Source: Roseobacter ponti (GTDB lineage: Bacteria; Pseudomonadota; Alphaproteobacteria; Rhodobacterales; Rhodobacteraceae). From it: DNA of 64,000 bases. The stretch spans positions 1,488,001 through 1,552,000 of the forward strand of contig NZ_CP048788.1 in the NCBI RefSeq assembly GCF_012932215.1, in the 5' to 3' direction. The notes beneath the pieces were generated by a model. The model did no database searches and was not told the DNA's origin. It saw only the letters and a program-made list of their open reading frames with translations. The translations under genes were made by a program, and so were the position numbers. This document shows, in pieces, positions 1-64,000 of the stretch (position 1 is its first letter; each line of letters opens with the position of its first letter).

Positions 1-1195
1 CGGGGCGGAACATGAGCCAGATCAGAGCCGAGCCGGCCAGAGCCAGAAACGGTATCATCGCCAGATTGACCGCAGCCCAGCCTTCTTCGGGTGTCCCGCC
101 GGAGCAGTTCATCAGCCCGCCCGAGGACAGGGACGCAAGCGTGACACCGCCAAATACGATAAAGTCGTTTATCCCCTGCATGCGCCCGCGCTCTTCCGGG
201 GTGTGCTCGCCGGCGAGCATCGTCGTGGCTCCGATGAACCCGAAATTCCAGCCGAGCCCGAGCAGAATGAGCGCAACAAAGAAATTCTCCAGCGCAACAC
301 CGGAGAGGGCCACAAGACCCGCACCCGCCAGGATCACCAGACCCGTCGCCATGATCCGCTGGGTGCCGAACCGTGCAATCAGATGGCCGGTAAAGAACGA
401 GGGCACATACATCGCCAGAACGTGGGCGCTGACAATATCGGCCGCATGGGCCTTGTCATAACCGCAGCCGACCACCGCGAGCGGTGTCGATGTCATCACC
501 AGATTCATCAGCGCATAGGTGACGGTGGCGCAGATGACGGCCACCGCGATGCGCGGCGTGCGCAACAGTTCGAGGCGGCTGCGCCCGCGCGGAGCATCCT
601 TCTCAGGCGGGGCAGGCTTTGGGATGTCCAGAAACAGGAACAGAGCCGAGCCCGCGATGTTCAGCGCGATTACAGCGATATAGGTCCCGGTAAAGGGGAT
701 CACCCAGGCATCCGCCGTCAGTTTGACGATCTGCGGGCCGATAATCGCAGAGGCGAGGCCACCGGCCATTACGTAGGAAATCGCGCGGGGGCGGTAGGTG
801 TCCGAGGCCATATCCGCCGCCGCAAAGCGGTAAAACCCGTGTGCCGAGAAATAAATGCCGGTGATCAGGCTTCCTGCGAGCAGCAGGGGAAAGGACGCGG
901 TATACAGCCCCCAGGCGCCCACGGCACCACCGATTGCGCCCCCAGCAGCGCCCACGAAAAACCCGGCCCGCCGCCCGAACCGCTGCATGATGGCCGAGAC
1001 CGGATTGGCGGCCAGCATCGAGCCCAGAACGATCAGCGTGATCGGCAGGGTGGCAAAACAGATGTTGGATGCCAGCGACTGGCCTGCGAGGCCGCCAACC
1101 ACGAAAAGCATCGGCATCTGAGCCCCCAGGATCGCCTGAGCAAGCACCAGTACCACGACATTGCGCTTTGCACGGCTGTCCTGAGCGATTTCCAT
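1..1195 (-). CDS. MFS transporter, C-terminal end cut by window
   Basis: Reading the minus strand from the ATG at 1195 gives an open frame of about 398 codons that runs off the window start. It begins MEIAQDSRAKRN and is very hydrophobic, with repeated helices. Between the second and third helices sits the loop MQRFGRRAGF, matching the RxGRR-type motif A of the major facilitator superfamily. Such proteins export or import small molecules across the inner membrane by proton coupling; the substrate cannot be told from sequence. A GGGG stretch just upstream of the ATG may be the ribosome site. It is divergent from the cobK-like gene, with about 77 bases between starts. The C-terminal few residues or helices are missing because the window begins here. 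Confidence 0.85.
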   Translation of the reverse strand, partial: MEIAQDSRAKRNVVVLVLAQAILGAQMPMLFVVGGLAGQSLASNICFATLPITLIVLGSMLAANPVSAIMQRFGRRAGFFVGAAGGAIGGAVGAWGLYTASFPLLLAGSLITGIYFSAHGFYRFAAADMASDTYRPRAISYVMAGGLASAIIGPQIVKLTADAWVIPFTGTYIAVIALNIAGSALFLFLDIPKPAPPEKDAPRGRSRLELLRTPRIAVAVICATVTYALMNLVMTSTPLAVVGCGYDKAHAADIVSAHVLAMYVPSFFTGHLIARFGTQRIMATGLVILAGAGLVALSGVALENFFVALILLGLGWNFGFIGATTMLAGEHTPEERGRMQGINDFIVFGGVTLASLSSGGLMNCSGGTPEEGWAAVNLAMIPFLALAGSALIWLMFRP

Positions 1196-1272
1196 AAGCC
1201 CCTGACTATGCTGCGCACCGCGGCGTCGCAAGCCCCTTGTCTGTGCTGCATTTGAGGCTCACAGTGCGGCCC

Positions 1273-2022
1273 ATGAAGCACGGTGGCACGACCCTTGTTC
1301 TGGCAGGCGCGCGCGAGGCGCACGGGGTCGTGGCCGGGCTCGCTGAAAGCGGTGAAACGGTGATCGCAAGTCTGCCGGAACCCGAACGCGGGGTGCCACC
1401 ATTGCCGGTGTCTGTGCGGCAGGGCCGGTTTTCCGGTGAAGATGAGATGCGGGCCTGGATGGGCGCGCAGGATGTTCGCCGGGTTCTTGATGCCAGCCAT
1501 TCCTTTGATGATGATATCAGCAACATGGCCGCGGAGATCTGCCGCGCCGACGGTATGCCTTATCTGCGTATTCTGCGCGACGGCTGGATGCACACCGCCG
1601 CCGACCGCTGGAGCCGGTTTGCCACGATCTCTGAGGCCGTTCGCACCGTGCCGCAGGACGCGCGGATCTTCAGCAACACAGGGTTCGGCAGTCTGCGCCA
1701 TTACGCAGATTTTCCCGGGCAGCGGCTTTTTCTGCGCCAGACCGGACAGGCTGAGGCGACACCGCCATGGCCTTTCGTCACCATCGTCGCGGGACAGCCG
1801 CCGTTTTCCGAAGCGCAGGAGCGCGATCTTTTCACAGAACTGGCAATCACCGGGCTTATCTGCCGGGATGTGGGCGGGCCGGCCAGCTTTTCCAAACTGG
1901 CAGCGGCGCGCGCGCTGGGTCTGCCCGTCCTGATGATCAACCGTCCGGATCCGCCTCCGGACGTGACACTGGCCAGCACCGTGGCAGAGGCTCTGGCCTG
2001 GCAGGCGGCATGCCCGACATGA
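1273..2022 (+). CDS. cobK: Precorrin-6A reductase-like protein (CobK/CbiJ family)
   Basis: The product is about 249 residues, the usual size for CobK/CbiJ, which reduces precorrin-6A with NAD(P)H in corrin ring synthesis. The N-terminus TLVLAGAREA is a typical nucleotide-binding start. DASHSFDDD (about 73-81) matches the family's DATHPFA region, and the C-terminal stretch DVGGPASFSKLAAARALG followed by INRP matches the conserved end. I chose the ATG at 1273; an in-frame TTG at 1237 would add 12 residues. The stop overlaps the start of the glycosylase gene (ATGA at 2019-2022), so the two are probably co-translated. No other cobalamin gene is in the window, so this is an isolated cob gene. The family assignment rests on motifs read by eye. 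Confidence 0.75.
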   Translation: MKHGGTTLVLAGAREAHGVVAGLAESGETVIASLPEPERGVPPLPVSVRQGRFSGEDEMRAWMGAQDVRRVLDASHSFDDDISNMAAEICRADGMPYLRILRDGWMHTAADRWSRFATISEAVRTVPQDARIFSNTGFGSLRHYADFPGQRLFLRQTGQAEATPPWPFVTIVAGQPPFSEAQERDLFTELAITGLICRDVGGPASFSKLAAARALGLPVLMINRPDPPPDVTLASTVAEALAWQAACPT

Positions 2023-2642
2023 GATTGATTGAGACGGATGCGGATGTGGCCGAGGGGGCTGCGTGGCTTGCCCGCCGTGACCCCCGGTTTGCTGCGGCGC
2101 TGGACGTGACCGGCCCGCTGCCGCTGCGCCGCCGGCCGGACGGTTTTGCGCAACTGCTCAGCGCCATCGTCAGCCAGCAGGTGAGCGTCGCCTCGGCCCG
2201 CGCCATTCAGGAGCGGCTGAATGAGGCAGGGATGATCAGTGAGGAGGCGGTACTGGCCGTGACAGAAGAGGATCTGCGCGGCCTTGGTCTGAGCCGTCAG
2301 AAAGCCCGCTATACCCACGCGCTGGCCCATGCCGCTATTGATTATGACGTGCTGCGTGAGGCCCCTGACGCAGAGATTGTGAAAACGCTGACCGCAGTGC
2401 CGGGCATCGGTGTCTGGACGGCTGAAATCTATGCGATGTTCAGCCTGGGGCGCAGGGATGTCTTCGCCGCCGGCGATCTGGCGCTGCAGGAAGCGGCCCG
2501 GGTGTTGTTTGACCTGCCTGAGCGTCCGGCCGAACGCGACCTGCGCGCCATGGCTGCGGACTGGTCGCCCTGGCGGTCGGTTGCAGCGCGTCTGCTCTTT
2601 TCGTACTACAGGCACGCAAAACAAAGGGACGGGATCACATGA
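2019..2642 (+). CDS. alkA: DNA-3-methyladenine glycosylase II (AlkA-like, HhH-GPD)
   Basis: A 207-residue HhH-GPD glycosylase that removes alkylated purines in base-excision repair. The helix-hairpin-helix is at about 127-133 (VPGIGVW), followed by the GPD region with the catalytic aspartate at about 153 in AAGDLAL. LLSAIVSQQVS near 47-57 is the usual conserved helix. It lacks the N-terminal domain of E. coli AlkA, as do many bacterial short forms. I chose the ATG at 2019 because it overlaps the upstream stop as ATGA; an ATG at 2010 is also in frame. The 3' end overlaps the esterase start by ATGA (2639-2642), so cobK-like, glycosylase and esterase form a coupled run. Confidence 0.85.
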   Translation: MRLIETDADVAEGAAWLARRDPRFAAALDVTGPLPLRRRPDGFAQLLSAIVSQQVSVASARAIQERLNEAGMISEEAVLAVTEEDLRGLGLSRQKARYTHALAHAAIDYDVLREAPDAEIVKTLTAVPGIGVWTAEIYAMFSLGRRDVFAAGDLALQEAARVLFDLPERPAERDLRAMAADWSPWRSVAARLLFSYYRHAKQRDGIT

Positions 2643-3304
2643 CACGTGTACTGAATGCAGAGCGCCGCGCGCCGGTTTCGGGCGACACACGCTCGGTTGT
2701 GGTTTTCCTGCACGGATACGGGGCCAACGGCGCCGATCTGCTGGGGCTTGCCGACCCGCTGGGCGAACACCTGCCGGACACGCTTTTCGTGGCGCCCGAT
2801 GCGCCGGAAGCCTGTGCCGGCGCGCCGATGGGGTTTCAGTGGTTTCCGATCCCCTGGATCGATAACTCCTCCGAAGAGGAGAGCATGCGCGGGATGGCTC
2901 AGGCGGTGGATGATCTCAATGCCTTTCTCGATGCGCTGATGGTGGATGAAGATGTGCTGCCTGAGCAGGTGGTGCTTTTCGGCTTTTCGCAGGGCACGAT
3001 GATGGCCCTGCATGTCGCGCCGCGGCGTGAAGATGAAATCGCAGGCATCGTTGCTTTCTCGGGACGTTTGCTGAGCCCGGAGACCCTGGCCGATGATGTG
3101 GTTGTCCGTCCGCCTGTGCTGCTGGTGCATGGCGACATGGATGATGTTGTGCCGCCGCAGTCCCTGCCCGAGGCAGCAGAGGCGCTGCAGGAGGCTGGCT
3201 GGCAGGATGTCTTCGCACATATCATGAAAGGCACCGGCCACGGGATCGCGCCTGACGGCCTGTCTGTGGCGCTCGCATTCATGCGTGATAAACTCAGCCT
3301 CTGA
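2639..3304 (+). CDS. Phospholipase/carboxylesterase family alpha/beta hydrolase
   Basis: A 221-residue cytoplasmic alpha/beta hydrolase of the acyl-protein thioesterase/carboxylesterase family. The oxyanion region FLHGYGANG is at about 23-31. The nucleophile is Ser117 in GFSQG, the acid is in HGDMDDVVP (about 164-171), and the histidine is about 201 in GTGHGIAPDG. These make a complete catalytic triad, so the enzyme should be active on short-chain or lysolipid esters; the true substrate is unknown. Its start overlaps the stop of the glycosylase by four bases, which implies translational coupling, although the functional link to DNA repair is not obvious. No signal peptide is visible. Confidence 0.88.
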   Translation: MTRVLNAERRAPVSGDTRSVVVFLHGYGANGADLLGLADPLGEHLPDTLFVAPDAPEACAGAPMGFQWFPIPWIDNSSEEESMRGMAQAVDDLNAFLDALMVDEDVLPEQVVLFGFSQGTMMALHVAPRREDEIAGIVAFSGRLLSPETLADDVVVRPPVLLVHGDMDDVVPPQSLPEAAEALQEAGWQDVFAHIMKGTGHGIAPDGLSVALAFMRDKLSL

Positions 3305-3406
3305 CCGGCTGCACAGGCTCTGAGGCCATCCGCGGGGTTTGACAATCAGCGTGAAACTGGCTGTTGTTAATCTGCGAAACAAGCGCATCAATATCGGTCG
3401 GAAGCT

Positions 3407-4183
3407 ATGCCGGGCACACTCAGAACAACAGTCGATGAGCTTTATACCGGCTCAACGCGCCGCGCCGAACGCTTTCGTTATGCACTGATCGCTTTTGACC
3501 TGATCACCATCATGGCTTTTCTGGTCACCGCGCCGATGGAGCAGACGCGCGCAATGGAAGTGACAGGTCTGCTGATCGGGATACTGATCGCGATGGATTT
3601 TGCTGCCCGGCTGTGGATTGCGCCGGACCGTCGGGCGATGCTGTGCAAAATCTACACACTGGCCGATGCGGTGGTGATCGTGTCGCTGCTGATTACGCCG
3701 TTTATCCATCAGAATATCGCCTTTCTGCGGATTTTGCGCGGGCTGCGGATCATTCATTCCTACCACCTGCTCCGGGATCTGCGGCGCGCCAGCGTGCTAT
3801 TCCGGCGGCATGAGGATACGGTCATTGCTGTGGTAAACCTCTTTGTTTTTGTGTTTTTCACCACGTCCGTCGTGCATGCTATTTTTGCCGATAAGGCGGC
3901 CGGGCTGGACGGCTACATTGATGCGCTCTATTTCACGGTGACCACGCTCACAACAACCGGATACGGCGACATCACCCCGCAGACGACCGGTGGCAAGCTG
4001 ATGTCTGTTCTGATCATGCTGGTCGGGGTGGCATTGTTTGTCCAGCTGGCGCGCGCGATCATTCAGCCGGTCAAGGTAAACATGAAATGCCAGACCTGCG
4101 GACTGCTGAAGCACGACCCGGATGCCGTGCACTGCAAGCATTGCGGCGAGGTTGTTCACATCGAGACTTCCGGCCAGACCTGA
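3407..4183 (+). CDS. Voltage-gated potassium channel with C-terminal zinc ribbon
   Basis: A 258-residue ion channel with six predicted helices. The S4-like segment FLRILRGLRIIHSYHLLRDLRR (about 107-127) has regularly spaced arginines, and the selectivity filter TTTGYGD is at 182-188, which is diagnostic for K+ selectivity. After the last helix the protein ends in a short zinc-ribbon-like module with Cys228/Cys231 and Cys243/Cys246 (CxxC-X11-CxxC). The ribbon is an unusual cytoplasmic tail in place of RCK/KTN domains. A TTGACA at 3339-3344 could be a -35 element but I see no good -10. The gene stands alone, 102 bases after the esterase. The channel call is firm; the role of the ribbon is unknown. 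Confidence 0.9.
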   Translation: MPGTLRTTVDELYTGSTRRAERFRYALIAFDLITIMAFLVTAPMEQTRAMEVTGLLIGILIAMDFAARLWIAPDRRAMLCKIYTLADAVVIVSLLITPFIHQNIAFLRILRGLRIIHSYHLLRDLRRASVLFRRHEDTVIAVVNLFVFVFFTTSVVHAIFADKAAGLDGYIDALYFTVTTLTTTGYGDITPQTTGGKLMSVLIMLVGVALFVQLARAIIQPVKVNMKCQTCGLLKHDPDAVHCKHCGEVVHIETSGQT

Positions 4184-4310
4184 GCGCAGCAGCGGGCATG
4201 ACCTCAGGTCTGCGGACAGGGCGGGGCCACTGACGGGCAGCAGCCACCGGGGTCCGTTCCGTCGCCCGAAATGACCCGCAGACGAGAAAGAAGAACCTGA
4301 AAACTGCGCC

Positions 4311-4319
4311 TGTGGATAA
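4311..4319 (-). promoter_or_regulatory. Perfect DnaA box (TTATCCACA on minus strand)
   Basis: The plus strand reads TGTGGATAA, the exact complement of the E. coli-type consensus DnaA box, in the intergenic space between the K+ channel and the HNH gene. Two further perfect copies lie about 3 kb away at 7342-7350 and 7418-7426, all in the context CCTGTGGATAA. Whether DnaA binds here is inference. Confidence 0.45.
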
Positions 4320-4383
4320 CTGTCATATGCCTGTCATCCGGGCATCCTGACAAATGTGCGACATCTTGTGGTCACTCAGGGGC

Positions 4384-4411
4384 TTGCCAGCTTGAGACCA
4401 CGATATATAGT
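4384..4411 (+). promoter_or_regulatory. Possible sigma70-type promoter for the HNH gene
   Basis: TTGCCA (4384-4389), a 16-base spacer and TATAGT (4406-4411) resemble -35 and -10 elements. They sit about 60 bases before the HNH start in a locally AT-richer stretch of an otherwise gene-free 289-base gap. It is a match by eye only. Confidence 0.35.
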
Positions 4412-4472
4412 CAGCTTATCGGCGGGGCTGGCCCGCCGGACCGGACGCGGAACGGAAGGGTTGCGTATAGTT

Positions 4473-5057
4473 ATGGATGGCGATTTCAGAACAGATTTTA
4501 CGCGGAACCCCGCCGCACTCAGACACCGCCCCGCGCTTGTGCTGAATGCGGATTACCGTCCGCTGAGTTATTATCCGCTGTCGCTCTGGCCGTGGCAGGA
4601 GGCTGTCAAAGCGGCCTGGCTTGACCGGGTAGATATTGTCGCCGAGTACGAAGACATCGTCCGCTCTCCAAGTACCGAGATCAGAATCCCCTCGGTGGTC
4701 GTTCTCAAAGACTACGTGAAACCTCAAAAGCGCGTGGCCTTCACGCGCTTTAATTTATTTCTGCGCGACGAATTCCGCTGCCAGTACTGCGGCGCGCGCG
4801 GAGAACTTACGTTTGACCATGTGGTGCCGCGCGCATCCGGCGGCGTGACCAGCTGGCAGAACGTGGTCGCCGCCTGCAGCCCCTGTAACCTGAAAAAAGG
4901 CTCCAAACCGCTGCACCGCACGGGCATGGCGCTGCGTCGGCCGCCACGGCAGCCGGGCGCTGAAGAGCTGCGGAATATGGGTCGTAAATTTCCCCCGGGC
5001 TATCTGCATGACAGCTGGATGGATTTCCTCTACTGGGATGCTGAGCTGCAGGCGTGA
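4473..5057 (+). CDS. HNH endonuclease
   Basis: A 194-residue protein with a standard HNH nuclease fold in its C-terminal half. It has CQYC (Cys103/106), the catalytic DHVVPRASGG with Asp115-His116, Asn130, and the second zinc pair CSPC (Cys135/138). The N-terminal half (ALVLNADYRPL, then PLSLWPW) is typical of the stand-alone HNH family found as a single chromosomal gene in many alphaproteobacteria. I chose the ATG at 4473 because the family starts just before this conserved block; the frame is open further upstream to 4356 but reads as non-family sequence. There is no sign of an intron, phage or toxin partner next to it. The biological target is unknown. Confidence 0.85.
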   Translation: MDGDFRTDFTRNPAALRHRPALVLNADYRPLSYYPLSLWPWQEAVKAAWLDRVDIVAEYEDIVRSPSTEIRIPSVVVLKDYVKPQKRVAFTRFNLFLRDEFRCQYCGARGELTFDHVVPRASGGVTSWQNVVAACSPCNLKKGSKPLHRTGMALRRPPRQPGAEELRNMGRKFPPGYLHDSWMDFLYWDAELQA

Positions 5058-5093
5058 CGGCTTTCCGCCGGGCAGAAATGCGATGAACATAAA

Positions 5094-5121
5094 AAAAGGC
5101 AGAGCGGGTGCTCTGCCTTTT
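5094..5121. terminator. Bidirectional rho-independent terminator
   Basis: A 12-bp perfect stem AAAAGGCAGAGC / GCTCTGCCTTTT with loop GGGT, flanked by A-runs and T-runs. It sits between the HNH gene (plus) and the secreted-protein gene (minus), so it can end both converging transcripts. Confidence 0.85.
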
Positions 5122-5149
5122 CGTGTTTCCGGGATGTCAGAACCGGTAC

Positions 5150-5629
5150 TTACTCGTCGAATTTGGCAACGACGTTATCCGCAAAGGCATCCAGCATTGC
5201 CTGATAGTACACTTCACTGCCCATGGTCAGATCAGCAGTCTGCGTGCCGTCGGGATAATAGGCCACAGCCTGTTCGGCGCTGACGGTCAGGGTATAGTCG
5301 ATTTTGTTGAACAGCCCCGGCGCGTCGATTTCCACATCACCGATCAGTTTGCTGTCTGCGACGCCGATCGCCTGGGTAAAGCTGTTGGCGAGCTCAACAG
5401 AATTGATCTGCACTTCAATGCTTGCACCATTTTCTCCGATCTTCGAGACGAGCCGTTCTGCAATCTCGGTTTCCAGATCGTCGCTGATCGATGTCCAGAC
5501 CTGAGCCGCTTCGATGTTCTCAAGTGCTGTCAGGTCCGCTTCGACCTCAATAGACTGTACATCGGCCCGGGCGGCCATTGAGGTTGCCATCAGAAGTGCG
5601 GCGGCGGTCATCGTGAAACGTGTCATCAT
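5150..5629 (-). CDS. Secreted protein of unknown function
   Basis: A 159-residue protein with a clear Sec signal peptide: basic start MTRF, a hydrophobic stretch, and likely cleavage after MAARA near residue 22. The mature part is acidic, rich in alternating short hydrophobic segments (for example IEVQINSVEL, DYTLTVSAEQ), which suggests a beta-rich periplasmic domain. I do not recognise the family. Two adjacent ATGs are possible starts (5629 and 5626); an AAGGAG precedes them and fits the second slightly better. The gene is followed by the bidirectional terminator. The upstream minus-strand gene at 5840-6295 lies 210 bases away with no gene between, so it may have its own promoter there. Confidence 0.75.
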   Translation of the reverse strand: MMTRFTMTAAALLMATSMAARADVQSIEVEADLTALENIEAAQVWTSISDDLETEIAERLVSKIGENGASIEVQINSVELANSFTQAIGVADSKLIGDVEIDAPGLFNKIDYTLTVSAEQAVAYYPDGTQTADLTMGSEVYYQAMLDAFADNVVAKFDE

Positions 5630-5839
5630 CTTACTCCTTCAAAATCGCCCCTGATGCGGGGCGTTCGGGAGTTGAACTGCCGGGAAATGACGGTTGTTCC
5701 GCAGCGCCGCCCGGCCAGGCGGCTTTCCGCGCAGGGCGTGCGCAGACGAGATGCCTGCCACCCGGTCCGACACCGCGCAGAAAATGATGACCTCGTGCTG
5801 TATAAAACCGGATCTGGCAGCCACGACGCTGCCTCGTGT

Positions 5840-6295
5840 CTATCCGCCTAAAATGCCGTCCATATTCTGGAGGACCCCGATGATCAGAAATACCCCGGCA
5901 AAGAGGAGAATGGTAAAGACAAAGAGCTGGAACAGGATGGCACTTACGCCAAGTCCGACCGCAAAAAGGGCCGGGCGCCCGGGCTCGCGCCGGATCAGGC
6001 CGATCAGACCGAGGACGACCGCCAGCCCGGCCAGAATAGTGGCTCCCGCAATAAGCAACTGGTCGATATCGCGTTCCGGCACTTCAGGCGGCGGGTTCCC
6101 GATCCCCCGCAGAGCTTTCGTTGCAGAAAGGCGGATCTCTGCTGCGAGCTCTCCGATTGCCACGCCCGCACTCTGCTGCGGCGCAAACGGGCCTGCCCAG
6201 AGGTGAATGACCATGATCATCATTGCAATCACGCCAATCAGAAAGCCTGCTGTGCCTGCATTCGCCTGAAAGTGGAAATCTTCAGTCTTGATCAT
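5840..6295 (-). CDS. Membrane protein of unknown function
   Basis: A 151-residue integral membrane protein. A hydrophobic helix near residues 15-37 is followed by a polar loop of about 40 residues rich in Ala, Glu and Pro, then two or three more helices to the C-terminus. The start at ATG 6295 has a GGAG seven bases upstream; an in-frame GTG at 6316 is less likely. The sequence MIKTEDFHFQANAGTAGF at the N-terminus is distinctive but I do not recognise a characterised family. It lies 100 bases downstream of the exonuclease III gene on the same strand. Nothing visible indicates its function. Confidence 0.7.
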   Translation of the reverse strand: MIKTEDFHFQANAGTAGFLIGVIAMMIMVIHLWAGPFAPQQSAGVAIGELAAEIRLSATKALRGIGNPPPEVPERDIDQLLIAGATILAGLAVVLGLIGLIRREPGRPALFAVGLGVSAILFQLFVFTILLFAGVFLIIGVLQNMDGILGG

Positions 6296-6395
6296 ACCGG
6301 TACTCCGTTCCGGCACGGGTCTGACGGAGCAATGTGGCTGTGGTATGACGATTCAGCGCCATGCCACGGGCGCCGTGGGGCGCGAGACCGGGCCC

Positions 6396-7178
6396 TCAGG
6401 CAGCAAGATCAATCCAGACCGGCACGTGATCAGAGGGTTTGTCGCGGCCGCGGGTCTCTTTGTCGATCTGGCAGTCTCTCAGCATGTCTGCGGCCTGCGG
6501 GCTGAGCAGCAGGTGATCGATGCGAATGCCGTTGTTCCGGTTCCAGGCGCCGGCCTGGTAATCCCAGAAGCTGTAGTGTCCCGGACCCTGGGTGCGTGCG
6601 CGAAAGGCTTCGGTAAGGCCGAGATTAAGCAGCCGGCGGAAAGCAGTCCTGCTCTCAGGCCGGAACAGCGCATCCTCGCGCCAGCTTTCCGGTGTCGCGG
6701 CGTCTTCTGCCTGGGGAATGATGTTGTAATCCCCGGCCATCACAAAAGGGATCTCTTCGGCCAGCAGCGCACGTGCGCGGTCTTCGAGCCGAGCCATCCA
6801 CGCCAGCTTGTAGTCGTATTTAGGCCCGGGTGCCGGGTTGCCGTTGGGCAGATAGAGGCCGCAGAGGCGGATCGCGTCATGATCTCCCACCACGGTCGCT
6901 TCGATATAACGGGCCTGATCGTCGTCGGGGTCGCCGGGCAGGCCGCGCGTTACATCTTCCAGTGGCAGCTTTGACAGGATCGCGACCCCGTTAAAGCTCT
7001 TTTGCCCGTGTGTTTCGACGTTATAACCGCGTTCTTCGAATATCTCGCGGGGGAAGTTCTCATCGACGGATTTGATCTCCTGCAACAGCGCCACATCGGG
7101 TTTCGCCTCGTCAAGCCACGCGGGCAGGGCGTCGATGCGGGCTTTGATCCCGTTAATATTGAAGGTTGCTATTTTCAC
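6396..7178 (-). CDS. xthA: Exodeoxyribonuclease III / AP endonuclease
   Basis: A 260-residue member of the exonuclease III family, which cleaves DNA at abasic sites and trims 3' ends in base-excision repair. The N-terminus KIATFNINGIKAR, the metal-binding Glu in LLQEIK (about 34), AGDYNI, and the C-terminal SDHVPVW all match the family. I chose the GTG at 7178 because it gives the standard MKIATFN start and has GGGGGA six bases upstream; ATG at 7199 would add seven residues. It is divergent from the repeat-protein gene, and their shared 349-base upstream region holds DnaA and CtrA-like sites. Confidence 0.93.
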   Translation of the reverse strand: MKIATFNINGIKARIDALPAWLDEAKPDVALLQEIKSVDENFPREIFEERGYNVETHGQKSFNGVAILSKLPLEDVTRGLPGDPDDDQARYIEATVVGDHDAIRLCGLYLPNGNPAPGPKYDYKLAWMARLEDRARALLAEEIPFVMAGDYNIIPQAEDAATPESWREDALFRPESRTAFRRLLNLGLTEAFRARTQGPGHYSFWDYQAGAWNRNNGIRIDHLLLSPQAADMLRDCQIDKETRGRDKPSDHVPVWIDLAA

Positions 7179-7332
7179 CACCGATCCCCCGTTTTTCATC
7201 ACCGGGTATCGCCGATGCAGGCAGAGCGCGCAACAGCTTCCGCCGGAGACTGCCCGCCCGACCCGGTGCGCGGGCTGTGATTCTCGTTAACCATTATTCG
7301 CGAAGGATCAGGAATGGTTAATATCAACAGGG

Positions 7333-7350
7333 TTATCCACCTGTGGATAA
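7333..7350. promoter_or_regulatory. Inverted pair of DnaA boxes
   Basis: The sequence TTATCCAC-CT-GTGGATAA is an 8-base inverted repeat. The right half is a perfect DnaA box on the minus strand (TGTGGATAA, 7342-7350) and the left half matches eight of nine positions (TTATCCACC, 7333-7341). It lies in the divergent gap between xthA and the repeat-protein gene. Confidence 0.5.
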
Positions 7351-7417
7351 ATTATTTTCAGTGCAGGATCCGGGCGAAAACCCCGCCAGCCCGGTGAGAT
7401 TGCGACCACCCAGGACC

Positions 7418-7426
7418 TGTGGATAA
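7418..7426 (-). promoter_or_regulatory. Perfect DnaA box
   Basis: TGTGGATAA, identical to the copies at 4311 and 7342, and placed 8 bases before a CtrA-like site. The whole region 7179-7527 is gene-free and unusually rich in TTAAC half-sites (TTAA at 7287, 7318, 7434, 7445 and 7489). Confidence 0.45.
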
Positions 7427-7433
7427 CGGTGTA

Positions 7434-7448
7434 TTAACAGAGCGTTAA
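7434..7448. promoter_or_regulatory. CtrA-type binding site TTAA-N7-TTAA
   Basis: TTAA (7434-7437), seven bases, then TTAAC (7445-7449) exactly fits the alphaproteobacterial CtrA full-site pattern. It lies 80 bases upstream of the ATG of the repeat protein, so it is well placed to control that promoter. A short palindrome CCCGC-ATT-GCGGG (about 7470-7482) and another GTTAACG follow before the gene. CtrA control is inferred from the motif alone. Confidence 0.5.
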
Positions 7449-7527
7449 CGAGAAATTATCTTTGAGTTTCCCGCATTGCGGGCAAACGTTAACGGGCGAT
7501 CTGAAACTCACACCAAAGGGATACGAA

Positions 7528-7818
7528 ATGACCACCAACACAGCACTCCGCCTTGATCTCGCCACAGCAACCTCCGCACCAAGCGCCGATATGCACGGCG
7601 GCGAAGCCACTGCACTTTTCACCACATCAATGGCACCCCGGGGCACAAATATGCTCAGCGGTGCGGGCACGGAACTCTTCACCACCTCCATGGGGCCCGC
7701 GGGCGACACCATGACCGGCGGGCAGACCGGGCTCTACACCACGTCCATGGTCAGCGGCGGCGATGTTCTGTCAGGTGAGGCAACAGGGCTCTTCACCACA
7801 TCGATGACACCGGCCTGA
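7528..7818 (+). CDS. Small LFTTSM tandem-repeat protein, unknown function
   Basis: A 96-residue protein that is mostly a fourfold repeat. The core L[F/Y]TTSM occurs at residues 30-35, 50-55, 69-74 and 88-93, with a period of 19-20. Around it the unit reads roughly G-x-x-T-x-L-[F/Y]-T-T-S-M-x-x-x-G-D-x-[M/L]-[S/T]-G. Residues 1-23 form a non-repeated leader (MTTNTALRLD onward) with no signal-peptide character and no Cys anywhere. The repeat DNA copies have diverged at synonymous positions, so the protein repeat is under selection. The start has AAAGGG seven bases upstream; a longer frame from TTG 7462 is less likely. A CtrA-like site lies upstream and a 350-residue unknown protein follows. It could be a structural repeat protein or a multi-core peptide precursor; I cannot decide. 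Confidence 0.75.
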   Translation: MTTNTALRLDLATATSAPSADMHGGEATALFTTSMAPRGTNMLSGAGTELFTTSMGPAGDTMTGGQTGLYTTSMVSGGDVLSGEATGLFTTSMTPA

Positions 7819-7827
7819 GCAGTCAGA

Positions 7828-7866
7828 CCGGCGCTCTCGCAGCTATGATGGCCGGGGGAGCGCCGG
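7828..7866 (+). promoter_or_regulatory. Intercistronic hairpin
   Basis: CCGGCGCTC (7828-7836) and GAGCGCCGG (7858-7866) form a 9-bp perfect stem with a 21-base loop, in the 93-base gap between the repeat-protein gene and the 350-residue gene. There is no T-run after it, so it is more likely a processing or attenuation element that sets unequal expression than a full terminator. Confidence 0.45.
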
Positions 7867-7911
7867 GATGCACCTTACGACACGTGAAATACACCCCGGG
7901 GGGATCCGCAG

Positions 7912-8964
7912 ATGAACAAAGTTGTACCTATCGGTCTGCCGAAACGGCCCGGGCTTGCCGTCCGACAGGCGCTGCTGCTTGAAAACTTTGCCCTCAACCG
8001 CCGGGATAGTGGTGATGTTTACTGGCTCAAAGAAAATGCCGAACTTCTGAACATACTGCGCAACTCCGGAGCCGGATTACTGCCGGATGCGCTTGAGGTT
8101 TATGCCACGTTTTACGACACTCTCGAAGAGAGGCTGCAGTTTTTCCCGCAGTACTACCGGTTTCTGCTGTCCATCGGCCTTGATCTGGAAGACCTCGGGA
8201 TGACAGGCGACACCGGGGCGCGCCTTTGCCAGCGCGTCGCCGACAGCGATTATGCAGCCGCAGAGCTTTCCGATCTGCAGCGCGCAGAAGCCCGGCATTT
8301 ACTGGCCCGGCGCGGGCAGGCGGGCAGTGATCCGCAACTGAACGGGCGCCTGCATGACTTCATAAACACACCGCAAACATTTGCTTTACCGAATAAAAAA
8401 GCAGCCTACGAGCTCACGCACATCGTCTTTTACCTTTCTGATTACGGTCGGGTCGTTCCCGATCTTGCGCCCGAGGCGATGATCAGTCTTGAGTTTGCGG
8501 GGCTGCTCGCCTGGCTTGATCAGGACGTGGATCTGCTGGCGGAGGTCTGCATCGCAATCCGGTTCGCCGGGGGTACGCCCGGCAGGATCTGGGAAGACTG
8601 GCTTTCCAGCGAAAGCGCGGGATTTGTTCTGCTGCCTGACAGCCCGGACGGCGGACAGGACGCGTATCACGAATACCTCGTCACCGGCTGGTGGGCGTCG
8701 CAGACCGGTGCCGCCCCGTTTCCCGGCATCCCCGACCGTCGCGGGCTCAGCATCTGCCGGGTCGCTGCCGCGCGCGGACCATTGCGCAGCATATCAGAAT
8801 ATATGTTCCGTCTCGGGGATGCGCGCAGCAGTGACTGGGGCCAGATGCGTGGACTTCTGCAATCCGTCCTGCCCGAGGATGAGCATCGTATTCTGGAAGG
8901 GGCCGCAGCATCATCAGATGCCTTTGATGAATTCTTTCATGGATTTGCGCGCGCCGGAAACTGA
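7912..8964 (+). CDS. Protein of unknown function, partner of repeat protein
   Basis: A 350-residue soluble, mostly helical-looking protein with no signal peptide or membrane segment. Distinctive segments are LLENFALNRR near the start, ELTHIVFYLSDYGR at about 167-180, and WEDWL near 226. The central THxxFYLxDYG stretch is the strongest candidate for a conserved functional site because it groups His, Asp and aromatic residues. I do not recognise a characterised enzyme family. The ATG at 7912 has GGGGGGA about nine bases upstream. It lies directly after the LFTTSM repeat gene on the same strand, so the two are likely one transcription unit; it could act on, bind or export the repeat protein, but that is inference. 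The gene ends 33 bases from the convergent erpA. Confidence 0.75.
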   Translation: MNKVVPIGLPKRPGLAVRQALLLENFALNRRDSGDVYWLKENAELLNILRNSGAGLLPDALEVYATFYDTLEERLQFFPQYYRFLLSIGLDLEDLGMTGDTGARLCQRVADSDYAAAELSDLQRAEARHLLARRGQAGSDPQLNGRLHDFINTPQTFALPNKKAAYELTHIVFYLSDYGRVVPDLAPEAMISLEFAGLLAWLDQDVDLLAEVCIAIRFAGGTPGRIWEDWLSSESAGFVLLPDSPDGGQDAYHEYLVTGWWASQTGAAPFPGIPDRRGLSICRVAAARGPLRSISEYMFRLGDARSSDWGQMRGLLQSVLPEDEHRILEGAAASSDAFDEFFHGFARAGN

Positions 8965-8997
8965 TCTGAATCAGCACTCTGCACGGCGATGTTCATC

Positions 8998-9321
8998 CTA
9001 CATCGAAAATGATGTACCACAGCCGCACGAGCTGGTGGCATTGGGGTTTTCGATAACGAACCGTGCCCCGATGAGTTCTTCGGTAAAATCGATCACCGCA
9101 TCCGTCAGAAACGGCAGCGACACTGCATCGACGACCACCTTCTGACCCGCGCCTTCGAGAATCAGATCGTCATCCTTTGGTTCATCGAGCACAATCTCAT
9201 ACTGAAATCCGGAACAGCCGCCGCCTTCGACCGCGACCCGCAGAGCCTTGCCTTCGGTCGCGGCACCGATCTCGGCGAGCCGCTCAAACGCGCGGGAGGT
9301 CACTTTGGGGGGCAGCTGCAT
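8998..9321 (-). CDS. erpA: Iron-sulfur cluster insertion protein ErpA
   Basis: A 107-residue A-type Fe-S carrier that hands clusters to apo-enzymes. The three cluster ligands are present: Cys36 in GGGCSGFQY and Cys99/Cys101 in the C-terminal SSCGCGTSF. The length and ending are those of the IscA/ErpA family. I chose the ATG at 9321, which has GGAG seven bases upstream; an in-frame GTG at 9354 would add 11 residues. It is divergent from dgt, 81 bases apart. No isc or suf gene is nearby, which suits the ErpA role rather than an operon-bound IscA, but the two are hard to tell apart. Confidence 0.88.
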   Translation of the reverse strand: MQLPPKVTSRAFERLAEIGAATEGKALRVAVEGGGCSGFQYEIVLDEPKDDDLILEGAGQKVVVDAVSLPFLTDAVIDFTEELIGARFVIENPNATSSCGCGTSFSM

Positions 9322-9402
9322 CTGCGGGCTCCGTGTAACGGTTTCATTCAACACTCACGTACAATATAGAAAGTCACAGGACAGGCCACAAGGACCGGCG
9401 GT

Positions 9403-10545
9403 ATGACAGCGCTCTTTGCTTCTGATCCTGCGACTGCCAGGGGACGGCGGTTCGCGGAAGAGGAAAGCACCTTCCGTTCGTGTTTTCAGCGCGATCGGGA
9501 CAGAATTATTCACGCCAGCGCCTTTCGCCGGCTCAAGCATAAAACCCAGGTTTTTATCGAGCATGAGGGTGATTATTACCGCACGCGGCTGACCCATTCG
9601 ATCGAAGTGGCGCAGGTGGCGCGCACGATCTCAGGCGCGCTGGGGCTCAACGCTGAACTGACCGAGGCCGTTGCCCTCGCGCATGATCTGGGCCACACGC
9701 CTTTCGGGCACACGGGTGAGGATGCGCTTGCCGCTCTGATGGCGCCCTACGGCGGGTTCGATCACAATGCTCAGGCGATCCGCATCGTGACCCATCTGGA
9801 GCGTCATTATGCCGATTTTGACGGGCTCAACCTGACGTGGGAAACGCTGGAGGGGCTTGCCAAGCACAACGGGCCCGTCACTGGCGAGATCCCCTGGGCG
9901 CTGGCCGCCTGCAATGCCGAGATCGATCTGGAACTGCACACCCATGCCAGCGCCGAAGCCCAGGTCGCTGCGATTGCCGATGACGTCGCCTATAACCACC
10001 ACGATCTGCATGACGGGTTGCGTGCGGAGCTGTTCTCAACTGACGAATTGGCTGAGCTGCCCGTTCTGGACCGGTGTTTCGGCCGGGTAGACGATCTCTA
10101 TCCGGGGCTCAATTACTACCGGCGCCGTCACGAGGCGCTCCGGCGGTTTTTTGGTGTGCTCGTTGAGGACGTGATCCGTTTTGCGCAGGAACGACTTGCG
10201 GAGATCGGACCGCAGTCAGTGCATGATGTGCGGGCCGCAGGCCGTCCGGTGATCCGTTTTTCGGACGGGATGTTTTCAGATCTGAAGATCATCCGCGCTT
10301 TCCTTTTTGAACGCATGTACCGCGCGCCCAGCGTTGTGGAAATGCGCGCCGAGGTGACCGATGTGGTTAACGGGCTCTTTCCCCTCTTTATGGCGCACCC
10401 TGACCAGTTGCCAAAGCAGTGGCGCAGAGATGTGGAAGAGGCGGACACCGGGACTGCGCTCGCGCGGATCGTGTCGGATTATATCTCGGGCATGACCGAC
10501 CGCTTTGCCCTGCAGGAGCATGAACGGCTGATCGGCCTTGGCTGA
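9403..10545 (+). CDS. dgt: Deoxyguanosinetriphosphate triphosphohydrolase-like protein
   Basis: A 380-residue HD-domain protein that hydrolyses dNTPs, preferentially dGTP, to deoxynucleoside and triphosphate. The metal-binding residues are His65 in RLTHSIEVAQ and His94-Asp95 in ALAHDLGHTPFGH, with a later Asp in the helix IADDVAYNHHD. The N-terminal GRRFAEE and RDRIIHASAFRRLKHKTQVF are family signatures for the type-2 dGTPase-like group. It is transcribed toward argS with a gap of 73 bases. The arrangement erpA (minus) / dgt-argS-SPOR-nagZ-scpAB (plus) is a plausible operon that couples nucleotide control, translation and chromosome segregation. Confidence in the family is high; in vivo nucleotide preference is unknown. 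Confidence 0.93.
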   Translation: MTALFASDPATARGRRFAEEESTFRSCFQRDRDRIIHASAFRRLKHKTQVFIEHEGDYYRTRLTHSIEVAQVARTISGALGLNAELTEAVALAHDLGHTPFGHTGEDALAALMAPYGGFDHNAQAIRIVTHLERHYADFDGLNLTWETLEGLAKHNGPVTGEIPWALAACNAEIDLELHTHASAEAQVAAIADDVAYNHHDLHDGLRAELFSTDELAELPVLDRCFGRVDDLYPGLNYYRRRHEALRRFFGVLVEDVIRFAQERLAEIGPQSVHDVRAAGRPVIRFSDGMFSDLKIIRAFLFERMYRAPSVVEMRAEVTDVVNGLFPLFMAHPDQLPKQWRRDVEEADTGTALARIVSDYISGMTDRFALQEHERLIGLG

Positions 10546-10618
10546 GCGTGGTTGACCCGGGCCTGCGGCGTGATACACCGCGCGCAACCTCGTGCCGTTT
10601 GTGCCAAAGGAACCGGAA

Positions 10619-12361
10619 ATGAACCTCTTTGCTGATATCCGCGATCTGGTGATCGAAACGCTGACTGCTCTGCAGGCTGAGGGCGCGCTGCCGGACGGTC
10701 TGGCGATGGACAACGTGACGGTAGAGCCTCCGCGCGATGCAGCCCATGGTGATATGGCGACAAATGCGGCCATGGTGCTGGCAAAACCGGCCGGTATGAA
10801 GCCGCGCGATATCGCCGGGGCGCTGGCGGAAAAGCTGTTGGCCGATGACCGGATCACATCGGCCGATGTTGCGGGCCCCGGGTTTCTCAATCTGCGCCTG
10901 GCACCGTCGGTCTGGCAGTCAGTGGTGAAGACAGTGCTGGAAACCGGTCCGGATTTCGGACGCGGCAGCCTCGGGCAGGGGACCCGGGTGAATGTCGAGT
11001 ATGTGTCGGCCAACCCGACCGGTCCGCTGCACGTGGGTCATACCCGTGGGGCGGTTTTCGGCGACGCGCTGGCCTCGCTGCTGGATTTCGCGGGCTTTGA
11101 CGTGACACGTGAGTATTACATCAACGACGGTGGTGCGCAGGTCGATGTTCTCGCCCGCTCGGTCTATAACCGCTATCTTGAGGCGCATGATCTCTCCGTC
11201 GACTGGCCCGAGGGGACCTATCCCGGGGATTACCTGATTGAGGTGGGGGAAAAGCTCAAAGAACTCAAAGGTGATGCCTTCGTGGACCAGCCAGAAGAGG
11301 TCTGGCTCGAAGACGTGCGCAATTTTGCCACCGACGCGATGATGGACCTGATCCGCGCTGACCTCAAAGCGCTCGGCGTGGAGATGGATGTCTTTTACTC
11401 GGAAAAATCGCTCTATGGCACCGGCCGGATCGAGGCGGCGATTGACGATCTGCGCGGCAAGGGGCTGATATATGAAGGCGTGCTTGAGCCGCCCAAGGGC
11501 AAAAAGCCCGAAGACTGGGAGCCGCGCGAGCAGACGCTGTTCAAATCTACTGAGCACGGGGACGATGTGGACCGTCCGGTGATGAAATCCGACGGCAGCT
11601 GGACCTATTTTGCGCCGGATATCGCTTATCACTACGATAAGGTTTCGCGCGGGTTCGACGCGCTGATCGACGTTTTCGGTGCGGATCACGGTGGGTATGT
11701 CAAACGGATGAAGGCGGCGGTTTCGGCGCTGTCCGACGGGAAAGTGTCGCTTGATATCAAACTGACGCAGCTGGTGAAGCTCTTCAAGAACGGTGAGCCT
11801 TTTAAGATGTCCAAACGGGCAGGGACCTTTGTGACCCTGCGCGACGTGGTCGATCAGGTCGGCCCGGACGTGACGCGCTTTGTCATGCTGACCCGTAAGA
11901 ACGACGCGATGCTGGATTTCGATTTCGACAGGGTGCTGGAGCAAAGCCGTGAAAACCCTGTGTTTTACGTGCAGTATGCGCACGCGCGCGTGGCTTCGGT
12001 GATGCGCAAAGCGGGTGAGGCCGGCGTCGATGTCAGCGATGCGACGCTGGCTGCTGCGGACCTGAGCCTGCTCAGTCACGAGGCGGAACTGGCGATGGCC
12101 GGCAAGCTTGCGGAATGGCCACGCATGGTCGAGACGGCCGCGCGCAGCAACGAGCCGCACCGGATCGCCTTCTATCTCTATGATCTCGCAGGCAGCTTTC
12201 ACGCTCTCTGGAACCGGGGCAATGACGAGACCTCGCTGCGCTTTGTGCAGGACGACCCGAATGTCACACAGTCGAAAATTGCGCTTGCACGGGCCGTCAG
12301 CGTTGTAATTGCAGCCGGTCTTGGTATTCTTGGCGTCACACCGGCGCAGGAAATGCGGTAA
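10619..12361 (+). CDS. argS: Arginyl-tRNA synthetase
   Basis: A 580-residue class I synthetase that charges tRNA-Arg. The HIGH motif appears as HVGH at 138-141 in [15 protein letters not shown], and the KMSK loop is at 396-399 in [11 protein letters not shown]. An N-terminal additional domain of about 110 residues precedes the catalytic core, and the C-terminal DALR anticodon-binding domain ends the protein. The ATG at 10619 is preceded by AAGGA at good spacing, so I prefer it to the in-frame upstream GTG at 10592. The insert containing [19 protein letters not shown] fits the family. Length and motifs leave no real alternative. Confidence 0.97.
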
Positions 12362-12438
12362 CAAACCGCCGCCCGCGTCCGAGCAGCAAACGCAGACAGA
12401 CCTCAGGGGCAATGTATCCCGGGGGCAGTGAGGCAGTG

Positions 12439-13404
12439 ATGGCGGATATTCAGTTCTCCCATAATATGGGGGCCTACGGGCGTACACCCGAGGCTGAGCC
12501 GGAGTTATCCGGCACCTCTTTGACAACAATGACCAATCTGGCAGGGGCCGCCCTGTCACTGGCGCTGATCGCGGGGATCGGGGTCTGGGGCTACAAACTG
12601 ATGGTGCGTGATGTCAGCGGCATTCCGGTCGTGCGCGCGGTTCAGGGCGAGATGCGGGTGCGTCCCGAAGAACCCGGCGGACAGCTGGCCCGTCATCAGG
12701 GGCTCGCGGTCAACTCGGTTGCCGCCGAAGGTTTTGCCTCCGGCCCGGTCGATCAGGTGGCGCTGGCGCCGCGCACAGGCGGGCTCGCGCAGGAAGATCA
12801 GCCGGTTCCGGCTGCGGCTCCCGTGATCGCTCCTGAAGCGCTGCGCCCTGCAGCAGAAGCCTTTGATCCGCCGTCCGCGCCGGTTGAACCGGCACCGCCC
12901 GCAGCGACCGCCGATGTGCCGGCACCTGCAAAGAAAACGCCTGCTGCCAAAGTGCCGGCAGATACGAATGCTGCTGTATTGCTTGCCGCAGCTGAAGCTC
13001 TGCCGCAGCCTGAAGAGGTTCTGGCAGACGGGCCTGGCCTTAAGATTTCCGCGCGCCCGCGTCTGCGGCCGGCCACAGCGCCCGCCATGGTGCAGAACGC
13101 ATCCTTTACCACCGCACCTGTGACCGCGGAGATTGATCCTTCGAAAATCCCCGGTGGCACAAGGCTTGTGCAGCTTGGCGCTTTTGACAGTGCTGTGATC
13201 GCGCGCGGTGAATGGGACCGGTTGGCAACCAGCTTTGGCGACTATCTCGAAGGTAAATCCCGTGTCGTTCAGGAAGCGCAGTCGGGGGGGCGTACCTTCT
13301 ACCGCCTGCGGGCGATGGGTTTCAGGGATCTGAATGATTCCAGACGTTTCTGCGCCGCCTTTAAAGCTGAGGGTGTGGACTGTATCCCCGTCGCGAGTAA
13401 ATGA
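12439..13404 (+). CDS. SPOR-domain inner-membrane protein
   Basis: A 321-residue bitopic protein. A short cytoplasmic N-terminus is followed by one membrane helix (AALSLALIAGIGVWGYKLMV, about 37-56), a long Ala/Pro-rich periplasmic linker, and a C-terminal SPOR domain starting at GGTRLVQLGAFDS. SPOR domains bind denuded glycan strands at the division septum, so the protein probably takes part in cell division or wall remodelling. The downstream nagZ overlaps its stop (ATGA at 13401-13404), which places it with wall recycling. The start at ATG 12439 is preceded by GTGAGG; an upstream in-frame start at 12412 is weaker. Confidence 0.88.
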   Translation: MADIQFSHNMGAYGRTPEAEPELSGTSLTTMTNLAGAALSLALIAGIGVWGYKLMVRDVSGIPVVRAVQGEMRVRPEEPGGQLARHQGLAVNSVAAEGFASGPVDQVALAPRTGGLAQEDQPVPAAAPVIAPEALRPAAEAFDPPSAPVEPAPPAATADVPAPAKKTPAAKVPADTNAAVLLAAAEALPQPEEVLADGPGLKISARPRLRPATAPAMVQNASFTTAPVTAEIDPSKIPGGTRLVQLGAFDSAVIARGEWDRLATSFGDYLEGKSRVVQEAQSGGRTFYRLRAMGFRDLNDSRRFCAAFKAEGVDCIPVASK

Positions 13405-14399
13405 ACCGGTTCGGAGCGACGATCCTTGACGCGGACGGGCTGAGCCTTTCTGCGGAGGAAAAAGCGTTTTTCCGCGATGTGAATCCTTACGGATTCATTC
13501 TTTTCGCCCGCAACATCGACAGCCCCGATCAGGTGCGCGCGCTTTGCGCTGAGATGCGCGCCTGTGTGGGGCGCGATGCACCGGTTACCATTGATCAGGA
13601 AGGCGGACGGGTACAGCGTCTGCGCGCCCCGGTCTGGACAGAATGGACCCCGCCGCTCGATTTCGTCACCGCCGCCGGCGAGAAAGCCGCAGAGGCGATG
13701 TACCTGCGCTACCGGCTGATTGCGGCGGAACTGCACGCGTTGGGGATCGACAGCAACTGTGCGCCCATGGTTGACGTGGCAGGCCCGGGCACGCATGACT
13801 TTCTGCACAACCGTTGCTATGGCACCGATCCGGACACAGTCGCAAAACTGGGACGGGCGGCCGCTGAGGGGATGATCGCCGGTGGTGTGATTCCGGTGCT
13901 CAAACACATTCCCGGACACGGGCGCGCGACCATGGACAGCCACTACGATCTGCCACGGGTCGCGGCCTCGCTAGAGGAGCTTGATGCGGTGGATTTCGCA
14001 CCGTTCCGGGCCCTCAAGGATCTGCCCATGGGGATGACCGCGCATCTGGTCTATGACGCCATTGATGACAAACCCGCCACTCTGTCGGAAAAGGTGATGA
14101 AAGTGATCCGTGAGGACATCGGGTTTGAAAACCTCATCATGACCGATGATCTCGCGATGAAGGCGCTTGAGGGCAGCCTTGCTGATCTCGCGCGCCAGGC
14201 GCTGGCGGCGGGCTGTGATGTCATCCTGCACTGTAACGGCACGCTCGCCGACCGCCGCGAAGTGGCAGAAGCCGCGGGCGAGATGAGTTTCGGCGCACAG
14301 ACCCGCGCCTTGCGGGCGCTCAACGGCCGGATGGCGCCCGACGATATTGACATTCCCCGCGCAACTGCTCAGCTTGAGACGCTGTTGAGCAGGGCGTGA
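13401..14399 (+). CDS. nagZ: Beta-N-acetylhexosaminidase NagZ (GH3)
   Basis: A 332-residue glycoside hydrolase family 3 enzyme that removes N-acetylglucosamine from muropeptides in cell-wall recycling. Diagnostic sites are TIDQEGGRVQR (about 63-73), KHIPGHGR (168-175) with the catalytic His-Asp dyad in DSHYDLP, and the nucleophile Asp in IMTDDLAM (about 247-253). The lack of a signal peptide fits a cytoplasmic recycling enzyme. It overlaps the SPOR gene by four bases and is followed 15 bases later by scpA. AnmK, which acts in the same recycling route, lies further along the window. Confidence 0.95.
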   Translation: MNRFGATILDADGLSLSAEEKAFFRDVNPYGFILFARNIDSPDQVRALCAEMRACVGRDAPVTIDQEGGRVQRLRAPVWTEWTPPLDFVTAAGEKAAEAMYLRYRLIAAELHALGIDSNCAPMVDVAGPGTHDFLHNRCYGTDPDTVAKLGRAAAEGMIAGGVIPVLKHIPGHGRATMDSHYDLPRVAASLEELDAVDFAPFRALKDLPMGMTAHLVYDAIDDKPATLSEKVMKVIREDIGFENLIMTDDLAMKALEGSLADLARQALAAGCDVILHCNGTLADRREVAEAAGEMSFGAQTRALRALNGRMAPDDIDIPRATAQLETLLSRA

Positions 14400-14414
14400 A
14401 AGTCGATATGAGGC

Positions 14415-15206
14415 ATGGCTGAAATCCCTTTTGAGGAAGACGCGGTTTCGGTTGCGGACCGCATGGCGGCCGAAGCGCTGATTGTCGATGTGGACGGGTT
14501 TGAAGGCCCGCTCGATCTGCTCCTGACACTCAGCCGCACCCAAAAAGTCGATCTGCGAAAGATTTCGGTTCTCGCACTTGCAAAGCAGTATCTGGCCTTT
14601 GTCGAAAAAGCCAAAGCGCTGCGGCTGGAGCTTGCAGCGGATTATCTGGTGATGGCCGCCTGGCTGGCCTTTCTCAAATCCCGGTTGCTGCTGCCGCCCG
14701 ATCCTGAGGAGGACGGCCCCAGCGGCGAGGAACTGGCCGCTCATCTGGCGTTTCAGCTTGAGCGGCTTCAGGCTATGCGCGATGCCGCGGCCCGTCTGAT
14801 GGGGCGTGACCGGCTGGGGCGCGACTTTTTTGCCCGCGGGCAGACCCATGAGGTCACCCGGACCCGCAGGATTGAATACACCGCCACGCTGCTTGATCTG
14901 ATGCAGGGCTATGCCCGGATCCGCACGCGCGACGAATTCCGCCCTTTTGTCATGGATCGCGATGCGGTGTTCACGATGGAGCAGGCACTGGACCGGATGC
15001 GCGGGCTGATGGGCTTTGCAGGGGACTGGACGGATATTTCCAGCTATCTGCCCGAAGGGTGGGAAACCGACCCTGTGCGCCGGCGCTCGGCGACCGCTTC
15101 GACCTTTGCGGCCTCGCTGGAGCTTGTTAAGGAAGGGTATCTGGAGATCCGCCAGAGCGACACATTCGCGCCGCTGCAGCTGCGCAAAAAGGACCGGCCC
15201 TCTTGA
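14415..15206 (+). CDS. scpA: Segregation and condensation protein A
   Basis: A 263-residue kleisin that bridges the SMC heads in the bacterial condensin complex. FEGPLDLLLTLSRTQKVDL (about 33-51) and DYLVMAAWLAFLKSRLLLP (about 78-96) are the conserved N-terminal blocks. The C-terminal winged-helix region ends with LQLRKKDRPS. It overlaps the scpB start (TTGA at 15203-15206), the normal order for this pair. The partner Smc is not in this window. Confidence 0.95.
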   Translation: MAEIPFEEDAVSVADRMAAEALIVDVDGFEGPLDLLLTLSRTQKVDLRKISVLALAKQYLAFVEKAKALRLELAADYLVMAAWLAFLKSRLLLPPDPEEDGPSGEELAAHLAFQLERLQAMRDAAARLMGRDRLGRDFFARGQTHEVTRTRRIEYTATLLDLMQGYARIRTRDEFRPFVMDRDAVFTMEQALDRMRGLMGFAGDWTDISSYLPEGWETDPVRRRSATASTFAASLELVKEGYLEIRQSDTFAPLQLRKKDRPS

Positions 15207-15868
15207 GCACAGAACCTGACATCAGCGACACAGAGCAGAGCCTCTTTGAGGCCCCGCCGATGGGAGAGCAGGAGCGCATGGTTGAGGCGATCCTCTTTGG
15301 CGCTGCAGAGCCTGTTTCCCTGCGCGAGCTGACCGCGCGCATGCCGCACGGCTCGGACCCGGCAGAGGCCATTGTGCATCTGCGCAAACGCTATGAGGGG
15401 CGCGGCGTGAACCTGTGTAAAATCGGCGATGCCTGGGCGATGCGCACCGCACCAGATCTTGGGTTTCTGATGCAGCGCGAAACAGTCGAGACCCGCAAGC
15501 TCAGCCGCGCGGCCGTGGAAACGCTTGCGATCATCGCCTATCACCAGCCTGTCACCCGCGCCGAGATCGAAGAAATTCGCGGCGTTTCCGTCAGCCGTGG
15601 CACCGTGGATCAGCTGCTGGAGATGGAATGGATCCGCTTTGGCCGCCGCAAGATGACGCCGGGGCGGCCGGTGACTTTTGTGGTCACCGAAGGGTTTCTT
15701 GATCACTTTGGCCTTGAGAATGCGCGCGATCTGCCGGGGCTCAAAGAGCTTCGCGCCGCTGGTCTGCTGGAGAACCGTCCCCCGCCAGGCAGTCTGCCTG
15801 TTGCCGGTGATCCGGATGAGGGAGAAGAGGAATCCACCGAAGGCCAGAGCGAGCTCTTTGAGGACTGA
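15203..15868 (+). CDS. scpB: Segregation and condensation protein B
   Basis: A 221-residue partner of ScpA with two winged-helix domains. The family block ALLIAYHQPVTRAEIEEIRG appears here as TLAIIAYHQPVTRAEIEEIRG-like sequence near residues 106-126, followed by VSRGTVDQLLE and PGRPVTFVVTEGFLDHFGL. I kept the TTG start because it overlaps the scpA stop and has AAGGAC upstream; the next ATG is at 15260, which would still leave the core intact. The acidic C-terminal tail is typical. Product function follows from the scpA neighbour and motifs. Confidence 0.93.
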   Translation: MSTEPDISDTEQSLFEAPPMGEQERMVEAILFGAAEPVSLRELTARMPHGSDPAEAIVHLRKRYEGRGVNLCKIGDAWAMRTAPDLGFLMQRETVETRKLSRAAVETLAIIAYHQPVTRAEIEEIRGVSVSRGTVDQLLEMEWIRFGRRKMTPGRPVTFVVTEGFLDHFGLENARDLPGLKELRAAGLLENRPPPGSLPVAGDPDEGEEESTEGQSELFED

Positions 15869-15931
15869 TATCTCCTGAAAATCGCCACATTCCCGCGCTA
15901 CCTCTCTCTCAGAGCAAAAAGAGGACAGGCA

Positions 15932-16096
15932 ATGGAACGGGTATTGAATATGATCCTGCGGATGGTAATACGCAGGCTGACAAGCCGGGGTATCAGCGCA
16001 GCGGTGAGCAAAGCCGGCGGTGGTCAGCGCGCACGCAACGGCACGAAACACATACGGCGGTCGGCGCGTATGGCCGGGCGCGCCACGCGGATGTAG
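15932..16096 (+). CDS. Small basic protein of 54 residues
   Basis: An ORF below the usual length cut-off: ATG at 15932, stop TAG at 16094-16096. It has an AGAGGAC ribosome site at good spacing. The product begins MERVLNMILRMVIRRL, an amphipathic or membrane-associating helix, and then turns strongly basic (HIRRSARMAGRATRM). I recall similar short basic proteins in other Rhodobacterales but cannot confirm homology here. It lies 63 bases after scpB on the same strand and ends six bases before the convergent dcd stop. Function is unknown. Confidence 0.55.
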   Translation: MERVLNMILRMVIRRLTSRGISAAVSKAGGGQRARNGTKHIRRSARMAGRATRM

Positions 16097-16102
16097 CCGG
16101 CG

Positions 16103-17182
16103 TTATTCCGGCGCTTTGAAGTGCTTGGAAAGTTTGAGGCCCTGGCCCTGATAGTTGGACGCGATCCCCGCGCCATAGAGTTGCGTGGGCTCTTCGGTCA
16201 TGGCTTCATAGACCAGACGTCCCACGACCTGACCGTGCTCCAGCACAAAGGGCGCTTCGTGACAGCGCACTTCCAGAACGCCACGTGATCCCGCACCTCC
16301 CGATGCCGCATGGCCGAAGCCGGGATCGAAAAAGCCCGCGTAGTGCACACGAAACTCGCCGACCATCGCGAGATATGGCGCCATTTCAGCTGCATAGCCG
16401 GGCGGGATGGTCACAGCCTCCCGGCTCACCAGTATATAGAACGCGCCAGGATCCAGGATGATCTTGCCGTCATCGCTGTGCACGTCTTCCCAGTATTCCG
16501 TCGCGCGGTAGTGATCAATGCGATCGAGGTCAATCACGCCGGTGTGCGGCTTTGCACGGTACCCTACCAGCGTGGTGTCCGGCAGGCGCAGATCGACGGA
16601 AAACCCAAGTCCCGCGTCGATCACCGGGTCCCGGTCGACCAGCGGTGTTTGCGCATGCAGCGCGCGCAGGGCCGTGTCGTCGAGAACGGCCTCGCCGCGC
16701 CGGAAGCGGATCTGGTTCAGCCGCATGCCCGGCCGCACCAGAACCGAAAAAGAGCGCGGGCAGATCTCGGCATAGAGCGGTCCGTGATAGCCCGGTGCAA
16801 TGCGGTCAAATTCGGTGCCGCCGTCGGTGATTACCCGCGTCAGCAGGTCAAGCCGGCCGGTGGAGCTTTTGGCGTTGGCGACCGCCTGGATGTCGTCGGG
16901 CAGGGCCAGCGATTCAATCAGCGGCACCACATAGACACAGCCCTTTTCGAGCACAGCGCCTTCGGTCAGATCCACTTTGTGCATCTCGAATTCTTCCAGG
17001 CGATCGGACACGCGCGCGCCGGCACCGGTCAGGAAAGACGCGCGAACCCGCCACGCCGTACGACCCAGGCGCAGATCCAGGCTTGCCGGCTGTATCTGGG
17101 CGTCGGTGACAGGGCGGCTGGTGGCAATCTGGTTTTCGTCGATCATCTTTGCGATCATCTGATTTGGTAGAACGCCATTCAT
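16103..17182 (-). CDS. dcd: 2'-deoxycytidine 5'-triphosphate deaminase, duplicated-domain type
   Basis: At 359 residues this is about twice the length of E. coli Dcd, and it contains two dUTPase-like halves. The first half has NAKSSTGRLDLLTRV, then IAPGYHGPLYAEICPRSF with the catalytic Glu, and VRPGMRLNQIRF. The second half has EMAPYLAMVGEFRVHYAGFFDPGFG and GVLEVRCHEAPF. The enzyme deaminates dCTP to dUTP and so supplies dTTP synthesis. The ATG at 17182 has AGGAG eight bases upstream. It lies just downstream of tRNA-Pro and its terminator on the same strand. Long dCTP deaminases like this are known in alphaproteobacteria. Confidence 0.9.
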   Translation of the reverse strand: MNGVLPNQMIAKMIDENQIATSRPVTDAQIQPASLDLRLGRTAWRVRASFLTGAGARVSDRLEEFEMHKVDLTEGAVLEKGCVYVVPLIESLALPDDIQAVANAKSSTGRLDLLTRVITDGGTEFDRIAPGYHGPLYAEICPRSFSVLVRPGMRLNQIRFRRGEAVLDDTALRALHAQTPLVDRDPVIDAGLGFSVDLRLPDTTLVGYRAKPHTGVIDLDRIDHYRATEYWEDVHSDDGKIILDPGAFYILVSREAVTIPPGYAAEMAPYLAMVGEFRVHYAGFFDPGFGHAASGGAGSRGVLEVRCHEAPFVLEHGQVVGRLVYEAMTEEPTQLYGAGIASNYQGQGLKLSKHFKAPE

Positions 17183-17200
17183 GCCGCCGGCTCCTGAAAA

Positions 17201-17230
17201 GACAAAGGCCCGCGCAACTGCTGCGCGGGC
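17201..17230 (-). terminator. Terminator after tRNA-Pro
   Basis: GCCCGCGCA / TGCGCGGGC is a 9-bp stem with a five-base loop; on the minus strand it is followed by CTTTGTCTTTT. It closes the tRNA-Pro transcript just before the dcd start. Confidence 0.75.
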
Positions 17231-17249
17231 ACTTTATGCATGTCGGTAG

Positions 17250-17326
17250 TGGTCGGGCTAGCAGGACTCGAACCTGCGACCTTCCGTCCCCCAGACGGAC
17301 GCGCTACCAGGCTGCGCCATAGCCCG
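17250..17326 (-). tRNA. tRNA-Pro, anticodon GGG
   Basis: The minus strand folds as a full cloverleaf. The acceptor CGGGCTA pairs with TAGCCCG, the anticodon stem TCCGT/ACGGA carries loop CTGGGGG with anticodon GGG, and the T arm contains GGTTCGAGTCC. The discriminator A is followed by an encoded CCA (17252-17250). It reads CCC and CCT proline codons. It sits between merR and dcd, all on the minus strand, and has its own terminator. Confidence 0.95.
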
Positions 17327-17383
17327 ACATGAGCCGCTTCATACCCGATCAGAGCCCGATGGCAAGACCCAAATGCCACCGGA

Positions 17384-18514
17384 TCAGTCTTTGCCGGCAT
17401 CTTTGCCCGGGCCTGACAGATCGGCCCTGAGTGCTGCAAGCTGTTTTAAAAGCGGCCGGATACGGTCAGCGGTATCGCTGTCGATCCGGGTGATACGTGC
17501 AAGGGCGGTGAGGGCGGAGGGCGCCACTTCAATCTCATCCTCATGCGGCACCGACGGTACATCGACCGTGGCAGGGCGCACGGGTTCTATGGCCGCCTCG
17601 GGTGGTGATACAGAGAAGGGGCCGGTATTCTCGTCAGAGCTGTCTCCGGTGGTGTCTTCCGCGCCTGCTGCAGTTTCCTCAGGCTCAACCGGTTCCGCCT
17701 CGTCCGGCGTGGTCTCTGCGGGCAGGTCGTCATCGCCCCGGGCGGTGCTGTCGTCGTCGCCCGCATCCTGCAGGGGTTTCGTCAGGAAATCAGGCAGATC
17801 AGCAGTTTCACCTGCGGTGGCGTCCGCGGATGCAATCTCGCCAGAGGCGGATTCGGCTGGTGCTGGATCTTCCTGCTCTCCTGGCGCGCCCTCACCCTCG
17901 GAGGAAAAATCAGCATCGCTGTCCAATGCGTCCGGCGCGCTGTCATCCTGTTCCGGTTCGTGGCGGGCGTGCGAGAAACTCACTTCCCCGGTGGCGTGCT
18001 CGCCTGTCTTTTCCGGCTCAGCATCCTGAGGGTTTCCGGCAATTTCTTCGGGTGCGTTTTCCGCAGGATCGGGCGCGACGCTTTCGAAAAGCTCCGGCCC
18101 TGGATCCGCGGCCTGATCACCTGCTCCCTCCGGCCCGGGTGCCGCGTCCTGCGCGGGTGCTTCGTTTCCGGCCGGTGGTGCCGGTGCAAATGCAGGGGCC
18201 GCTGCGGTGTCTTCGTCGAGTGCGGCCATGGTCAGATCATCAAGAGGCCGGGACATATCGGCGACATGCGCCACGCCTTTCTCCCGCAGCATCTTCTGCG
18301 CGCCTTTGATGGTCAGTCCGTCTTCGTGCAGCAGCTGCCTGAGCCCGCCAAGCAGCAGCATGTCGGAGGGGCGGTAGTACCGCCGGCCACCCGCGCGTTT
18401 GATCGGCTTGACCTGTGTGAACTTACTTTCCCAGAAGCGCAGCACATGCGCCTGAACGCCCAGCCAGTCAGCAACTTCTGAGATCGTGCGGAATGCGTCC
18501 GGCGACTTGGACAT
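17384..18514 (-). CDS. MerR-family regulator with long acidic disordered tail
   Basis: A 376-residue protein whose first 80 residues are a MerR-type winged helix: [36 protein letters not shown]. About 200 residues of low-complexity Ala/Pro/Glu/Asp sequence follow, then a short helical C-terminus ([27 protein letters not shown]). No Cys cluster for metal sensing is present. The ATG at 18514 lies five bases after the ihfA stop, so it is probably translated from the ihfA message. This long MerR form next to ihfA recurs in Rhodobacterales. What it senses or regulates is unknown. Confidence 0.85.
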
Positions 18515-18518
18515 CAGG

Positions 18519-18821
18519 TCAGGACTTGTTTCCGTCGGCCACACGGTCCTTCATCAGATGCGAAGGCCGGAAGGTCAGAACACGGCGCGGGTTGATCGGA
18601 ACCTCTTCGCCCGTCTTGGGATTGCGGCCGACGCGGGCCGATTTGTCACGCACGGAAAAGGTGCCGAAAGAGGAGATTTTCACCTGCTCGCCGCGCACCA
18701 GCGCATCAGACAGATGTTCCAGCACTGTCTCTACAAGCTGCGCGCTTTCGTTGCGCGACAGGCCAACCTCGCGGAAGACCGCTTCACTCAGATCCATACG
18801 TGTCAGTGTCTTTTCGGCCAT
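18519..18821 (-). CDS. ihfA: Integration host factor subunit alpha
   Basis: A 100-residue DNA-bending protein of the HU/IHF family. [21 protein letters not shown] at the N-terminus, [13 protein letters not shown] and the arm [23 protein letters not shown] identify the alpha subunit. IHF works in recombination, replication and promoter architecture. I chose the second of two adjacent ATGs (18821), which has a G-run at better spacing; the frame extends to 18896 but without family sequence. A TTGACT and TATGGT on the minus strand in the 97-base gap after fabH may be its own promoter. The merR gene follows directly. Confidence 0.95.
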
Positions 18822-18918
18822 CATATCCCCCCACGGTTTTAAGCAACCATAGGGGAGAGGGTTTTTCCGAGTCAATATCAATGACTTGGACTGCACGCCC
18901 TGAGCGAAATTAACCCGC

Positions 18919-19890
18919 TTACCAGCGCAGAACGACCGCTCCCCAGGCCAGTCCGCCGCCGATTGCCTCTGTCACGATCATATCACCCTGCCGGATCTGC
19001 CCGCGTTCGACGCCCACAGACAGCGCCAGGGGAATCGATGCGGCAGAGGTATTGCCATGATCCTGCACCGTCACGACAACCTTTTCCATCGGCAGGCCAA
19101 GCTTTCTGGCGGTGCCCTGGATGATGCGGATGTTGGCCTGATGCGGCACGATCCAGTCGACATCCTCCGGGGCGATGCCCGCGCGCTCCATGGCGGTGGT
19201 GGCCGTGGCCGCCAGTTTTTCGACGGCATGCCGGAAAACCTGATTGCCCTGCATGCGCAGATGTCCCGTTGTGCCGGTGGAAACGCCGCCATCGACATAA
19301 AGCAGATCCTGATAGCGCCCGTCCGAGTGCAGATCTGTTGAGAGGATGCCGCGGTCTTCGGCGGTGCCGGTGAGGTCTCGCCCTTCAAGCAGCAGCGCGC
19401 CCGCGCCATCCCCGAAGAGCACACAGGTCGAACGGTCTGTCCAGTCCATGATCCGGCTGAAGCTTTCGGCGCCAATGACGAGGACGCGCCGCGCCTGGCC
19501 CGACAGGATCAGCGCATTGGCATTGCTGAGCGCATAGACAAAGCCCGCACAGACGGCCTGCACGTCAAAGGCAAAGCCTGAAGTCATACCCAGGCGTGCC
19601 TGAACCATCGTGGCGGCTGAGGGGAAGGTCAGATCAGCGGTCGACGTGGCGACAATGATCGCATCCACGTCTTCTGCGGTGACACCGGCGCTGGCCATGG
19701 CGGCTGTCGCGGCGGCGGCTGCCATATCTGATGTGGTCTCACCCTCGGCTGCGAAGTGCCGGCGTTCGATGCCCGAACGGGAGCGGATCCATTCATCTGT
19801 CGTGTCGAGTTTTTCCTCGAATTCGGTATTGGGTACGACGCGGGAGGGCAGGTAGTGGCCAACACCGGCGACGACGGCGCGCAGGGGCAT
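18919..19890 (-). CDS. fabH: 3-oxoacyl-[acyl-carrier-protein] synthase III
   Basis: A 323-residue KAS III that starts fatty acid synthesis by condensing acetyl-CoA with malonyl-ACP. The catalytic triad is visible: Cys114 in [10 protein letters not shown], His250 in VPHQANIR and Asn280 in [11 protein letters not shown]. The C-terminal [13 protein letters not shown] is the family ending. The start overlaps the plsX stop as TGATG at 19890, so the two are translationally coupled. It is part of rpmF-plsX-fabH-ihfA-merR, a common proteobacterial arrangement linking membrane lipid supply to ribosome genes. Confidence 0.97.
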
Positions 19891-20960
19891 CAGGGGGTCT
19901 CCTCTCCCGGCAGGCCGGCGACACGGGCCGCCAGCTTGTCGGTGAACTGTATATCAGCGAGCTGTGCTGCGAGCCTGATGGCTGCCGACACGCCGGTTGC
20001 ATCCGCAGAGCCATGCGATTTCACCACGGTGCCGTTCAGCCCCAGAAAGACGCCGCCGTTCACCCGGCGCGGATCAATCTTCTTTTTCAGCCGGTTCAGC
20101 GAGGTATAGGCCAGCAGAGAGGCCAGCATCGACAGCGGCGAATAGCGGAAGGCCTCACGCAGACGGTCACCGATCAGGCTGGCCGTACCTTCGCCCGTTT
20201 TGATAGCGACGTTACCGGTAAACCCGTCGGTGACGATTACATCACAGACATCGCCGGCAATATCGCCGCCTTCGACAAAGCCGACAAATTCAAACCCGGC
20301 TTCCTCGTGGTGATCACGAATCAGCTCATAGGCCTCTTTGAGTTCGGTGCGGCCCTTGTGCTCTTCGGTGCCGACATTCAGCAGGCCAACCCGGGGTCGG
20401 GGCAGGTCGAGCCCGTTGCGCGCATAGGACATGCCCATGAGGGCAAAGCGCAGCAGGTCATCGGCATCCGCCCGGATATCCGCGCCCACGTCCAGCATGA
20501 CATTAAAGCCCTGAGGGTTGGACGACGGGTAAAGCACGGCAATCGCCGGCCGGTTGACGCCCGGCAGCTTGCGCAGGCGGATCATCGACAGCGCCATCAG
20601 CGCGCCGGTGTTGCCACAGGAGATCGCGACCGAGGCCTCTCCGTCACGCACGGCCTCGATAGCCGACCACATGGAGGTGCCCTTGCTGTTGCGTACGACC
20701 TGGCCGGGTTTGTCGTTCATCGACACGACATCGGGCGCGTGCCGGATATCACAGCGGCCTTCCAGCACGCGTTTTCGCGCCACGAGAGCTTTGAGCTCTT
20801 CGGCCGGTCCGTGCAGGATGAAACGGATATTGTCGTTCTTCTGGGCGGAGGTGCTGCAGCCTGCAATAACGGCGGCGGGGCCATTGTCCCCGCCCATCGC
20901 ATCTACGGATATGGTGATCCGTGCGGCTTTCGCATCTGCCTGATCGGTCTGCGCCGTCAT
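19890..20960 (-). CDS. plsX: Phosphate acyltransferase PlsX
   Basis: A 356-residue enzyme that makes acyl-phosphate from acyl-ACP for phospholipid synthesis. The N-terminal SVDAMGGDNGP and the block VAISCGNTGALMALSMIRLRKLPGV are diagnostic, and VIVTDGFTGNVAIKTGEGTA lies in the C-terminal half. It is soluble and membrane-associated in known cases. It begins 46 bases after the rpmF stop and shares its last base region with the fabH start. PlsX, FabH and the nearby OlsB together concentrate acyl-lipid functions in this region. Confidence 0.97.
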   Translation of the reverse strand: MTAQTDQADAKAARITISVDAMGGDNGPAAVIAGCSTSAQKNDNIRFILHGPAEELKALVARKRVLEGRCDIRHAPDVVSMNDKPGQVVRNSKGTSMWSAIEAVRDGEASVAISCGNTGALMALSMIRLRKLPGVNRPAIAVLYPSSNPQGFNVMLDVGADIRADADDLLRFALMGMSYARNGLDLPRPRVGLLNVGTEEHKGRTELKEAYELIRDHHEEAGFEFVGFVEGGDIAGDVCDVIVTDGFTGNVAIKTGEGTASLIGDRLREAFRYSPLSMLASLLAYTSLNRLKKKIDPRRVNGGVFLGLNGTVVKSHGSADATGVSAAIRLAAQLADIQFTDKLAARVAGLPGEETP

Positions 20961-21006
20961 ATTGCGACCGCCCCTAACCTTGCTGCCTTATTGTTAAGGC
21001 AAAGGT

Positions 21007-21213
21007 TTAGGCCGCGTCGTCTTCCAGATCAATCTCTTCTGTCAGTGCAACGACTTCCTTGTCGTCATAATGGCCACAGGCCGCACAGACATGGTGGGGG
21101 CGTTTCAGCTCACCACAGTTGGTGCATTCGTTCGGATTTGCAGCCACCAGTGCATCATGCGCGCGACGGTTGTTGCGGCGCGATTTGGAGACTTTGTTCT
21201 GTTGAACAGCCAT
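21007..21213 (-). CDS. rpmF: 50S ribosomal protein L32
   Basis: A 68-residue ribosomal protein. [20 protein letters not shown] is the conserved N-terminus and [18 protein letters not shown] is the L32 zinc-ribbon with two CxxC pairs. It normally follows the DUF177 gene (yceD), but here about 870 bases with a doubtful ORF lie between them. It leads plsX and fabH on the same strand. Confidence 0.97.
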
Positions 21214-21475
21214 TGGTTCAGGCCTTTTGTCTTTCGGGGCCGGTCACGCAGGTCTGCGCGGGGGCCGGGTTTCGGATTCTGTCCCGTCGGGCGGGCGTCA
21301 CGTGCGTTTAGGGCCATGGCCCTCAGTTGTCCAACCCTTAATTGGGTGAGGCGCGCAAAATACTGCGAATTCCGCCCTGTGCAAGTGGTTTTTCCGCAGG
21401 CCGCACGGTGCCGGCGCGAGCTTACCAGATCCTAGTCTTTCTGCCCTGTTGCGGCGACGTGGAGAAGAGGAGTGA

Positions 21476-21943
21476 GGCCGTGATTTCAGTGACAGCTGTT
21501 ATGCCACCGGCAACTGCAAAACGCCGCCCGCACCGCCGGTACCTGTTGAGACTTCTGCCCCGGGGCAACTGGCAAAGATCGCGGTTGCAGAGGCCCTTGC
21601 TGCGGGTCTGGAGCTGCCGTCCAATGCGCAGGGTCCTGCGGCTTCGCAGATCGCAAAAGGTGCTGACCCATTGGCTCTCTTTTCGCTGCAGATACAGCAC
21701 AATACTGCTACCCCCGACGGGATGGACGGCACGCAGGTGTCTGCGGTCCGGGGTGAAACGCCTGCAACCGGCGGCACCTCTGCAACCGACGACGGAGCCG
21801 CTGTCCCCGCCGGGGCAAAGCAGGTGGCCGAGGAGACCGGAGAGTCGGCCATGGCGGCAGTTCTTGCCTGTCAGACTTCAGTAACATCGCTTGCCGGGGC
21901 GGGCGACAGTCCGGCACAGGCCGCGCTGGATCTGCTGAGCTGA
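21476..21943 (+). pseudogene. Probable decayed ORF, Ala-rich, no start codon
   Basis: This plus-strand frame is open from a TGA at 21473-21475 to a TGA at 21941-21943. It reads as plausible protein (PPAPPVPVETSAPGQ, then GQLAKIAVAEALAAGLELPS, later AEETGESAMAAVLACQT), but no ATG, GTG or well-placed TTG precedes the coherent part; the only in-frame TTG (21671) is deep inside. An AGAGGAG followed by GTG lies just upstream but in another frame, which suggests a frameshift or decay of the 5' end. It lies antisense-free between rpmF and yceD, which are normally adjacent. Bases 21214-21475 and 21944-22082 hold nothing I recognise. An alternative is chance open reading in GC-rich DNA. Confidence 0.35.
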
Positions 21944-22082
21944 CTGTAAAGGCGCCGGGGCGGGTCGCCGGGCTGATCCCGCACAGCTCCGTAACACATC
22001 CGGTGCCGTAGAGCAGAATGTCCCTGCATGCCGGAAAGTCGTCCTTTCAGATGCTGAAGCGCTGATATCCCGCCTGCGGGCG

Positions 22083-22640
22083 TCAGTCGTCCCCGTCAGG
22101 TGTTTCCAGCTGATCCCGCAGCCCGGCAAGCCCTGCGAAGGGTTTCGCATCTTCATCGCGCATTGGCTTTTTGCCGGGTTCGGTAAAGACGGCTTCTTTC
22201 AGTTCAGCGCCCGGAGCACGTGGATAAAGCGGCACGGCAAGCACCAGCGCTTCTGTCATCACCGCCGCAGGATCGATCCAGCGCCCGAGTGCTTCGGTGG
22301 TGTCATCCTCCGGCATCTCGGCCTCGGGCGCATCGACGTCGATAAAATCGCGCTGAAAAAGCCTGGTCACAGGCGCATCGATTCGCGTGGTGACAGGCTC
22401 AAGTGTGACGCCGCAGGGCTGCACGATCGTGGCGCCCAGAACGGCCTCCAGACGCCAGTCGGCTTCACCCTCCGCCCGGAGGCTGCCGGTAAAGGACAGC
22501 TTGCGCAGATCAGACAACCTGAGCTCTGCGCAGATCTGCTTTGTGCGCGCCGTGTCGGGCCTCAGAGAAAAGGATGTGACAGCGTTTTGCGCCAGGTCGG
22601 CAACGCGCAGCGCCGTGTCGGAGGGAGGTGTCTGCTTCAT
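22083..22640 (-). CDS. yceD: DUF177 protein (YceD family)
   Basis: A 185-residue protein of the YceD/DUF177 family, associated with 23S rRNA or large-subunit assembly and usually placed directly before rpmF. The signature Cys-containing strand is QPCGVTLEPVTTRI, followed by the acidic loop FIDVDAPEAEMPEDD and the helix ALGRWIDPAAVMTEALVLAVPLYPRAPG. The start ATG at 22640 agrees with the family; the frame upstream is antisense to bamE and not family-like. It is divergent from bamE. Confidence 0.88.
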   Translation of the reverse strand: MKQTPPSDTALRVADLAQNAVTSFSLRPDTARTKQICAELRLSDLRKLSFTGSLRAEGEADWRLEAVLGATIVQPCGVTLEPVTTRIDAPVTRLFQRDFIDVDAPEAEMPEDDTTEALGRWIDPAAVMTEALVLAVPLYPRAPGAELKEAVFTEPGKKPMRDEDAKPFAGLAGLRDQLETPDGDD

Positions 22641-22728
22641 GCTTGCTACTTTCGTTCCTTGAACCATGGGCCTGGCATGGTGTAAGCGGGATAAAAGCCA
22701 AAGGCGCCAGGGGCAAGAGGGCAGACGA

Positions 22729-23205
22729 ATGCAAAGCAGTACACCGTCGAGGAAACGCGGCCCGGCCGTGCGCCGTTTATGCTGTGCGGTGGCGATGTGC
22801 GCTGCACTTGCCGCCTGTGGTGCCACTTACCGCAACCACGGATATGTGCCCACAGCAGAAGAGCTTGACCAGATCGCGGTTGGCGTCGACACCCGCGCCA
22901 GCGTTGAGGAAACGCTGGGGTCATCGGCTGCGGGCTCAGTTCTGCAGGATGACGCGATGTATTTCGTACGTAGCCGGGTGAAGAACTTTGCACTGCTGGA
23001 CTCCGAAGTGGTTGAACGGACGATTGTCGCAATCAGCTTTGACAGCGCCGGTGTGGTCCGGAACGTCGAAACCTTCGGGCTGGAGGACGGGCAGGTGGTG
23101 CCGCTGGCGCGGCGCGTTACCGACACCACGGTCGAGGGACGCACCTTCCTTGGTCAGCTCTTTGGTAATATCGGACGGTTTACCCCCAGCGGCATCGACG
23201 GCTGA
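22729..23205 (+). CDS. bamE: Outer membrane assembly lipoprotein BamE (SmpA/OmlA)
   Basis: A 158-residue lipoprotein. A basic N-terminus, a hydrophobic stretch and the lipobox ALAAC (Cys30) form a type II signal peptide. The mature part begins with GYVPTAEELDQIAVGVDTRASVEETLGSS, the SmpA/OmlA fold, and ends with LFGNIGRFTPSGIDG. BamE helps the BAM complex insert outer-membrane barrels such as LptD, which is also encoded in this window. The ATG at 22729 has AGAGGG upstream; the upstream extension to 22666 would disrupt the signal peptide. Confidence 0.9.
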   Translation: MQSSTPSRKRGPAVRRLCCAVAMCAALAACGATYRNHGYVPTAEELDQIAVGVDTRASVEETLGSSAAGSVLQDDAMYFVRSRVKNFALLDSEVVERTIVAISFDSAGVVRNVETFGLEDGQVVPLARRVTDTTVEGRTFLGQLFGNIGRFTPSGIDG

Positions 23206-23272
23206 TCGCTGTCACGCGCCCGTGACCTGCCCGTGGTAACGGGACGCAGACCTCGTGTGCGGGAGGCACGCC

Positions 23273-23998
23273 ATGTGTGAGCTGATCAGAGGCCACCTGA
23301 AAGCCCGCCGGGCAGCGGATGCACATGACCTGGCGCGGGCGCGGGCGCTCCGGTTGGCCGCATTCGGGGCCGCAGGCGCCGGGACCAACGATGTTTTTGA
23401 TGAGCAGTGTACGCAGATTCTTATCGAGGATATGCACAGCGGCGATCTGTTGTGCTGTTTTCGTCTGATGCAGCTGACACCGGATGCGCTGACCCGCTGT
23501 TACTCCGCACAGTTCTATGAGCTTTCCACATTGTCGCTGCAAGAGGGTCCGATGATTGAGCTTGGGCGTTTCTGCACAGCACCGGGGCTGCGCGACCCGG
23601 ACGTTCTGCGTCTGGCCTGGGCCTGGATCACGCGCCATGTGGATGAAGCCGGTGTGACGCTGCTCTTTGGCTGCGCGTCTTTCAGCGGCACGCAGACGAC
23701 CGAGTATCTCGACACCTTCGCGATGCTGCGTGCCCGTCATCTCGCACCGGACCGCTGGCTGCCCCGCGTCAAAGCGCCGGAGGTTTTTCGCTTTGCGGCC
23801 CGCTTGCGGCGCAAACCGGATATCAGAAAAGCCATGACACGTATGCCGCCGCTTCTGCGGTCCTATCTGATGATGGGGGCCTGGGTCAGCGACCACGCAG
23901 TGGTGGACCGTCAGATGAACACACTGCACGTATTCACCGGAGTCGAAATCGGCGCTATCCCGCCCGCGCGCAAACGGCTGCTGCGCGCGATTGCCTGA
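23273..23998 (+). CDS. olsB: L-ornithine N-alpha-acyltransferase OlsB
   Basis: A 241-residue GNAT-fold acyltransferase. The block LRLAAFGAAG, DVFDEQCTQILIED, FELSTL-like FYELSTLSLQ, and IELGRFCTAPGLRDPDVLRLAWAWI match the OlsB/hemolysin-like family, which makes lyso-ornithine lipid from ornithine and 3-hydroxyacyl-ACP. The ATG at 23273 has GGGAGG seven bases upstream. The second enzyme OlsA, often adjacent, is not within this window. Ornithine lipids replace phospholipids under phosphate limitation in many marine Rhodobacterales. The neighbouring bamE is 67 bases upstream on the same strand. Confidence 0.85.
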   Translation: MCELIRGHLKARRAADAHDLARARALRLAAFGAAGAGTNDVFDEQCTQILIEDMHSGDLLCCFRLMQLTPDALTRCYSAQFYELSTLSLQEGPMIELGRFCTAPGLRDPDVLRLAWAWITRHVDEAGVTLLFGCASFSGTQTTEYLDTFAMLRARHLAPDRWLPRVKAPEVFRFAARLRRKPDIRKAMTRMPPLLRSYLMMGAWVSDHAVVDRQMNTLHVFTGVEIGAIPPARKRLLRAIA

Positions 23999-24073
23999 AC
24001 CCCGGACGGGATTTTTTCCGCGTGGTGCACGCCAGACGTTGACGTGGCGCCCGCCCCGGCATAGCTGGCTGGC

Positions 24074-25885
24074 ATGGCCCGTGTCCCTCTACTGCAGCTC
24101 ACAGATATTTCGCTGACCTTCGGCGGTGATCCCGTTTTTGACGGACTCAGCCTTGTCGCACAGCCCGGCGACCGCGTGGCGCTGGTGGGACGCAACGGCT
24201 CGGGCAAATCGACGCTGATGAAGGTGATGGCCGGCCTCGTTGAGCCTGACCGCGGCGAGGTTATCGCCGGGCCCGGTGTTTCCGTCGGATATATGGAGCA
24301 GGACCCGGACCTGTCGGGCTTCGCGACGCTGGGGGATTTTGCGGCCCATCTGCTCGAGCCGTCTGAGATGTACCGGGTGGAGCGCGCGGGCGAGGGGCTC
24401 AAGTTTGACCCCGCCAGGCCGGTGGAAACTGCCAGCGGCGGAGAGCGTCGGCGCGCGGCACTTGCGCGGCTGATGGCGGGGGAGCCCGATCTGATGCTGC
24501 TCGATGAGCCGACGAACCATCTGGATATCGAGGCCATAGCCTGGCTTGAGAATGAACTGAAACAAAGCCGCCAGGGCTATATCATCATCAGCCACGACCG
24601 TGCCTTTTTGCGCGCGCTGACGCGGGCGACGCTCTGGATAGACCGTGGTGTCGTGCGCCGGCAGGAAAAGGGTTTCGGTGATTTCGAGACCTGGCGCGAC
24701 GCGGTATGGGAAGAAGAAGACACTCAGCGTCACAAACTTAACCGCAGGATCAAAGCCGAGGCCCGCTGGGCCGTGGAAGGCATCTCTGCGCGCCGCAAAC
24801 GCAATATGGGGCGGGTGCGCGCATTGCAGGATCTGCGGGCAGAGCGCGCGGCACAGATCACCCGCCAGGGCACGGCTGCCATGGCGCTGGATCCGGCCAC
24901 GAAGTCCGGTAAAAAGGTCATTGAGGCCACGGGCATCACGAAATCATTCGGGGACCGGACGATCCTGCGGCCCTTCAGCCTCACCGTACAGCGCGGTGAC
25001 CGGATTGCGCTTGTCGGCCCCAACGGTGTGGGGAAAACGACCCTGCTTAATATGCTGATCGGGCGCGAGGCACCGGATGAAGGCGAGGTAAAACTGGGCA
25101 CCGGTCTGAGTGTGGCGCTTTTCGATCAGGGGCGCGACGCGCTTGATCCGGATATGACGCTCTGGGACAGTCTGACGGGGGATCCCGATATGCGCGTTTC
25201 GGGCAAAGCTGACCAGATCATGGTGCGCGGTGCCCCCAAACATGTGGTCGGATATCTCAAAGAATTCCTTTTTGACGAGGCCCAGGCGCGGGCGCCGGTG
25301 CGGGCGCTCTCGGGCGGCGAAAAGGCGCGATTGCTGCTGGCCAAACTGATGGCGCGGCCGGGCAATATGCTGGTTCTCGATGAGCCCACGAACGATCTCG
25401 ACGTCGAAACGCTCGATCTGCTGCAGGATATTCTGGGTAGCTATGACGGCACGGTGCTGCTGGTCAGTCACGACCGTGATTTTCTTGACCGCGTCGCCGC
25501 GACCACGATTGCCATGGAGGGTGACGGTCGCGCGACGGTCTATGCTGGCGGCTGGAGCGATTATATCAGCCAGCGCAGGACCATCCGGAGCCGTCCGCAG
25601 GCAGCACCTGAAAAGACGGCTACGCCTGCTGCGGAAAAGCCGCAGGCCGCGGCAACAAAGGGACTGAGCTTCACGCAGAAACACCGGCTCGAGGCCCTGC
25701 CGGCAGAGATCGAGCGACTGGAGGCGGAGATCGCGAAGCTGGAAGAGCTGCTTGGTGATCCGGATCTTTTCGAGCAGAACCCGGTGAAATTCGGCAAGGC
25801 GACCGATGCGCTGGTCGAACGGCATGCAAAGCTGGACGCCGCGACAGAAGAATGGCTGATGCTGGAAGAAAAAGCGGCCGGTTAA
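24074..25885 (+). CDS. uup: ABC-F ATPase, Uup type
   Basis: A 603-residue soluble protein with two ATPase domains and no membrane part. The first has Walker A GRNGSGKST, signature SGGERRRAALARL and Walker B LMLLDEPTNHLD. The second has GPNGVGKTT, LSGGEKARLLLAKL and MLVLDEPTNDLD. A C-terminal coiled coil rich in Glu/Leu (IERLEAEIAKLEELL) fits Uup, which acts on ribosomes or branched DNA. The 3' end overlaps the convergent MOSC gene by four bases. It lies 75 bases after olsB, possibly separate. Confidence 0.9.
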   Translation: MARVPLLQLTDISLTFGGDPVFDGLSLVAQPGDRVALVGRNGSGKSTLMKVMAGLVEPDRGEVIAGPGVSVGYMEQDPDLSGFATLGDFAAHLLEPSEMYRVERAGEGLKFDPARPVETASGGERRRAALARLMAGEPDLMLLDEPTNHLDIEAIAWLENELKQSRQGYIIISHDRAFLRALTRATLWIDRGVVRRQEKGFGDFETWRDAVWEEEDTQRHKLNRRIKAEARWAVEGISARRKRNMGRVRALQDLRAERAAQITRQGTAAMALDPATKSGKKVIEATGITKSFGDRTILRPFSLTVQRGDRIALVGPNGVGKTTLLNMLIGREAPDEGEVKLGTGLSVALFDQGRDALDPDMTLWDSLTGDPDMRVSGKADQIMVRGAPKHVVGYLKEFLFDEAQARAPVRALSGGEKARLLLAKLMARPGNMLVLDEPTNDLDVETLDLLQDILGSYDGTVLLVSHDRDFLDRVAATTIAMEGDGRATVYAGGWSDYISQRRTIRSRPQAAPEKTATPAAEKPQAAATKGLSFTQKHRLEALPAEIERLEAEIAKLEELLGDPDLFEQNPVKFGKATDALVERHAKLDAATEEWLMLEEKAAG

Positions 25886-26349
25886 ACCAGCGAAACCAGA
25901 TCGCCCTCACGGACCATGCCGCCTGTCACAATTGAACAGTTCAGCCCCGAGCGGTGTTCGAGCAGGTCGCAGATCGTTTTGCCGGTGACCATATCAATAT
26001 AACGACATGGCGTGTTGAGCCGCCCGCCACGCAGAATAACCCCGCCCACCCGGAACTCACGTCCCACCAGATGATTGAGCGGCACGTCGCGCACCGTGAG
26101 GTTGCGTCTGTGCTCATGAGGCTCAAGCGTGATGTCGTGATCGCGCGCCAGCGCTTCCAGAGTTTCGATCTCGGTCAGCGTCACTTCGCGCACGTCCGGG
26201 AGTTGCGAATAGGTGCCGCTGTCCACGCCCCTCGCATAGCGGTCGCCCGCAAGCCCCACGCCGGGCAGACACTGAATGGCACGATGCGCTGTCATGGGTG
26301 CGCGGGCCTTCGGGGCCGTGTGGATGTGTAAAAGCTGTCCCTGCCACAT
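25882..26349 (-). CDS. MOSC domain protein
   Basis: A 155-residue MOSC-domain protein. PGVGLAGDRYARGVDSGTYS is the conserved early strand-loop. NLTVRDVPLNHLVGREFRVGGVILRG and the Cys in LNTPCRYIDM match the central block, where the Cys is the proposed sulfur-carrying residue of molybdenum-cofactor sulfurase relatives. Short MOSC proteins of this kind are linked to detoxification or to metal-sulfur transfer. It ends antisense to the uup stop and its ATG at 26349 is just downstream of the SDR gene (15 bases), so SDR and MOSC are probably one unit. Confidence 0.88.
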   Translation of the reverse strand: MWQGQLLHIHTAPKARAPMTAHRAIQCLPGVGLAGDRYARGVDSGTYSQLPDVREVTLTEIETLEALARDHDITLEPHEHRRNLTVRDVPLNHLVGREFRVGGVILRGGRLNTPCRYIDMVTGKTICDLLEHRSGLNCSIVTGGMVREGDLVSLV

Positions 26350-26364
26350 GGCTTTTCCCTTTTA

Positions 26365-27120
26365 TCAGCGCATGCGGAGCGCGCCGTCGATACGGATCAC
26401 TTCGCCGTTCAGATAGCCCGCACTCACGATGAACCCGGCAAGGGCTGCGTATTCCGACGGATCCCCGAGGCGCGGCGGGCAGGGGACGTCAGCGGCAAGC
26501 TGCGCCTGCACCTCTTCGCCGAGACCGGCAAGCATCGGTGTCATGAAAATCCCCGGTGCAATGGTCATCACCCGGATGCCGCTGCGCGCCAGATCCCGGG
26601 CCATGGGCAGGCAGAGCCCCACGACGCCGCCTTTTGAGGCGGCATAGGCCGTCTGACCCTTCTGTCCGTCAAAGGCCGCGATGGAGGCGGTGTTGATGAT
26701 CACACCGCGCGCGCCGTCTTCATCCGGGTCGTTGTGCTGCATGGCGTCCGCGGCCAGCCGCGCGACGTTGAATGTACCCACAAGATTGATGTCGACAGTC
26801 CGTTGGAAAAGTCCCAGAGGATGCGGCCCGTCGCGCCCGGTCGTTTTGGCGGCATCCGCGATCCCTGCGCAGTTCACCGCAACAGTGATGCGGCCCATTC
26901 TGTCCCGTGCCAGGTCGATGGCCGCCTGCACCGAAGTCTCGTCGGTGACATCGGTCTGCGCAAAATACCCGCCGGTCTCAGAGGCCACGGCAGCGCCGCG
27001 TTCGGCATCGCGGTCAAGAAGTGTCACCTGTGCGCCATGCTCTGCAAGCCAGCGCGCCGTTGCCTCGCCGAGACCCGACGCACCGCCTGTGATGATCGCT
27101 GCTGTTTCCGTCAGTTTCAT
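26365..27120 (-). CDS. Short-chain dehydrogenase, HSD17B10/3-hydroxyacyl-CoA type
   Basis: A 251-residue SDR with the cofactor motif TGGASGLGEATAR (about 11-23), NCAGIA, and the catalytic YAASK in TAYAASKGGVVGL. The insert KTTGRDGPHPLGLFQRTVDINLVGTFNV and the ending RIDGALRMR are those of type II 3-hydroxyacyl-CoA dehydrogenases (HSD17B10-like), which oxidise branched or short 3-hydroxyacyl-CoAs with NAD. It lies 67 bases downstream of tyrS on the same strand; the gap has a loose inverted repeat (GCTCAGG/CCTGAGC) without a T-run. Confidence 0.88.
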   Translation of the reverse strand: MKLTETAAIITGGASGLGEATARWLAEHGAQVTLLDRDAERGAAVASETGGYFAQTDVTDETSVQAAIDLARDRMGRITVAVNCAGIADAAKTTGRDGPHPLGLFQRTVDINLVGTFNVARLAADAMQHNDPDEDGARGVIINTASIAAFDGQKGQTAYAASKGGVVGLCLPMARDLARSGIRVMTIAPGIFMTPMLAGLGEEVQAQLAADVPCPPRLGDPSEYAALAGFIVSAGYLNGEVIRIDGALRMR

Positions 27121-27187
27121 GCCTGTCCTCCCCGGGGTTGCCGCTGCTCAGGTTTTCGGTATCCCCGGACCTGAGCACGGCTGGCCT

Positions 27188-28438
27188 TCAGCCCAGCTGC
27201 ACCAGCGCGTGACGCTTTTTGCCGGCGCTCAGTTTGATCGGCGACGAGAGCGCCGCGGCATCGATCATCAGGCCTGCGTTGGTCAGCGGCTGGTCGTCAA
27301 GGCGCGCGCCGTTCTCCGCGATGAGACGTTTGGCCTCTTTGCCCGATCCTGCGAGCCCGGATTTCACAATCAGCTGCACGATGGAGATCCCGTCACCGAG
27401 ATCTTCTGCAGAGAGGTTCAGCGTCGGCAGGTCATCCCCCACGCCGCCCTTTTCAAACACCTCACGCGCAGTCGCCTCGGCAGCAGCAGCCGCCTCTGGC
27501 CCGTGCAACAGCGTGGTGATTTCACCCGCAAGCCGGATCTTGGCCTCGTTTATCTCTGCGCCCGCGAGCGCCCCCAGACGGTCGCATTCATCCACCGGCA
27601 GTTCGGTATAGAGTTTCAGAAAGCGCCCGACATCGGCATCCGTGGTGTTGCGCCAGAACTGCCAGAACTCATAGGCACTCAGCATATCGGCGTTCAGCCA
27701 GACGGCGCCCGACTGCGATTTACCCATCTTTTTGCCGTCCGAAGTGGTCAGCAGCGGCGACGTGAGACCATAGACCTCGCCCTCAATCACCCGCCGTGTG
27801 AGATCGATGCCGTTGACGATATTGCCCCACTGATCCGAGCCGCCCATCTGCAGAACACAGCCATAGCGCCGGTGCAGCTCCATGAAATCATAGGCCTGCA
27901 AAATCATGTAATTGAATTCAAGAAACGACAGCGACTGCTCACGGTCGAGCCGCGACTTCACGCTCTCAAACGACAACATCCGGTTGATCGAGAAATGTCG
28001 TCCGATATCGCGCAGGAAATCGAGGTAGTTGAGATCATCGAGCCACTCGGCGTTGTTGATCATCAGCGCATCCGTCGGGCCGTCACCATATTTCAGATAG
28101 GCGGAAAAGACGTCTTTGATGCCCGCGATATTGTCGTCAATGGCTGACGGTGTCAGCAGCGGGCGTTCATCGGCGCGAAAGGACGGATCCCCCACCTTCG
28201 TTGTGCCGCCGCCCATCAGCGTGATCGGTTTATGCCCGGTTTTCTGCAGCCAGCGCAGCATCATGATCTGAATGAGCGAACCCACATGCAGCGATTTCGC
28301 GGTCGCATCAAAGCCGATGTACCCGGGCTGCACGCCCGACATCAGCGCGTCATCGAGCCCCTGATAATCCGTGCAGTCCGCCAGAAAACCACGTTCGGTC
28401 ATAACGGCGACAAAATCTGATTTCGGGTGCCAGGTCAT
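27188..28438 (-). CDS. tyrS: Tyrosyl-tRNA synthetase
   Basis: A 416-residue class I synthetase. The HIGH motif is in [16 protein letters not shown] and the KMSKS motif reads KKMGKSQSG. The C-terminal S4 RNA-binding domain ([30 protein letters not shown]) completes the protein. I chose the ATG at 28438 (MTWHPKSDF) because upstream sequence to 28723 is antisense to anmK and not family-like. It is divergent from anmK with 64 bases between starts. Confidence 0.97.
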
Positions 28439-28502
28439 CTTACTTGCTCTCTGCGGTGAATGCGCCCACTCTATAGGCGGTGAAATCGTAAAGGAAAAGG
28501 CT

Positions 28503-29627
28503 TTGAGCAGGGCCATCCCGAAAACCGGATCCGTTACAGCGCTGGGGGCAATGAGCGGCACATCGCTGGATGGCGTGGATGCAGCCGTTATCCGCACAGA
28601 CGGCGTGACGATCGGGAGCTTTGGTGAGAGCGGATACCGCGCGTACACAACAGAAGAACAGCAGATCCTGTCGGCCGCTCTGGGCCAGTGGTCGGGGCCT
28701 GCGGCAGAGGCTGCAACGCGCATCGTTCAGCAGGCACATGAAGAGCTTCTGGCTGAATTCACCGGCGTTGATCTGGTGGGCTTTCACGGCCAGACGCTTG
28801 CACATGCCCCGCGGACACGCGGCACGTATCAGGCCGGCGACGGTGCCGCTCTCGCGAAATCGCTCGGGCGCCCCGTGGTCTGGGATTTCCGCACAGCGGA
28901 TGTTGATCTGGGCGGTGAAGGCGCGCCTCTTGCGCCGTTTTTCCATTTTGCCTGTGCGCGCCATATCGGTGCCACCGGGCCGCTGGCGTTTCTCAATCTC
29001 GGCGGGGTGGGAAACCTGACATATATCGATCCGTCTTTTGAGCGACCTGAAATGCCCGGTGCTTTGCTGGCCTTTGACACCGGGCCGGCCAATGCGCCGC
29101 TGAATGATCTTCTGCGTGCGCGGCGGGGAATGGCTTTTGACAGGGACGGCGCAATAGCAAAGTCCGGCACAGTTGAGCAGGGCGCGCTGGAGCTGTTTCT
29201 GGCCGAGCCTTATTTTGCACGTATGCCGCCCAAGTCTCTGGACAGGAATGATTTTTCGCAGATGGTGGCGCTGGTGAGTGAGCTTGTCGACGCTGATGCA
29301 GCGGCGACGCTGACGGCGATGTGCGCGGCAGGCGTGGCGGCCGGCATGCAGCATTGTCCGACGCCGCCTGACCGGGTGCTGGTCACCGGCGGCGGGCGTC
29401 ACAATCCGGTGCTGATGGAGATGCTGAGCGTATCACTCGACTGTCCTGTCATGCCGGTCGAAGACACGGGCCTTGACGGCGATATGCTCGAAGCTCAGGC
29501 CTTTGCCTATCTGGCGGTACGTGTGGCGCGTGGCCTGCCGACGTCCTGCCCGGGCACAACCGGGGTACGCGCAGCCGTAGGCGGCGGTATCGTCAGCCTG
29601 CCTGAGGCACAGGCGCAGGCGGGCTGA
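28503..29627 (+). CDS. anmK: Anhydro-N-acetylmuramic acid kinase
   Basis: A 374-residue kinase that opens and phosphorylates 1,6-anhydro-MurNAc from wall turnover. The N-terminal [16 protein letters not shown] is diagnostic, with [38 protein letters not shown] and [11 protein letters not shown] further on. I chose the TTG at 28503 because AAGGA lies seven bases upstream and no ATG occurs before the conserved start; the frame's first ATG inside would remove catalytic sequence. With NagZ in the same window it covers two steps of muropeptide recycling. It is followed by the convergent cupin gene after 11 bases. Confidence 0.93.
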
Positions 29628-29638
29628 AGCGACCGCGA

Positions 29639-30058
29639 TCAGCCGCGCGGGATGTCGAACTCCGGTGGCGCCAGCGTGAATCCCTCGAACTGAAATCCGG
29701 GCGAGACGGTACAGCTTACCAGGGTCCAGTCGCCGGTACTGCGCGCCGCCTGCCAGTTGTGTGCGGGCACGATGATCTGCGGTGCCGCCCGGTTCAGATC
29801 CGGACCAAGCTCATGATCCTGCGCGGGCCCCTCATCGGTGGCACTCATCGAGAGGATCAGGGGCGCACCGGCGTGCCAGAGCCAGATCTCGGTTGCGTCA
29901 ACCCGGTGCCAGTGGCTGGTCTCGCCCGCCGCCAGCAGGAAATATATGCAGGTGCCTGCGGGGCGTCCTGTGCCGGGTGCGACCCAGGTCTGGCGGTAGT
30001 GGCCGCCTTCAGGATGCGGGGCGAGGTTCAGTTGCGCGATGATCTCTTGTGCTGTCAT
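29639..30058 (-). CDS. Cupin-fold protein, DUF985 family
   Basis: A 139-residue single-domain cupin. HPEGGHYRQTW near the start, FLLAAGETSHWHRVDATEIWLWHAGAPL, and the C-terminal SCTVSPGFQFEGFTLA match the DUF985 group. The His and Glu residues of the second block may bind metal. No reaction is established for this family to my knowledge. The gene is divergent from the DAO-type oxidoreductase with 47 bases between starts. Confidence 0.88.
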   Translation of the reverse strand: MTAQEIIAQLNLAPHPEGGHYRQTWVAPGTGRPAGTCIYFLLAAGETSHWHRVDATEIWLWHAGAPLILSMSATDEGPAQDHELGPDLNRAAPQIIVPAHNWQAARSTGDWTLVSCTVSPGFQFEGFTLAPPEFDIPRG

Positions 30059-30105
30059 CGTCTCAGGCTAGTCTGAGCGCAACTGCGGGCCAAGGGGGAA
30101 AGCCG

Positions 30106-31185
30106 TTGAAAACTATCGTTATCGGCGCGGGCATCATCGGTGCGCTCACGTCCTTCGAGCTGGCCCGCCGTGGGGCTGAGGTGACAGTGATCGATGCGGG
30201 CCCGCCGGCGGGAGCCGCGACGGGATCGTCCTTTGGCTGGATCAACGCGAGCTTTTACGAAAACGAAGACCATTTCCGGCTGCGCACGGCGGCCATTGAC
30301 GCCCACCATGCGCTGGCCGGAACCCTCTCCACCACTGCGGTGCAATGGCAGGGGTGCCTGTGCTGGGAAGAGCGGGGCGCGGCTTTTGATGCGCAGTTCG
30401 GGGCCCTGCAGGCGCTCGGCTATGACGTTCGATGCGTCAGCCGCGCGGAATTCGTAACACTGGAGCCGCAGATCCGCCCGCCGGAAAGAGCGCTTCTGTT
30501 TGCCGGCGAGGGGGCCGCGGATATCGCCGAACTGGCGCGCAATGCCCTTGATGCGGCAATGGCGCTGGGGGCGCGGCTGGTTACCGGGGTGCGGGTTACC
30601 GGACTTGTAAGTCACAACGATGAGATCACCGGGGTGCGCTGGTCCGGTGGCGTCATCGACGCGGACCGTGTGGTACTGGCAACCGGCACGGCAACTGAGC
30701 GACTGCTGGCGGATGTCGGGGTGCCGCTGCCAATGCCGGACCGGCCCGGGCTGATCCTGCGAACCGGTCCGATGCCGCCTTTGCTGGCGCATATTCTGGT
30801 CTCGCCGGGGCAGGAGCTGCGCCAGCTGAGCGACGGGCGGTTGCTGGCCCCGACGGCCGCCGCACATCAGAGCGACAGGACGGAAAAGATCGTGGAAAAT
30901 CCGCAGGTGCTGGCGGATGAGGCCGCCGCGCGCGTGAGCCGTCTGATCGGGCAACAGGTCACCTGGGAAACCGTTTCACTGGCCTGGCGGCCGGTGCCGG
31001 GGGACGGGCTGCCGGTCATCGGATCCTGCGGGCCGGCGGGGCTTTATGTCACGACCATGCACTCGGGTGCTACGCTTGCGCCCCTCGTGGCCCGGATGGC
31101 CGCGACAGAGATCACCGGTGACACGCTGAGCAACAGCGATGCAACGCTGGTCGCACCCTACCGTCCGCAGCGTTTCAGAGATTAA
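30106..31185 (+). CDS. FAD-dependent amino acid oxidoreductase (DAO family)
   Basis: A 359-residue flavoprotein. The N-terminal KTIVIGAGIIGALTSFELARRGAEVTVID is the FAD-binding Rossmann motif. GSSFGWINASF, ERALLFAGEGAADIAEL and the ending SGATLAPLVARMAATEI match glycine/D-amino acid oxidases. The TTG at 30106 has AAGGGGG upstream and gives the standard short N-terminus; the frame upstream to 30049 adds non-family residues. The amine substrate is not predictable. It overlaps the convergent GNAT gene by 11 bases at the 3' end. Confidence 0.85.
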   Translation: MKTIVIGAGIIGALTSFELARRGAEVTVIDAGPPAGAATGSSFGWINASFYENEDHFRLRTAAIDAHHALAGTLSTTAVQWQGCLCWEERGAAFDAQFGALQALGYDVRCVSRAEFVTLEPQIRPPERALLFAGEGAADIAELARNALDAAMALGARLVTGVRVTGLVSHNDEITGVRWSGGVIDADRVVLATGTATERLLADVGVPLPMPDRPGLILRTGPMPPLLAHILVSPGQELRQLSDGRLLAPTAAAHQSDRTEKIVENPQVLADEAAARVSRLIGQQVTWETVSLAWRPVPGDGLPVIGSCGPAGLYVTTMHSGATLAPLVARMAATEITGDTLSNSDATLVAPYRPQRFRD

Positions 31186-31675
31186 GCTCATAGAAGACGA
31201 GGAACTCGGCCATGCCTTCCGGCAGGTCCGCATATGCGCCGCGCGCCCGAAAGCCGAGGCTTTCGTAGAGCCGCTGCGCATCCGTGAAGAGACGCGAGGT
31301 ATCAAGGAAAACGCGCGAAAATCCGTCCGCCCGTGCCCCCGTAATCAGCGCCTGGGACAGCTGCCGGCCCGTGCCGGTGCCACGGGCGTCGGGCCGGACA
31401 TAGACCCGTTTGATCTCGGCGTCAGTGTCACTGAGCGGGTGATACATGCCGCAGGCAACAGGCAGTCCGTCGCGTTCTGCAAGCAGGATGATCCTCCTGG
31501 GCCGGGCGTGTTTCTCCGCAAGGCCGTCCATCAGCGCCTGATAGCTCTCCAGCCCGTAAGCCATAAGAACAGCGTGGCGCACCTCGTCACTGTGACCCAG
31601 CAGATAGTCACGGTACTCCCAGCAAAGCTGCCGCACCACGTCCATATCCGCAGGCCCGTTCGCCTGCCTGATCAC
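31175..31675 (-). CDS. GNAT family N-acetyltransferase
   Basis: A 166-residue acetyltransferase with the acetyl-CoA motif VRPDARGTGTGRQLSQAL and the ending LYESLGFRARGAY. The region ACGMYHPLSDTDAEIKRVYV is the usual beta-4 strand. The start is a GTG at 31675; an ATG at residue 11 is possible. It lies 25 bases downstream of enolase on the same strand, so it may be co-transcribed. Its substrate is unknown. Confidence 0.85.
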   Translation of the reverse strand: MIRQANGPADMDVVRQLCWEYRDYLLGHSDEVRHAVLMAYGLESYQALMDGLAEKHARPRRIILLAERDGLPVACGMYHPLSDTDAEIKRVYVRPDARGTGTGRQLSQALITGARADGFSRVFLDTSRLFTDAQRLYESLGFRARGAYADLPEGMAEFLVFYELNL

Positions 31676-31700
31676 GACATCACCCGCGAGAGGCGCGCCG

Positions 31701-33910
<2,210 letters not shown>

Positions 33911-33979
33911 CAGGGGGTTTCCGTTCGGTTGGTCAAGGACCCGTCTAGGCCCCTCTCAGCGCACTGTCGAGAGCCGCTT

Positions 33980-34696
33980 TCAGGGTTTCAGGCGGACGAG
34001 GATCGTTTTTCCCTGGGTCTTTGTTTCCAGCCGGTCGGAAAGCGCGCCGACAAGGCTGCTGAATTTCGCGTGGCCATAGGTACGCTGGTCAAAATCCGAG
34101 TGTGCCGCGACGATCTCGTTTTTGATCTGGCTGAGGTTGTACCACTCGTCGTCCTGCTCGATTTTCTTCATCGCGTTGGATATCCGCTGATAGGCGTGGT
34201 TGAGCGATTCTTTCGGCTTTTTCGCGGCCGGCCTGTCTTTGCTGCCGGACTCGTCGCCGTTCAGGTTTTCGATCAGGATAAACCGGTTGCAAACATTGCG
34301 CAGGGATTCCGGCGCTTTGTCCTCGCCGATGCCGACCACCATCAGCCCGTCCTCACGCAGCCTGTTGGCCAGGGCGGTGAAATCGCTGTCCGAGGAGACC
34401 AGCACAAAGCCGTCAAACCGCCCGCCGTGCAGGATATCCATCGCGTCGATTACCAGACCGATATCGGAAGCATTCTTGCCGGTGGTGTTGGCGGTTTCCT
34501 GATGAGCCACCAGCCCGAGACTCTGGATCGTTTTGGCCCAGGAGTTGAGACGCCCGCTGGACCAGTCGCCATAGACGCGGCGCAGCGCAGGCTCGCCGAT
34601 CCGTTTGATCTCTTCGAGGATCGATCCGGCATATCTGGCCGGCACGTTGTCTGCGTCAATCAGCACTGCCAGCAGGGGGCGGTCGCGTTCAGGCAC
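33980..34696 (-). CDS. NYN/PIN-domain protein with OST-HTH-like C-terminus
   Basis: A 238-residue protein. The N-terminal 150 residues are a NYN (LabA/PIN-type) nuclease domain: AVLIDADNVPARY, DIGLVIDAMDILHG and FVLVSSDSDFTALANRLRE hold the acidic metal ligands. After a Lys-rich linker, residues of about 165-235 (LNHAYQRISNAMKK to HAKFSSLVGALSDRLETK) resemble an OST-HTH/LOTUS RNA-binding domain. It probably acts on RNA. No partner gene is evident; Fur lies 46 bases upstream on the same strand. Confidence 0.85.
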   Translation of the reverse strand: MPERDRPLLAVLIDADNVPARYAGSILEEIKRIGEPALRRVYGDWSSGRLNSWAKTIQSLGLVAHQETANTTGKNASDIGLVIDAMDILHGGRFDGFVLVSSDSDFTALANRLREDGLMVVGIGEDKAPESLRNVCNRFILIENLNGDESGSKDRPAAKKPKESLNHAYQRISNAMKKIEQDDEWYNLSQIKNEIVAAHSDFDQRTYGHAKFSSLVGALSDRLETKTQGKTILVRLKP

Positions 34697-34742
34697 GTCG
34701 TTTCCTCTCGTTCAGTTTCCGGTGCGGGCGCGGGCTGGGACA

Positions 34743-35156
34743 TCAGCCCTTTTTCAGCGGTACGCCATAAAGCTCCAGACGGTGACCGCGCAGCTCATAT
34801 CCCAGCTTGCGGGCGATCCGGTCCTGCAGCTCTTCGATCTCGGCGTCGACAAATTCGATGACCTCGCCTGAATTCATATCTATCAGGTGGTCGTGATGGT
34901 CGCGTTCAGCGTCCTCATAACGCGCGCGCCCGTCTCCGAATTCGAGCTTGTCGAGGATGCCGGCCTCTTCAAATAGCTTCACTGTCCGGTACACCGTTGC
35001 GATCGAAATGCCCGCATCCACCGCCGAGGCACGCGCGTAAAGCTCTTCCACATCGGGGTGGTCGTCGCTGTCTTCCAGCACGTTGGCGATAACGCGGCGC
35101 TGGCCGGTCATGCGCAGCCCCATGGTTTCGCAGCGTTTCAGGATGGACTTGCTCAT
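34743..35156 (-). CDS. fur: Fur-family metal regulator (Mur/Fur type)
   Basis: A 137-residue repressor. MTGQRRVIANVLEDSDDHPDVEELYARA is the winged-helix DNA-binding part, ISIATVYRTVKLFEEAGI the recognition helix, and the metal site includes ERDHHDHLIDMNSGEVIEF. In Rhodobacterales the Fur orthologue often acts as the manganese regulator Mur, so iron versus manganese is left open. I chose the ATG at 35156; the frame extends upstream to 35318 but reads as non-family. It is divergent from the DEAD-box helicase across a 352-base gap. The CxxC C-terminal zinc site of E. coli Fur is absent, which is usual in alphaproteobacteria. Confidence 0.9.
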   Translation of the reverse strand: MSKSILKRCETMGLRMTGQRRVIANVLEDSDDHPDVEELYARASAVDAGISIATVYRTVKLFEEAGILDKLEFGDGRARYEDAERDHHDHLIDMNSGEVIEFVDAEIEELQDRIARKLGYELRGHRLELYGVPLKKG

Positions 35157-35439
35157 AGATCGTTTCCTGTCCGGATGGTCCCCGGTTCTAGCCGGGTTTG
35201 GCGCGGGCGGCCAGATCAGAATGCGCACTGTGGTTGACACAGACGCAAAAAAGGCCCATCTGCACCTCAGACGATGCCTTCTGTCGCGTGAGCAGTTCGG
35301 GCGCCCGGGTGAAATCACCTGACGTGCGCGCCCGTTTCAAAGGCACGTTGTTGTTCCCAAAATCACGCGTGGGGCCAGACGCGACAGACAGATGCCGGCA
35401 CTTCGCCGTCCTCTGCGATCTGGCGCGTGTCCTGACGTG

Positions 35440-35494
35440 GCACCCCGGACGGGGTGCGATGCGAATTTATGTGCCCGGCTGATCGCAGCCGGGC
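35440..35494 (+). promoter_or_regulatory. Two leader hairpins before the DEAD-box helicase start
   Basis: GCACCCC-GGAC-GGGGTGC (35440-35457, 7-bp stem) and GCCCGGCTG-ATCG-CAGCCGGGC (35473-35494, 9-bp stem) lie in tandem. The second ends one base before the GGAG ribosome site (35496-35499). They sit at the end of a gene-free 352-base leader that also has TTGACA at 35234-35239 with no strong -10. The structure could limit helicase translation until it is unwound, as known for cold-inducible helicase messages in other bacteria; that is inference. Confidence 0.45.
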
Positions 35495-35508
35495 CGGAGA
35501 GATACTAT

Positions 35509-36870
35509 ATGAGTGACTTTGACATGATGGGCCTGCCGCAACAGCTGGTGGACCGTCTGAATGAAATGGGTCTGAAAGACCCGACCCCGATCCAGAAACA
35601 GGCCATTCCGCACGCGCTCAACGGGCGTGATGTGATGGGTCTGGCACAGACCGGTACGGGCAAAACGGCCGCATTCGGTGTGCCTCTGGTGGCACAGATG
35701 CTTGAGATGCCGGGTCGTCCGGCACCGAAATCCGTGCGCGGTCTGGTGCTGGCACCGACCCGCGAACTTGCAACCCAGATCAGCGTGAACCTGCGTGGCT
35801 TTGCCGAAAAGACCCCGCTCAAAGTGGCGATGGTCGTCGGTGGTCAGTCGATCAACAACCAGATCAAACGGCTTGAGCGCGGCGTCGACCTGCTGGTGGC
35901 CACACCGGGCCGGCTGCTGGATCTGATGGACCGGCGCGCGGTGCGTCTGGACCAGGCAACCTTTCTGGTGCTGGATGAGGCCGATCAGATGCTCGACATG
36001 GGTTTCATCCACGATTTGCGTAAGATCGCGAAGGTGATCCCGGCGGAGCGCCAGACGATGCTCTTTTCGGCGACCATGCCAAAGCTGATGAATGAGATCG
36101 CGCAGAGCTATCTGAACCGCCCGATCCGTGTTGAGGTCTCGCCCCCGGGCAAGGCCGCCGACAAGGTGACGCAGGAAGTGCATTTCATCGCCAAATCCGA
36201 GAAGGCAAATCTGCTGATTGAGCTTCTGGGTAAGCACCGCGGCGAGCGGGCGCTGGTGTTCGGGCGCACAAAACACGGGTCTGAGAAGCTGATGAAGACC
36301 CTTGTGAAGGCGGGCTTTGACGCGGCCTCCATCCACGGCAACAAATCGCAGGGCCAGCGCGACCGCGCCATCGCGGCGTTCAAATCCGGCGAGACCACTG
36401 TTCTTGTGGCCACTGATGTGGCGGCCCGCGGCCTCGATATCCCGGATGTAAAACACGTCTATAACTTCGATCTGCCAAACGTGCCGGACAACTATGTGCA
36501 CCGCATCGGGCGCACTGCGCGCGCCGGCAAAGACGGGGCCGCGATCGCCTTTTGCGCCCCCGAAGAGATGGATGAGCTGAAAGCGATCCAGAAAACCATG
36601 GGTGTTGCAATTCCGGTGGGCTCCGGTCGGCCGTGGGAAGTCGCGGATATTCCCGAAGGCGCCAAACCCGCAGGCCGCGGCCGGCGTCGTGGTGGTGGCG
36701 GCGGCGGCGGTGGCCGTCCGAAATCCGCAGGACCCGGTGGCGGACAGCAACCGCAGGGCAAGAAACCCGGTGGTGGTCGCAGACGGCGTCGCGGCGGCAA
36801 GCCAGGCGGCGGCCAGAGCAGCGGGCAGGGCGGGCGGAAATCCGGCGGCTCCGGACAGACTGCGGCCTGA
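35509..36870 (+). CDS. DEAD-box ATP-dependent RNA helicase
   Basis: A 453-residue RNA helicase. The Q motif LPQQLVDRLNEMGLKDPTPIQ, Walker A AQTGTGKT, DEAD box LDEADQMLDMGF, SAT in LFSATMPK and the C-terminal motifs VATDVAARGLDIPDV and HRIGRTARAG are all present. The last 75 residues are a low-complexity Gly/Arg/Lys tail, typical of RhlE-type helicases that act on ribosome assembly or cold-shock RNAs. The ATG at 35509 follows a GGAG; the upstream open frame to 35392 is not family-like. Confidence 0.95.
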   Translation: MSDFDMMGLPQQLVDRLNEMGLKDPTPIQKQAIPHALNGRDVMGLAQTGTGKTAAFGVPLVAQMLEMPGRPAPKSVRGLVLAPTRELATQISVNLRGFAEKTPLKVAMVVGGQSINNQIKRLERGVDLLVATPGRLLDLMDRRAVRLDQATFLVLDEADQMLDMGFIHDLRKIAKVIPAERQTMLFSATMPKLMNEIAQSYLNRPIRVEVSPPGKAADKVTQEVHFIAKSEKANLLIELLGKHRGERALVFGRTKHGSEKLMKTLVKAGFDAASIHGNKSQGQRDRAIAAFKSGETTVLVATDVAARGLDIPDVKHVYNFDLPNVPDNYVHRIGRTARAGKDGAAIAFCAPEEMDELKAIQKTMGVAIPVGSGRPWEVADIPEGAKPAGRGRRRGGGGGGGGRPKSAGPGGGQQPQGKKPGGGRRRRRGGKPGGGQSSGQGGRKSGGSGQTAA

Positions 36871-36883
36871 TACCTTCTGAAGA

Positions 36884-36911
36884 CTTCCGGCGTGAAACTC
36901 CGCGCCGGAAG
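36884..36911 (+). terminator. Likely terminator after the DEAD-box helicase
   Basis: CTTCCGGCG and CGCCGGAAG form a 9-bp perfect stem with a ten-base loop, 14 bases after the helicase stop. Only a weak T-rich tail (CATTTCG) follows, so termination may be partial. Confidence 0.45.
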
Positions 36912-36990
36912 CATTTCGCTCTGCCCAAGGCGACAACCGCTGTGCGGGCCGGCGATTGACAATACCCGCGGCGCGCGCCCTTGTGGGCCG

Positions 36991-37908
36991 ATGGACCGCA
37001 AATCACATATGGACACTTTCGGGGCGGTGGCGCTGATCGCTTTCGCACTACATCTGGCGTTCAATCAGGTGGTTATCAAAGTTACCAACGGTGGTTTTGG
37101 TCCGGTTTTTGCCGCCGGCCTGCGTTCAGCCGGTGCGGTTGTGGTCCTGCTGATCTGGATGCGCCTGCGGGGCATACCGCTGGCCGTGCCACGCGCGGCG
37201 GTGCCCGCGGGTATCCTGGCGGGGCTGCTCTTTGGCATCGAGTTCATGATCCTTTTTACAGCGCTTGATTTCACCACGGTCAGCAGGGCATCTGTAATCT
37301 TTTATTCCATGCCGGTCTGGCTTGCGATTGCCAGCCATTTTCTGGTGCCGGGCGACCGGATGACCGGACGCCGCGCGCTGGGTCTTGTGATGGCGATGGC
37401 GGGGGTGGCAGCAGCGCTTCTGGACCGCAGCGATGGAACGGCAAGCCTGTCAGGCGACCTGATGGCTCTGACGGCGGCGATGTGCTGGGCTGCCATCGCC
37501 CTGTGTGTGAAAGTCACCCCGCTCAGCGAGGTGCCGCCTGCAAATCAGCTGATTTTTCAGGTGGCCGTTTCCGCACCGCTCATGCTGGCGGTGGCATTCT
37601 GGACCGGTGATCTTATGCGCGACCCGCAGCCCATCCACTTTGCGGGCCTTGCGTTTCAGACCATCGCGGTGGCTTCGCTCGGCTTTCTGGCGTGGTTCTG
37701 GCTGATGTCGATCTATCCGGCTTCCGCGGTGGCATCTTTCAGTTTTCTTTCGCCGGTTTTCGCGGTGATTCTCGGCTGGCTGCTTCTGGGCGAACATGTC
37801 AGCCTGCGGGTCTGGATGGCGCTTGTGCTTGTGGCGGGCGGTATCTGGCTGATTAACCGCCGGCCGCGCAGCACTCAGGTGCCGCAGAAGGTCGCCGGAA
37901 CCCGCTGA
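36991..37908 (+). CDS. EamA/DMT-family transporter
   Basis: A 305-residue protein with ten predicted helices in two halves. FGIEFMILFTALDFTTVSRASVIFYSMPVW marks the first half and ASAVASFSFLSPVFAVILGWLLLGE the second, both typical EamA signatures. It differs clearly in sequence from the EamA protein at 33038-33910, so it is not a recent tandem copy. Starts at ATG 36991 or ATG 37009 are both possible. Its 3' end overlaps the convergent selO by 34 bases. The substrate is unknown. Confidence 0.87.
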   Translation: MDRKSHMDTFGAVALIAFALHLAFNQVVIKVTNGGFGPVFAAGLRSAGAVVVLLIWMRLRGIPLAVPRAAVPAGILAGLLFGIEFMILFTALDFTTVSRASVIFYSMPVWLAIASHFLVPGDRMTGRRALGLVMAMAGVAAALLDRSDGTASLSGDLMALTAAMCWAAIALCVKVTPLSEVPPANQLIFQVAVSAPLMLAVAFWTGDLMRDPQPIHFAGLAFQTIAVASLGFLAWFWLMSIYPASAVASFSFLSPVFAVILGWLLLGEHVSLRVWMALVLVAGGIWLINRRPRSTQVPQKVAGTR

Positions 37909-39287
37909 GCCTCGGTGGGCGGGCGCATCAGCCCTGTGTCATCCGTGCTAAACGGGTCGGCCAGCGCAGAGGACAAACGTTCAAAAGGTGCAAAATCGCC
38001 TGCTACGGCTGCTGTGATCATTTCCTCAATCCGGTGATTGCGCGGGATAATGCGGGGGGATGCGGCCTGCATCACCGCCCCGGGCGCCTCCTCGGACGCG
38101 AGCCGGTCGCGCCAGTCTGCGGCCCAGGCATCAAACGCATCGCGGTCCACAAACTGATCGCGGGCATCGCCGCGGGCAAGGGCGTCGAAGGTATTGGTGA
38201 AATCCGCCCCCTGTGCCTGCATCAGATCAAGCAGCGTCTGAACAAGCTGCCCGTCTTCGGGCGCAGGCGCCGCAAGACCGATTTTGGCCCCGAACCGTTG
38301 CAGCCACGCGGTCTCAATCTGCTCCGGCATCGCATGCACGATGGCTGTCGCCTCTTCGACGGCGGCCTCGGGGTCGTCCATCTGCTGCAGCAGCGAAGTA
38401 GCAAACTGTGCCATGTTCCACACCGCGATCCGGGGCTGAGAGGAATACGCATAGCGCCCCGTCTGATCGATGGAGCTGAACACCGTGTCGCTGTGAAATT
38501 CATCCATAAAAGCGCAGGGACCGTAATCGATCGTCTCACCTGAAATGGTGCAGTTATCGGTGTTCATCACACCGTGAATGAACCCCACCGACATCCAGGC
38601 GGCAATCAGGCGCGCCTGGGCGTCGCAAACCGCGAGCAACAGACCCATCGGGCCATGCACATCCGGATAATGGCGCCCGATGGCATAGTCTGTGAGCTGT
38701 CGCAGAGCATCGGTCTGACCGCGGTGGGCAAAGACCTGAAAGGTGCCCACCCGCAGGTGGCTCGCGGCAACGCGCGTCAGCACGGCCCCCGGCAAAACCG
38801 TTTCGCGTATCACTTCCTCGCCGGTGAGCGTGGCTGCAAGGGCGCGGGTCGTCGGAATGCCAAGCGCATGCATCGCCTCAGAGACGATGTATTCGCGCAG
38901 CACCGGGCCCAGCCAGGCGCGCCCGTCACCCATGCGTGAATAGGGCGTGGGGCCCGAGCCCTTCAGCTGAATATCGCGTCGCAGCCCGTCTTTGCCCACG
39001 ACTTCGCCCAGCAGAAGCGCGCGTCCGTCGCCGAGTTGCGGATTGTAATTGCCGAACTGGTGCCCGGCATAAAGCTGCGCCAGCGGGGCGGCACCTTCGG
39101 GCAGCGCGGTGCCGGAGAAAACGGCCGCGCGTTCGGCGTCATCGGCCTGGGAAAACCCCAGAAGCGCACCCAGCGGCGCGTTATAGGCAATGAGTTCAGG
39201 TGCGCGAACGGGCGCCGGCATCTGACGGGTAAAGAACGCATCCGGCAGGCGGGCGTAGGTATTGTCGAAGGGGGCTGTAATTGTCAT
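37875..39287 (-). CDS. selO: SelO-type protein adenylyltransferase (YdiU/UPF0061)
   Basis: A 470-residue pseudokinase-fold enzyme that transfers AMP to Ser, Thr or Tyr of target proteins. YAGHQFGNYNPQLGDGRA (about 73-90), LKGSGPTPYSRMGDGRAWLG and HGVMNTDNCTISGETIDYGPCAF carry the conserved ATP and metal residues. It lacks a C-terminal Sec/Cys near the end except CGT as the last three residues, which fits the C-terminal cysteine or selenocysteine position of SelO. The ATG at 39287 is my choice; 39296 is possible. The end overlaps the EamA gene on the other strand. Confidence 0.92.
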   Translation of the reverse strand: MTITAPFDNTYARLPDAFFTRQMPAPVRAPELIAYNAPLGALLGFSQADDAERAAVFSGTALPEGAAPLAQLYAGHQFGNYNPQLGDGRALLLGEVVGKDGLRRDIQLKGSGPTPYSRMGDGRAWLGPVLREYIVSEAMHALGIPTTRALAATLTGEEVIRETVLPGAVLTRVAASHLRVGTFQVFAHRGQTDALRQLTDYAIGRHYPDVHGPMGLLLAVCDAQARLIAAWMSVGFIHGVMNTDNCTISGETIDYGPCAFMDEFHSDTVFSSIDQTGRYAYSSQPRIAVWNMAQFATSLLQQMDDPEAAVEEATAIVHAMPEQIETAWLQRFGAKIGLAAPAPEDGQLVQTLLDLMQAQGADFTNTFDALARGDARDQFVDRDAFDAWAADWRDRLASEEAPGAVMQAASPRIIPRNHRIEEMITAAVAGDFAPFERLSSALADPFSTDDTGLMRPPTEAQRVPATFCGT

Positions 39288-39363
39288 GCCCCACATATAG
39301 GGGGCATCGGGCGGTGCCGCCACCCGTTCGGGGGCAGTTGTGACGGACCCCGCTCGTCCGCGC

Positions 39364-39813
39364 TCAGAACCGCCGCGTCATCAGCATATAGTGCGGACGC
39401 TCGCGAAAGCCTGCGCGGGCATAGAGCCTGTGTTTGTCGGGCGCTGTGCGGTCCACTTCGAGGTGCAGTGCTTTGAGACCCGCGCCTGCGAGTGCGCGCG
39501 GCAGGGCCTGCAGCGTTTCCGAAGCTATCCCGCGCCCGCGCACGCCGGGGCGAACGTAGAGTTCATCGAGAAATCCGTCGAGACCGCCGAACTCCAGTGA
39601 CCAGCCAAAGCTCACCACCACATACCCTATCGGTGCGCGCGCCGGGCCGATGAGATACGCGGCACCATGCGGAATGCCTTCCAGCAGCGGCGCGATGCCG
39701 CTGCGCCGCGCCTCTGGCGTCATGGTGATACCTTCTTCGACGTGAAACGCCGCAACCAGCGCATCGAGGCGGTCAAGGTGCTCCGTCGTGGCAAGGGTCA
39801 GTGAGGCACTCAC
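39364..39813 (-). CDS. GNAT family N-acetyltransferase
   Basis: A 149-residue acetyltransferase with the acetyl-CoA motif VRPGVRGRGIASETLQ at about 86-101 and the terminal LYARAGFRERPHYMLM. The start overlaps the stop of the nucleoside hydrolase gene by four bases (ATGA at 39810-39813), so the two are coupled. It is 76 bases upstream of selO on the same strand. The acetyl acceptor is unknown. Confidence 0.85.
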   Translation of the reverse strand: MSASLTLATTEHLDRLDALVAAFHVEEGITMTPEARRSGIAPLLEGIPHGAAYLIGPARAPIGYVVVSFGWSLEFGGLDGFLDELYVRPGVRGRGIASETLQALPRALAGAGLKALHLEVDRTAPDKHRLYARAGFRERPHYMLMTRRF

Positions 39814-40751
39814 AGCCGGGCCAGCCTTTCTGTCAGCAGCCCGAAAAAGCCTGCCGCGTCCAGATCACCGACAAAAAACGCGTTCGGGGCACGACCCGTG
39901 ACGCCCCACCAGTCGGCGACAGTCATGCCCATTGTGAGCTCGGAGGTGGTCTCGATTTCCACATTCACGTGACGACCACTGAACAGGTCGGGGCGGATCA
40001 GATATGCCGTCACGCAGGGGTCGTGCAGCGGCGCGCCGGCGGAGCCGTATTTCGCCTTGTCGAAGCGTTCAAAGAAATCGGTCATCTGGGCGACAGCAAT
40101 ACCCGCGGGTGTGCCAAGCGCGCGGAAGGCATCATTTCGCGCGGCCGTCACCAGCGCCTTGTGCGTCACATCAAGTGGCATCACGACAATGGGTGCGCCA
40201 CATTTAAACACGATTTCAGCAGCCTGCGGGTCGACGTAAATGTTGAACTCTGCAGCCGGCGTGATGTTGCCGACCTCAAAATATGCCCCGCCCATCAGCA
40301 CGATCCCGCGGATCTTTCCGGCAATATCGGGAGCGCGCTGCAGCGCGGTGGCGATGTTCGTGAGCGGCCCGAGCGGACAGAGCGTGACCGTCCCGGCAGG
40401 CTGTTCGCGCAGGGTGTCGATGATGAAATCAACGGCATGTCTGTCCTGCAGCGGCATCACCGGATCGGGCAGGTCCGGGCCGTCAAGGCCGGTTTTGCCA
40501 TGTACATGTTCTGCCGTCACCAGATCGCGCCCCAGAGGCCGGTCACAGCCGGCAAAAACCGGCAGATCGGAGCGGCCCGCCAGTTCGCAGATGATGCGGG
40601 CGTTCTTTGCCGTAAGGTCAAGTGGGACGTTGCCGGCCACGCAGGTGAGGCCGAGAACATCGATTTCTTCAGGGCTGGCCAGAGCGAGCAGAATGGCCAC
40701 GGCATCGTCCTGGCCGGGGTCCGTGTCGATAATGATTTTACGTGCTGTCAT
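39810..40751 (-). CDS. Inosine-uridine-preferring nucleoside hydrolase
   Basis: A 313-residue ribonucleoside hydrolase. The N-terminal IIIDTDPGQDDAVAILLAL holds the calcium-binding aspartates (about 9-16), and VAGNVPL, GCDRPL, CPLGPLTNIA and HDPCVTAYLI with the last metal Asp match the family. It splits nucleosides to base and ribose for salvage. Coupled to the GNAT gene by ATGA. The sequence cannot distinguish purine from pyrimidine preference. Confidence 0.93.
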   Translation of the reverse strand: MTARKIIIDTDPGQDDAVAILLALASPEEIDVLGLTCVAGNVPLDLTAKNARIICELAGRSDLPVFAGCDRPLGRDLVTAEHVHGKTGLDGPDLPDPVMPLQDRHAVDFIIDTLREQPAGTVTLCPLGPLTNIATALQRAPDIAGKIRGIVLMGGAYFEVGNITPAAEFNIYVDPQAAEIVFKCGAPIVVMPLDVTHKALVTAARNDAFRALGTPAGIAVAQMTDFFERFDKAKYGSAGAPLHDPCVTAYLIRPDLFSGRHVNVEIETTSELTMGMTVADWWGVTGRAPNAFFVGDLDAAGFFGLLTERLARL

Positions 40752-40827
40752 GCCGCCTCTTTGAAGACTGCAGATGCGAAAGTCCAGACGTCAAAGAGGC
40801 GCCGTATTTTGCCGTTAATCTTATATT

Positions 40828-41238
40828 GTGAGCATTATCTACACATATTCAGAACCCGCGCGGCGACCTGTGACCCGGGCCGCTATGGTGATCTGCGCAG
40901 GAATGACTGTGCTGGCGGCGTATCACGGTGCGCCCTGGTATTTTTATGTGCCTGTGCTGAGCGCCGGTGGCCTGCTGCTTTATATGCTCATTGCAAACCC
41001 GGTCAGTGGCCTGCATCTTCACGATGATGTGCTCATCCTGTCACCACTTCTGCATCCCCGGTTCATTCCTGTGGGTGATGTGGCCTCGGTGGAAATCATC
41101 TCCTGGAGCGACAGCACCGATATGGTGATCCACCTGAAATCAGGAGAAAGCGTCGCCGCCGCCTCCGGCGATATACCGCCGCGCGCGGCTTTTCGTGACG
41201 CCCTGGCGCGGGTCGGCATTCCGCTTAAAGAGCGCTAG
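40828..41238 (+). CDS. Small membrane protein, PH-like C-terminus
   Basis: A 136-residue protein with two N-terminal helices (about 16-34 and 38-56) and a soluble C-terminal part GLHLHDDVLILSPLLHPRFIPVGDVASVEIISW that resembles a bacterial PH-like fold. The start is a GTG at 40828 with no ribosome site; TATATT lies directly before it and TTGCCG about 17 bases upstream, so the message may be leaderless. It overlaps the convergent mazG by four bases. I do not recognise a named family. Confidence 0.6.
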   Translation: MSIIYTYSEPARRPVTRAAMVICAGMTVLAAYHGAPWYFYVPVLSAGGLLLYMLIANPVSGLHLHDDVLILSPLLHPRFIPVGDVASVEIISWSDSTDMVIHLKSGESVAAASGDIPPRAAFRDALARVGIPLKER

Positions 41239-42050
41239 GGCAGGCGACCCTCGCGTTTGACGGCGTCCCAGAGCGCGTCCATTTCCGCAAGATCGCTTTC
41301 GGCGGGCGTTTTGCCCATCGCGGCGAGCCGCGCCTCGACCCCTTCGAAGCGGCGGGTGAATTTGGCATTGGCGGCGCGCAGGGCTGCTTCCGGATCAAGG
41401 CCCAGGTGCCGGCCGAGATTGGCCATGACAAAGAGCAGATCGCCGAATTCCTCTTCGATCTCCGCCTGGCTGAGGGTTTCACGGGCCTCGATCAGCTCTG
41501 CGGCCTCTTCGCGGATCTTGTCGATCACCTCATCGGTGGAGGGCCAGTCAAAGCCGACCCGGGCCGCGCGTTTCTGCAGTTTGAGCGCGCGCAGGAGAGC
41601 CGGCAGACCCACAGCCACACCATCGAGCGTGCCTTTCTGCGCCCCTCCCGCGCGTTCGGCAGCCTTGATGGTTTCCCAGTCGGCACTCTGCTGTTCGGCG
41701 CTTTTGTCCCGCGCCTCGTCGCCAAAGACATGCGGGTGCCGCGCGACCATCTTGTCAGAGATCGCCGTCACCACAGACTGAAAACTGAAACGTCCTTCTT
41801 CTTCGCCCATCGCGGTGTGATAGACGGTCTGCAGCAACAGATCGCCAAGCTCGCCCTCAAGTTCGTGCCACGCCCTGCGTTCAATGGCATCGGCGACCTC
41901 ATAGGCCTCTTCGATCGTATAGGGCGCAATGGTGTCAAAGGTCTGCTCGATGTCCCAGGGGCAGCCCGTCTCCGGATCGCGCAAACGCCTCATTATTTCC
42001 AGTAAACGGTCAATTCCGGCGTCCTTGTCGTGGATCAGATCATCTGGCAT
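41235..42050 (-). CDS. mazG: Nucleoside triphosphate pyrophosphohydrolase MazG
   Basis: A 271-residue protein with two MazG domains. RLRDPETGCPWDIEQTF opens the first, with EEAYEVADAIERRAWHELEGELGDLLLQ as the EExxE metal helix. The second has EEAAELIEARETLSQAEIEEEFGDLLFVMANLGRHLG. It hydrolyses non-canonical NTPs and limits ppGpp-related nucleotides. The ATG at 42050 matches the family; the upstream extension to 42266 is not family-like. It is divergent from the M20 gene (63 bases) and overlaps the 40828-41238 gene by four bases. Confidence 0.93.
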   Translation of the reverse strand: MPDDLIHDKDAGIDRLLEIMRRLRDPETGCPWDIEQTFDTIAPYTIEEAYEVADAIERRAWHELEGELGDLLLQTVYHTAMGEEEGRFSFQSVVTAISDKMVARHPHVFGDEARDKSAEQQSADWETIKAAERAGGAQKGTLDGVAVGLPALLRALKLQKRAARVGFDWPSTDEVIDKIREEAAELIEARETLSQAEIEEEFGDLLFVMANLGRHLGLDPEAALRAANAKFTRRFEGVEARLAAMGKTPAESDLAEMDALWDAVKREGRLP

Positions 42051-42113
42051 TGCAGCGCGCGCCTCTTCGGTGTCTGATGCACCTGACAAATAATTCTGCC
42101 AGGAGTCCACCCC

Positions 42114-43280
42114 ATGCCCGTTGTGAACCGCATTGCTGATATGAGCGATGATATGACCGCCTGGCGGCGGCATCTGCACACCATTCCCGAGCTGGGTCTG
42201 GAATGCCATCAGACGGCGGCTTTCGTGGCGGAACGGCTGCGGGAATTCGGGGTTGATGAGATGCATGAAGGTATCGCCAGAACCGGAATAGTGGCGATTA
42301 TCAACGGTCGGGGGCAGGGGCCCACAATCGGGTTGCGCGCGGATATGGATGCGCTGCCGATGACCGAGGAGACGGGGCTTGAGTACGCTTCAAAGCACGA
42401 GGGTCGTATGCATGCCTGCGGCCATGACGGGCATACGGCGATGCTGCTGGGGGCAGCGAAATACCTCGCAGAGACGCGCAATTTCTCCGGTCGGGTGGCG
42501 CTGATTTTTCAACCCGCCGAAGAGTTTGGCGGGGGTGGCGAGGTCATGGTGCAGGAAGGGATCATGGACACATTCGACATCTCTCAGGTCTACGCGATCC
42601 ATAACTCGCCCGGTAAAGATTTTGGCAGCTTCAACACGCGGCCGGGTCCGATCATGGCGGCGGCGGATACCTTCCACATTCATCTCACCGGCAGGGGCGG
42701 GCATGCCGCGCGCCCGCACGATTCCATCGACCCGGTCGTGGCGGCCTGTTCCATGGTGCAGGCGCTGCAGACAATCGTGAGCCGGAACCGCAACCCACTG
42801 GACCAGCTGGTGATTTCAACGACGCAGATCCATACCGGCACCACGGATAACGTGATCCCCGAGACATGCTATATCAACGGCACCGTGCGGACCTTTGACA
42901 AAGAGGTTCAGGCGATGGTCGTGCGGCGCATGGAAGAGATCGTGGCAGGGCAGGCGGCGACTTTCGGGCTTGAAGCGGAACTGAAGTTTGAGTTTGGCTA
43001 TCCACCCACGGTAAATGACGCGGAAAAGACGGTCTTTGCCAGGGAGGTCGCCGGCGAAGTGGCCGGTGAGGCAGGCGTGCATGAAACCGACCCGGTGATG
43101 GGGGCTGAGGATTTCTCCTATATGCTGGAAAAGCGCCCGGGCGCCTATCTGATGCTGGGCCAGGGTGACGGCGCGGGCGTGCACCACCCGAAGTACAATT
43201 TCAACGATGATATCGCACCGATCGGGGCGTCGTTTTTCGCGCGCCTTGTTGAGCGTGCACAACCAGTGGTGAGCAGCTGA
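42114..43280 (+). CDS. M20-family amidohydrolase (hippurate hydrolase type)
   Basis: A 388-residue zinc peptidase-like enzyme. WRRHLHTIPELG, LRADMDALPM, GRMHACGHDGHTAMLLGAAK, FQPAEEFGGGG and DFSYMLEKRPGAY match the hippurate hydrolase/IAA-amino acid hydrolase group that removes acyl groups from amines. The ATG at 42114 follows CAGGAG. Three bases separate its stop from the first ureohydrolase gene, so the three genes are an operon. Here it may deacylate N-acyl amines feeding the ureohydrolases; that link is inference. Confidence 0.9.
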   Translation: MPVVNRIADMSDDMTAWRRHLHTIPELGLECHQTAAFVAERLREFGVDEMHEGIARTGIVAIINGRGQGPTIGLRADMDALPMTEETGLEYASKHEGRMHACGHDGHTAMLLGAAKYLAETRNFSGRVALIFQPAEEFGGGGEVMVQEGIMDTFDISQVYAIHNSPGKDFGSFNTRPGPIMAAADTFHIHLTGRGGHAARPHDSIDPVVAACSMVQALQTIVSRNRNPLDQLVISTTQIHTGTTDNVIPETCYINGTVRTFDKEVQAMVVRRMEEIVAGQAATFGLEAELKFEFGYPPTVNDAEKTVFAREVAGEVAGEAGVHETDPVMGAEDFSYMLEKRPGAYLMLGQGDGAGVHHPKYNFNDDIAPIGASFFARLVERAQPVVSS

Positions 43281-43283
43281 TCC

Positions 43284-44252
43284 ATGGCACTTGAAGACGC
43301 GAAAACCGAGATTGATCATGCCTTTACGCGTGAGGACATGAAGGGCAACAGCTTTGAGCTGACCTTTGCCGGGGCCACATCCTTTCTGCGGCGCAGATAC
43401 ACCAAGGACTTGACGGGCGTGGATATCGCTGTCACGGGCGTACCGTTTGACCAGGCGGTAACCAACCGCACGGGCACGCGCCTGGGGCCGCGTGCGATCC
43501 GCGAGGCTTCAGCACTGCAGGCGCCCGATGCGCCTTACGGCTGGGGCTTTGACGTGATGCGGGAGTTCGCCATCGCGGACTACGGCGATCTGGCGTTTGA
43601 TTATGCCGATGTGCCGTCGTTTCCGGGGCTGCTGACCGAGCATATCAGGGGCATTCTGAAACACGACGTGCCGGTCGTGACACTGGGCGGCGATCATTAC
43701 ATCACCTTTCCCGTTCTGAAGGCCTACGCCGAAAAATACGGACCCGTCAGCCTGCTGCAGTTCGATGCGCATACGGATACCTGGCCTGATGACGACATGG
43801 ACCGGGTGGATCACGGCACGATGTTCTATAAGGCGGTGAAATCGGGCATTGTCGATCCTGCGACCTCGGTACAGGTCGGCATCCGCACCACCAATGAGGA
43901 TACGCTTGGGGTGACGGTTATTGATGCAAGGGAGGTCCATGAGCAGGGGCCTGTGGCCACCGTCGCGCGCATCAAAGAGGTGCTGGGCGACCGGCCCGTC
44001 TATCTGACGTTTGATATCGATGCGCTTGATCCGGCTTATGCGCCCGGCACCGGCACGCCGGTCTGGGGCGGGCTGACCTCGGCGCAGGCGGCGATCATGC
44101 TGCGCGATCTGGCGGGCATCAATATCGTCGGCGGAGATATCGTTGAGGTCTCCCCCCCCTTTGACACCACGGGCGCCACGGCGATTGCGGGGGCCCATGT
44201 GGCAACAGAGATCCTGTGTCTGCTGGGCTGGAAGATGCGGGGCGGCGCCTGA
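43284..44252 (+). CDS. speB: Agmatinase-like ureohydrolase
   Basis: A 322-residue binuclear-manganese hydrolase. All ligand motifs are present: LGGDHYITFPVL, FDAHTDTWPDDD with a following DHGTMFYKAV, and FDIDALDPAYAPGTGTP. The DHGTMFY form is that of E. coli-type agmatinase, which splits agmatine to putrescine and urea. The stop and the next ATG overlap as TGATG at 44252. It differs from its neighbour in the loop after HTD and in the specificity residues, so the two probably act on different guanidino compounds. Confidence 0.9.
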   Translation: MALEDAKTEIDHAFTREDMKGNSFELTFAGATSFLRRRYTKDLTGVDIAVTGVPFDQAVTNRTGTRLGPRAIREASALQAPDAPYGWGFDVMREFAIADYGDLAFDYADVPSFPGLLTEHIRGILKHDVPVVTLGGDHYITFPVLKAYAEKYGPVSLLQFDAHTDTWPDDDMDRVDHGTMFYKAVKSGIVDPATSVQVGIRTTNEDTLGVTVIDAREVHEQGPVATVARIKEVLGDRPVYLTFDIDALDPAYAPGTGTPVWGGLTSAQAAIMLRDLAGINIVGGDIVEVSPPFDTTGATAIAGAHVATEILCLLGWKMRGGA

Positions 44253-45202
44253 TGGCTGAGAAGAACCAGCCGATCAGCGGCAATGACCTTGCACGGTTTT
44301 CCGGTCCGGGCAGTTTTATGCGTCTGCCGATGGTCAATGATCTTAAAGGCCTCGACGTGGCGGTGCTGGGCATTCCGATGGATATCGGGACGTCGTGGCG
44401 GTCGGGTACGCGCTTTGGTCCGAAACAGGTGCGTTCTGAGAGTGCGATGATCCGGCCTTACAACATGGGCACCGGGGCGGCGCCCTTCGACAGTCTGCAG
44501 GTCGCGGATATCGGCGATCTGGCGATCAACACGTTTTCGCTTTCTGACAGTCTGCGGATCATTCAGGAGAGCTATGACGCGATCATGGATTATGACGTTA
44601 TGCCCATGGCGATCGGAGGGGATCATTCCATCACGCTGCCGATCCTGCGGACCATGCACAAACGTCACGGTCCTATGGCACTGGTGCATGTGGACGCTCA
44701 TGCGGATGTGAACGAGGACATGTTCGGGGAGCGCGAAACGCACGGCACGGTGTTCCGGCGCGCGTATGAAGAGGGGCTGATTGATCCTGCGAAAACCTAT
44801 CAGGTGGGTCTGCGCGGATCGGGCTATACGGCGGATGATTTCAAAGAGGCGCAGGGCTGGGGATTTCAGCAGTTTCCCGCGCGTGATCTATGGCACCGCA
44901 GCCTGTCTTCACTGGGTGCTGAGATCCGGCGCGATATCGGCACGGAGATGCCGGTTTATGTAAGCTATGATATCGACAGCCTGGATCCGGCTTACGCGCC
45001 GGGCACCGGCACGCCGGAGATCGGCGGATTGACGACGCCGCAGGCGATGGAGCTGATTGCGGCGCTGAAGGGGCTCAACATCGTGGGCTGTGATCTGGTG
45101 GAGGTGTCGCCCCCTTATGACACCTCTGGCAATACTGCACTGACAGGGGCGAATATTCTGTTTGAGCTGCTGTGCGTTCTGCCCGGCGTTGCATACCGGT
45201 GA
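44252..45202 (+). CDS. Guanidinobutyrase-like ureohydrolase
   Basis: A 316-residue member of the same superfamily. GGDHSITLPIL, HVDAHADVNEDMFGE, ETHGTVFRRAYEEGLID, YDIDSLDPAYAPGTGTPEIGGLT and CDLVEVSPPYDTSGNTAL closely follow the pattern of Pseudomonas-type guanidinobutyrase/guanidinopropionase (HADxNxxMFGE, HGTxFRRA). It should release urea from a guanidino acid such as 4-guanidinobutyrate. The ATG at 44252 overlaps the upstream stop. Substrate choice is inferred from family motifs recalled, not tested. Confidence 0.85.
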   Translation: MAEKNQPISGNDLARFSGPGSFMRLPMVNDLKGLDVAVLGIPMDIGTSWRSGTRFGPKQVRSESAMIRPYNMGTGAAPFDSLQVADIGDLAINTFSLSDSLRIIQESYDAIMDYDVMPMAIGGDHSITLPILRTMHKRHGPMALVHVDAHADVNEDMFGERETHGTVFRRAYEEGLIDPAKTYQVGLRGSGYTADDFKEAQGWGFQQFPARDLWHRSLSSLGAEIRRDIGTEMPVYVSYDIDSLDPAYAPGTGTPEIGGLTTPQAMELIAALKGLNIVGCDLVEVSPPYDTSGNTALTGANILFELLCVLPGVAYR

Positions 45203-45254
45203 AGCTGCGGGACGCTCCGCGGGGGATATTTAAAAGCCAGAGAAGGGCCGGGGG

Positions 45255-45659
45255 ATGCGAATGATACTCGGGGGTATTGTTTTACTGGTGCTGGCAGGCA
45301 TTGCCTGGGTGCGTCTGGCGCCGCATGACACCGCGCGCTGGCACCAGCCGGTTCGTTTTAACCAGAATACCGATTTTTCAGGCGGAGCTGTCCGTGTGGC
45401 GGAGGCCGGACCGGATGCGCTCGCGCGCGCGGATCGGTATATGCGCGAGCTGGATCGGACCGTTGTCCTGGCCGGGTCTGTGCAGGAGGGGCGGGTGACA
45501 TATGTTACGCGCTCAAAGGTTTTCGGCTTTCCGGATTATACGACGATCGAGGTGCGTGACGAACAGATCCGGGCCTGGGCCCGGCTGCGGTTCGGAGCGT
45601 CAGATCTGGGCGTCAACCGGGACCGACTGGAGAAGATCCCGGTTTTCTCGGAGACCTGA
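45255..45659 (+). CDS. DUF1499 protein, membrane-anchored
   Basis: A 134-residue protein with one N-terminal helix (ILGGIVLLVLAGIAWVRL) and a periplasmic domain. The ending TRSKVFGFPDYTTIEV ... [14 protein letters not shown] matches the DUF1499 family, which has no firm function. The 3' 60 bases overlap the convergent small secreted-protein gene at 45600-45887. Confidence 0.8.
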   Translation: MRMILGGIVLLVLAGIAWVRLAPHDTARWHQPVRFNQNTDFSGGAVRVAEAGPDALARADRYMRELDRTVVLAGSVQEGRVTYVTRSKVFGFPDYTTIEVRDEQIRAWARLRFGASDLGVNRDRLEKIPVFSET

Positions 45660-45887
45660 CGACAGGCAGCCCTGCTGGACTTCGCGCCACATCGGCACAT
45701 TGAGCGACATCTGGCACTGGGCCATGAACATGCGCCCGTCGACCTGCAGGCAGATGGTTTCGCCCAGTTCGACCCGGTCGCCGGAGCGGTCGGTGCAGTA
45801 GCATTCCACGGTTTTGCCGCCGGGCGATGTAACATCGGCTGCGGCGGGAAGGGCAGAGCAGGCAAGGGCGAGCAACAGTCGTTTCAT
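45600..45887 (-). CDS. Small secreted Cys-containing protein
   Basis: A 95-residue protein with a short signal peptide ([18 protein letters not shown]) and mature Cys residues in [24 protein letters not shown] and QQGCLSS that could form disulfides. I do not recognise a named family, but the signal peptide, the Cys pattern and RBS-like spacing make it a credible gene. Its C-terminal 60 bases overlap the DUF1499 gene on the other strand, and it is divergent from prfA with 62 bases between. Confidence 0.65.
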
Positions 45888-45949
45888 ACCAGCATTTTAC
45901 CATGTTCTGCCGGCTTGACCAATGGCTTTCAATATCGGATTGCAGGGAC

Positions 45950-47005
45950 ATGATCCCAAGAGACCGCCTTGAACAGCTGACCGCGCGCTTCCAGTATCTG
46001 GAGGCGGCGATGGCGGATGGCGCTCAGGGCGCTGATATTGCGCAGCTTGCACGTGAGTATTCAGAGCTGCGCCCGGTGGTGGCGCAGATCGTCGCATGGG
46101 ACCAGCTCTGCCGTGATATGGATGAGGCGCGCGAGATGCTGTCGGATCCTGATATGGCGGGTCTGGCGGAGGAGGAACTGCAGCGGTTGAAAGCGGCCCT
46201 GCCGGCGGCTGAGGATGCCCTGCAGCGCGCGTTGCTGCCGCGTGATGCGGCAGATGCGAAGCCGGCGATGCTGGAGATCCGGCCGGGCACCGGAGGCGAT
46301 GAGGCGGCACTTTTCGCCGGTGATCTGATGCGCATGTATCAGCGGTATGCCGAGACCCGTGGCTGGGCCTTTGAGGTGATTGAACTGCAGGAAACCGAGC
46401 TTGGCGGTGTAAAGGAGATGGTGGCGCATATCCGTGGTGAGGGGGTTTTTGCGCGGCTGAAATATGAAAGCGGAGTGCACAGGGTGCAGCGGGTGCCGAG
46501 CACTGAAAGCGGCGGGCGTATTCACACTTCTGCGGCCACTGTTGCGGTGCTGCCTGAGGCGGAAGACGTGGACATCCGCATCGAACCCGGTGATCTGCGG
46601 ATCGATACCATGCGGTCTTCGGGCGCGGGGGGGCAGCATGTGAACACCACTGATTCCGCCGTGCGCATCACCCATCTGCCGACGGGTATTGTGGTGACCA
46701 GTTCGGAAAAGTCGCAACACCGCAACCGTGACAGGGCGATGCAGGTGCTGAAAGCACGGCTTTATGATCTGGAACGCAGTCGGGCGGACAGTGAACGGTC
46801 CGCGGACCGGGCCGCCCAGGTGGGCTCGGGTGACCGGTCCGAGCGGATCAGAACCTATAATTTCCCTCAGGGGCGGATGACCGATCACCGTATCAACCTC
46901 ACGCTCTACCGGCTTGATGCAGTGATGCAGGGCGATCTCGATGAGATTATTGATGCGCTCACCGCGGATGCTCAGGCGCGGATGCTCGCGGAGATGGGAC
47001 AGTGA
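45950..47005 (+). CDS. prfA: Peptide chain release factor 1
   Basis: A 351-residue release factor that reads UAA and UAG. The stop-codon reading loop lies in [15 protein letters not shown], where the tripeptide is PST rather than the common PAT/PVT, and the GGQ of the peptidyl-transferase loop is at 227-229 in [17 protein letters not shown]. The C-terminal [19 protein letters not shown] is normal. The ATG at 45950 has GCAGGGAC upstream. It overlaps prmC as GTGA (47002-47005); PrmC methylates this GGQ. Confidence 0.96.
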
Positions 47006-47835
47006 CTGCCGCCGAAGCCATGCTGGCCGCTATGGCGCGGCTGCGTGCGGCCGGCGTGCCGGACCCTGCGCGTGATGCACGCATTCTGCTGGCCCATGCC
47101 GCAAAGGTTGATGCGGCCCGGGTGACGCTGATCGCGCCCGAGGATATCGCGCCTGAGATCGCGGAACGCTATGATCAGCTGATCGCCCTCCGGGCAGTCC
47201 GGGTGCCGGTCTCGCAGCTGATCGGGGCGCGGGAGTTTTATGGCCGCCGCTTTGAGATCAGCCGGGATGTGCTGGACCCGCGGCCTGAAACCGAAACCCT
47301 GATCGAGGTGGCCCTTGCAGAGCCTTTCGCCCGGGTTCTGGATCTGGGCACCGGGTCGGGCTGCATCCTCGTGACCCTGCTTGCCGAGCGCGATGCGGCC
47401 ACCGGCACAGGTGTTGATCTGAGCGAGGCCGCTTGTCTGCAGGCCAGTCAGAATGCGGTACAGCACGGGGTGGCTGACCGGGCTGACATCTTCCGCTCCG
47501 ACTGGTTTGAAAATGTGGAGGGGCGGTTTGACCTGATCGTGTCCAACCCGCCCTATCTGGCAGCCGCGGAAATGGCCGCTGTGCAGCCGGAACTGCGGGA
47601 GCATGAGCCGCGCATGGCGCTGACAGACGAGCAGGACGGTCTGAGCGTGTACCGCATTATTGCAGCACAGGCGCAGCAGTATCTGAGTGCGCAGGGCCGC
47701 GTGCTGGTCGAAACCGGCTGGACGCAGGGTGCTGCTGTGGCCGGTTTTTTCCGCGACGAGGGCTGGGCGGAGGTGGCGATTCTGCCGGATCTGGACGGGC
47801 GCGACCGTGTCGTAAGGGCATCAAAACCCGGATAA
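47002..47835 (+). CDS. prmC: Release factor glutamine methyltransferase
   Basis: A 277-residue SAM-dependent enzyme that methylates the Gln of the GGQ motif in release factors. [33 protein letters not shown] and the catalytic NPPYL in [14 protein letters not shown] identify it. A GTG start at 47002 overlaps the prfA stop, the usual coupled pair. Confidence 0.96.
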
Positions 47836-48059
47836 AATATCGCGTTATTACCCGAAAACCGGCCGAAATATGCCAAATTTCCGGAATACCCCTTGCGGCA
47901 GGGCGCGTGCCATGCTTATTCAAAGGAGTTGCGGCGGTGGATATGCTCCTCTGTGTGGTCCCGCCCGGCAGTATGCCCAACATATCGAATAACCGGATCT
48001 ATCCCGGCGCGCAGCGCCACCGGCACAACGATCAACAGCACGAAGGCTGAGACAGCTTC
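47836..48059. other. Intergenic region prmC-DUF4167
   Basis: Between prmC and the DUF4167 gene I see no RNA gene or terminator. A 37-codon frame at 47937-48050 with AAGGAG upstream is too short and featureless to call. It likely carries the DUF4167 promoter. Confidence 0.4.
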
Positions 48060-48632
48060 ATGAAATCATCGAGATCCCGGTCGCGCTCCAAGAGCAACCG
48101 TAACCGGTCGAATAATAACCAGGGCGGCAACGTCGTGAACCGTGTGTTCGACAGTTCCGGCCCTGAAGGAAAGGTCCGCGGCACACCGCAGCAGATCATC
48201 GAAAAATACAATCAGCTGGCCCGTGACGCGCAGCTGAGCAATGACCGGGTTGCCGCCGAAAACTTTCAGCAGCATGCAGAGCATTACACCCGCCTGCTGA
48301 GCGAGGCGCAGCGCGAGATTGACGCACGCCGCGAGGAGCAGGAACGCCAGAACCGCGAGCGTCAGGCCGAACGGGATCGTGAGCGCGCAGAGCGTCAGGA
48401 ACGTGAAGCCAGCCAGCCGGCTGAGCAGCAGCATCACCAGCCCGCGAACAACCAGCATCAGGATGCGCCTGCGCCCGCCGGCGGTGATCAGGACAGCAAT
48501 CTTGTCGAGACGCCTGAGAGCCAGCCAAAGCCGCGCCCGAAACGCGCACCGCGACGCAAGCCCAAGCCCCGCAATGAGGGTGGTGAGGGCCAAAGCAGTG
48601 GCGGTGGTGATGCACCCGAGGCCGCTGAATAA
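48060..48632 (+). CDS. DUF4167 domain protein
   Basis: A 190-residue basic, Gln/Arg-rich protein. RVFDSSGPEGKVRGTPQQIIEKYNQLARDAQLSNDRVAAENFQQHAEHYTRLL (about 28-80) is the DUF4167 core, conserved in alphaproteobacteria after prmC. The C-terminal half is a charged low-complexity tail (repeated RQERE and PKPRPKR stretches) suggestive of nucleic-acid binding. Function is not established. It ends 32 bases before the bidirectional terminator facing rsmA. Confidence 0.9.
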   Translation: MKSSRSRSRSKSNRNRSNNNQGGNVVNRVFDSSGPEGKVRGTPQQIIEKYNQLARDAQLSNDRVAAENFQQHAEHYTRLLSEAQREIDARREEQERQNRERQAERDRERAERQEREASQPAEQQHHQPANNQHQDAPAPAGGDQDSNLVETPESQPKPRPKRAPRRKPKPRNEGGEGQSSGGGDAPEAAE

Positions 48633-48663
48633 CCGGCAGAAACTCAGATTGAGTAAGATCGCG

Positions 48664-48691
48664 TAAAGCCCTGCCCTCCGGCGGGGCTTTT
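48664..48691. terminator. Bidirectional terminator between DUF4167 and rsmA
   Basis: AAAGCCC-TGCC and GGCG-GGGCTTT form a strong stem around CTCC, with T residues after the right arm and A residues before the left arm. It lies between two converging genes. Confidence 0.75.
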
Positions 48692-48695
48692 GCGT

Positions 48696-49538
48696 TCAGG
48701 GAGATTCTATGGCGCGGGCCAGCGCACAAAAACCCTCCAGCGGGATCTGTTCGGCGCGGTCGGTGGGTTTAATTCCGGCCGCGATCAGCCGGTCTTCGAT
48801 ATCAGGGGCTGTGCCTTTCAGCGCGGCGCGCAGCATTTTCCGGCGCTGGTTGAAAGCGGCGGCGACCACGCGTGACAGTACGGCTGCATTCGCCGGATAT
48901 CGCGGCTCTGGCAGCGCCTGCAGATGCACCACGCTGCTGGAGACTTTGGGCGGCGGGGTAAAGGCCTCGGGCGGCAGTTGCATCACGATCCGCGCATCCG
49001 CACGCCACTGTGCCAGGATTGCGAGCCGGCCCCATGCCTTGCCACCGGGCTGCGCCACGATCCGTTCGGCGACTTCGCGCTGAAACATCAGTGTCAGGCT
49101 CTCCCAGAACGGCGGCCAGTCGGGCGGTGTCAGCCAGCGCACCAGCAGTTCGGTGCCGACGTTATATGGCAGGTTCGCCGCGACGCGCACAGGTGGTCTG
49201 AGCGATGCCAGCGGGTCGGTTTTCAGCGCGTCACCTTCGATCACGGTCAGCCGCCCGGGGTATGCGTCCGCGATCTCAGCAAGCGGCGGGAGGCAGCGCG
49301 CGTCTTTCTCGATCGCCAGCACGTGTCGCGCCCCTTCGGCCAGCAGACCACGGGTCAGACCGCCGGGGCCCGGACCGACTTCAAGCACATCACAGGTGCT
49401 CAGATCACCCGCCTGACGGGCGATTTTTGCCGTCAGGTTCAGATCAAGGAGGAAGTTCTGGCCCATGGATTTGCGGGCCTGAAGATCATGTGTCCGGATA
49501 ACCTCGCGCAGCGGGGGCAGGGTGTCGATGGCGCTCAT
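48696..49538 (-). CDS. rsmA: 16S rRNA dimethyladenosine methyltransferase
   Basis: A 280-residue methyltransferase (KsgA) that dimethylates A1518 and A1519 of 16S rRNA in 30S maturation. [32 protein letters not shown], and the catalytic [10 protein letters not shown] are all present. The ATG at 49538 has GGAGGTG upstream. It lies 37 bases downstream of pdxA at the end of the lptF-to-rsmA run; surA-pdxA-rsmA is a classical proteobacterial order. Confidence 0.95.
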
Positions 49539-49575
49539 AAGGCACCTCCCGCGAAACCGGTCGCTGTCGCGGGTT

Positions 49576-50553
49576 TCATGATGAGCCTGCCATGCGGTGG
49601 GCCAGTTTGATCGCCTCAGACATGCTGACCGGGCTGGCGATGCCTCTGCCGGCGATGTCGAAAGCCGTGCCGTGATCAGGCGAGGTTCGGATGAAGGGCA
49701 GTCCAAGGGTCACGTTCACGCCCCGGTCAAAATCCAGGGTCTTGATCGGGATCAGCGCCTGGTCGTGATACATGCAAATAGCAACGTCATATCCCGCACG
49801 TGCGGCGGCGTGAAACATCGTATCGGCGGGCATTGGCCCGGCGATGTTTATACCACCGGCGGCAAGCTCATCAACCAGTGCCGCGATCCAGTCAGTCTCC
49901 TCGCGGCCCATGGTTCCGCCTTCACCAGCATGCGGGTTCAGGCCCGCAATGGCGATACGGGGTTTTGCGATGCCGAACCGTTTCTGCAGATCGGTGTGGG
50001 TAATGTCGATGGTGCTGCGCAGCAGCTCCGGTGTCAGGGTGGCGGGGACGTCTTTCAGGGCGATGTGAATGGTCACGGGCACGACGCGCAGTGCCTCAGA
50101 GGCCAGCATCATTACCGCCCGGCCACTGCCACCGGCCAGAGCACCGAGGTATTCTGTATGTCCCGGATAGGCGAAGCCGGCCCCCTCAATCAGGGCCTTT
50201 TTGTTGATAGGTGCGGTGCAGAGGGCGGAGGCCTCACCGGACTGCACCAGCCCGACACAGCGTTCTATCGCGTCGATCACACCCTGAGCGTTGGCAGCGT
50301 CGGGTGAGCCGGGCGTGGCGGGGTGGGCAAAGCTCTGCGCCAGCACCGGCAGGGCGCGGGGGCAAACCATTGCTGCCTCAGAGAGGGTTGCGATCTCTTC
50401 AAAGGGTGTGCCGGCGGGCAGATGGCGCGGGTCGCCGACCCAGGCCATAGGTATGTCATCGCGCAGCATCGCCCAGGCTCCGGCCGCAACTTCCGGCCCG
50501 ATACCGGCCGGCTCGCCGCAGCTTATGACAACCGGTTTATCCGGCAGGGTCAT
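49576..50553 (-). CDS. pdxA: 4-hydroxythreonine-4-phosphate dehydrogenase
   Basis: A 325-residue oxidoreductase of pyridoxal phosphate synthesis. [12 protein letters not shown] at the start, the metal His in [56 protein letters not shown] are diagnostic. Its ATG overlaps the surA stop (ATGA at 50550-50553). Confidence 0.95.
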
Positions 50554-51791
50554 GGAAAGACGATACGGGCATCCGCACGCAGCTGCGCAAGCAGGCTCTG
50601 TGCATAGGTGTTGATCGTGCGCTCGCGCAGCGCTGCCGCTGCATCCTCGCGGGCCACTTCCTCGTTAATCACCGATGTCCGTCCGCAAAGCATCAGAAAG
50701 ACCAGCGTCTGGCCGCCTGAGCGGGTCAGTGTGGTCGAAACCTCGCCCGGATCCAGCTTGCTCAGCTCAATCGCGATATCCTGCGGGATTTCGCCGGGTG
50801 GCAGGCTCTGACGTTCGAGAATTTCCTCAGGTTTTCCTTTCGCCACGCCGTATAGGTCATCGCAGATATCGACCCGGGCGCGCAGCTTGCGCGCGGCATT
50901 CAGCCCCGCCTGGCTGCGACCGCCGGGCAGGTAATAGGCGGCATATTCTATCGCTGCGTATTCTTCGACCGGATCGCCGGTCTCTTCGATGTCACGCAGC
51001 TGAAAGAGGGCGACCGCATCCTGAATGGCGATCGGCGCGGTGACCTCGCCTGGTGCCAGTGCCAGCAGCAGCGGGCGCAGCACGGGCGGCAGATTGCTCA
51101 GCTGCTGCCAGGGCAGACGTCCGCCCTGATCGCGCGTCGCGGTGGCGGAATAACGGCGGGCGTATTCGGAAAATTCTTCGGTGGAAGTGCTGGCCGCGAT
51201 CTGGTCGGCCACAGCGTTGACCTCTTCGCGCTGTTCCGGCGGGGCGGGAATAATGATCTCGGAGACCAGAACGCGGATGCCGCCTGCGTCAGTGGTCGAT
51301 CCCAGCGCGCGGTCAATCTCGTCTTCGCTGATCTCAAGGCGGCGGCCAAAGCGCGCCGCGATCAGGTCGCGCCATGTCACGCCGATGCTGATGAAATCCT
51401 CAAAGCTTTCACGCGCGACGCCGGCTTCTTCCAGCCGGGACACCATTTCTTCGCCTTCGAGATTGGCCCGTGCTGCGAATTCCGACATGCCTGCGGCCAG
51501 CCCTTCGGGCGTGATCTCGAGGCCGGCGGCATCCACTGCCTGTTCGCGCAGGCGCTCGTCGATCAGCGTCTCAATCACCGCGTCCCGCGTGGCGCCCGGG
51601 GCATTCAGCAGGGTCAGAAACCGCAGCCGCTGTTCGATCTCGTATCCCGTGACGACGTCATCGTTCACCAGAACGGCCGGTGCAAAGAGGTTCTGTGCGG
51701 CCGCGGGCATGGCTGCGCCCGCCGCCAGCACGGCAAACGCCGCAGCGGTGCCAAATCTTTTCAGTCTGCTCATATTGCCTAGCTTTTGCAT
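50550..51791 (-). CDS. surA: Periplasmic peptidyl-prolyl isomerase/chaperone SurA
   Basis: A 413-residue periplasmic protein with a signal peptide (GTAAAFAVLAAGAAMPAAAQ), an N-terminal SurA domain (VLVNDDVVTGYEIEQRLRFL), and a parvulin-like region starting VLVSEIIIPAP. It escorts unfolded outer-membrane proteins, LptD among them. ATGs at 51791 and 51773 are both possible; the first overlaps the lptD stop. It sits between lptD and pdxA, the normal order in E. coli. Confidence 0.9.
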   Translation of the reverse strand: MQKLGNMSRLKRFGTAAAFAVLAAGAAMPAAAQNLFAPAVLVNDDVVTGYEIEQRLRFLTLLNAPGATRDAVIETLIDERLREQAVDAAGLEITPEGLAAGMSEFAARANLEGEEMVSRLEEAGVARESFEDFISIGVTWRDLIAARFGRRLEISEDEIDRALGSTTDAGGIRVLVSEIIIPAPPEQREEVNAVADQIAASTSTEEFSEYARRYSATATRDQGGRLPWQQLSNLPPVLRPLLLALAPGEVTAPIAIQDAVALFQLRDIEETGDPVEEYAAIEYAAYYLPGGRSQAGLNAARKLRARVDICDDLYGVAKGKPEEILERQSLPPGEIPQDIAIELSKLDPGEVSTTLTRSGGQTLVFLMLCGRTSVINEEVAREDAAAALRERTINTYAQSLLAQLRADARIVFP

Positions 51792-53917
51792 GTTCTTGTG
51801 TATGTCTCCGTCCCCTTGCGGGCCGAGAAGCCGTTAAGGCCGATGTTTAACCCCAGAGTGGTCGATGGCTCAAGACTTGTCGAGGTGGTAAAGCGCCGGT
51901 CCACAGAGAAGTCAACCGACACGCATTCGTTGTTGTAGCTCACGCCGGCACCAGCCGTCACCGCTCCGTTGGCCGAGAAATCGTAGCGCCAGTTGGCCCG
52001 CGTCGTCCAGTGACGGTCCACCCGGTAAAATCCATCCAGCAGTATTTCTGACACGTTCCCGACAGACCCGATCTCTTCGTCCTCATCGAGCCAGATGTAG
52101 GTTCCCCCGATCCGGCCGCGGCCTGTGCTGTATTCGCCGCGGAATTCAGCTTTGGTGAAATCGAAGGCATCGTTAAAGAGTGTGCGCGCCGTAATATCCC
52201 AACCGCCAGGCGTCTTGAACTGTCCGGCCAGCAACAGATCGGAACTCGTGCCGGTCAGGCCTGATGACACCGTAAAGCTGTCATCCGCTTTGGCCCGCAC
52301 GACCTGCCCCAGTGTCATTGAACTGTCCCAGCCCTGCGGATTGTAGCGCGACCAGTTGATACCCCAGGCCCCGACGGTGCCCCGTTCGCGGCGGTCTGCC
52401 CTGGGAAACCGGGACAGTGACAGAAGGTTGCCGCCGTCAAATTCGACCCGCGTGCTCTCTTCATTGGGGATATCGAGGCGGTCACCGCCGGTCCAGCCGA
52501 TCTGTGCCACCGGTTCGAGCAGATGCGACACACCGTCCTGAGATGTCTTTGCCAGGGGATAACGCAGAGCCAGTGCCGTACGCGGGCTCAGCTGTGTCTG
52601 GTTCTGCGGTGTCGTGCTGTCCTGGGTAATGTTGAAGAGATCCGCAGAAAGCCCGACAGTTGCGTCCGCGCGCAGCCCTCCGGGCAGGGTCCAGCCGCGC
52701 AGCCAGTCGGTATCGACATTCACCCGCGAGACGTCGCGGCCGATAATATCCTCATCGGAATAGCGGAAATGGCTGTGCGCGTTTGCGGTAAAGCGCAGCT
52801 CCCCGCCGAAACCCTGCGGGAAGTAACGGGTTTCATAATAGAGATCGGCGACGACGGTCGGCAGTTCGGCATTCACGTCGCCGTCGCGCAGGGATTTGTA
52901 GTTGATCAGGCCGGCCGAAATGAACTCGTCCCGCCGCGCCCGGCTGATGGTCAGCGCGCTGTCGAGACGGTCTTTGCCCGAGTAGCCGTAGTTTTCAAGA
53001 TAGGCGTCATCCGAGGTCAGTTCCAGATCAAAGGTCAGCCGGAAATCATCCCGCAGTTCGAAATTACCAAGGCCAAAGAGATACCCACGGGTTTCTCCCG
53101 GGCGTTCGTCATCCCGGCTGACGGCCGTTTCAAAATCGATCCGGCCGTTCACGAAAGCCTGACGGTACCGCAGTTCCAGCGTGCGCGTGCGCGCAGAGAC
53201 ATAGGGCGTCACGGTGATGTCACGATGCGGGTCAATTGCGATAAAATAGGGGATCTTGATCCCTGTCGCGAGTTCGCTGGTGGTGCGCAGCGAGGGAATA
53301 AGAAAACCGGTCGTACGCTCGACGGTCGGATCGGGCAGGCGCAGACGCGGAAAATAGGCCACGGGGATATTTCTGATGCGGAACTGGGCCTGGTCGAAAT
53401 AGATCTGGCGCTCTTCGCGGTCGTGGATCACCCGTTTTGCGCGGATCTGCCAGAGTGGTGGCTTGCCGTCTTCGCAGATCCTGCATGAGGTTACGGTGGT
53501 TTTGTAAAGCTGGTCATAGCGTGGTGTCACCCGCTGCATCCGCACGGCGGCCAGCTGCAGCTGCTGGTTCATCACCAGGCGCGCGCTGCTCAGCAGACCG
53601 GTGCGCAGGTTCTCGTCCAGACTGGCCGCCGACGCGAGGATCGTCGTGCGTCCGCCGTCCGTGATTGCAATCGGGCCCCTGATCTCGAGCGACCCCGCGC
53701 TTTGGTCATAGCGGATTTCGCTTGCGGTGATGCGGGTTGTGCCCTGAAAGGCTTCGACATTGCCACGGGCGACGAGCACCCGGTCTTCGCGGATGAGCAG
53801 CTCATCGGCGATCAGAACCGTGGGTGGTTTATCTGTCGCGGTCTGCTGTGCGGCTGCCGGGCAGGACAACGCCACGAAGAAAAGCAAAGCTGCAAGGCGG
53901 CTCAGCATATCAGCCAT
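51779..53917 (-). CDS. lptD: LPS-assembly protein LptD
   Basis: A 712-residue outer-membrane barrel that inserts LPS into the outer leaflet. After a signal peptide (LAALLFFVALSCPAAAQ), the LptA/OstA-like domain begins at VLIADELLIREDRVLVARGNVEAFQ. The barrel follows, with Cys in TSCRICEDG, NNECVSVDF and the terminal RTCKS positioned for disulfides. The ATG at 53917 overlaps the lptG stop; an ATG at 53908 has GGAGG at better spacing and is an equal candidate. It lies between lptG and surA. Confidence 0.92.
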   Translation of the reverse strand: MADMLSRLAALLFFVALSCPAAAQQTATDKPPTVLIADELLIREDRVLVARGNVEAFQGTTRITASEIRYDQSAGSLEIRGPIAITDGGRTTILASAASLDENLRTGLLSSARLVMNQQLQLAAVRMQRVTPRYDQLYKTTVTSCRICEDGKPPLWQIRAKRVIHDREERQIYFDQAQFRIRNIPVAYFPRLRLPDPTVERTTGFLIPSLRTTSELATGIKIPYFIAIDPHRDITVTPYVSARTRTLELRYRQAFVNGRIDFETAVSRDDERPGETRGYLFGLGNFELRDDFRLTFDLELTSDDAYLENYGYSGKDRLDSALTISRARRDEFISAGLINYKSLRDGDVNAELPTVVADLYYETRYFPQGFGGELRFTANAHSHFRYSDEDIIGRDVSRVNVDTDWLRGWTLPGGLRADATVGLSADLFNITQDSTTPQNQTQLSPRTALALRYPLAKTSQDGVSHLLEPVAQIGWTGGDRLDIPNEESTRVEFDGGNLLSLSRFPRADRRERGTVGAWGINWSRYNPQGWDSSMTLGQVVRAKADDSFTVSSGLTGTSSDLLLAGQFKTPGGWDITARTLFNDAFDFTKAEFRGEYSTGRGRIGGTYIWLDEDEEIGSVGNVSEILLDGFYRVDRHWTTRANWRYDFSANGAVTAGAGVSYNNECVSVDFSVDRRFTTSTSLEPSTTLGLNIGLNGFSARKGTETYTRTCKS

Positions 53918-55007
53918 CCTCCGCATGCAGCAAAAGCCCGAGCGCGAGCATAACCGAAGCGACAGGCGGCGCCCATGCCGCCAGATAAACCGGGATCTGG
54001 CCATTCTCGCCGAGGATCTGCGCAAAGCTGCGGATAAAGTAGAGGCCGAACCCCAGAAGAACGGCGGCAAGCACAGCCACCCCGGTGCCGCCAAATCGCG
54101 TGTGGCGCATGGTAAAGGCGCTCGCCACCAGAACCATCGACATCAGAAAGAGCGGGCGCGCCAGTTCAGACTGCAGCCAGACGCGGTGCTGGCGTGAGGA
54201 AAACCCGGCCTGATCAAGCTGTCTGATGAAATCCGGCAGCGCCCAGATTGAAATGGAACCGGGGCGTCCGAAGCTTTCACGGATCCGCTCGAGGGTCAGC
54301 GTCGAGGGGATACGCAGCCGCTCGTGCGTGACGGCTGTGGCTTCGGCGTTGACGCCGGGTGCCAGCGGCCACTCCTTGGCATTGGTCAGCATCCAGGCGC
54401 CTTCCTCGAGGGCGGCACTTTGCGCGGCAACGCGCCGGCGCGGGCCGGTGTCGGGTGCATATTCCAGAAAAGTAACATCATAGAGCACGGAGGCGTCCTG
54501 ATTGGAGCGCCAGGCCCGGATCACAGTCTGGCCGGTTTCGCCGCCCTGGCGCAACCAGAGGCCCTCGCTGGAGATCGACAGGGTAGAGGCCCCGCCGCTC
54601 CGGTAGCTTTCTGTGAGCTGGCTGTATCTCGAAGACGTGCCCGCCACGATCGGGTTGAGCATGGTGACCGCAAAGGCGCCGATCAGCATGGCAACCGCCA
54701 CCGGTGCCATCAGTGCGCTGAGCGCTGAACGTCCGGCCGCACGGGTCGCGACGAGCTCTGAGGTGCGCGCGAAATTCACAAAAAGAACGATGGTCGCAAG
54801 GATCATGATCAGCGGCAGGATCTGGTTCACTGTTTCAGGTGCGTTGAGCAGTGTCAGCCCGACAAGCTGCCCGAATGAGACGCCGAGATCACCGAATTTC
54901 CGGGTCTGATCCACCAGATCCACGAGGGCCACGAGGGAGTAGAGGATCATAGTGATGATCAGGAAACTCCAGATAAAGCGGCGGGCGAAATAGATGTGCA
55001 GGATCAT
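53910..55007 (-). CDS. lptG: LPS export ABC transporter permease LptG
   Basis: A 365-residue inner-membrane permease with three helices at each end and a periplasmic beta-jellyroll. The start MILHIYFARRFIWSF and the C-terminal QSELARPLFLMSMVLVASAFTM match LptG. With LptF it forms the channel that pulls LPS from the membrane, powered by LptB2, which is not in this window. The ATG overlaps the lptF stop (ATGA at 55004-55007). Confidence 0.93.
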   Translation of the reverse strand: MILHIYFARRFIWSFLIITMILYSLVALVDLVDQTRKFGDLGVSFGQLVGLTLLNAPETVNQILPLIMILATIVLFVNFARTSELVATRAAGRSALSALMAPVAVAMLIGAFAVTMLNPIVAGTSSRYSQLTESYRSGGASTLSISSEGLWLRQGGETGQTVIRAWRSNQDASVLYDVTFLEYAPDTGPRRRVAAQSAALEEGAWMLTNAKEWPLAPGVNAEATAVTHERLRIPSTLTLERIRESFGRPGSISIWALPDFIRQLDQAGFSSRQHRVWLQSELARPLFLMSMVLVASAFTMRHTRFGGTGVAVLAAVLLGFGLYFIRSFAQILGENGQIPVYLAAWAPPVASVMLALGLLLHAEDG

Positions 55008-56131
55008 GCCGCGACCCCGCTGAACCGGCGCCTTATCCACCGCGGGCGGGCCGCGTACCAGAGCATTGCAAGCGCCAGTACTGCGCCGGCGAGAGAGGGC
55101 ACATAGAGCACCGGCCACATGTCGGGGTCACTGCGCACCGGATCAACCAGCGTGCTGCGTGCCCCGTCGAGCGCTACCAGCAGCAAAAAGGCGATAAAGG
55201 CCTCGCGCCAGATGCCAAAGCGCGAAAAGCCCCCGACCAGCAGTGTGCTGAAGCCGATCATCGCGGCCACCACGCAGAAGAACGGCTCCGCAAAGCGGGA
55301 GTGAAACTCTTCAGCCAGAGTGCCGGGGCTCTGACCGGTCTGCTCCGAGAGCAGATCAAAGGGCATTACCAGTTCAGGTGTCGTCAGGGTCCTCGCGCTG
55401 CGGCGGCCCTGGGCGTCATTGCTCACAAGGCTGGTGATATCGAAGGAAAAATCCCGGAAATTGGCCGTTGCCAGGCGCCGGTCGTCAGTGGTCAGACGCT
55501 GCGCCATCCCGTCCACCATAATGAGCGTGGTGCGGTTGTCGCTGCGGATCAGATAGGCTTCCTGGGCTGTGTATATGACACCTTCCTGCGGGTCGCGCCG
55601 GTCTGACAGAAAAACATCCCTCAGCACCCCGTCCACATCGATCGCGCGGGTATAAAACGTGACCCCGCGGGTCGGATTGAGAAAGGTGCCTTCGGTAAGG
55701 AGCCGCGCTGTGACATTCTGCGAAATCTCGGCTTCACGCTGATTGAGCTGCTGCTGGGCCATTGGCACAAGGAAATGATGCAGCACTGACGCCATCGCAA
55801 ATACGATGATCCCGTAATACAGCACCGGCCGCGCGAGGCGGAACGGGCCGGAGCCTGTGGCCTGCATGACCGTCAGTTCGCTTTCATTGCTCAGTCGGTT
55901 GGTGACATAAACGGCGGCACAGAAGGTGGCGATCGGGATCACGGTTGTGATCAGCTTCGGCAGCCCCAGAGCGGTAAATTCGAGAAAGATAAACGCCGAC
56001 TGGCCGTCGCTGATCAGGCGGTCAAACAGGATAACCGCGCGGTTGATCCAGAACACGGCCACCAGAACGAGCGCAAAAAAACCAAACAGGATCAGCAGTT
56101 GCGACAGGATATATCTGTCGATTCTGACCAC
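55004..56131 (-). CDS. lptF: LPS export ABC transporter permease LptF
   Basis: A 375-residue permease, partner of LptG. MVRIDRYILSQLLILFGFFAL begins it, LSNESELTVMQATGSGPFRLARPVLYYG is the cytoplasmic coupling helix, and the C-terminal FHSRFAEPFFCVVAAMIGFSTLL is typical. The GTG at 56131 has AAGGGG five to six bases upstream and gives the family start; the longer frame to 56761 runs antisense to pepA. It is divergent from pepA. Confidence 0.92.
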   Translation of the reverse strand: MVRIDRYILSQLLILFGFFALVLVAVFWINRAVILFDRLISDGQSAFIFLEFTALGLPKLITTVIPIATFCAAVYVTNRLSNESELTVMQATGSGPFRLARPVLYYGIIVFAMASVLHHFLVPMAQQQLNQREAEISQNVTARLLTEGTFLNPTRGVTFYTRAIDVDGVLRDVFLSDRRDPQEGVIYTAQEAYLIRSDNRTTLIMVDGMAQRLTTDDRRLATANFRDFSFDITSLVSNDAQGRRSARTLTTPELVMPFDLLSEQTGQSPGTLAEEFHSRFAEPFFCVVAAMIGFSTLLVGGFSRFGIWREAFIAFLLLVALDGARSTLVDPVRSDPDMWPVLYVPSLAGAVLALAMLWYAARPRWIRRRFSGVAA

Positions 56132-56266
56132 CCGTACCCCTTTCAGTTTTTTGCCTGTGTTTTTTTCAGAATAGACCAGAATGTGCTGCGGTAAAACTGC
56201 TATCTGGCCTTCGGCCGTCAGCCGCGCTAGGTCGGTGGAGGAATGCAATCCCAGGAGGCCCGATCC

Positions 56267-57739
56267 ATGACCACGCCGACCCCCGTGACATTTTCCGAAA
56301 CCGATATTGAGAAGCTGGCCGGACATGAGGGCCGCGTCGCCATCATCGTGGATACGGAAGGCAAAACAGATGCGGCCGGGCGCCGGGTCAACCGGCTGAG
56401 CAAGGGCGCGCTGAACCGCGCGCTTGAGGCGCGCGCCGAAAAGGATCTTAAACCCGGTAAGGTGTTCACGCTGGCCTGGCCTGCGGGCATGAAGGCGGAG
56501 GCGGTCGATGTGCTTTGCCTGCCGCGCCGGTCCGGCGACACCGTGGCGCGAAAAGGCGGCGCAGTGCTCGGCCGTCTGCGCGGTAAGGCGGATCTGTTGC
56601 TGGCTGCCGGGCGGGCGCGGCGTGTGGCCCATGTGGTCTCGGGGGCTGTGCTGCGGGATTATGATTTCAACGTGCACAAGACCGGGGCGGAAGCCGCGAA
56701 AGGCACAATTGAAGTGATGTGCAGTGATTCGGCGGCCGCCAGAGAGACAGCGGCTCCACATCTGGCACTGGCGGACGGGTGCTTTTTCGCCCGCGACCTC
56801 GTCAATGAGCCTGCCAATATTCTGACCACCACCGAATTCGCCAGCCGCCTGGCGGATATGGAAAAGCTGGGTCTGTCGGTGGAAGTGCTGGAAGAAGACA
56901 AGCTGGAAGAGCTTGGCATGCGCACTCTGCTTGCGGTGGGTCAGGGCTCCGCGAGCCCGTCAAAAGTGGTGGTGATGCAGTGGAACGGCGGTGCCGCGGG
57001 CGAAGCCCCGCTGGCGCTCGTCGGGAAGGGTGTGGTTTTTGATACCGGTGGTATCAGCCTGAAACCCGCCGCCGGTATGGAAGACATGACCATGGATATG
57101 GGCGGTGCCGGTACGGTTGCCGGTGTGATGCGTGCGCTGGCACTGCGCGGTGCCAAAGCAAATGTCGTGGGGCTGGTCGGGCTGGTGGAAAACATGCCGT
57201 CGGGCACCGCGATCCGCCCTGGCGATGTGGTGAAATCAATGAAAGGCGATACCGTCGAGATCCTGAATACCGATGCAGAAGGCCGTCTCGTGCTCTGTGA
57301 CGTGATGTGGTACGCTCAGGAACGGTTTGAGCCGGCCGGTATGATCGATCTGGCGACGCTGACCGGCGCGATCATCATCGGGCTTGGTCATGAAAACGCC
57401 GGTGTCTTCTCCAACGACGACACGCTGTGTAACCGCTTTCTCAAAGCCGCGGAGGCCGAGGGCGAGGGTGCCTGGCGGATGCCGCTGGGCGAGGCTTACG
57501 ACGATATGCTGAAATCCCCGATCGCGGATATGAAAAACATCGGCGGGCGACCTGCAGGCTCAATCACCGCCGCGCAGTATCTGCAGCGCTTTGTCAAAGA
57601 CGGTATGCCGTGGATCCATCTGGATATTGCCGGTGTGGCTTCGGTGAAATCGGAAACACCCCTGGCGCCCAAAGGGGCGACCGGCTGGGGCGTTCGCGCG
57701 CTCGACCGGCTCGTGGCGGATCATTTCGAGACGGAATAA
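56267..57739 (+). CDS. pepA: Leucyl aminopeptidase (M17)
   Basis: A 490-residue cytosolic exopeptidase with two metal ions. GKGVVFDTGGISLKPAAGMEDMTMDMGGAG, the metal and catalytic NTDAEGRLVL and IDLATLTGAIIIGLG are diagnostic of M17. AGGAGG is nine bases before the ATG at 56267. In some bacteria PepA also binds DNA; nothing here decides that. The holC gene follows after five bases, the standard pepA-holC order. Confidence 0.96.
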   Translation: MTTPTPVTFSETDIEKLAGHEGRVAIIVDTEGKTDAAGRRVNRLSKGALNRALEARAEKDLKPGKVFTLAWPAGMKAEAVDVLCLPRRSGDTVARKGGAVLGRLRGKADLLLAAGRARRVAHVVSGAVLRDYDFNVHKTGAEAAKGTIEVMCSDSAAARETAAPHLALADGCFFARDLVNEPANILTTTEFASRLADMEKLGLSVEVLEEDKLEELGMRTLLAVGQGSASPSKVVVMQWNGGAAGEAPLALVGKGVVFDTGGISLKPAAGMEDMTMDMGGAGTVAGVMRALALRGAKANVVGLVGLVENMPSGTAIRPGDVVKSMKGDTVEILNTDAEGRLVLCDVMWYAQERFEPAGMIDLATLTGAIIIGLGHENAGVFSNDDTLCNRFLKAAEAEGEGAWRMPLGEAYDDMLKSPIADMKNIGGRPAGSITAAQYLQRFVKDGMPWIHLDIAGVASVKSETPLAPKGATGWGVRALDRLVADHFETE

Positions 57740-57744
57740 CCGCT

Positions 57745-58206
57745 GTGGGTATGGCGATGTTCTATCACCTGACGCGGCGACCGATGGAGGACACGCTTGC
57801 GATGCTGCTGGGCAGGGCGGCGGGGGCAGGGTGGAAGGTCGCGGTGCGCGGCACTGACCGGGCGCGGCTGGAATGGCTCGACATGAAACTCTGGCAGGGC
57901 CCGGCGGACGGGTTTCCGGCCCATGGACTGGCGGGCGGCGCGCATGACGCTGTGCAGCCGGTCCTGCTGACAACGCAGGAGGGGCCGGCGGGAAATGGCG
58001 CGCGCTGTGTCATGAGCATCGACGGGGCACCGGTTACGCCCTTGGAAGTCGCGGACCTGGAGCGTGTCTGCGTGCTTTTTGACGGCAATGACCCGCATGC
58101 GCTGGACGTGGCGCGCGCGCAGTGGAAAGTGCTGAAAGACGCAGGCGTGCCGGCACAGTACTGGTCCGAGGAATCGGGGAGCTGGGAAAAGAAAGCCGGC
58201 ACCTGA
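57745..58206 (+). CDS. holC: DNA polymerase III subunit chi
   Basis: A 153-residue chi subunit that links the clamp loader to SSB. FYHLTRRPMEDTLAMLLGRAAGAGWKVAVRG, the LW in KLWQGPADGFPAHGLAGG, PVLLTTQEG and RVCVLFDGNDPHAL follow the family. The GTG at 57745, five bases after the pepA stop, gives the usual short N-terminus; ATGs at 57751 and 57757 are alternatives. Its stop abuts the convergent protease gene with no gap. Confidence 0.93.
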   Translation: MGMAMFYHLTRRPMEDTLAMLLGRAAGAGWKVAVRGTDRARLEWLDMKLWQGPADGFPAHGLAGGAHDAVQPVLLTTQEGPAGNGARCVMSIDGAPVTPLEVADLERVCVLFDGNDPHALDVARAQWKVLKDAGVPAQYWSEESGSWEKKAGT

Positions 58207-58788
58207 TCAGCGTGTGAGGGTCAGCTCTCCGCCCTCAATCTCGATCCGGCCCCACCGTTGCAGATAGGTCATGCCCAGCAGTGACTGCGACATCTCTCCG
58301 GCGTTCACGGTGGCGGGCAGGTTGCGGTCGGTGACGGCACCCAGTGTGACACTCTCCAGCCAGACCGGTGCGGTGCGCACCTCGCCGTTGGCCGTCATCG
58401 CCCGGCCAATATAGTTCAGCGCCTGCGGATCGAGGCCCGCGCGGCGGGCGTCTTCCTGTGTCAGCACCATATCGGTGGCGCCGGTGTCGAGCACAAAGAG
58501 CGTGGATGCCCCGTTCACATCCGCCCGGATATAGTAATGGCCGTCGGGGCTGCGCGGCACGACGATCTGGCCGGTCTCAGCAAAGCTGGTCTGTTGCGGC
58601 ATGACCGTCTGGCGGATGTCTCCCCAGAGCCCGTATGCTGCAACCACGCCGAAAAAGATCAGCACCCAGATCGCCAGCGACTGCAGTGTTCTGTTCAGCG
58701 ACATGCGGTTCTGCGCCACGAAAAAGCCTGCGATCATCAGACCGAGAAGCACAAGATAGATCAGACTGCCGATATCATCGCCCTGCAC
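58207..58788 (-). CDS. Retropepsin-like aspartic protease, membrane-anchored
   Basis: A 193-residue protein with two N-terminal helices (YLVLLGLMIAGFF and LAIWVLIFFGVVAAYGL), then a periplasmic domain. VLDTGATDMVLTQEDARRAGL carries the single DTGA active-site motif, so it would work as a dimer like retroviral protease. SLLGMTYLQRWGRIEIEGGELTLTR is the usual ending of this clan AA family (TIGR02281-type). Substrate unknown. The stop directly abuts the holC stop. Confidence 0.88.
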   Translation of the reverse strand: MQGDDIGSLIYLVLLGLMIAGFFVAQNRMSLNRTLQSLAIWVLIFFGVVAAYGLWGDIRQTVMPQQTSFAETGQIVVPRSPDGHYYIRADVNGASTLFVLDTGATDMVLTQEDARRAGLDPQALNYIGRAMTANGEVRTAPVWLESVTLGAVTDRNLPATVNAGEMSQSLLGMTYLQRWGRIEIEGGELTLTR

Positions 58789-58841
58789 GGGATATCCTTT
58801 GCGTTGTTACCGCACCGATATAGGAAGCCGTGTGCGCGATG

Positions 58842-59474
58842 TCAGCCCGCGCCGGGACCAAAGCCGAAGGCCGAGAGCCCGTCGAGCACGAACTGAACGG
58901 ACAGGGCCGCCAGCAGCATGCCCATCAGGCGGGTCACCACGGTGATGCCGGTTTTACCCAGAGCACGTTCAATGAGCCCGCTGGCCAGGAAAAAGGCTAC
59001 GACGATGATCATCACGAGACCGGTAGCGCCGAGTACGGTGACAGTGCCTTCGAGCCCCGGACGCTGACCAATGAGCAGAATGACCGAGGCAATGGCGCCG
59101 GGTCCGGCGATGAGCGGGATGGCCAGGGGAAAGACCGACGGGTCATCCTGATCGTCTTCGTCCGAGCGGTCCTCACGGCGTTTGGTGCGGCGCTCAAAGA
59201 GCATGTCGAGGGCTGTCAGAAAAAGCAGGATACCACCCGACACCCGGAATGCGGGCATAGAGATGCCAATGAAGCTCAGCAGTGCCTCACCGAAGATGGC
59301 AAAGGCCAGCAGAACAAACACGCCCACAAGTGTCGCGCGCAGGGCGATACGGCGGCGCAGGTTGGCCGGCATGCCCCGGGTCATGGCCACAAAGAGCGGG
59401 GCAAGACCGATGGGATCGATCACCACGAACATGGTAACGAAGGCGGTGATCATAAAGGCAGTGTCAGGTATCAT
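58842..59474 (-). CDS. MarC family integral membrane protein
   Basis: A 210-residue six-helix protein of the MarC/YhgN family. FVVIDPIGLAPLFVAMTRG at about 17-35, FGEALLSFIGISMPAFRVSGGILLFLTALDML and PLAIPLIAGPGAIASVILL are family signatures. The physiological role is not settled; antibiotic-resistance involvement was withdrawn for E. coli MarC. It lies 55 bases downstream of the ABC-F gene on the same strand. Confidence 0.9.
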   Translation of the reverse strand: MIPDTAFMITAFVTMFVVIDPIGLAPLFVAMTRGMPANLRRRIALRATLVGVFVLLAFAIFGEALLSFIGISMPAFRVSGGILLFLTALDMLFERRTKRREDRSDEDDQDDPSVFPLAIPLIAGPGAIASVILLIGQRPGLEGTVTVLGATGLVMIIVVAFFLASGLIERALGKTGITVVTRLMGMLLAALSVQFVLDGLSAFGFGPGAG

Positions 59475-59529
59475 TAACTGTCCTGCCCGGGGGCTGCCCC
59501 GGACCCTGATGTGATTGCAGGCAGACGTC

Positions 59530-61392
59530 TCAGCGGTCAGGCCCGGCGGTTTCGAGTTTTTCCAGCGCGGTCATCCAGAGCGTTTCAGCCCGTTCGAGTG
59601 CTTCCATCACTTCGGCGTATTTCCTGTTCCAGACTTCCAGTTCGCCGCCCTTGGCGTCTTCGTAAAGTGCCGGGTCGGCCAGTTTGCCGGCGAGCCTGTC
59701 GCGCATTTCGTTGAGCTTTTCCACCCGGGTTTCGGATTTGCGCACCTCTGATTTCAGTGCCAGGATTTCGTCCCGGCTGGCGCGACGGGCCTCGGCTACC
59801 GCTTTGGGCTTTGCGGATCTGCTCACCGGTTTCGCCGGGGTCAGCAGCATACGGCGATAGGCCTCAAGATCGTCTTCGTAGGGTTTCACGGTGCCGTTTG
59901 AGACCAGCCAGAGCCGGTCTGCGACCATGCTCAACAGGTGCATGTCGTGGCTCACGAGAATCACCGCGCCGGAATAGCGTGTCAGCGCCTCTACCAGTGC
60001 TTCGCGGCTTTCGATGTCCAGGTGGTTGGTCGGCTCGTCGAGAATAAGCAGGTGTGGCGCATCCAGCGTGGCGAGCAGGAGTGACAGGCGTGCTTTCTGT
60101 CCGCCCGAAAGCCGGCCCACTTCTGTCTCAGCCTGATCCGGTCCCAGCCCGAAGCCCGCAAGCTGCGCGCGCAGCTTTGAGTGCTGCACATCCGGACGGG
60201 CCGAAATCATATGCTGCAGCGGCGTTTCATTGACGTGCAGTTCCTCGACCTGGTGCTGGGCGAAAAAGCCGACGCGCAGCTTGCCGGCGCGGATTTCCTT
60301 GCCGTCCATCAGCACAAGACGGTTGCTCAGCAGCTTTGACAGGGTCGATTTGCCCTGGCCGTTTTTGCCCAGAAGCGCGATGCGGTCATCCTGGTCGATA
60401 CGCAGATTGAGCCTGTTCAGCACGGGTGTGCCGTTATACCCGGTGGATCCGCCCTCGATAGAGATGATCGGCGGCGACAGTTCTTCAGGCTCGGGGAAGG
60501 TAAAGACGCGCTTGGCCACCTGCTCGGGCGAGGCGATCATATCCATTTTTTCGATCATTTTCAGGCGGGACTGGGCCTGTTTTGCCTTAGATGCCTTGGC
60601 TTTGAAGCGATCGACAAAAGACTGCATGTGATCGCGCCGGGCCTGCTGTTTTTTCGCCATCGCGGCCTGAACGGCACGCTGTTCCGCACGTTGCCGGGCG
60701 AACTGGTCATAGGGGCCCTGATAGAACGTGAGCTTGCGGTCTTCGAGATGCAGGATGGCGCCCACTGCGCGGTTCAGCAGACCGCGGTCGTGGCTGATGA
60801 TGATGACCGTATGCGGGTACTTCGCAAGATAGGCCTCAAGCCAGAGCGCGCCTTCGAGATCGAGATAGTTCGTGGGCTCGTCCAGCAGCAGCAGATCGGG
60901 CTGGGCAAAGAGCACGGCGGCCAGCGCCACGCGCATCCGCCAGCCGCCGGAGAAGTCAGAGCAGGGCATGCGCTGTTCGGCATCGTCAAATCCGAGGCCT
61001 TTGAGAATGCTTGCTGCGCGTCCCTCGGCCGACCATGCGTCGATATCCGCCAGCCGGGTCTGAATCTCGGCAATGCGGGTGGGCTCGGTGGCCGTGTCGG
61101 CCTCGGCCAGCAGGCTCGCGCGCTCGGTATCGGCTTCAAGAACGGTATCGATCAGGGATGTCGACGAGGAGGGCACCTCCTGCGCCACGCCGCCGATCTT
61201 TGCCCGCGAGGGCAGGGCGATGTCGCCGCCGTCAAGACCAAGCTCGCCGCGGATGATCTTAAAAAGGGTGGTTTTGCCGGCACCGTTGCGACCGACAAGG
61301 CCCACTTTGTGGCCGTCGGGAATGACCGCGCTGGCGCCCTCAAAGAGAGGGCGGCCTTCGACAGAATAGCTGATATCCGAGATCCGTAACAT
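59530..61392 (-). CDS. ABC-F ATPase, YheS-like
   Basis: A 620-residue soluble protein with two ATPase domains. First domain: GRNGAGKTT, FSGGWRMRVALAAVLF, LLLLDEPTNYLD. Second: GKNGQGKST, LSGGQKARLSLLLATL, LLILDEPTNHLD. A C-terminal coiled coil (ARRASRDEILALKSEVRKSETRVEKLNEMRD) completes it. The SGGWRM signature and length suit the YheS/ABC-F group that acts on ribosomes. The ATG at 61392 is the family start. It is distinct from the Uup-type protein earlier in the window. Confidence 0.92.
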   Translation of the reverse strand: MLRISDISYSVEGRPLFEGASAVIPDGHKVGLVGRNGAGKTTLFKIIRGELGLDGGDIALPSRAKIGGVAQEVPSSSTSLIDTVLEADTERASLLAEADTATEPTRIAEIQTRLADIDAWSAEGRAASILKGLGFDDAEQRMPCSDFSGGWRMRVALAAVLFAQPDLLLLDEPTNYLDLEGALWLEAYLAKYPHTVIIISHDRGLLNRAVGAILHLEDRKLTFYQGPYDQFARQRAEQRAVQAAMAKKQQARRDHMQSFVDRFKAKASKAKQAQSRLKMIEKMDMIASPEQVAKRVFTFPEPEELSPPIISIEGGSTGYNGTPVLNRLNLRIDQDDRIALLGKNGQGKSTLSKLLSNRLVLMDGKEIRAGKLRVGFFAQHQVEELHVNETPLQHMISARPDVQHSKLRAQLAGFGLGPDQAETEVGRLSGGQKARLSLLLATLDAPHLLILDEPTNHLDIESREALVEALTRYSGAVILVSHDMHLLSMVADRLWLVSNGTVKPYEDDLEAYRRMLLTPAKPVSRSAKPKAVAEARRASRDEILALKSEVRKSETRVEKLNEMRDRLAGKLADPALYEDAKGGELEVWNRKYAEVMEALERAETLWMTALEKLETAGPDR

Positions 61393-61699
61393 GAACGCTG
61401 CACTGAAGCAGGCGGGCGTCAGTGTCAATGTGTGACAGCACCCGGACGTGTGCCAGCGCTTTGCACGGCCGGCCATACCAGGGCAGGGGGCAGGGCACGC
61501 TCACCGCAGACGCCGTGCGGTTCGGGGGCGCAGGCCGAGCCCGGGCGAAGTCCGATATGCGGATAAGCACGGAGGGCGCGGGTGCAGACGTGCCCGGCAG
61601 GCCTCGTAAATCAGAGGCTGCTCACCCCGCAATAATCCGCTTTAACCGGGCGGGGTCGCGTGATAGATGCGCCGCAAATGAACACCCAGGAGATTTCCA
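61393..61699. other. Gene-free region upstream of ndk
   Basis: The 307 bases between the divergent ABC-F and ndk starts hold no credible gene; open frames here are short and Arg-rich. The AGGAG of ndk is at the right end. I see no clear promoter or RNA fold. Confidence 0.5.
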
Positions 61700-62122
61700 A
61701 TGGCTCTCGAACGCACATTTTCGATCATCAAACCCGACGCCACACGCCGCAACCTGACCGGCAAAATCAACGCCAAGTTTGAGGACGCCGGCCTGCGCAT
61801 CATCGCGCAGAAACGCATTCACATGACCAAAGCCCAGGCCGGTGCTTTTTACGCCGTGCACGCAGAACGCCCGTTCTATGACGAGCTGTGCGAATTCATG
61901 GCGTCCGAGCCGGTTGTCGTGCAGGTTCTTGAGGGTGAGAATGCAATCTCGAAAAACCGTGAAGTGATGGGGGCAACCAACCCTTCCGATGCCGCACCAG
62001 GGACCATCCGCGCAGAATTCGCTGAAAGCGTTGGCGAGAATTCCGTGCATGGCTCCGATGCACCCGAAACGGCAGCAGAAGAAATCGCTTATTTCTTCTC
62101 GGGCACTGAGCTGGTCGGCTGA
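61700..62122 (+). CDS. ndk: Nucleoside diphosphate kinase
   Basis: A 140-residue kinase that balances NTP pools by transferring phosphate through the active-site His117 in [27 protein letters not shown] and [17 protein letters not shown] are standard. AGGAG is six bases before the ATG. It stands alone and is followed by a strong terminator. Confidence 0.98.
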
Positions 62123-62149
62123 ACCGGCCGGACAACTGATGTTTTAAGA

Positions 62150-62174
62150 GGGTCGGCCTGCGCCGGCCCTTTTT
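62150..62174 (+). terminator. Rho-independent terminator of ndk
   Basis: GGGTCGGC-CTGC-GCCGGCCC is an 8-bp stem (one G-T pair) followed by TTTTT, 28 bases after the ndk stop. The convergent TfoX-type gene ends four bases beyond. Confidence 0.85.
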
Positions 62175-62177
62175 GCA

Positions 62178-62510
62178 TTAAACGCCTGGCGGGCGCACGC
62201 CGATCTGGTCCATCATCCGCTCAAAGGCGTCCGCGTTTTCGTCGAATGCTTCGGCGCGGATGGCGTCGAACCTTTTGCGCAGGGCCTTCTTTTCTTCGCC
62301 CTGGCAGTCGTTCCACGGGCGGTTCTGCAGTGCCATAACCAGAACATAGTAACCGATGAAGTGAGGTTTGGTGCCTGCGCGCAAAAGCCGGGCATAAGCG
62401 GCATCCGCGCCGATCCGTCGCAGGGCATCTGCCGACATGATACCGGCATCCGCGCAGGCCGCCTCATAGGCGGGACCGAGATTTCTGATGGATGAGACCG
62501 GGTCAGACAC
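62178..62510 (-). CDS. TfoX C-terminal-domain protein
   Basis: A 110-residue protein. SIRNLGPAYEAACADAGIMSADALRRIGADAAYARLL is the helix-hairpin-helix pattern of the TfoX/Sxy C-terminal domain, and FIGYYVLVMALQNRPWNDC the usual ending. The N-terminal TfoX domain of the competence regulator is absent, as in many stand-alone forms. A role in competence cannot be claimed. Confidence 0.85.
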   Translation of the reverse strand: MSDPVSSIRNLGPAYEAACADAGIMSADALRRIGADAAYARLLRAGTKPHFIGYYVLVMALQNRPWNDCQGEEKKALRKRFDAIRAEAFDENADAFERMMDQIGVRPPGV

Positions 62511-62563
62511 GCCTGCACTCTGGCGCGCCGGATGGGCGGGATCAAGGAGAGATTCGGCCTCGC

Positions 62564-62680
62564 TCAGAGGCTCGCGTAATCCGTGATCGGCGGCTCTGGC
62601 TTATCCGTTTTTTCCGGCTCTGGCTTTTCGGATTTCTCCGGGGGCCGGGGGGCGGGTGGTTTTTGCTGCTCGTCATGCAT
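62564..62680 (-). CDS. Small proline/glutamate-rich protein of 38 residues
   Basis: ATG at 62680, stop at 62564, with an AGGAT seven bases upstream. The product MHDEQQKPPAPRPPEKSEK continues as Pro-Glu-Lys repeats and ends PPITDYASL. It is too short for standard gene calls and lacks any domain. The coherent repeat and the ribosome site support translation. It lies 53 bases before the TfoX-type gene on the same strand. Confidence 0.45.
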   Translation of the reverse strand: MHDEQQKPPAPRPPEKSEKPEPEKTDKPEPPITDYASL

Positions 62681-62786
62681 GGCATATCCTGCTCGGGTTC
62701 TGCGTTCCTTACACCCGTTCCATCTAAAAGGGTTTTCTGCCGGTGCCGGGGCCGTTGCATGGCCATAGTGTGACGCGACGGGATAA

Positions 62787-63728
62787 TCAGCGAAAAATCC
62801 GGTAGATTGTGTGCTGCCGGAACGGGGTACCCGGGTGCAGGTCCACTGACGGAAAATCCGGACGCCCGGGCGCATCGGGCCACCCCTGAGGTTCCAGCGC
62901 GATCCCCGCGAAAGGCTCCAGCCTCTGCCGCGGGTGCATCGCAATGTCTGAGCGCGCCAGTCCGCTGGCATTATAGACCTGCAGCCCCGGCGCTGTTGTT
63001 TCGATCTCAAGACGCATCCCGTCATCGCCGGTAAGCTTTGCCACCGGGCGCGGCGCAGCGGCGGTTTGACCGGCAAGGCACAGGTTAACGTCAATCGTGC
63101 GATCTGCCGGCATTCTGCGCTCAGATGTGAAATCGAACGCGGTGCCGGCGACGGGCAGCACCTGTCCGGTCGGCAGGTTCTCTGCATCGGTTTCTGTAAA
63201 TTCTGTGGCATTGACCTGCAGGCTGTGCGCATCTGCGCCATGACTGCTAAGGGTCCAGTAGGGATGATGCGCCGGGTTCATCAGCGTGGGCCTGTCCGTT
63301 ACGGCTTCAAGGATCAGTTCCAGCGCACCATCGGGCGTCAGCCTGTACCGAGCCGTGATCCGGCGGTTGCCCGGCAGGCCCGTTGCCCCGTGAGGCAGAT
63401 CTGCCTGCAGGGTAACGCTGACTTCCGACTGTTCCGTTGTGTCCCACCTGAGGCTGTGCAGACCGCCCGGGCCGTTGTGCAGGCAGTTTGCGCCTTCATT
63501 GGCGGGCAGGGCCCATTTCTGTCCCGCGATCGTGACGAAGGCACCCGAAATACGGTTGGCGAGCGGGCCCACAATAGCGCCTGCATAAAGGAGATCGCCG
63601 TCATAGCGGGATGCATCCGGAGACCCGAGAACCAGGGCGCGGTCGGAGCTGCAGTGCCACAGACCGGTAAGCGTCGCACCGCGCTGCAGTATGGTGGCCC
63701 GCAGATCGCGTGACTGAAGTGTGATCAT
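62787..63728 (-). CDS. galM: Aldose 1-epimerase (galactose mutarotase family)
   Basis: A 313-residue beta-sandwich epimerase. ANRISGAFVTIAGQKWALPANEGANCLHNGPGG, the catalytic His in NPAHHPYWTL and the catalytic Glu in IALEPQGWPD match the GalM family, which interconverts alpha and beta sugar anomers. The ATG at 63728 has GGAGAG upstream; the frame extends to 63767. A fragment of another minus-strand gene lies 78 bases upstream, so galM may belong to a sugar-use operon continuing past the window. Confidence 0.9.
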   Translation of the reverse strand: MITLQSRDLRATILQRGATLTGLWHCSSDRALVLGSPDASRYDGDLLYAGAIVGPLANRISGAFVTIAGQKWALPANEGANCLHNGPGGLHSLRWDTTEQSEVSVTLQADLPHGATGLPGNRRITARYRLTPDGALELILEAVTDRPTLMNPAHHPYWTLSSHGADAHSLQVNATEFTETDAENLPTGQVLPVAGTAFDFTSERRMPADRTIDVNLCLAGQTAAAPRPVAKLTGDDGMRLEIETTAPGLQVYNASGLARSDIAMHPRQRLEPFAGIALEPQGWPDAPGRPDFPSVDLHPGTPFRQHTIYRIFR

Positions 63729-63806
63729 GGTGCTCTCCGGCAAAACGGGCGTGACATCTGATGCCACGCCCGTCGTTCTGCGCCAAGCCCTGCAAAACCC
63801 CGACGC

Positions 63807-64000
63807 TCAGCGCAGCATCCGTTGCACCGGAACACCCAGGTGGGCGGAGGTCGGATCAGAGTGTCCGCTGCCTGCGTTGTAGATAAACCGCTTGAGCAGT
63901 TCCGCCTGAAACTCGAATTCCTGCGCCTTGGCGATCAGTTCTGCAGGCACCTGCACGGTGCCGCCTGCCCGCGCAAATTCCATGTCGCGGCACAGGTTCA
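63807..64000 (-). CDS. Unidentified gene, only the C-terminal end visible
   Basis: An open minus-strand frame enters from the window edge and stops at 63807. The visible 63 or so residues include CRDMEFARAGGTVQVPAELI, AKAQEFEFQAELLKRF and end GVPVQRMLR. I do not recognise the family from this part. Being 78 bases upstream of galM on the same strand, it may share its transcript. Confidence 0.6.
   Translation of the reverse strand, partial: NLCRDMEFARAGGTVQVPAELIAKAQEFEFQAELLKRFIYNAGSGHSDPTSAHLGVPVQRMLR

Follow-up and report, generated by a model that had tools for sequence, protein, structure and literature searches.

The locus raises the question of what a 96-residue protein with four repeated units does beside the 350-residue protein encoded after it. 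Both genes lie on the forward strand of the window, by which we mean the whole 64,000-nucleotide stretch of Roseobacter ponti DNA that was analysed. An earlier note on this DNA had likened the pair to a multi-core peptide precursor with a modifying or handling enzyme, and had held a structural or adhesive repeat protein to be equally possible. In our analysis the pair is very probably a peptide precursor and its modifying enzyme. The explanation that we favour, with somewhat less assurance, is a multicore RiPP-like cassette composed of this precursor and a putative peptide epimerase of the DUF6902 family.

The repeat protein and its DUF6902 partner

The 96-residue ORF occupies positions 7528–7818, beginning with the ATG at 7528, and the 350-residue ORF occupies 7912–8964. 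The smaller protein has no match in Pfam, NCBIfam, PHROGs or PADLOC, and is described here as precursor-like from its repeats and from relatives located upstream of DUF6902 genes. Residues 1–24 (7528–7599) form a leader-like N-terminal segment, so called from its position; many precursor relatives begin with MTALRK, MSAQxK or MTAQRK. Repeat search and unit analysis place four same-strand units after it, GEATA-LFTTSM (7600–7632), GAGTE-LFTTSM (7660–7692), GGQTG-LYTTSM (7717–7749) and GEATG-LFTTSM (7774–7806). Their hexapeptides (7615–7632, 7675–7692, 7732–7749 and 7789–7806) are spaced by 60, 57 and 57 nt in the repeat search, or 20, 19 and 19 residues, and these coordinates bear out the four L[F/Y]TTSM units described earlier. 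The DNA pattern coding for FTTSM, TTCACNACNTCNATG, occurs three times in the repeat gene, and the rest of the 3.96-Mb genome has a single further copy.

The hairpin that had been noticed between the two genes is present on the forward strand at 7828–7866, with 19-nt arms (repeat search). The intergenic stretch folds with a z of −1.8, and 11 of 200 shuffles were equally good; across loci such hairpins are only modestly enriched, with z < −2 in 19 of 87 stretches. The hairpin possibly sets the ratio of precursor to enzyme. An Rfam search of 7100–9100 returned no match. Since no PHROGs or PADLOC match was found, a phage or defence origin was ruled out; no PADLOC model of anti-phage defence matched, searches of plasmid records with the window DUF6902 protein and of phage records with one DUF6895 protein being likewise without a match.

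Of 149 Rhodobacteraceae genomes sampled, 45 encode DUF6902. The locus set comprised 58 loci in named genomes, mostly Rhodobacterales with two Granulosicoccaceae, together with 31 and 13 further stretches (102 in all), from which five that repeated a DUF6902 sequence (L038, L043, L050, L061 and L097) were removed to leave 97 distinct loci. In 96 of these 97, a repeat ORF precedes DUF6902 in the same orientation, a count that includes five loci whose repeat ORF is partly hidden by a contig end or an N run; the precursor of L056 has three units, which are degenerate. The same arrangement was found in all four further DUF6902 loci (L106, which is the same as L120, L111, L112 and L113), with STSSF cores in the precursors of L112 and L113. 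A profile built from 16 precursors matches 42 of the 149 genomes. All 42 belong to the 45 that have DUF6902, and the 104 genomes lacking it gave no match (Fisher p 6e-34, kinship ignored). The co-occurrence expected of a precursor–enzyme pair is thus observed, and many marine bacteria carry the two genes side by side.

Three DUF6902 genomes gave no profile match. G099 does carry a two-core precursor with the core MMCCS (L096) despite the profile miss, and G139 has a fragment at a contig end. The third, G039, contains L102, the sole exception among the 97 distinct loci, where no precursor is found upstream. Its DUF6902 protein is 27.6% identical and in the alignment has lost Y166, H170, D207, E211, Y252 and H253. 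Because six conserved residues and the precursor are missing together, L102 can be regarded as a natural negative control.

Conserved cores within variable precursors

Units were anchored neutrally on the pattern G-x5-[F/Y] in 92 precursors, and entropy and pN/pS statistics were calculated on the 88 that have two or more units. L102 (no precursor), L024, L039 and L095 (cut by contig ends) and L079 (N run) were omitted, while L017, which a contig end truncates too, was retained. The 92 precursors contain 575 such units, compared with 94 in shuffled proteins, the shuffles ignoring kinship of the loci. In relatives the G-x5-[F/Y] segment typically takes the form GDAVEMF. The repeats are mostly 19–21 residues long and rich in Gly, Ser, Thr and Ala. 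Cores number 2 to 20 per precursor, mostly 20–21 residues apart, and a five-residue core match lies at the C-terminal end or one residue before it in 57 of 90 precursors; both counts over 90 precursors leave out L056 and L101 and use an anchor that is not always on the same residue.

Cores are near-uniform inside one protein and variable across species, for example FTTSM, FTSGS, FTSWS, FSTSS and MTSVA. The four-residue variants include TTSM, TSGS, SSGS, TSGL, TSWS, STSS, TTSC, TCGA and CSAS, among others, and position +2 is Ser in 78% of units and Thr in 15%. Entropy at core positions +1 to +4 is 0.09–0.20 bits within proteins and 1.07–1.89 bits overall. The pN/pS ratio is 0.185 in cores and 0.825 in linkers, with pS values of 0.56 and 0.63, respectively. 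As pS is similar in the two and pN/pS far lower in cores, selection, and not recent copying alone, holds the cores identical. Repeats are thus present in relatives and their cores are the more conserved part within a protein; together with the pairing, this conservation gives good support to the layout of multi-core precursor and modifying enzyme that had been proposed. Core class also tracks the enzyme tree: it changes 23 times, where 300 shuffles gave a mean of 47.7 and a minimum of 41. The classes are our own grouping, and the tree is a quick one with weak support for 48 of its 93 inner branches. The core varies by species together with the enzyme, as would be expected of a species-specific signal.

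Precursors with a leader and several cores served by one modifying enzyme are known from cyanobactins and the AMdnA microviridin precursor, as described in the available part of PMC5934393. The 96-residue protein resembles them in that a leader-like segment precedes several cores in a single chain. In contrast to those systems, DUF6902 precursors have 2 to 20 near-identical cores, the enzymes and cores are different, and the window cassette has no protease or cyclase gene.

DUF6902 and its DUF6895 relatives

The 350-residue protein matches PF21843 (DUF6902) over residues 4–348 with 441.5 bits (cut-off 27, E 2.5e-132) and PF21836 (DUF6895) over residues 24–225 with 83.9 bits (cut-off 23.8, E 1.7e-23), PF21843 scoring better. 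These are its only Pfam matches, and NCBIfam gave only a match below its cut-off (E 0.064); the protein therefore falls in no known RiPP enzyme family, and no unrelated known enzyme family was matched. Its AlphaFold2 model (pLDDT 94, pTM 0.92) is almost wholly helical. A PDB sequence search up to E 1 and a Foldseek search of the model against the PDB at E <= 0.001 gave no match.

Three segments, all on the forward strand, stand out. The segment THIVFYLSDYG (residues 169–179; 8416–8448), which the earlier note had picked out as conserved-looking, is indeed conserved, with H170, Y178 and G179 invariant in 51 aligned DUF6902 sequences. The DLLAE segment (8530–8544) contains D207 and E211, invariant in both the DUF6902 and DUF6895 alignments, and Tyr252-His253 (8665–8670) is common to DUF6895. 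Profile–profile comparison of the 51 DUF6902 with 12 DUF6895 sequences gave a probability of 97.6 and an E of 3e-12. Nine positions are invariant among the 12 DUF6895 sequences, and seven of them correspond in DUF6902 by profile alignment (given as DUF6902/L123: Y166/Y176, H170/H180, G179/G189, D207/D219, E211/E223, Y252/Y271 and H253/H272). Within DUF6902, Y166 and Y252 are nearly invariant, and H170, G179, D207, E211 and H253 are invariant. The DUF6895 residue E43, outside the aligned range, is probably E44 in DUF6902, and the DUF6895 invariant P129 is not kept, the position being D121 in DUF6902. DUF6902 also has invariants of its own, namely W38, K40, E41, N42, Q80, R83, S120, D121, R124 and E126. 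Judged by these profiles, DUF6902 is a remote relative of DUF6895, but a separate Pfam family.

A paper by Shi et al. (ACS Catal 2026), cited in PMC13352647, names a DUF6895 lasso-peptide epimerase in its title. We counted 19 DUF6895 loci (L117, L118, L119, L121, L149–L155 and H1–H8), of which H3, H4 and H6 were placed in the family by alignment only; the count leaves aside the below-cut-off matches L115, L116, L142 and L144–L146, as well as H11, and L135/L148 (G819) are uninformative as their stretch begins 30 nt before the gene. A small leader-plus-core peptide lies directly upstream in eight of the 19, from Pseudomonadota, Actinomycetota and Bacillota. The leaders of these eight peptides share the consensus SGIINxxxTLDQL, with a mean column identity of 28%, and are followed by an aromatic, hydrophobic segment (e.g., GPWYAYH, GPWFVL or NYVYKG) that is duplicated in two. 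The remaining 11 loci show no clear peptide with the shared leader directly upstream: these are H6, from Gemmatimonadota, adjoined by a small ORF of unclear type, and H3, H5, H8, L121, L149–L152, L153 and L154. L149 and L150 adjoin a galU-like gene, as judged by eye. L153 and L154 encode fusions of an N-terminal M55 D-aminopeptidase with a C-terminal DUF6895, found in two genomes of one genus. The fusion, which may be a single event, links DUF6895 to D-amino acids independently of the epimerase title. No lasso genes were seen beside the DUF6895 loci examined, using annotation in some loci and ORFs inspected by eye elsewhere.

DUF6902 thus resembles DUF6895 in a region of homology where both carry the Tyr/His/Gly/Asp/Glu/Tyr-His set, and in the small leader-plus-core peptide found beside DUF6895 in the eight loci. 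It differs in the absence of P129, in multicore partner peptides with a different leader, and in a setting without lasso genes. On these grounds DUF6902 is probably a peptide epimerase, a reading that leans on a paper title and on the remote relation between the two families. Other epimerases are known, as reported in the accessible part of PMC10406935. MslH is a lasso-peptide epimerase with a calcineurin-like fold, Ca(II) and two His/Asp pairs; the kind of reaction would be the same, putatively, for DUF6902, whereas the DUF6902 model is helical and not calcineurin-like. The radical-SAM enzymes PoyD and YydG and the alpha/beta-hydrolases BotH and LinHL convert L to D residues in ribosomal peptides; the Pfam search placed the 350-residue protein in neither of these two classes.

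Should the precursor reading hold with another chemistry, DUF6902 would carry out dehydration, cyclisation or backbone cleavage on the multicore peptide. The distance from DUF6895, the many invariants peculiar to DUF6902 and the Ser or Thr mostly found at core position +2, these being usual targets of other modifications, speak for such a chemistry. We nevertheless consider it unlikely, as most DUF6895 invariants are kept in DUF6902 and the protein belongs to none of the RiPP enzyme families known to Pfam and NCBIfam.

The repeat protein could also be structural, adhesive or for storage, with DUF6902 as its chaperone or anchor. Its repeat length and composition, and a copy number that ranges from 2 to 20, would suit this role, which we judge improbable on several counts. 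The N-terminus shows no hydrophobic signal-like segment by eye, and the four core residues are near-fixed within a protein yet differ between species, an unusual pattern for structural repeats. Moreover, the invariant His, Asp and Glu residues of DUF6902 look enzyme-like, and distant DUF6895 loci encode single-core peptides.

Upstream sites, gene neighbourhood and proposed mechanism

The upstream region contains the DnaA boxes and the full CtrA-type site that had been noted. Two facing DnaA boxes, one exact (7342–7350) and one with a single mismatch (7333–7341), lie at 7333–7350, a recurrent position at about −185 relative to the precursor start. A second exact box, TTATCCACA on the minus strand (7418–7426), lies 76 bp from the first at a position that recurs at about −110. 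The CtrA-type site TTAACAGAGCGTTAAC (7434–7449, plus strand; motif search) overlaps a −35-like hexamer; no other site of this type occurs in the window, for an expected number of 0.04. CtrA control, which the earlier note had suggested, did not hold as a general feature: TTAA-N7-TTAA occurs in just 13 of 89 upstream regions, the window included, against 0.87 in shuffles that ignore kinship. The site is above chance in some lineages but sporadic.

Upstream of the precursor, the DnaA boxes are better conserved than the CtrA site. Exact boxes occur in 50 of 89 upstream regions compared with 0.23 in shuffles (kinship of the loci ignored), and their density in the interval between xth and the precursor, 2.77 per kb, compares with 0.009 per kb in the remainder of these loci. 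Fifty of 74 plus-strand boxes sit 108–113 or 181–188 nt before the precursor start, and in 19 of 89 regions two boxes, each with no more than one mismatch, have a spacing of exactly 76 bp. Eight xth–erpA intervals lacking the cassette contain no exact box. On the other side, no box, even allowing one mismatch, was found in 26 of the 89 regions, and no exact box upstream of the gene in L106, L111, L112 and L113 (the L111 stretch being only 278 nt). Literature on DnaA boxes in Roseobacter offered nothing specific among the matches listed. An origin of replication was considered because of the boxes and rejected, since they are few, the locus shows no clear GC-skew switch and the eight intervals without the cassette have no exact box. 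DnaA likely acts on the window promoter.

The cassette lies between xth and erpA. Among loci whose sequence extends far enough to judge, 88 of 91 have xth upstream and 50 of 51 have erpA downstream; both Granulosicoccaceae loci are among the exceptions. PMC6473078 does not name xth or erpA in the passages on record. In 10 of 10 checked genomes without DUF6902 the two genes are adjacent, with 30 to 1,347 nt between the matches; the eight of these intervals that were inspected hold either different ORFs or no obvious ORF, and EamA is absent from all eight. A tblastn search with the L120 protein, which itself matches EamA, showed an EamA permease gene after DUF6902 and in the same orientation at 65 of 96 loci, both Granulosicoccaceae loci among them. 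The match begins 3–113 nt after that of DUF6902, or 287 nt in L011. In the window lineage no EamA gene follows DUF6902, and EamA relatives elsewhere in the genome are 25–30% identical; the window cassette itself contains no protease, exporter or cyclase gene. An M55 peptidase was rejected as a DUF6902 partner in Rhodobacteraceae, as 6 of 149 genomes have one, a single genome of these six also has DUF6902, and the window genome has none.

A regulatory decoy, in which the repeats would bind and titrate DUF6902 under DnaA control and yield no chemical product, would be in keeping with the recurrent box positions, the pairing in 96 of 97 loci and a cassette without a protease, but is very improbable given that DUF6895 homologs accompany single-core peptides, that DUF6895 is fused to a D-aminopeptidase and that one homolog is titled an epimerase.

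For the precursor and its putative epimerase, we infer epimerisation, its target residue, the catalytic roles, the absence of a cofactor, unit cleavage, export and DnaA timing as follows. DnaA would set the timing of operon transcription, and the precursor would be made in excess, perhaps aided by the intergenic hairpin. Each of the four units behind the short leader would consist of a G-x5-[F/Y] recognition segment and a four-residue core (TTSM in the window). DUF6902 would recognise G-x5-F and invert at least one core residue from the L to the D form. It would probably do so by a two-base mechanism with the invariant His170 and His253 together with Asp207/Glu211, and would most likely be a cofactor-independent, helical epimerase. 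The units may then be cut by a housekeeping protease and leave via EamA where it is present; that the product is cleaved and exported is a more doubtful part of this scheme. The full picture, in which Rhodobacterales make 2–20 D-residue cores per precursor with a new helical epimerase family and switch the cassette through DnaA with the replication cycle, would amount to a novel and widespread class of ribosomal peptide and is offered tentatively.

The multicore precursor design (the accessible part of PMC5934393) and, by its title, a DUF6895 epimerase are already known. The literature searched, which was largely outside subscription journals, yielded no description of the DUF6902 branch, the variable multicore substrates, the EamA partner or the DnaA-box promoter, no mention of DUF6902 or DUF6749 and, among the matches listed, nothing specific on RiPPs in Rhodobacteraceae. 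The earlier statement that no function had been described stands insofar as we found no DUF6902 paper, and gives way in that the related DUF6895 family has the cited epimerase title. If true, our reading would assign a function to a protein family found in 45 of 149 Rhodobacteraceae genomes and would add to the known RiPP designs a minimal one of two or three genes that lacks radical-SAM enzymes. It would also describe a simple enzyme that places D residues at many sites of one chain, in a peptide cassette tied to DnaA.

The xth-erpA interval and a further DnaA box

The interval between xth and erpA is a variable site: the genomes without a DUF6902 gene that were read here (loci L161-L168) carry other ORFs or almost nothing at this position. 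Elsewhere in the window, a further exact DnaA box lies at 4311-4319, upstream of an ORF that starts at 4356 and encodes an HNH-like protein, as judged by eye.

Permease genes and unusual precursors at DUF6902 loci

An EamA permease gene is found immediately 3′ of the gene for DUF6902, a putative peptide epimerase family, at locus L120 (5872-6756, minus strand) and at 65 other loci, approximately two thirds of the total; it is absent from this position in the lineage of the window. Some upstream precursor ORFs are atypical. That of L085 contains a run of MTSVA units spaced only eight residues apart instead of the usual 20. Those of L112 and L113 have the core STSSF, and the position that normally serves as the anchor lacks an aromatic residue.

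DUF6895-type genes in tandem and in fusion

Tandem pairs of genes of the remotely related DUF6895 type are located on Streptomyces plasmids, at L126 (4727-6612), where a serine hydrolase gene follows downstream, and, in a similar arrangement, at L124. In two genomes of a single genus, an M55 D-aminopeptidase is joined N-terminally to a DUF6895 domain in one polypeptide (L153, 1983-3671, preceded by an ATP-grasp gene; L154, 2804-4627, minus strand). These fusions may represent a separate D-peptide pathway.
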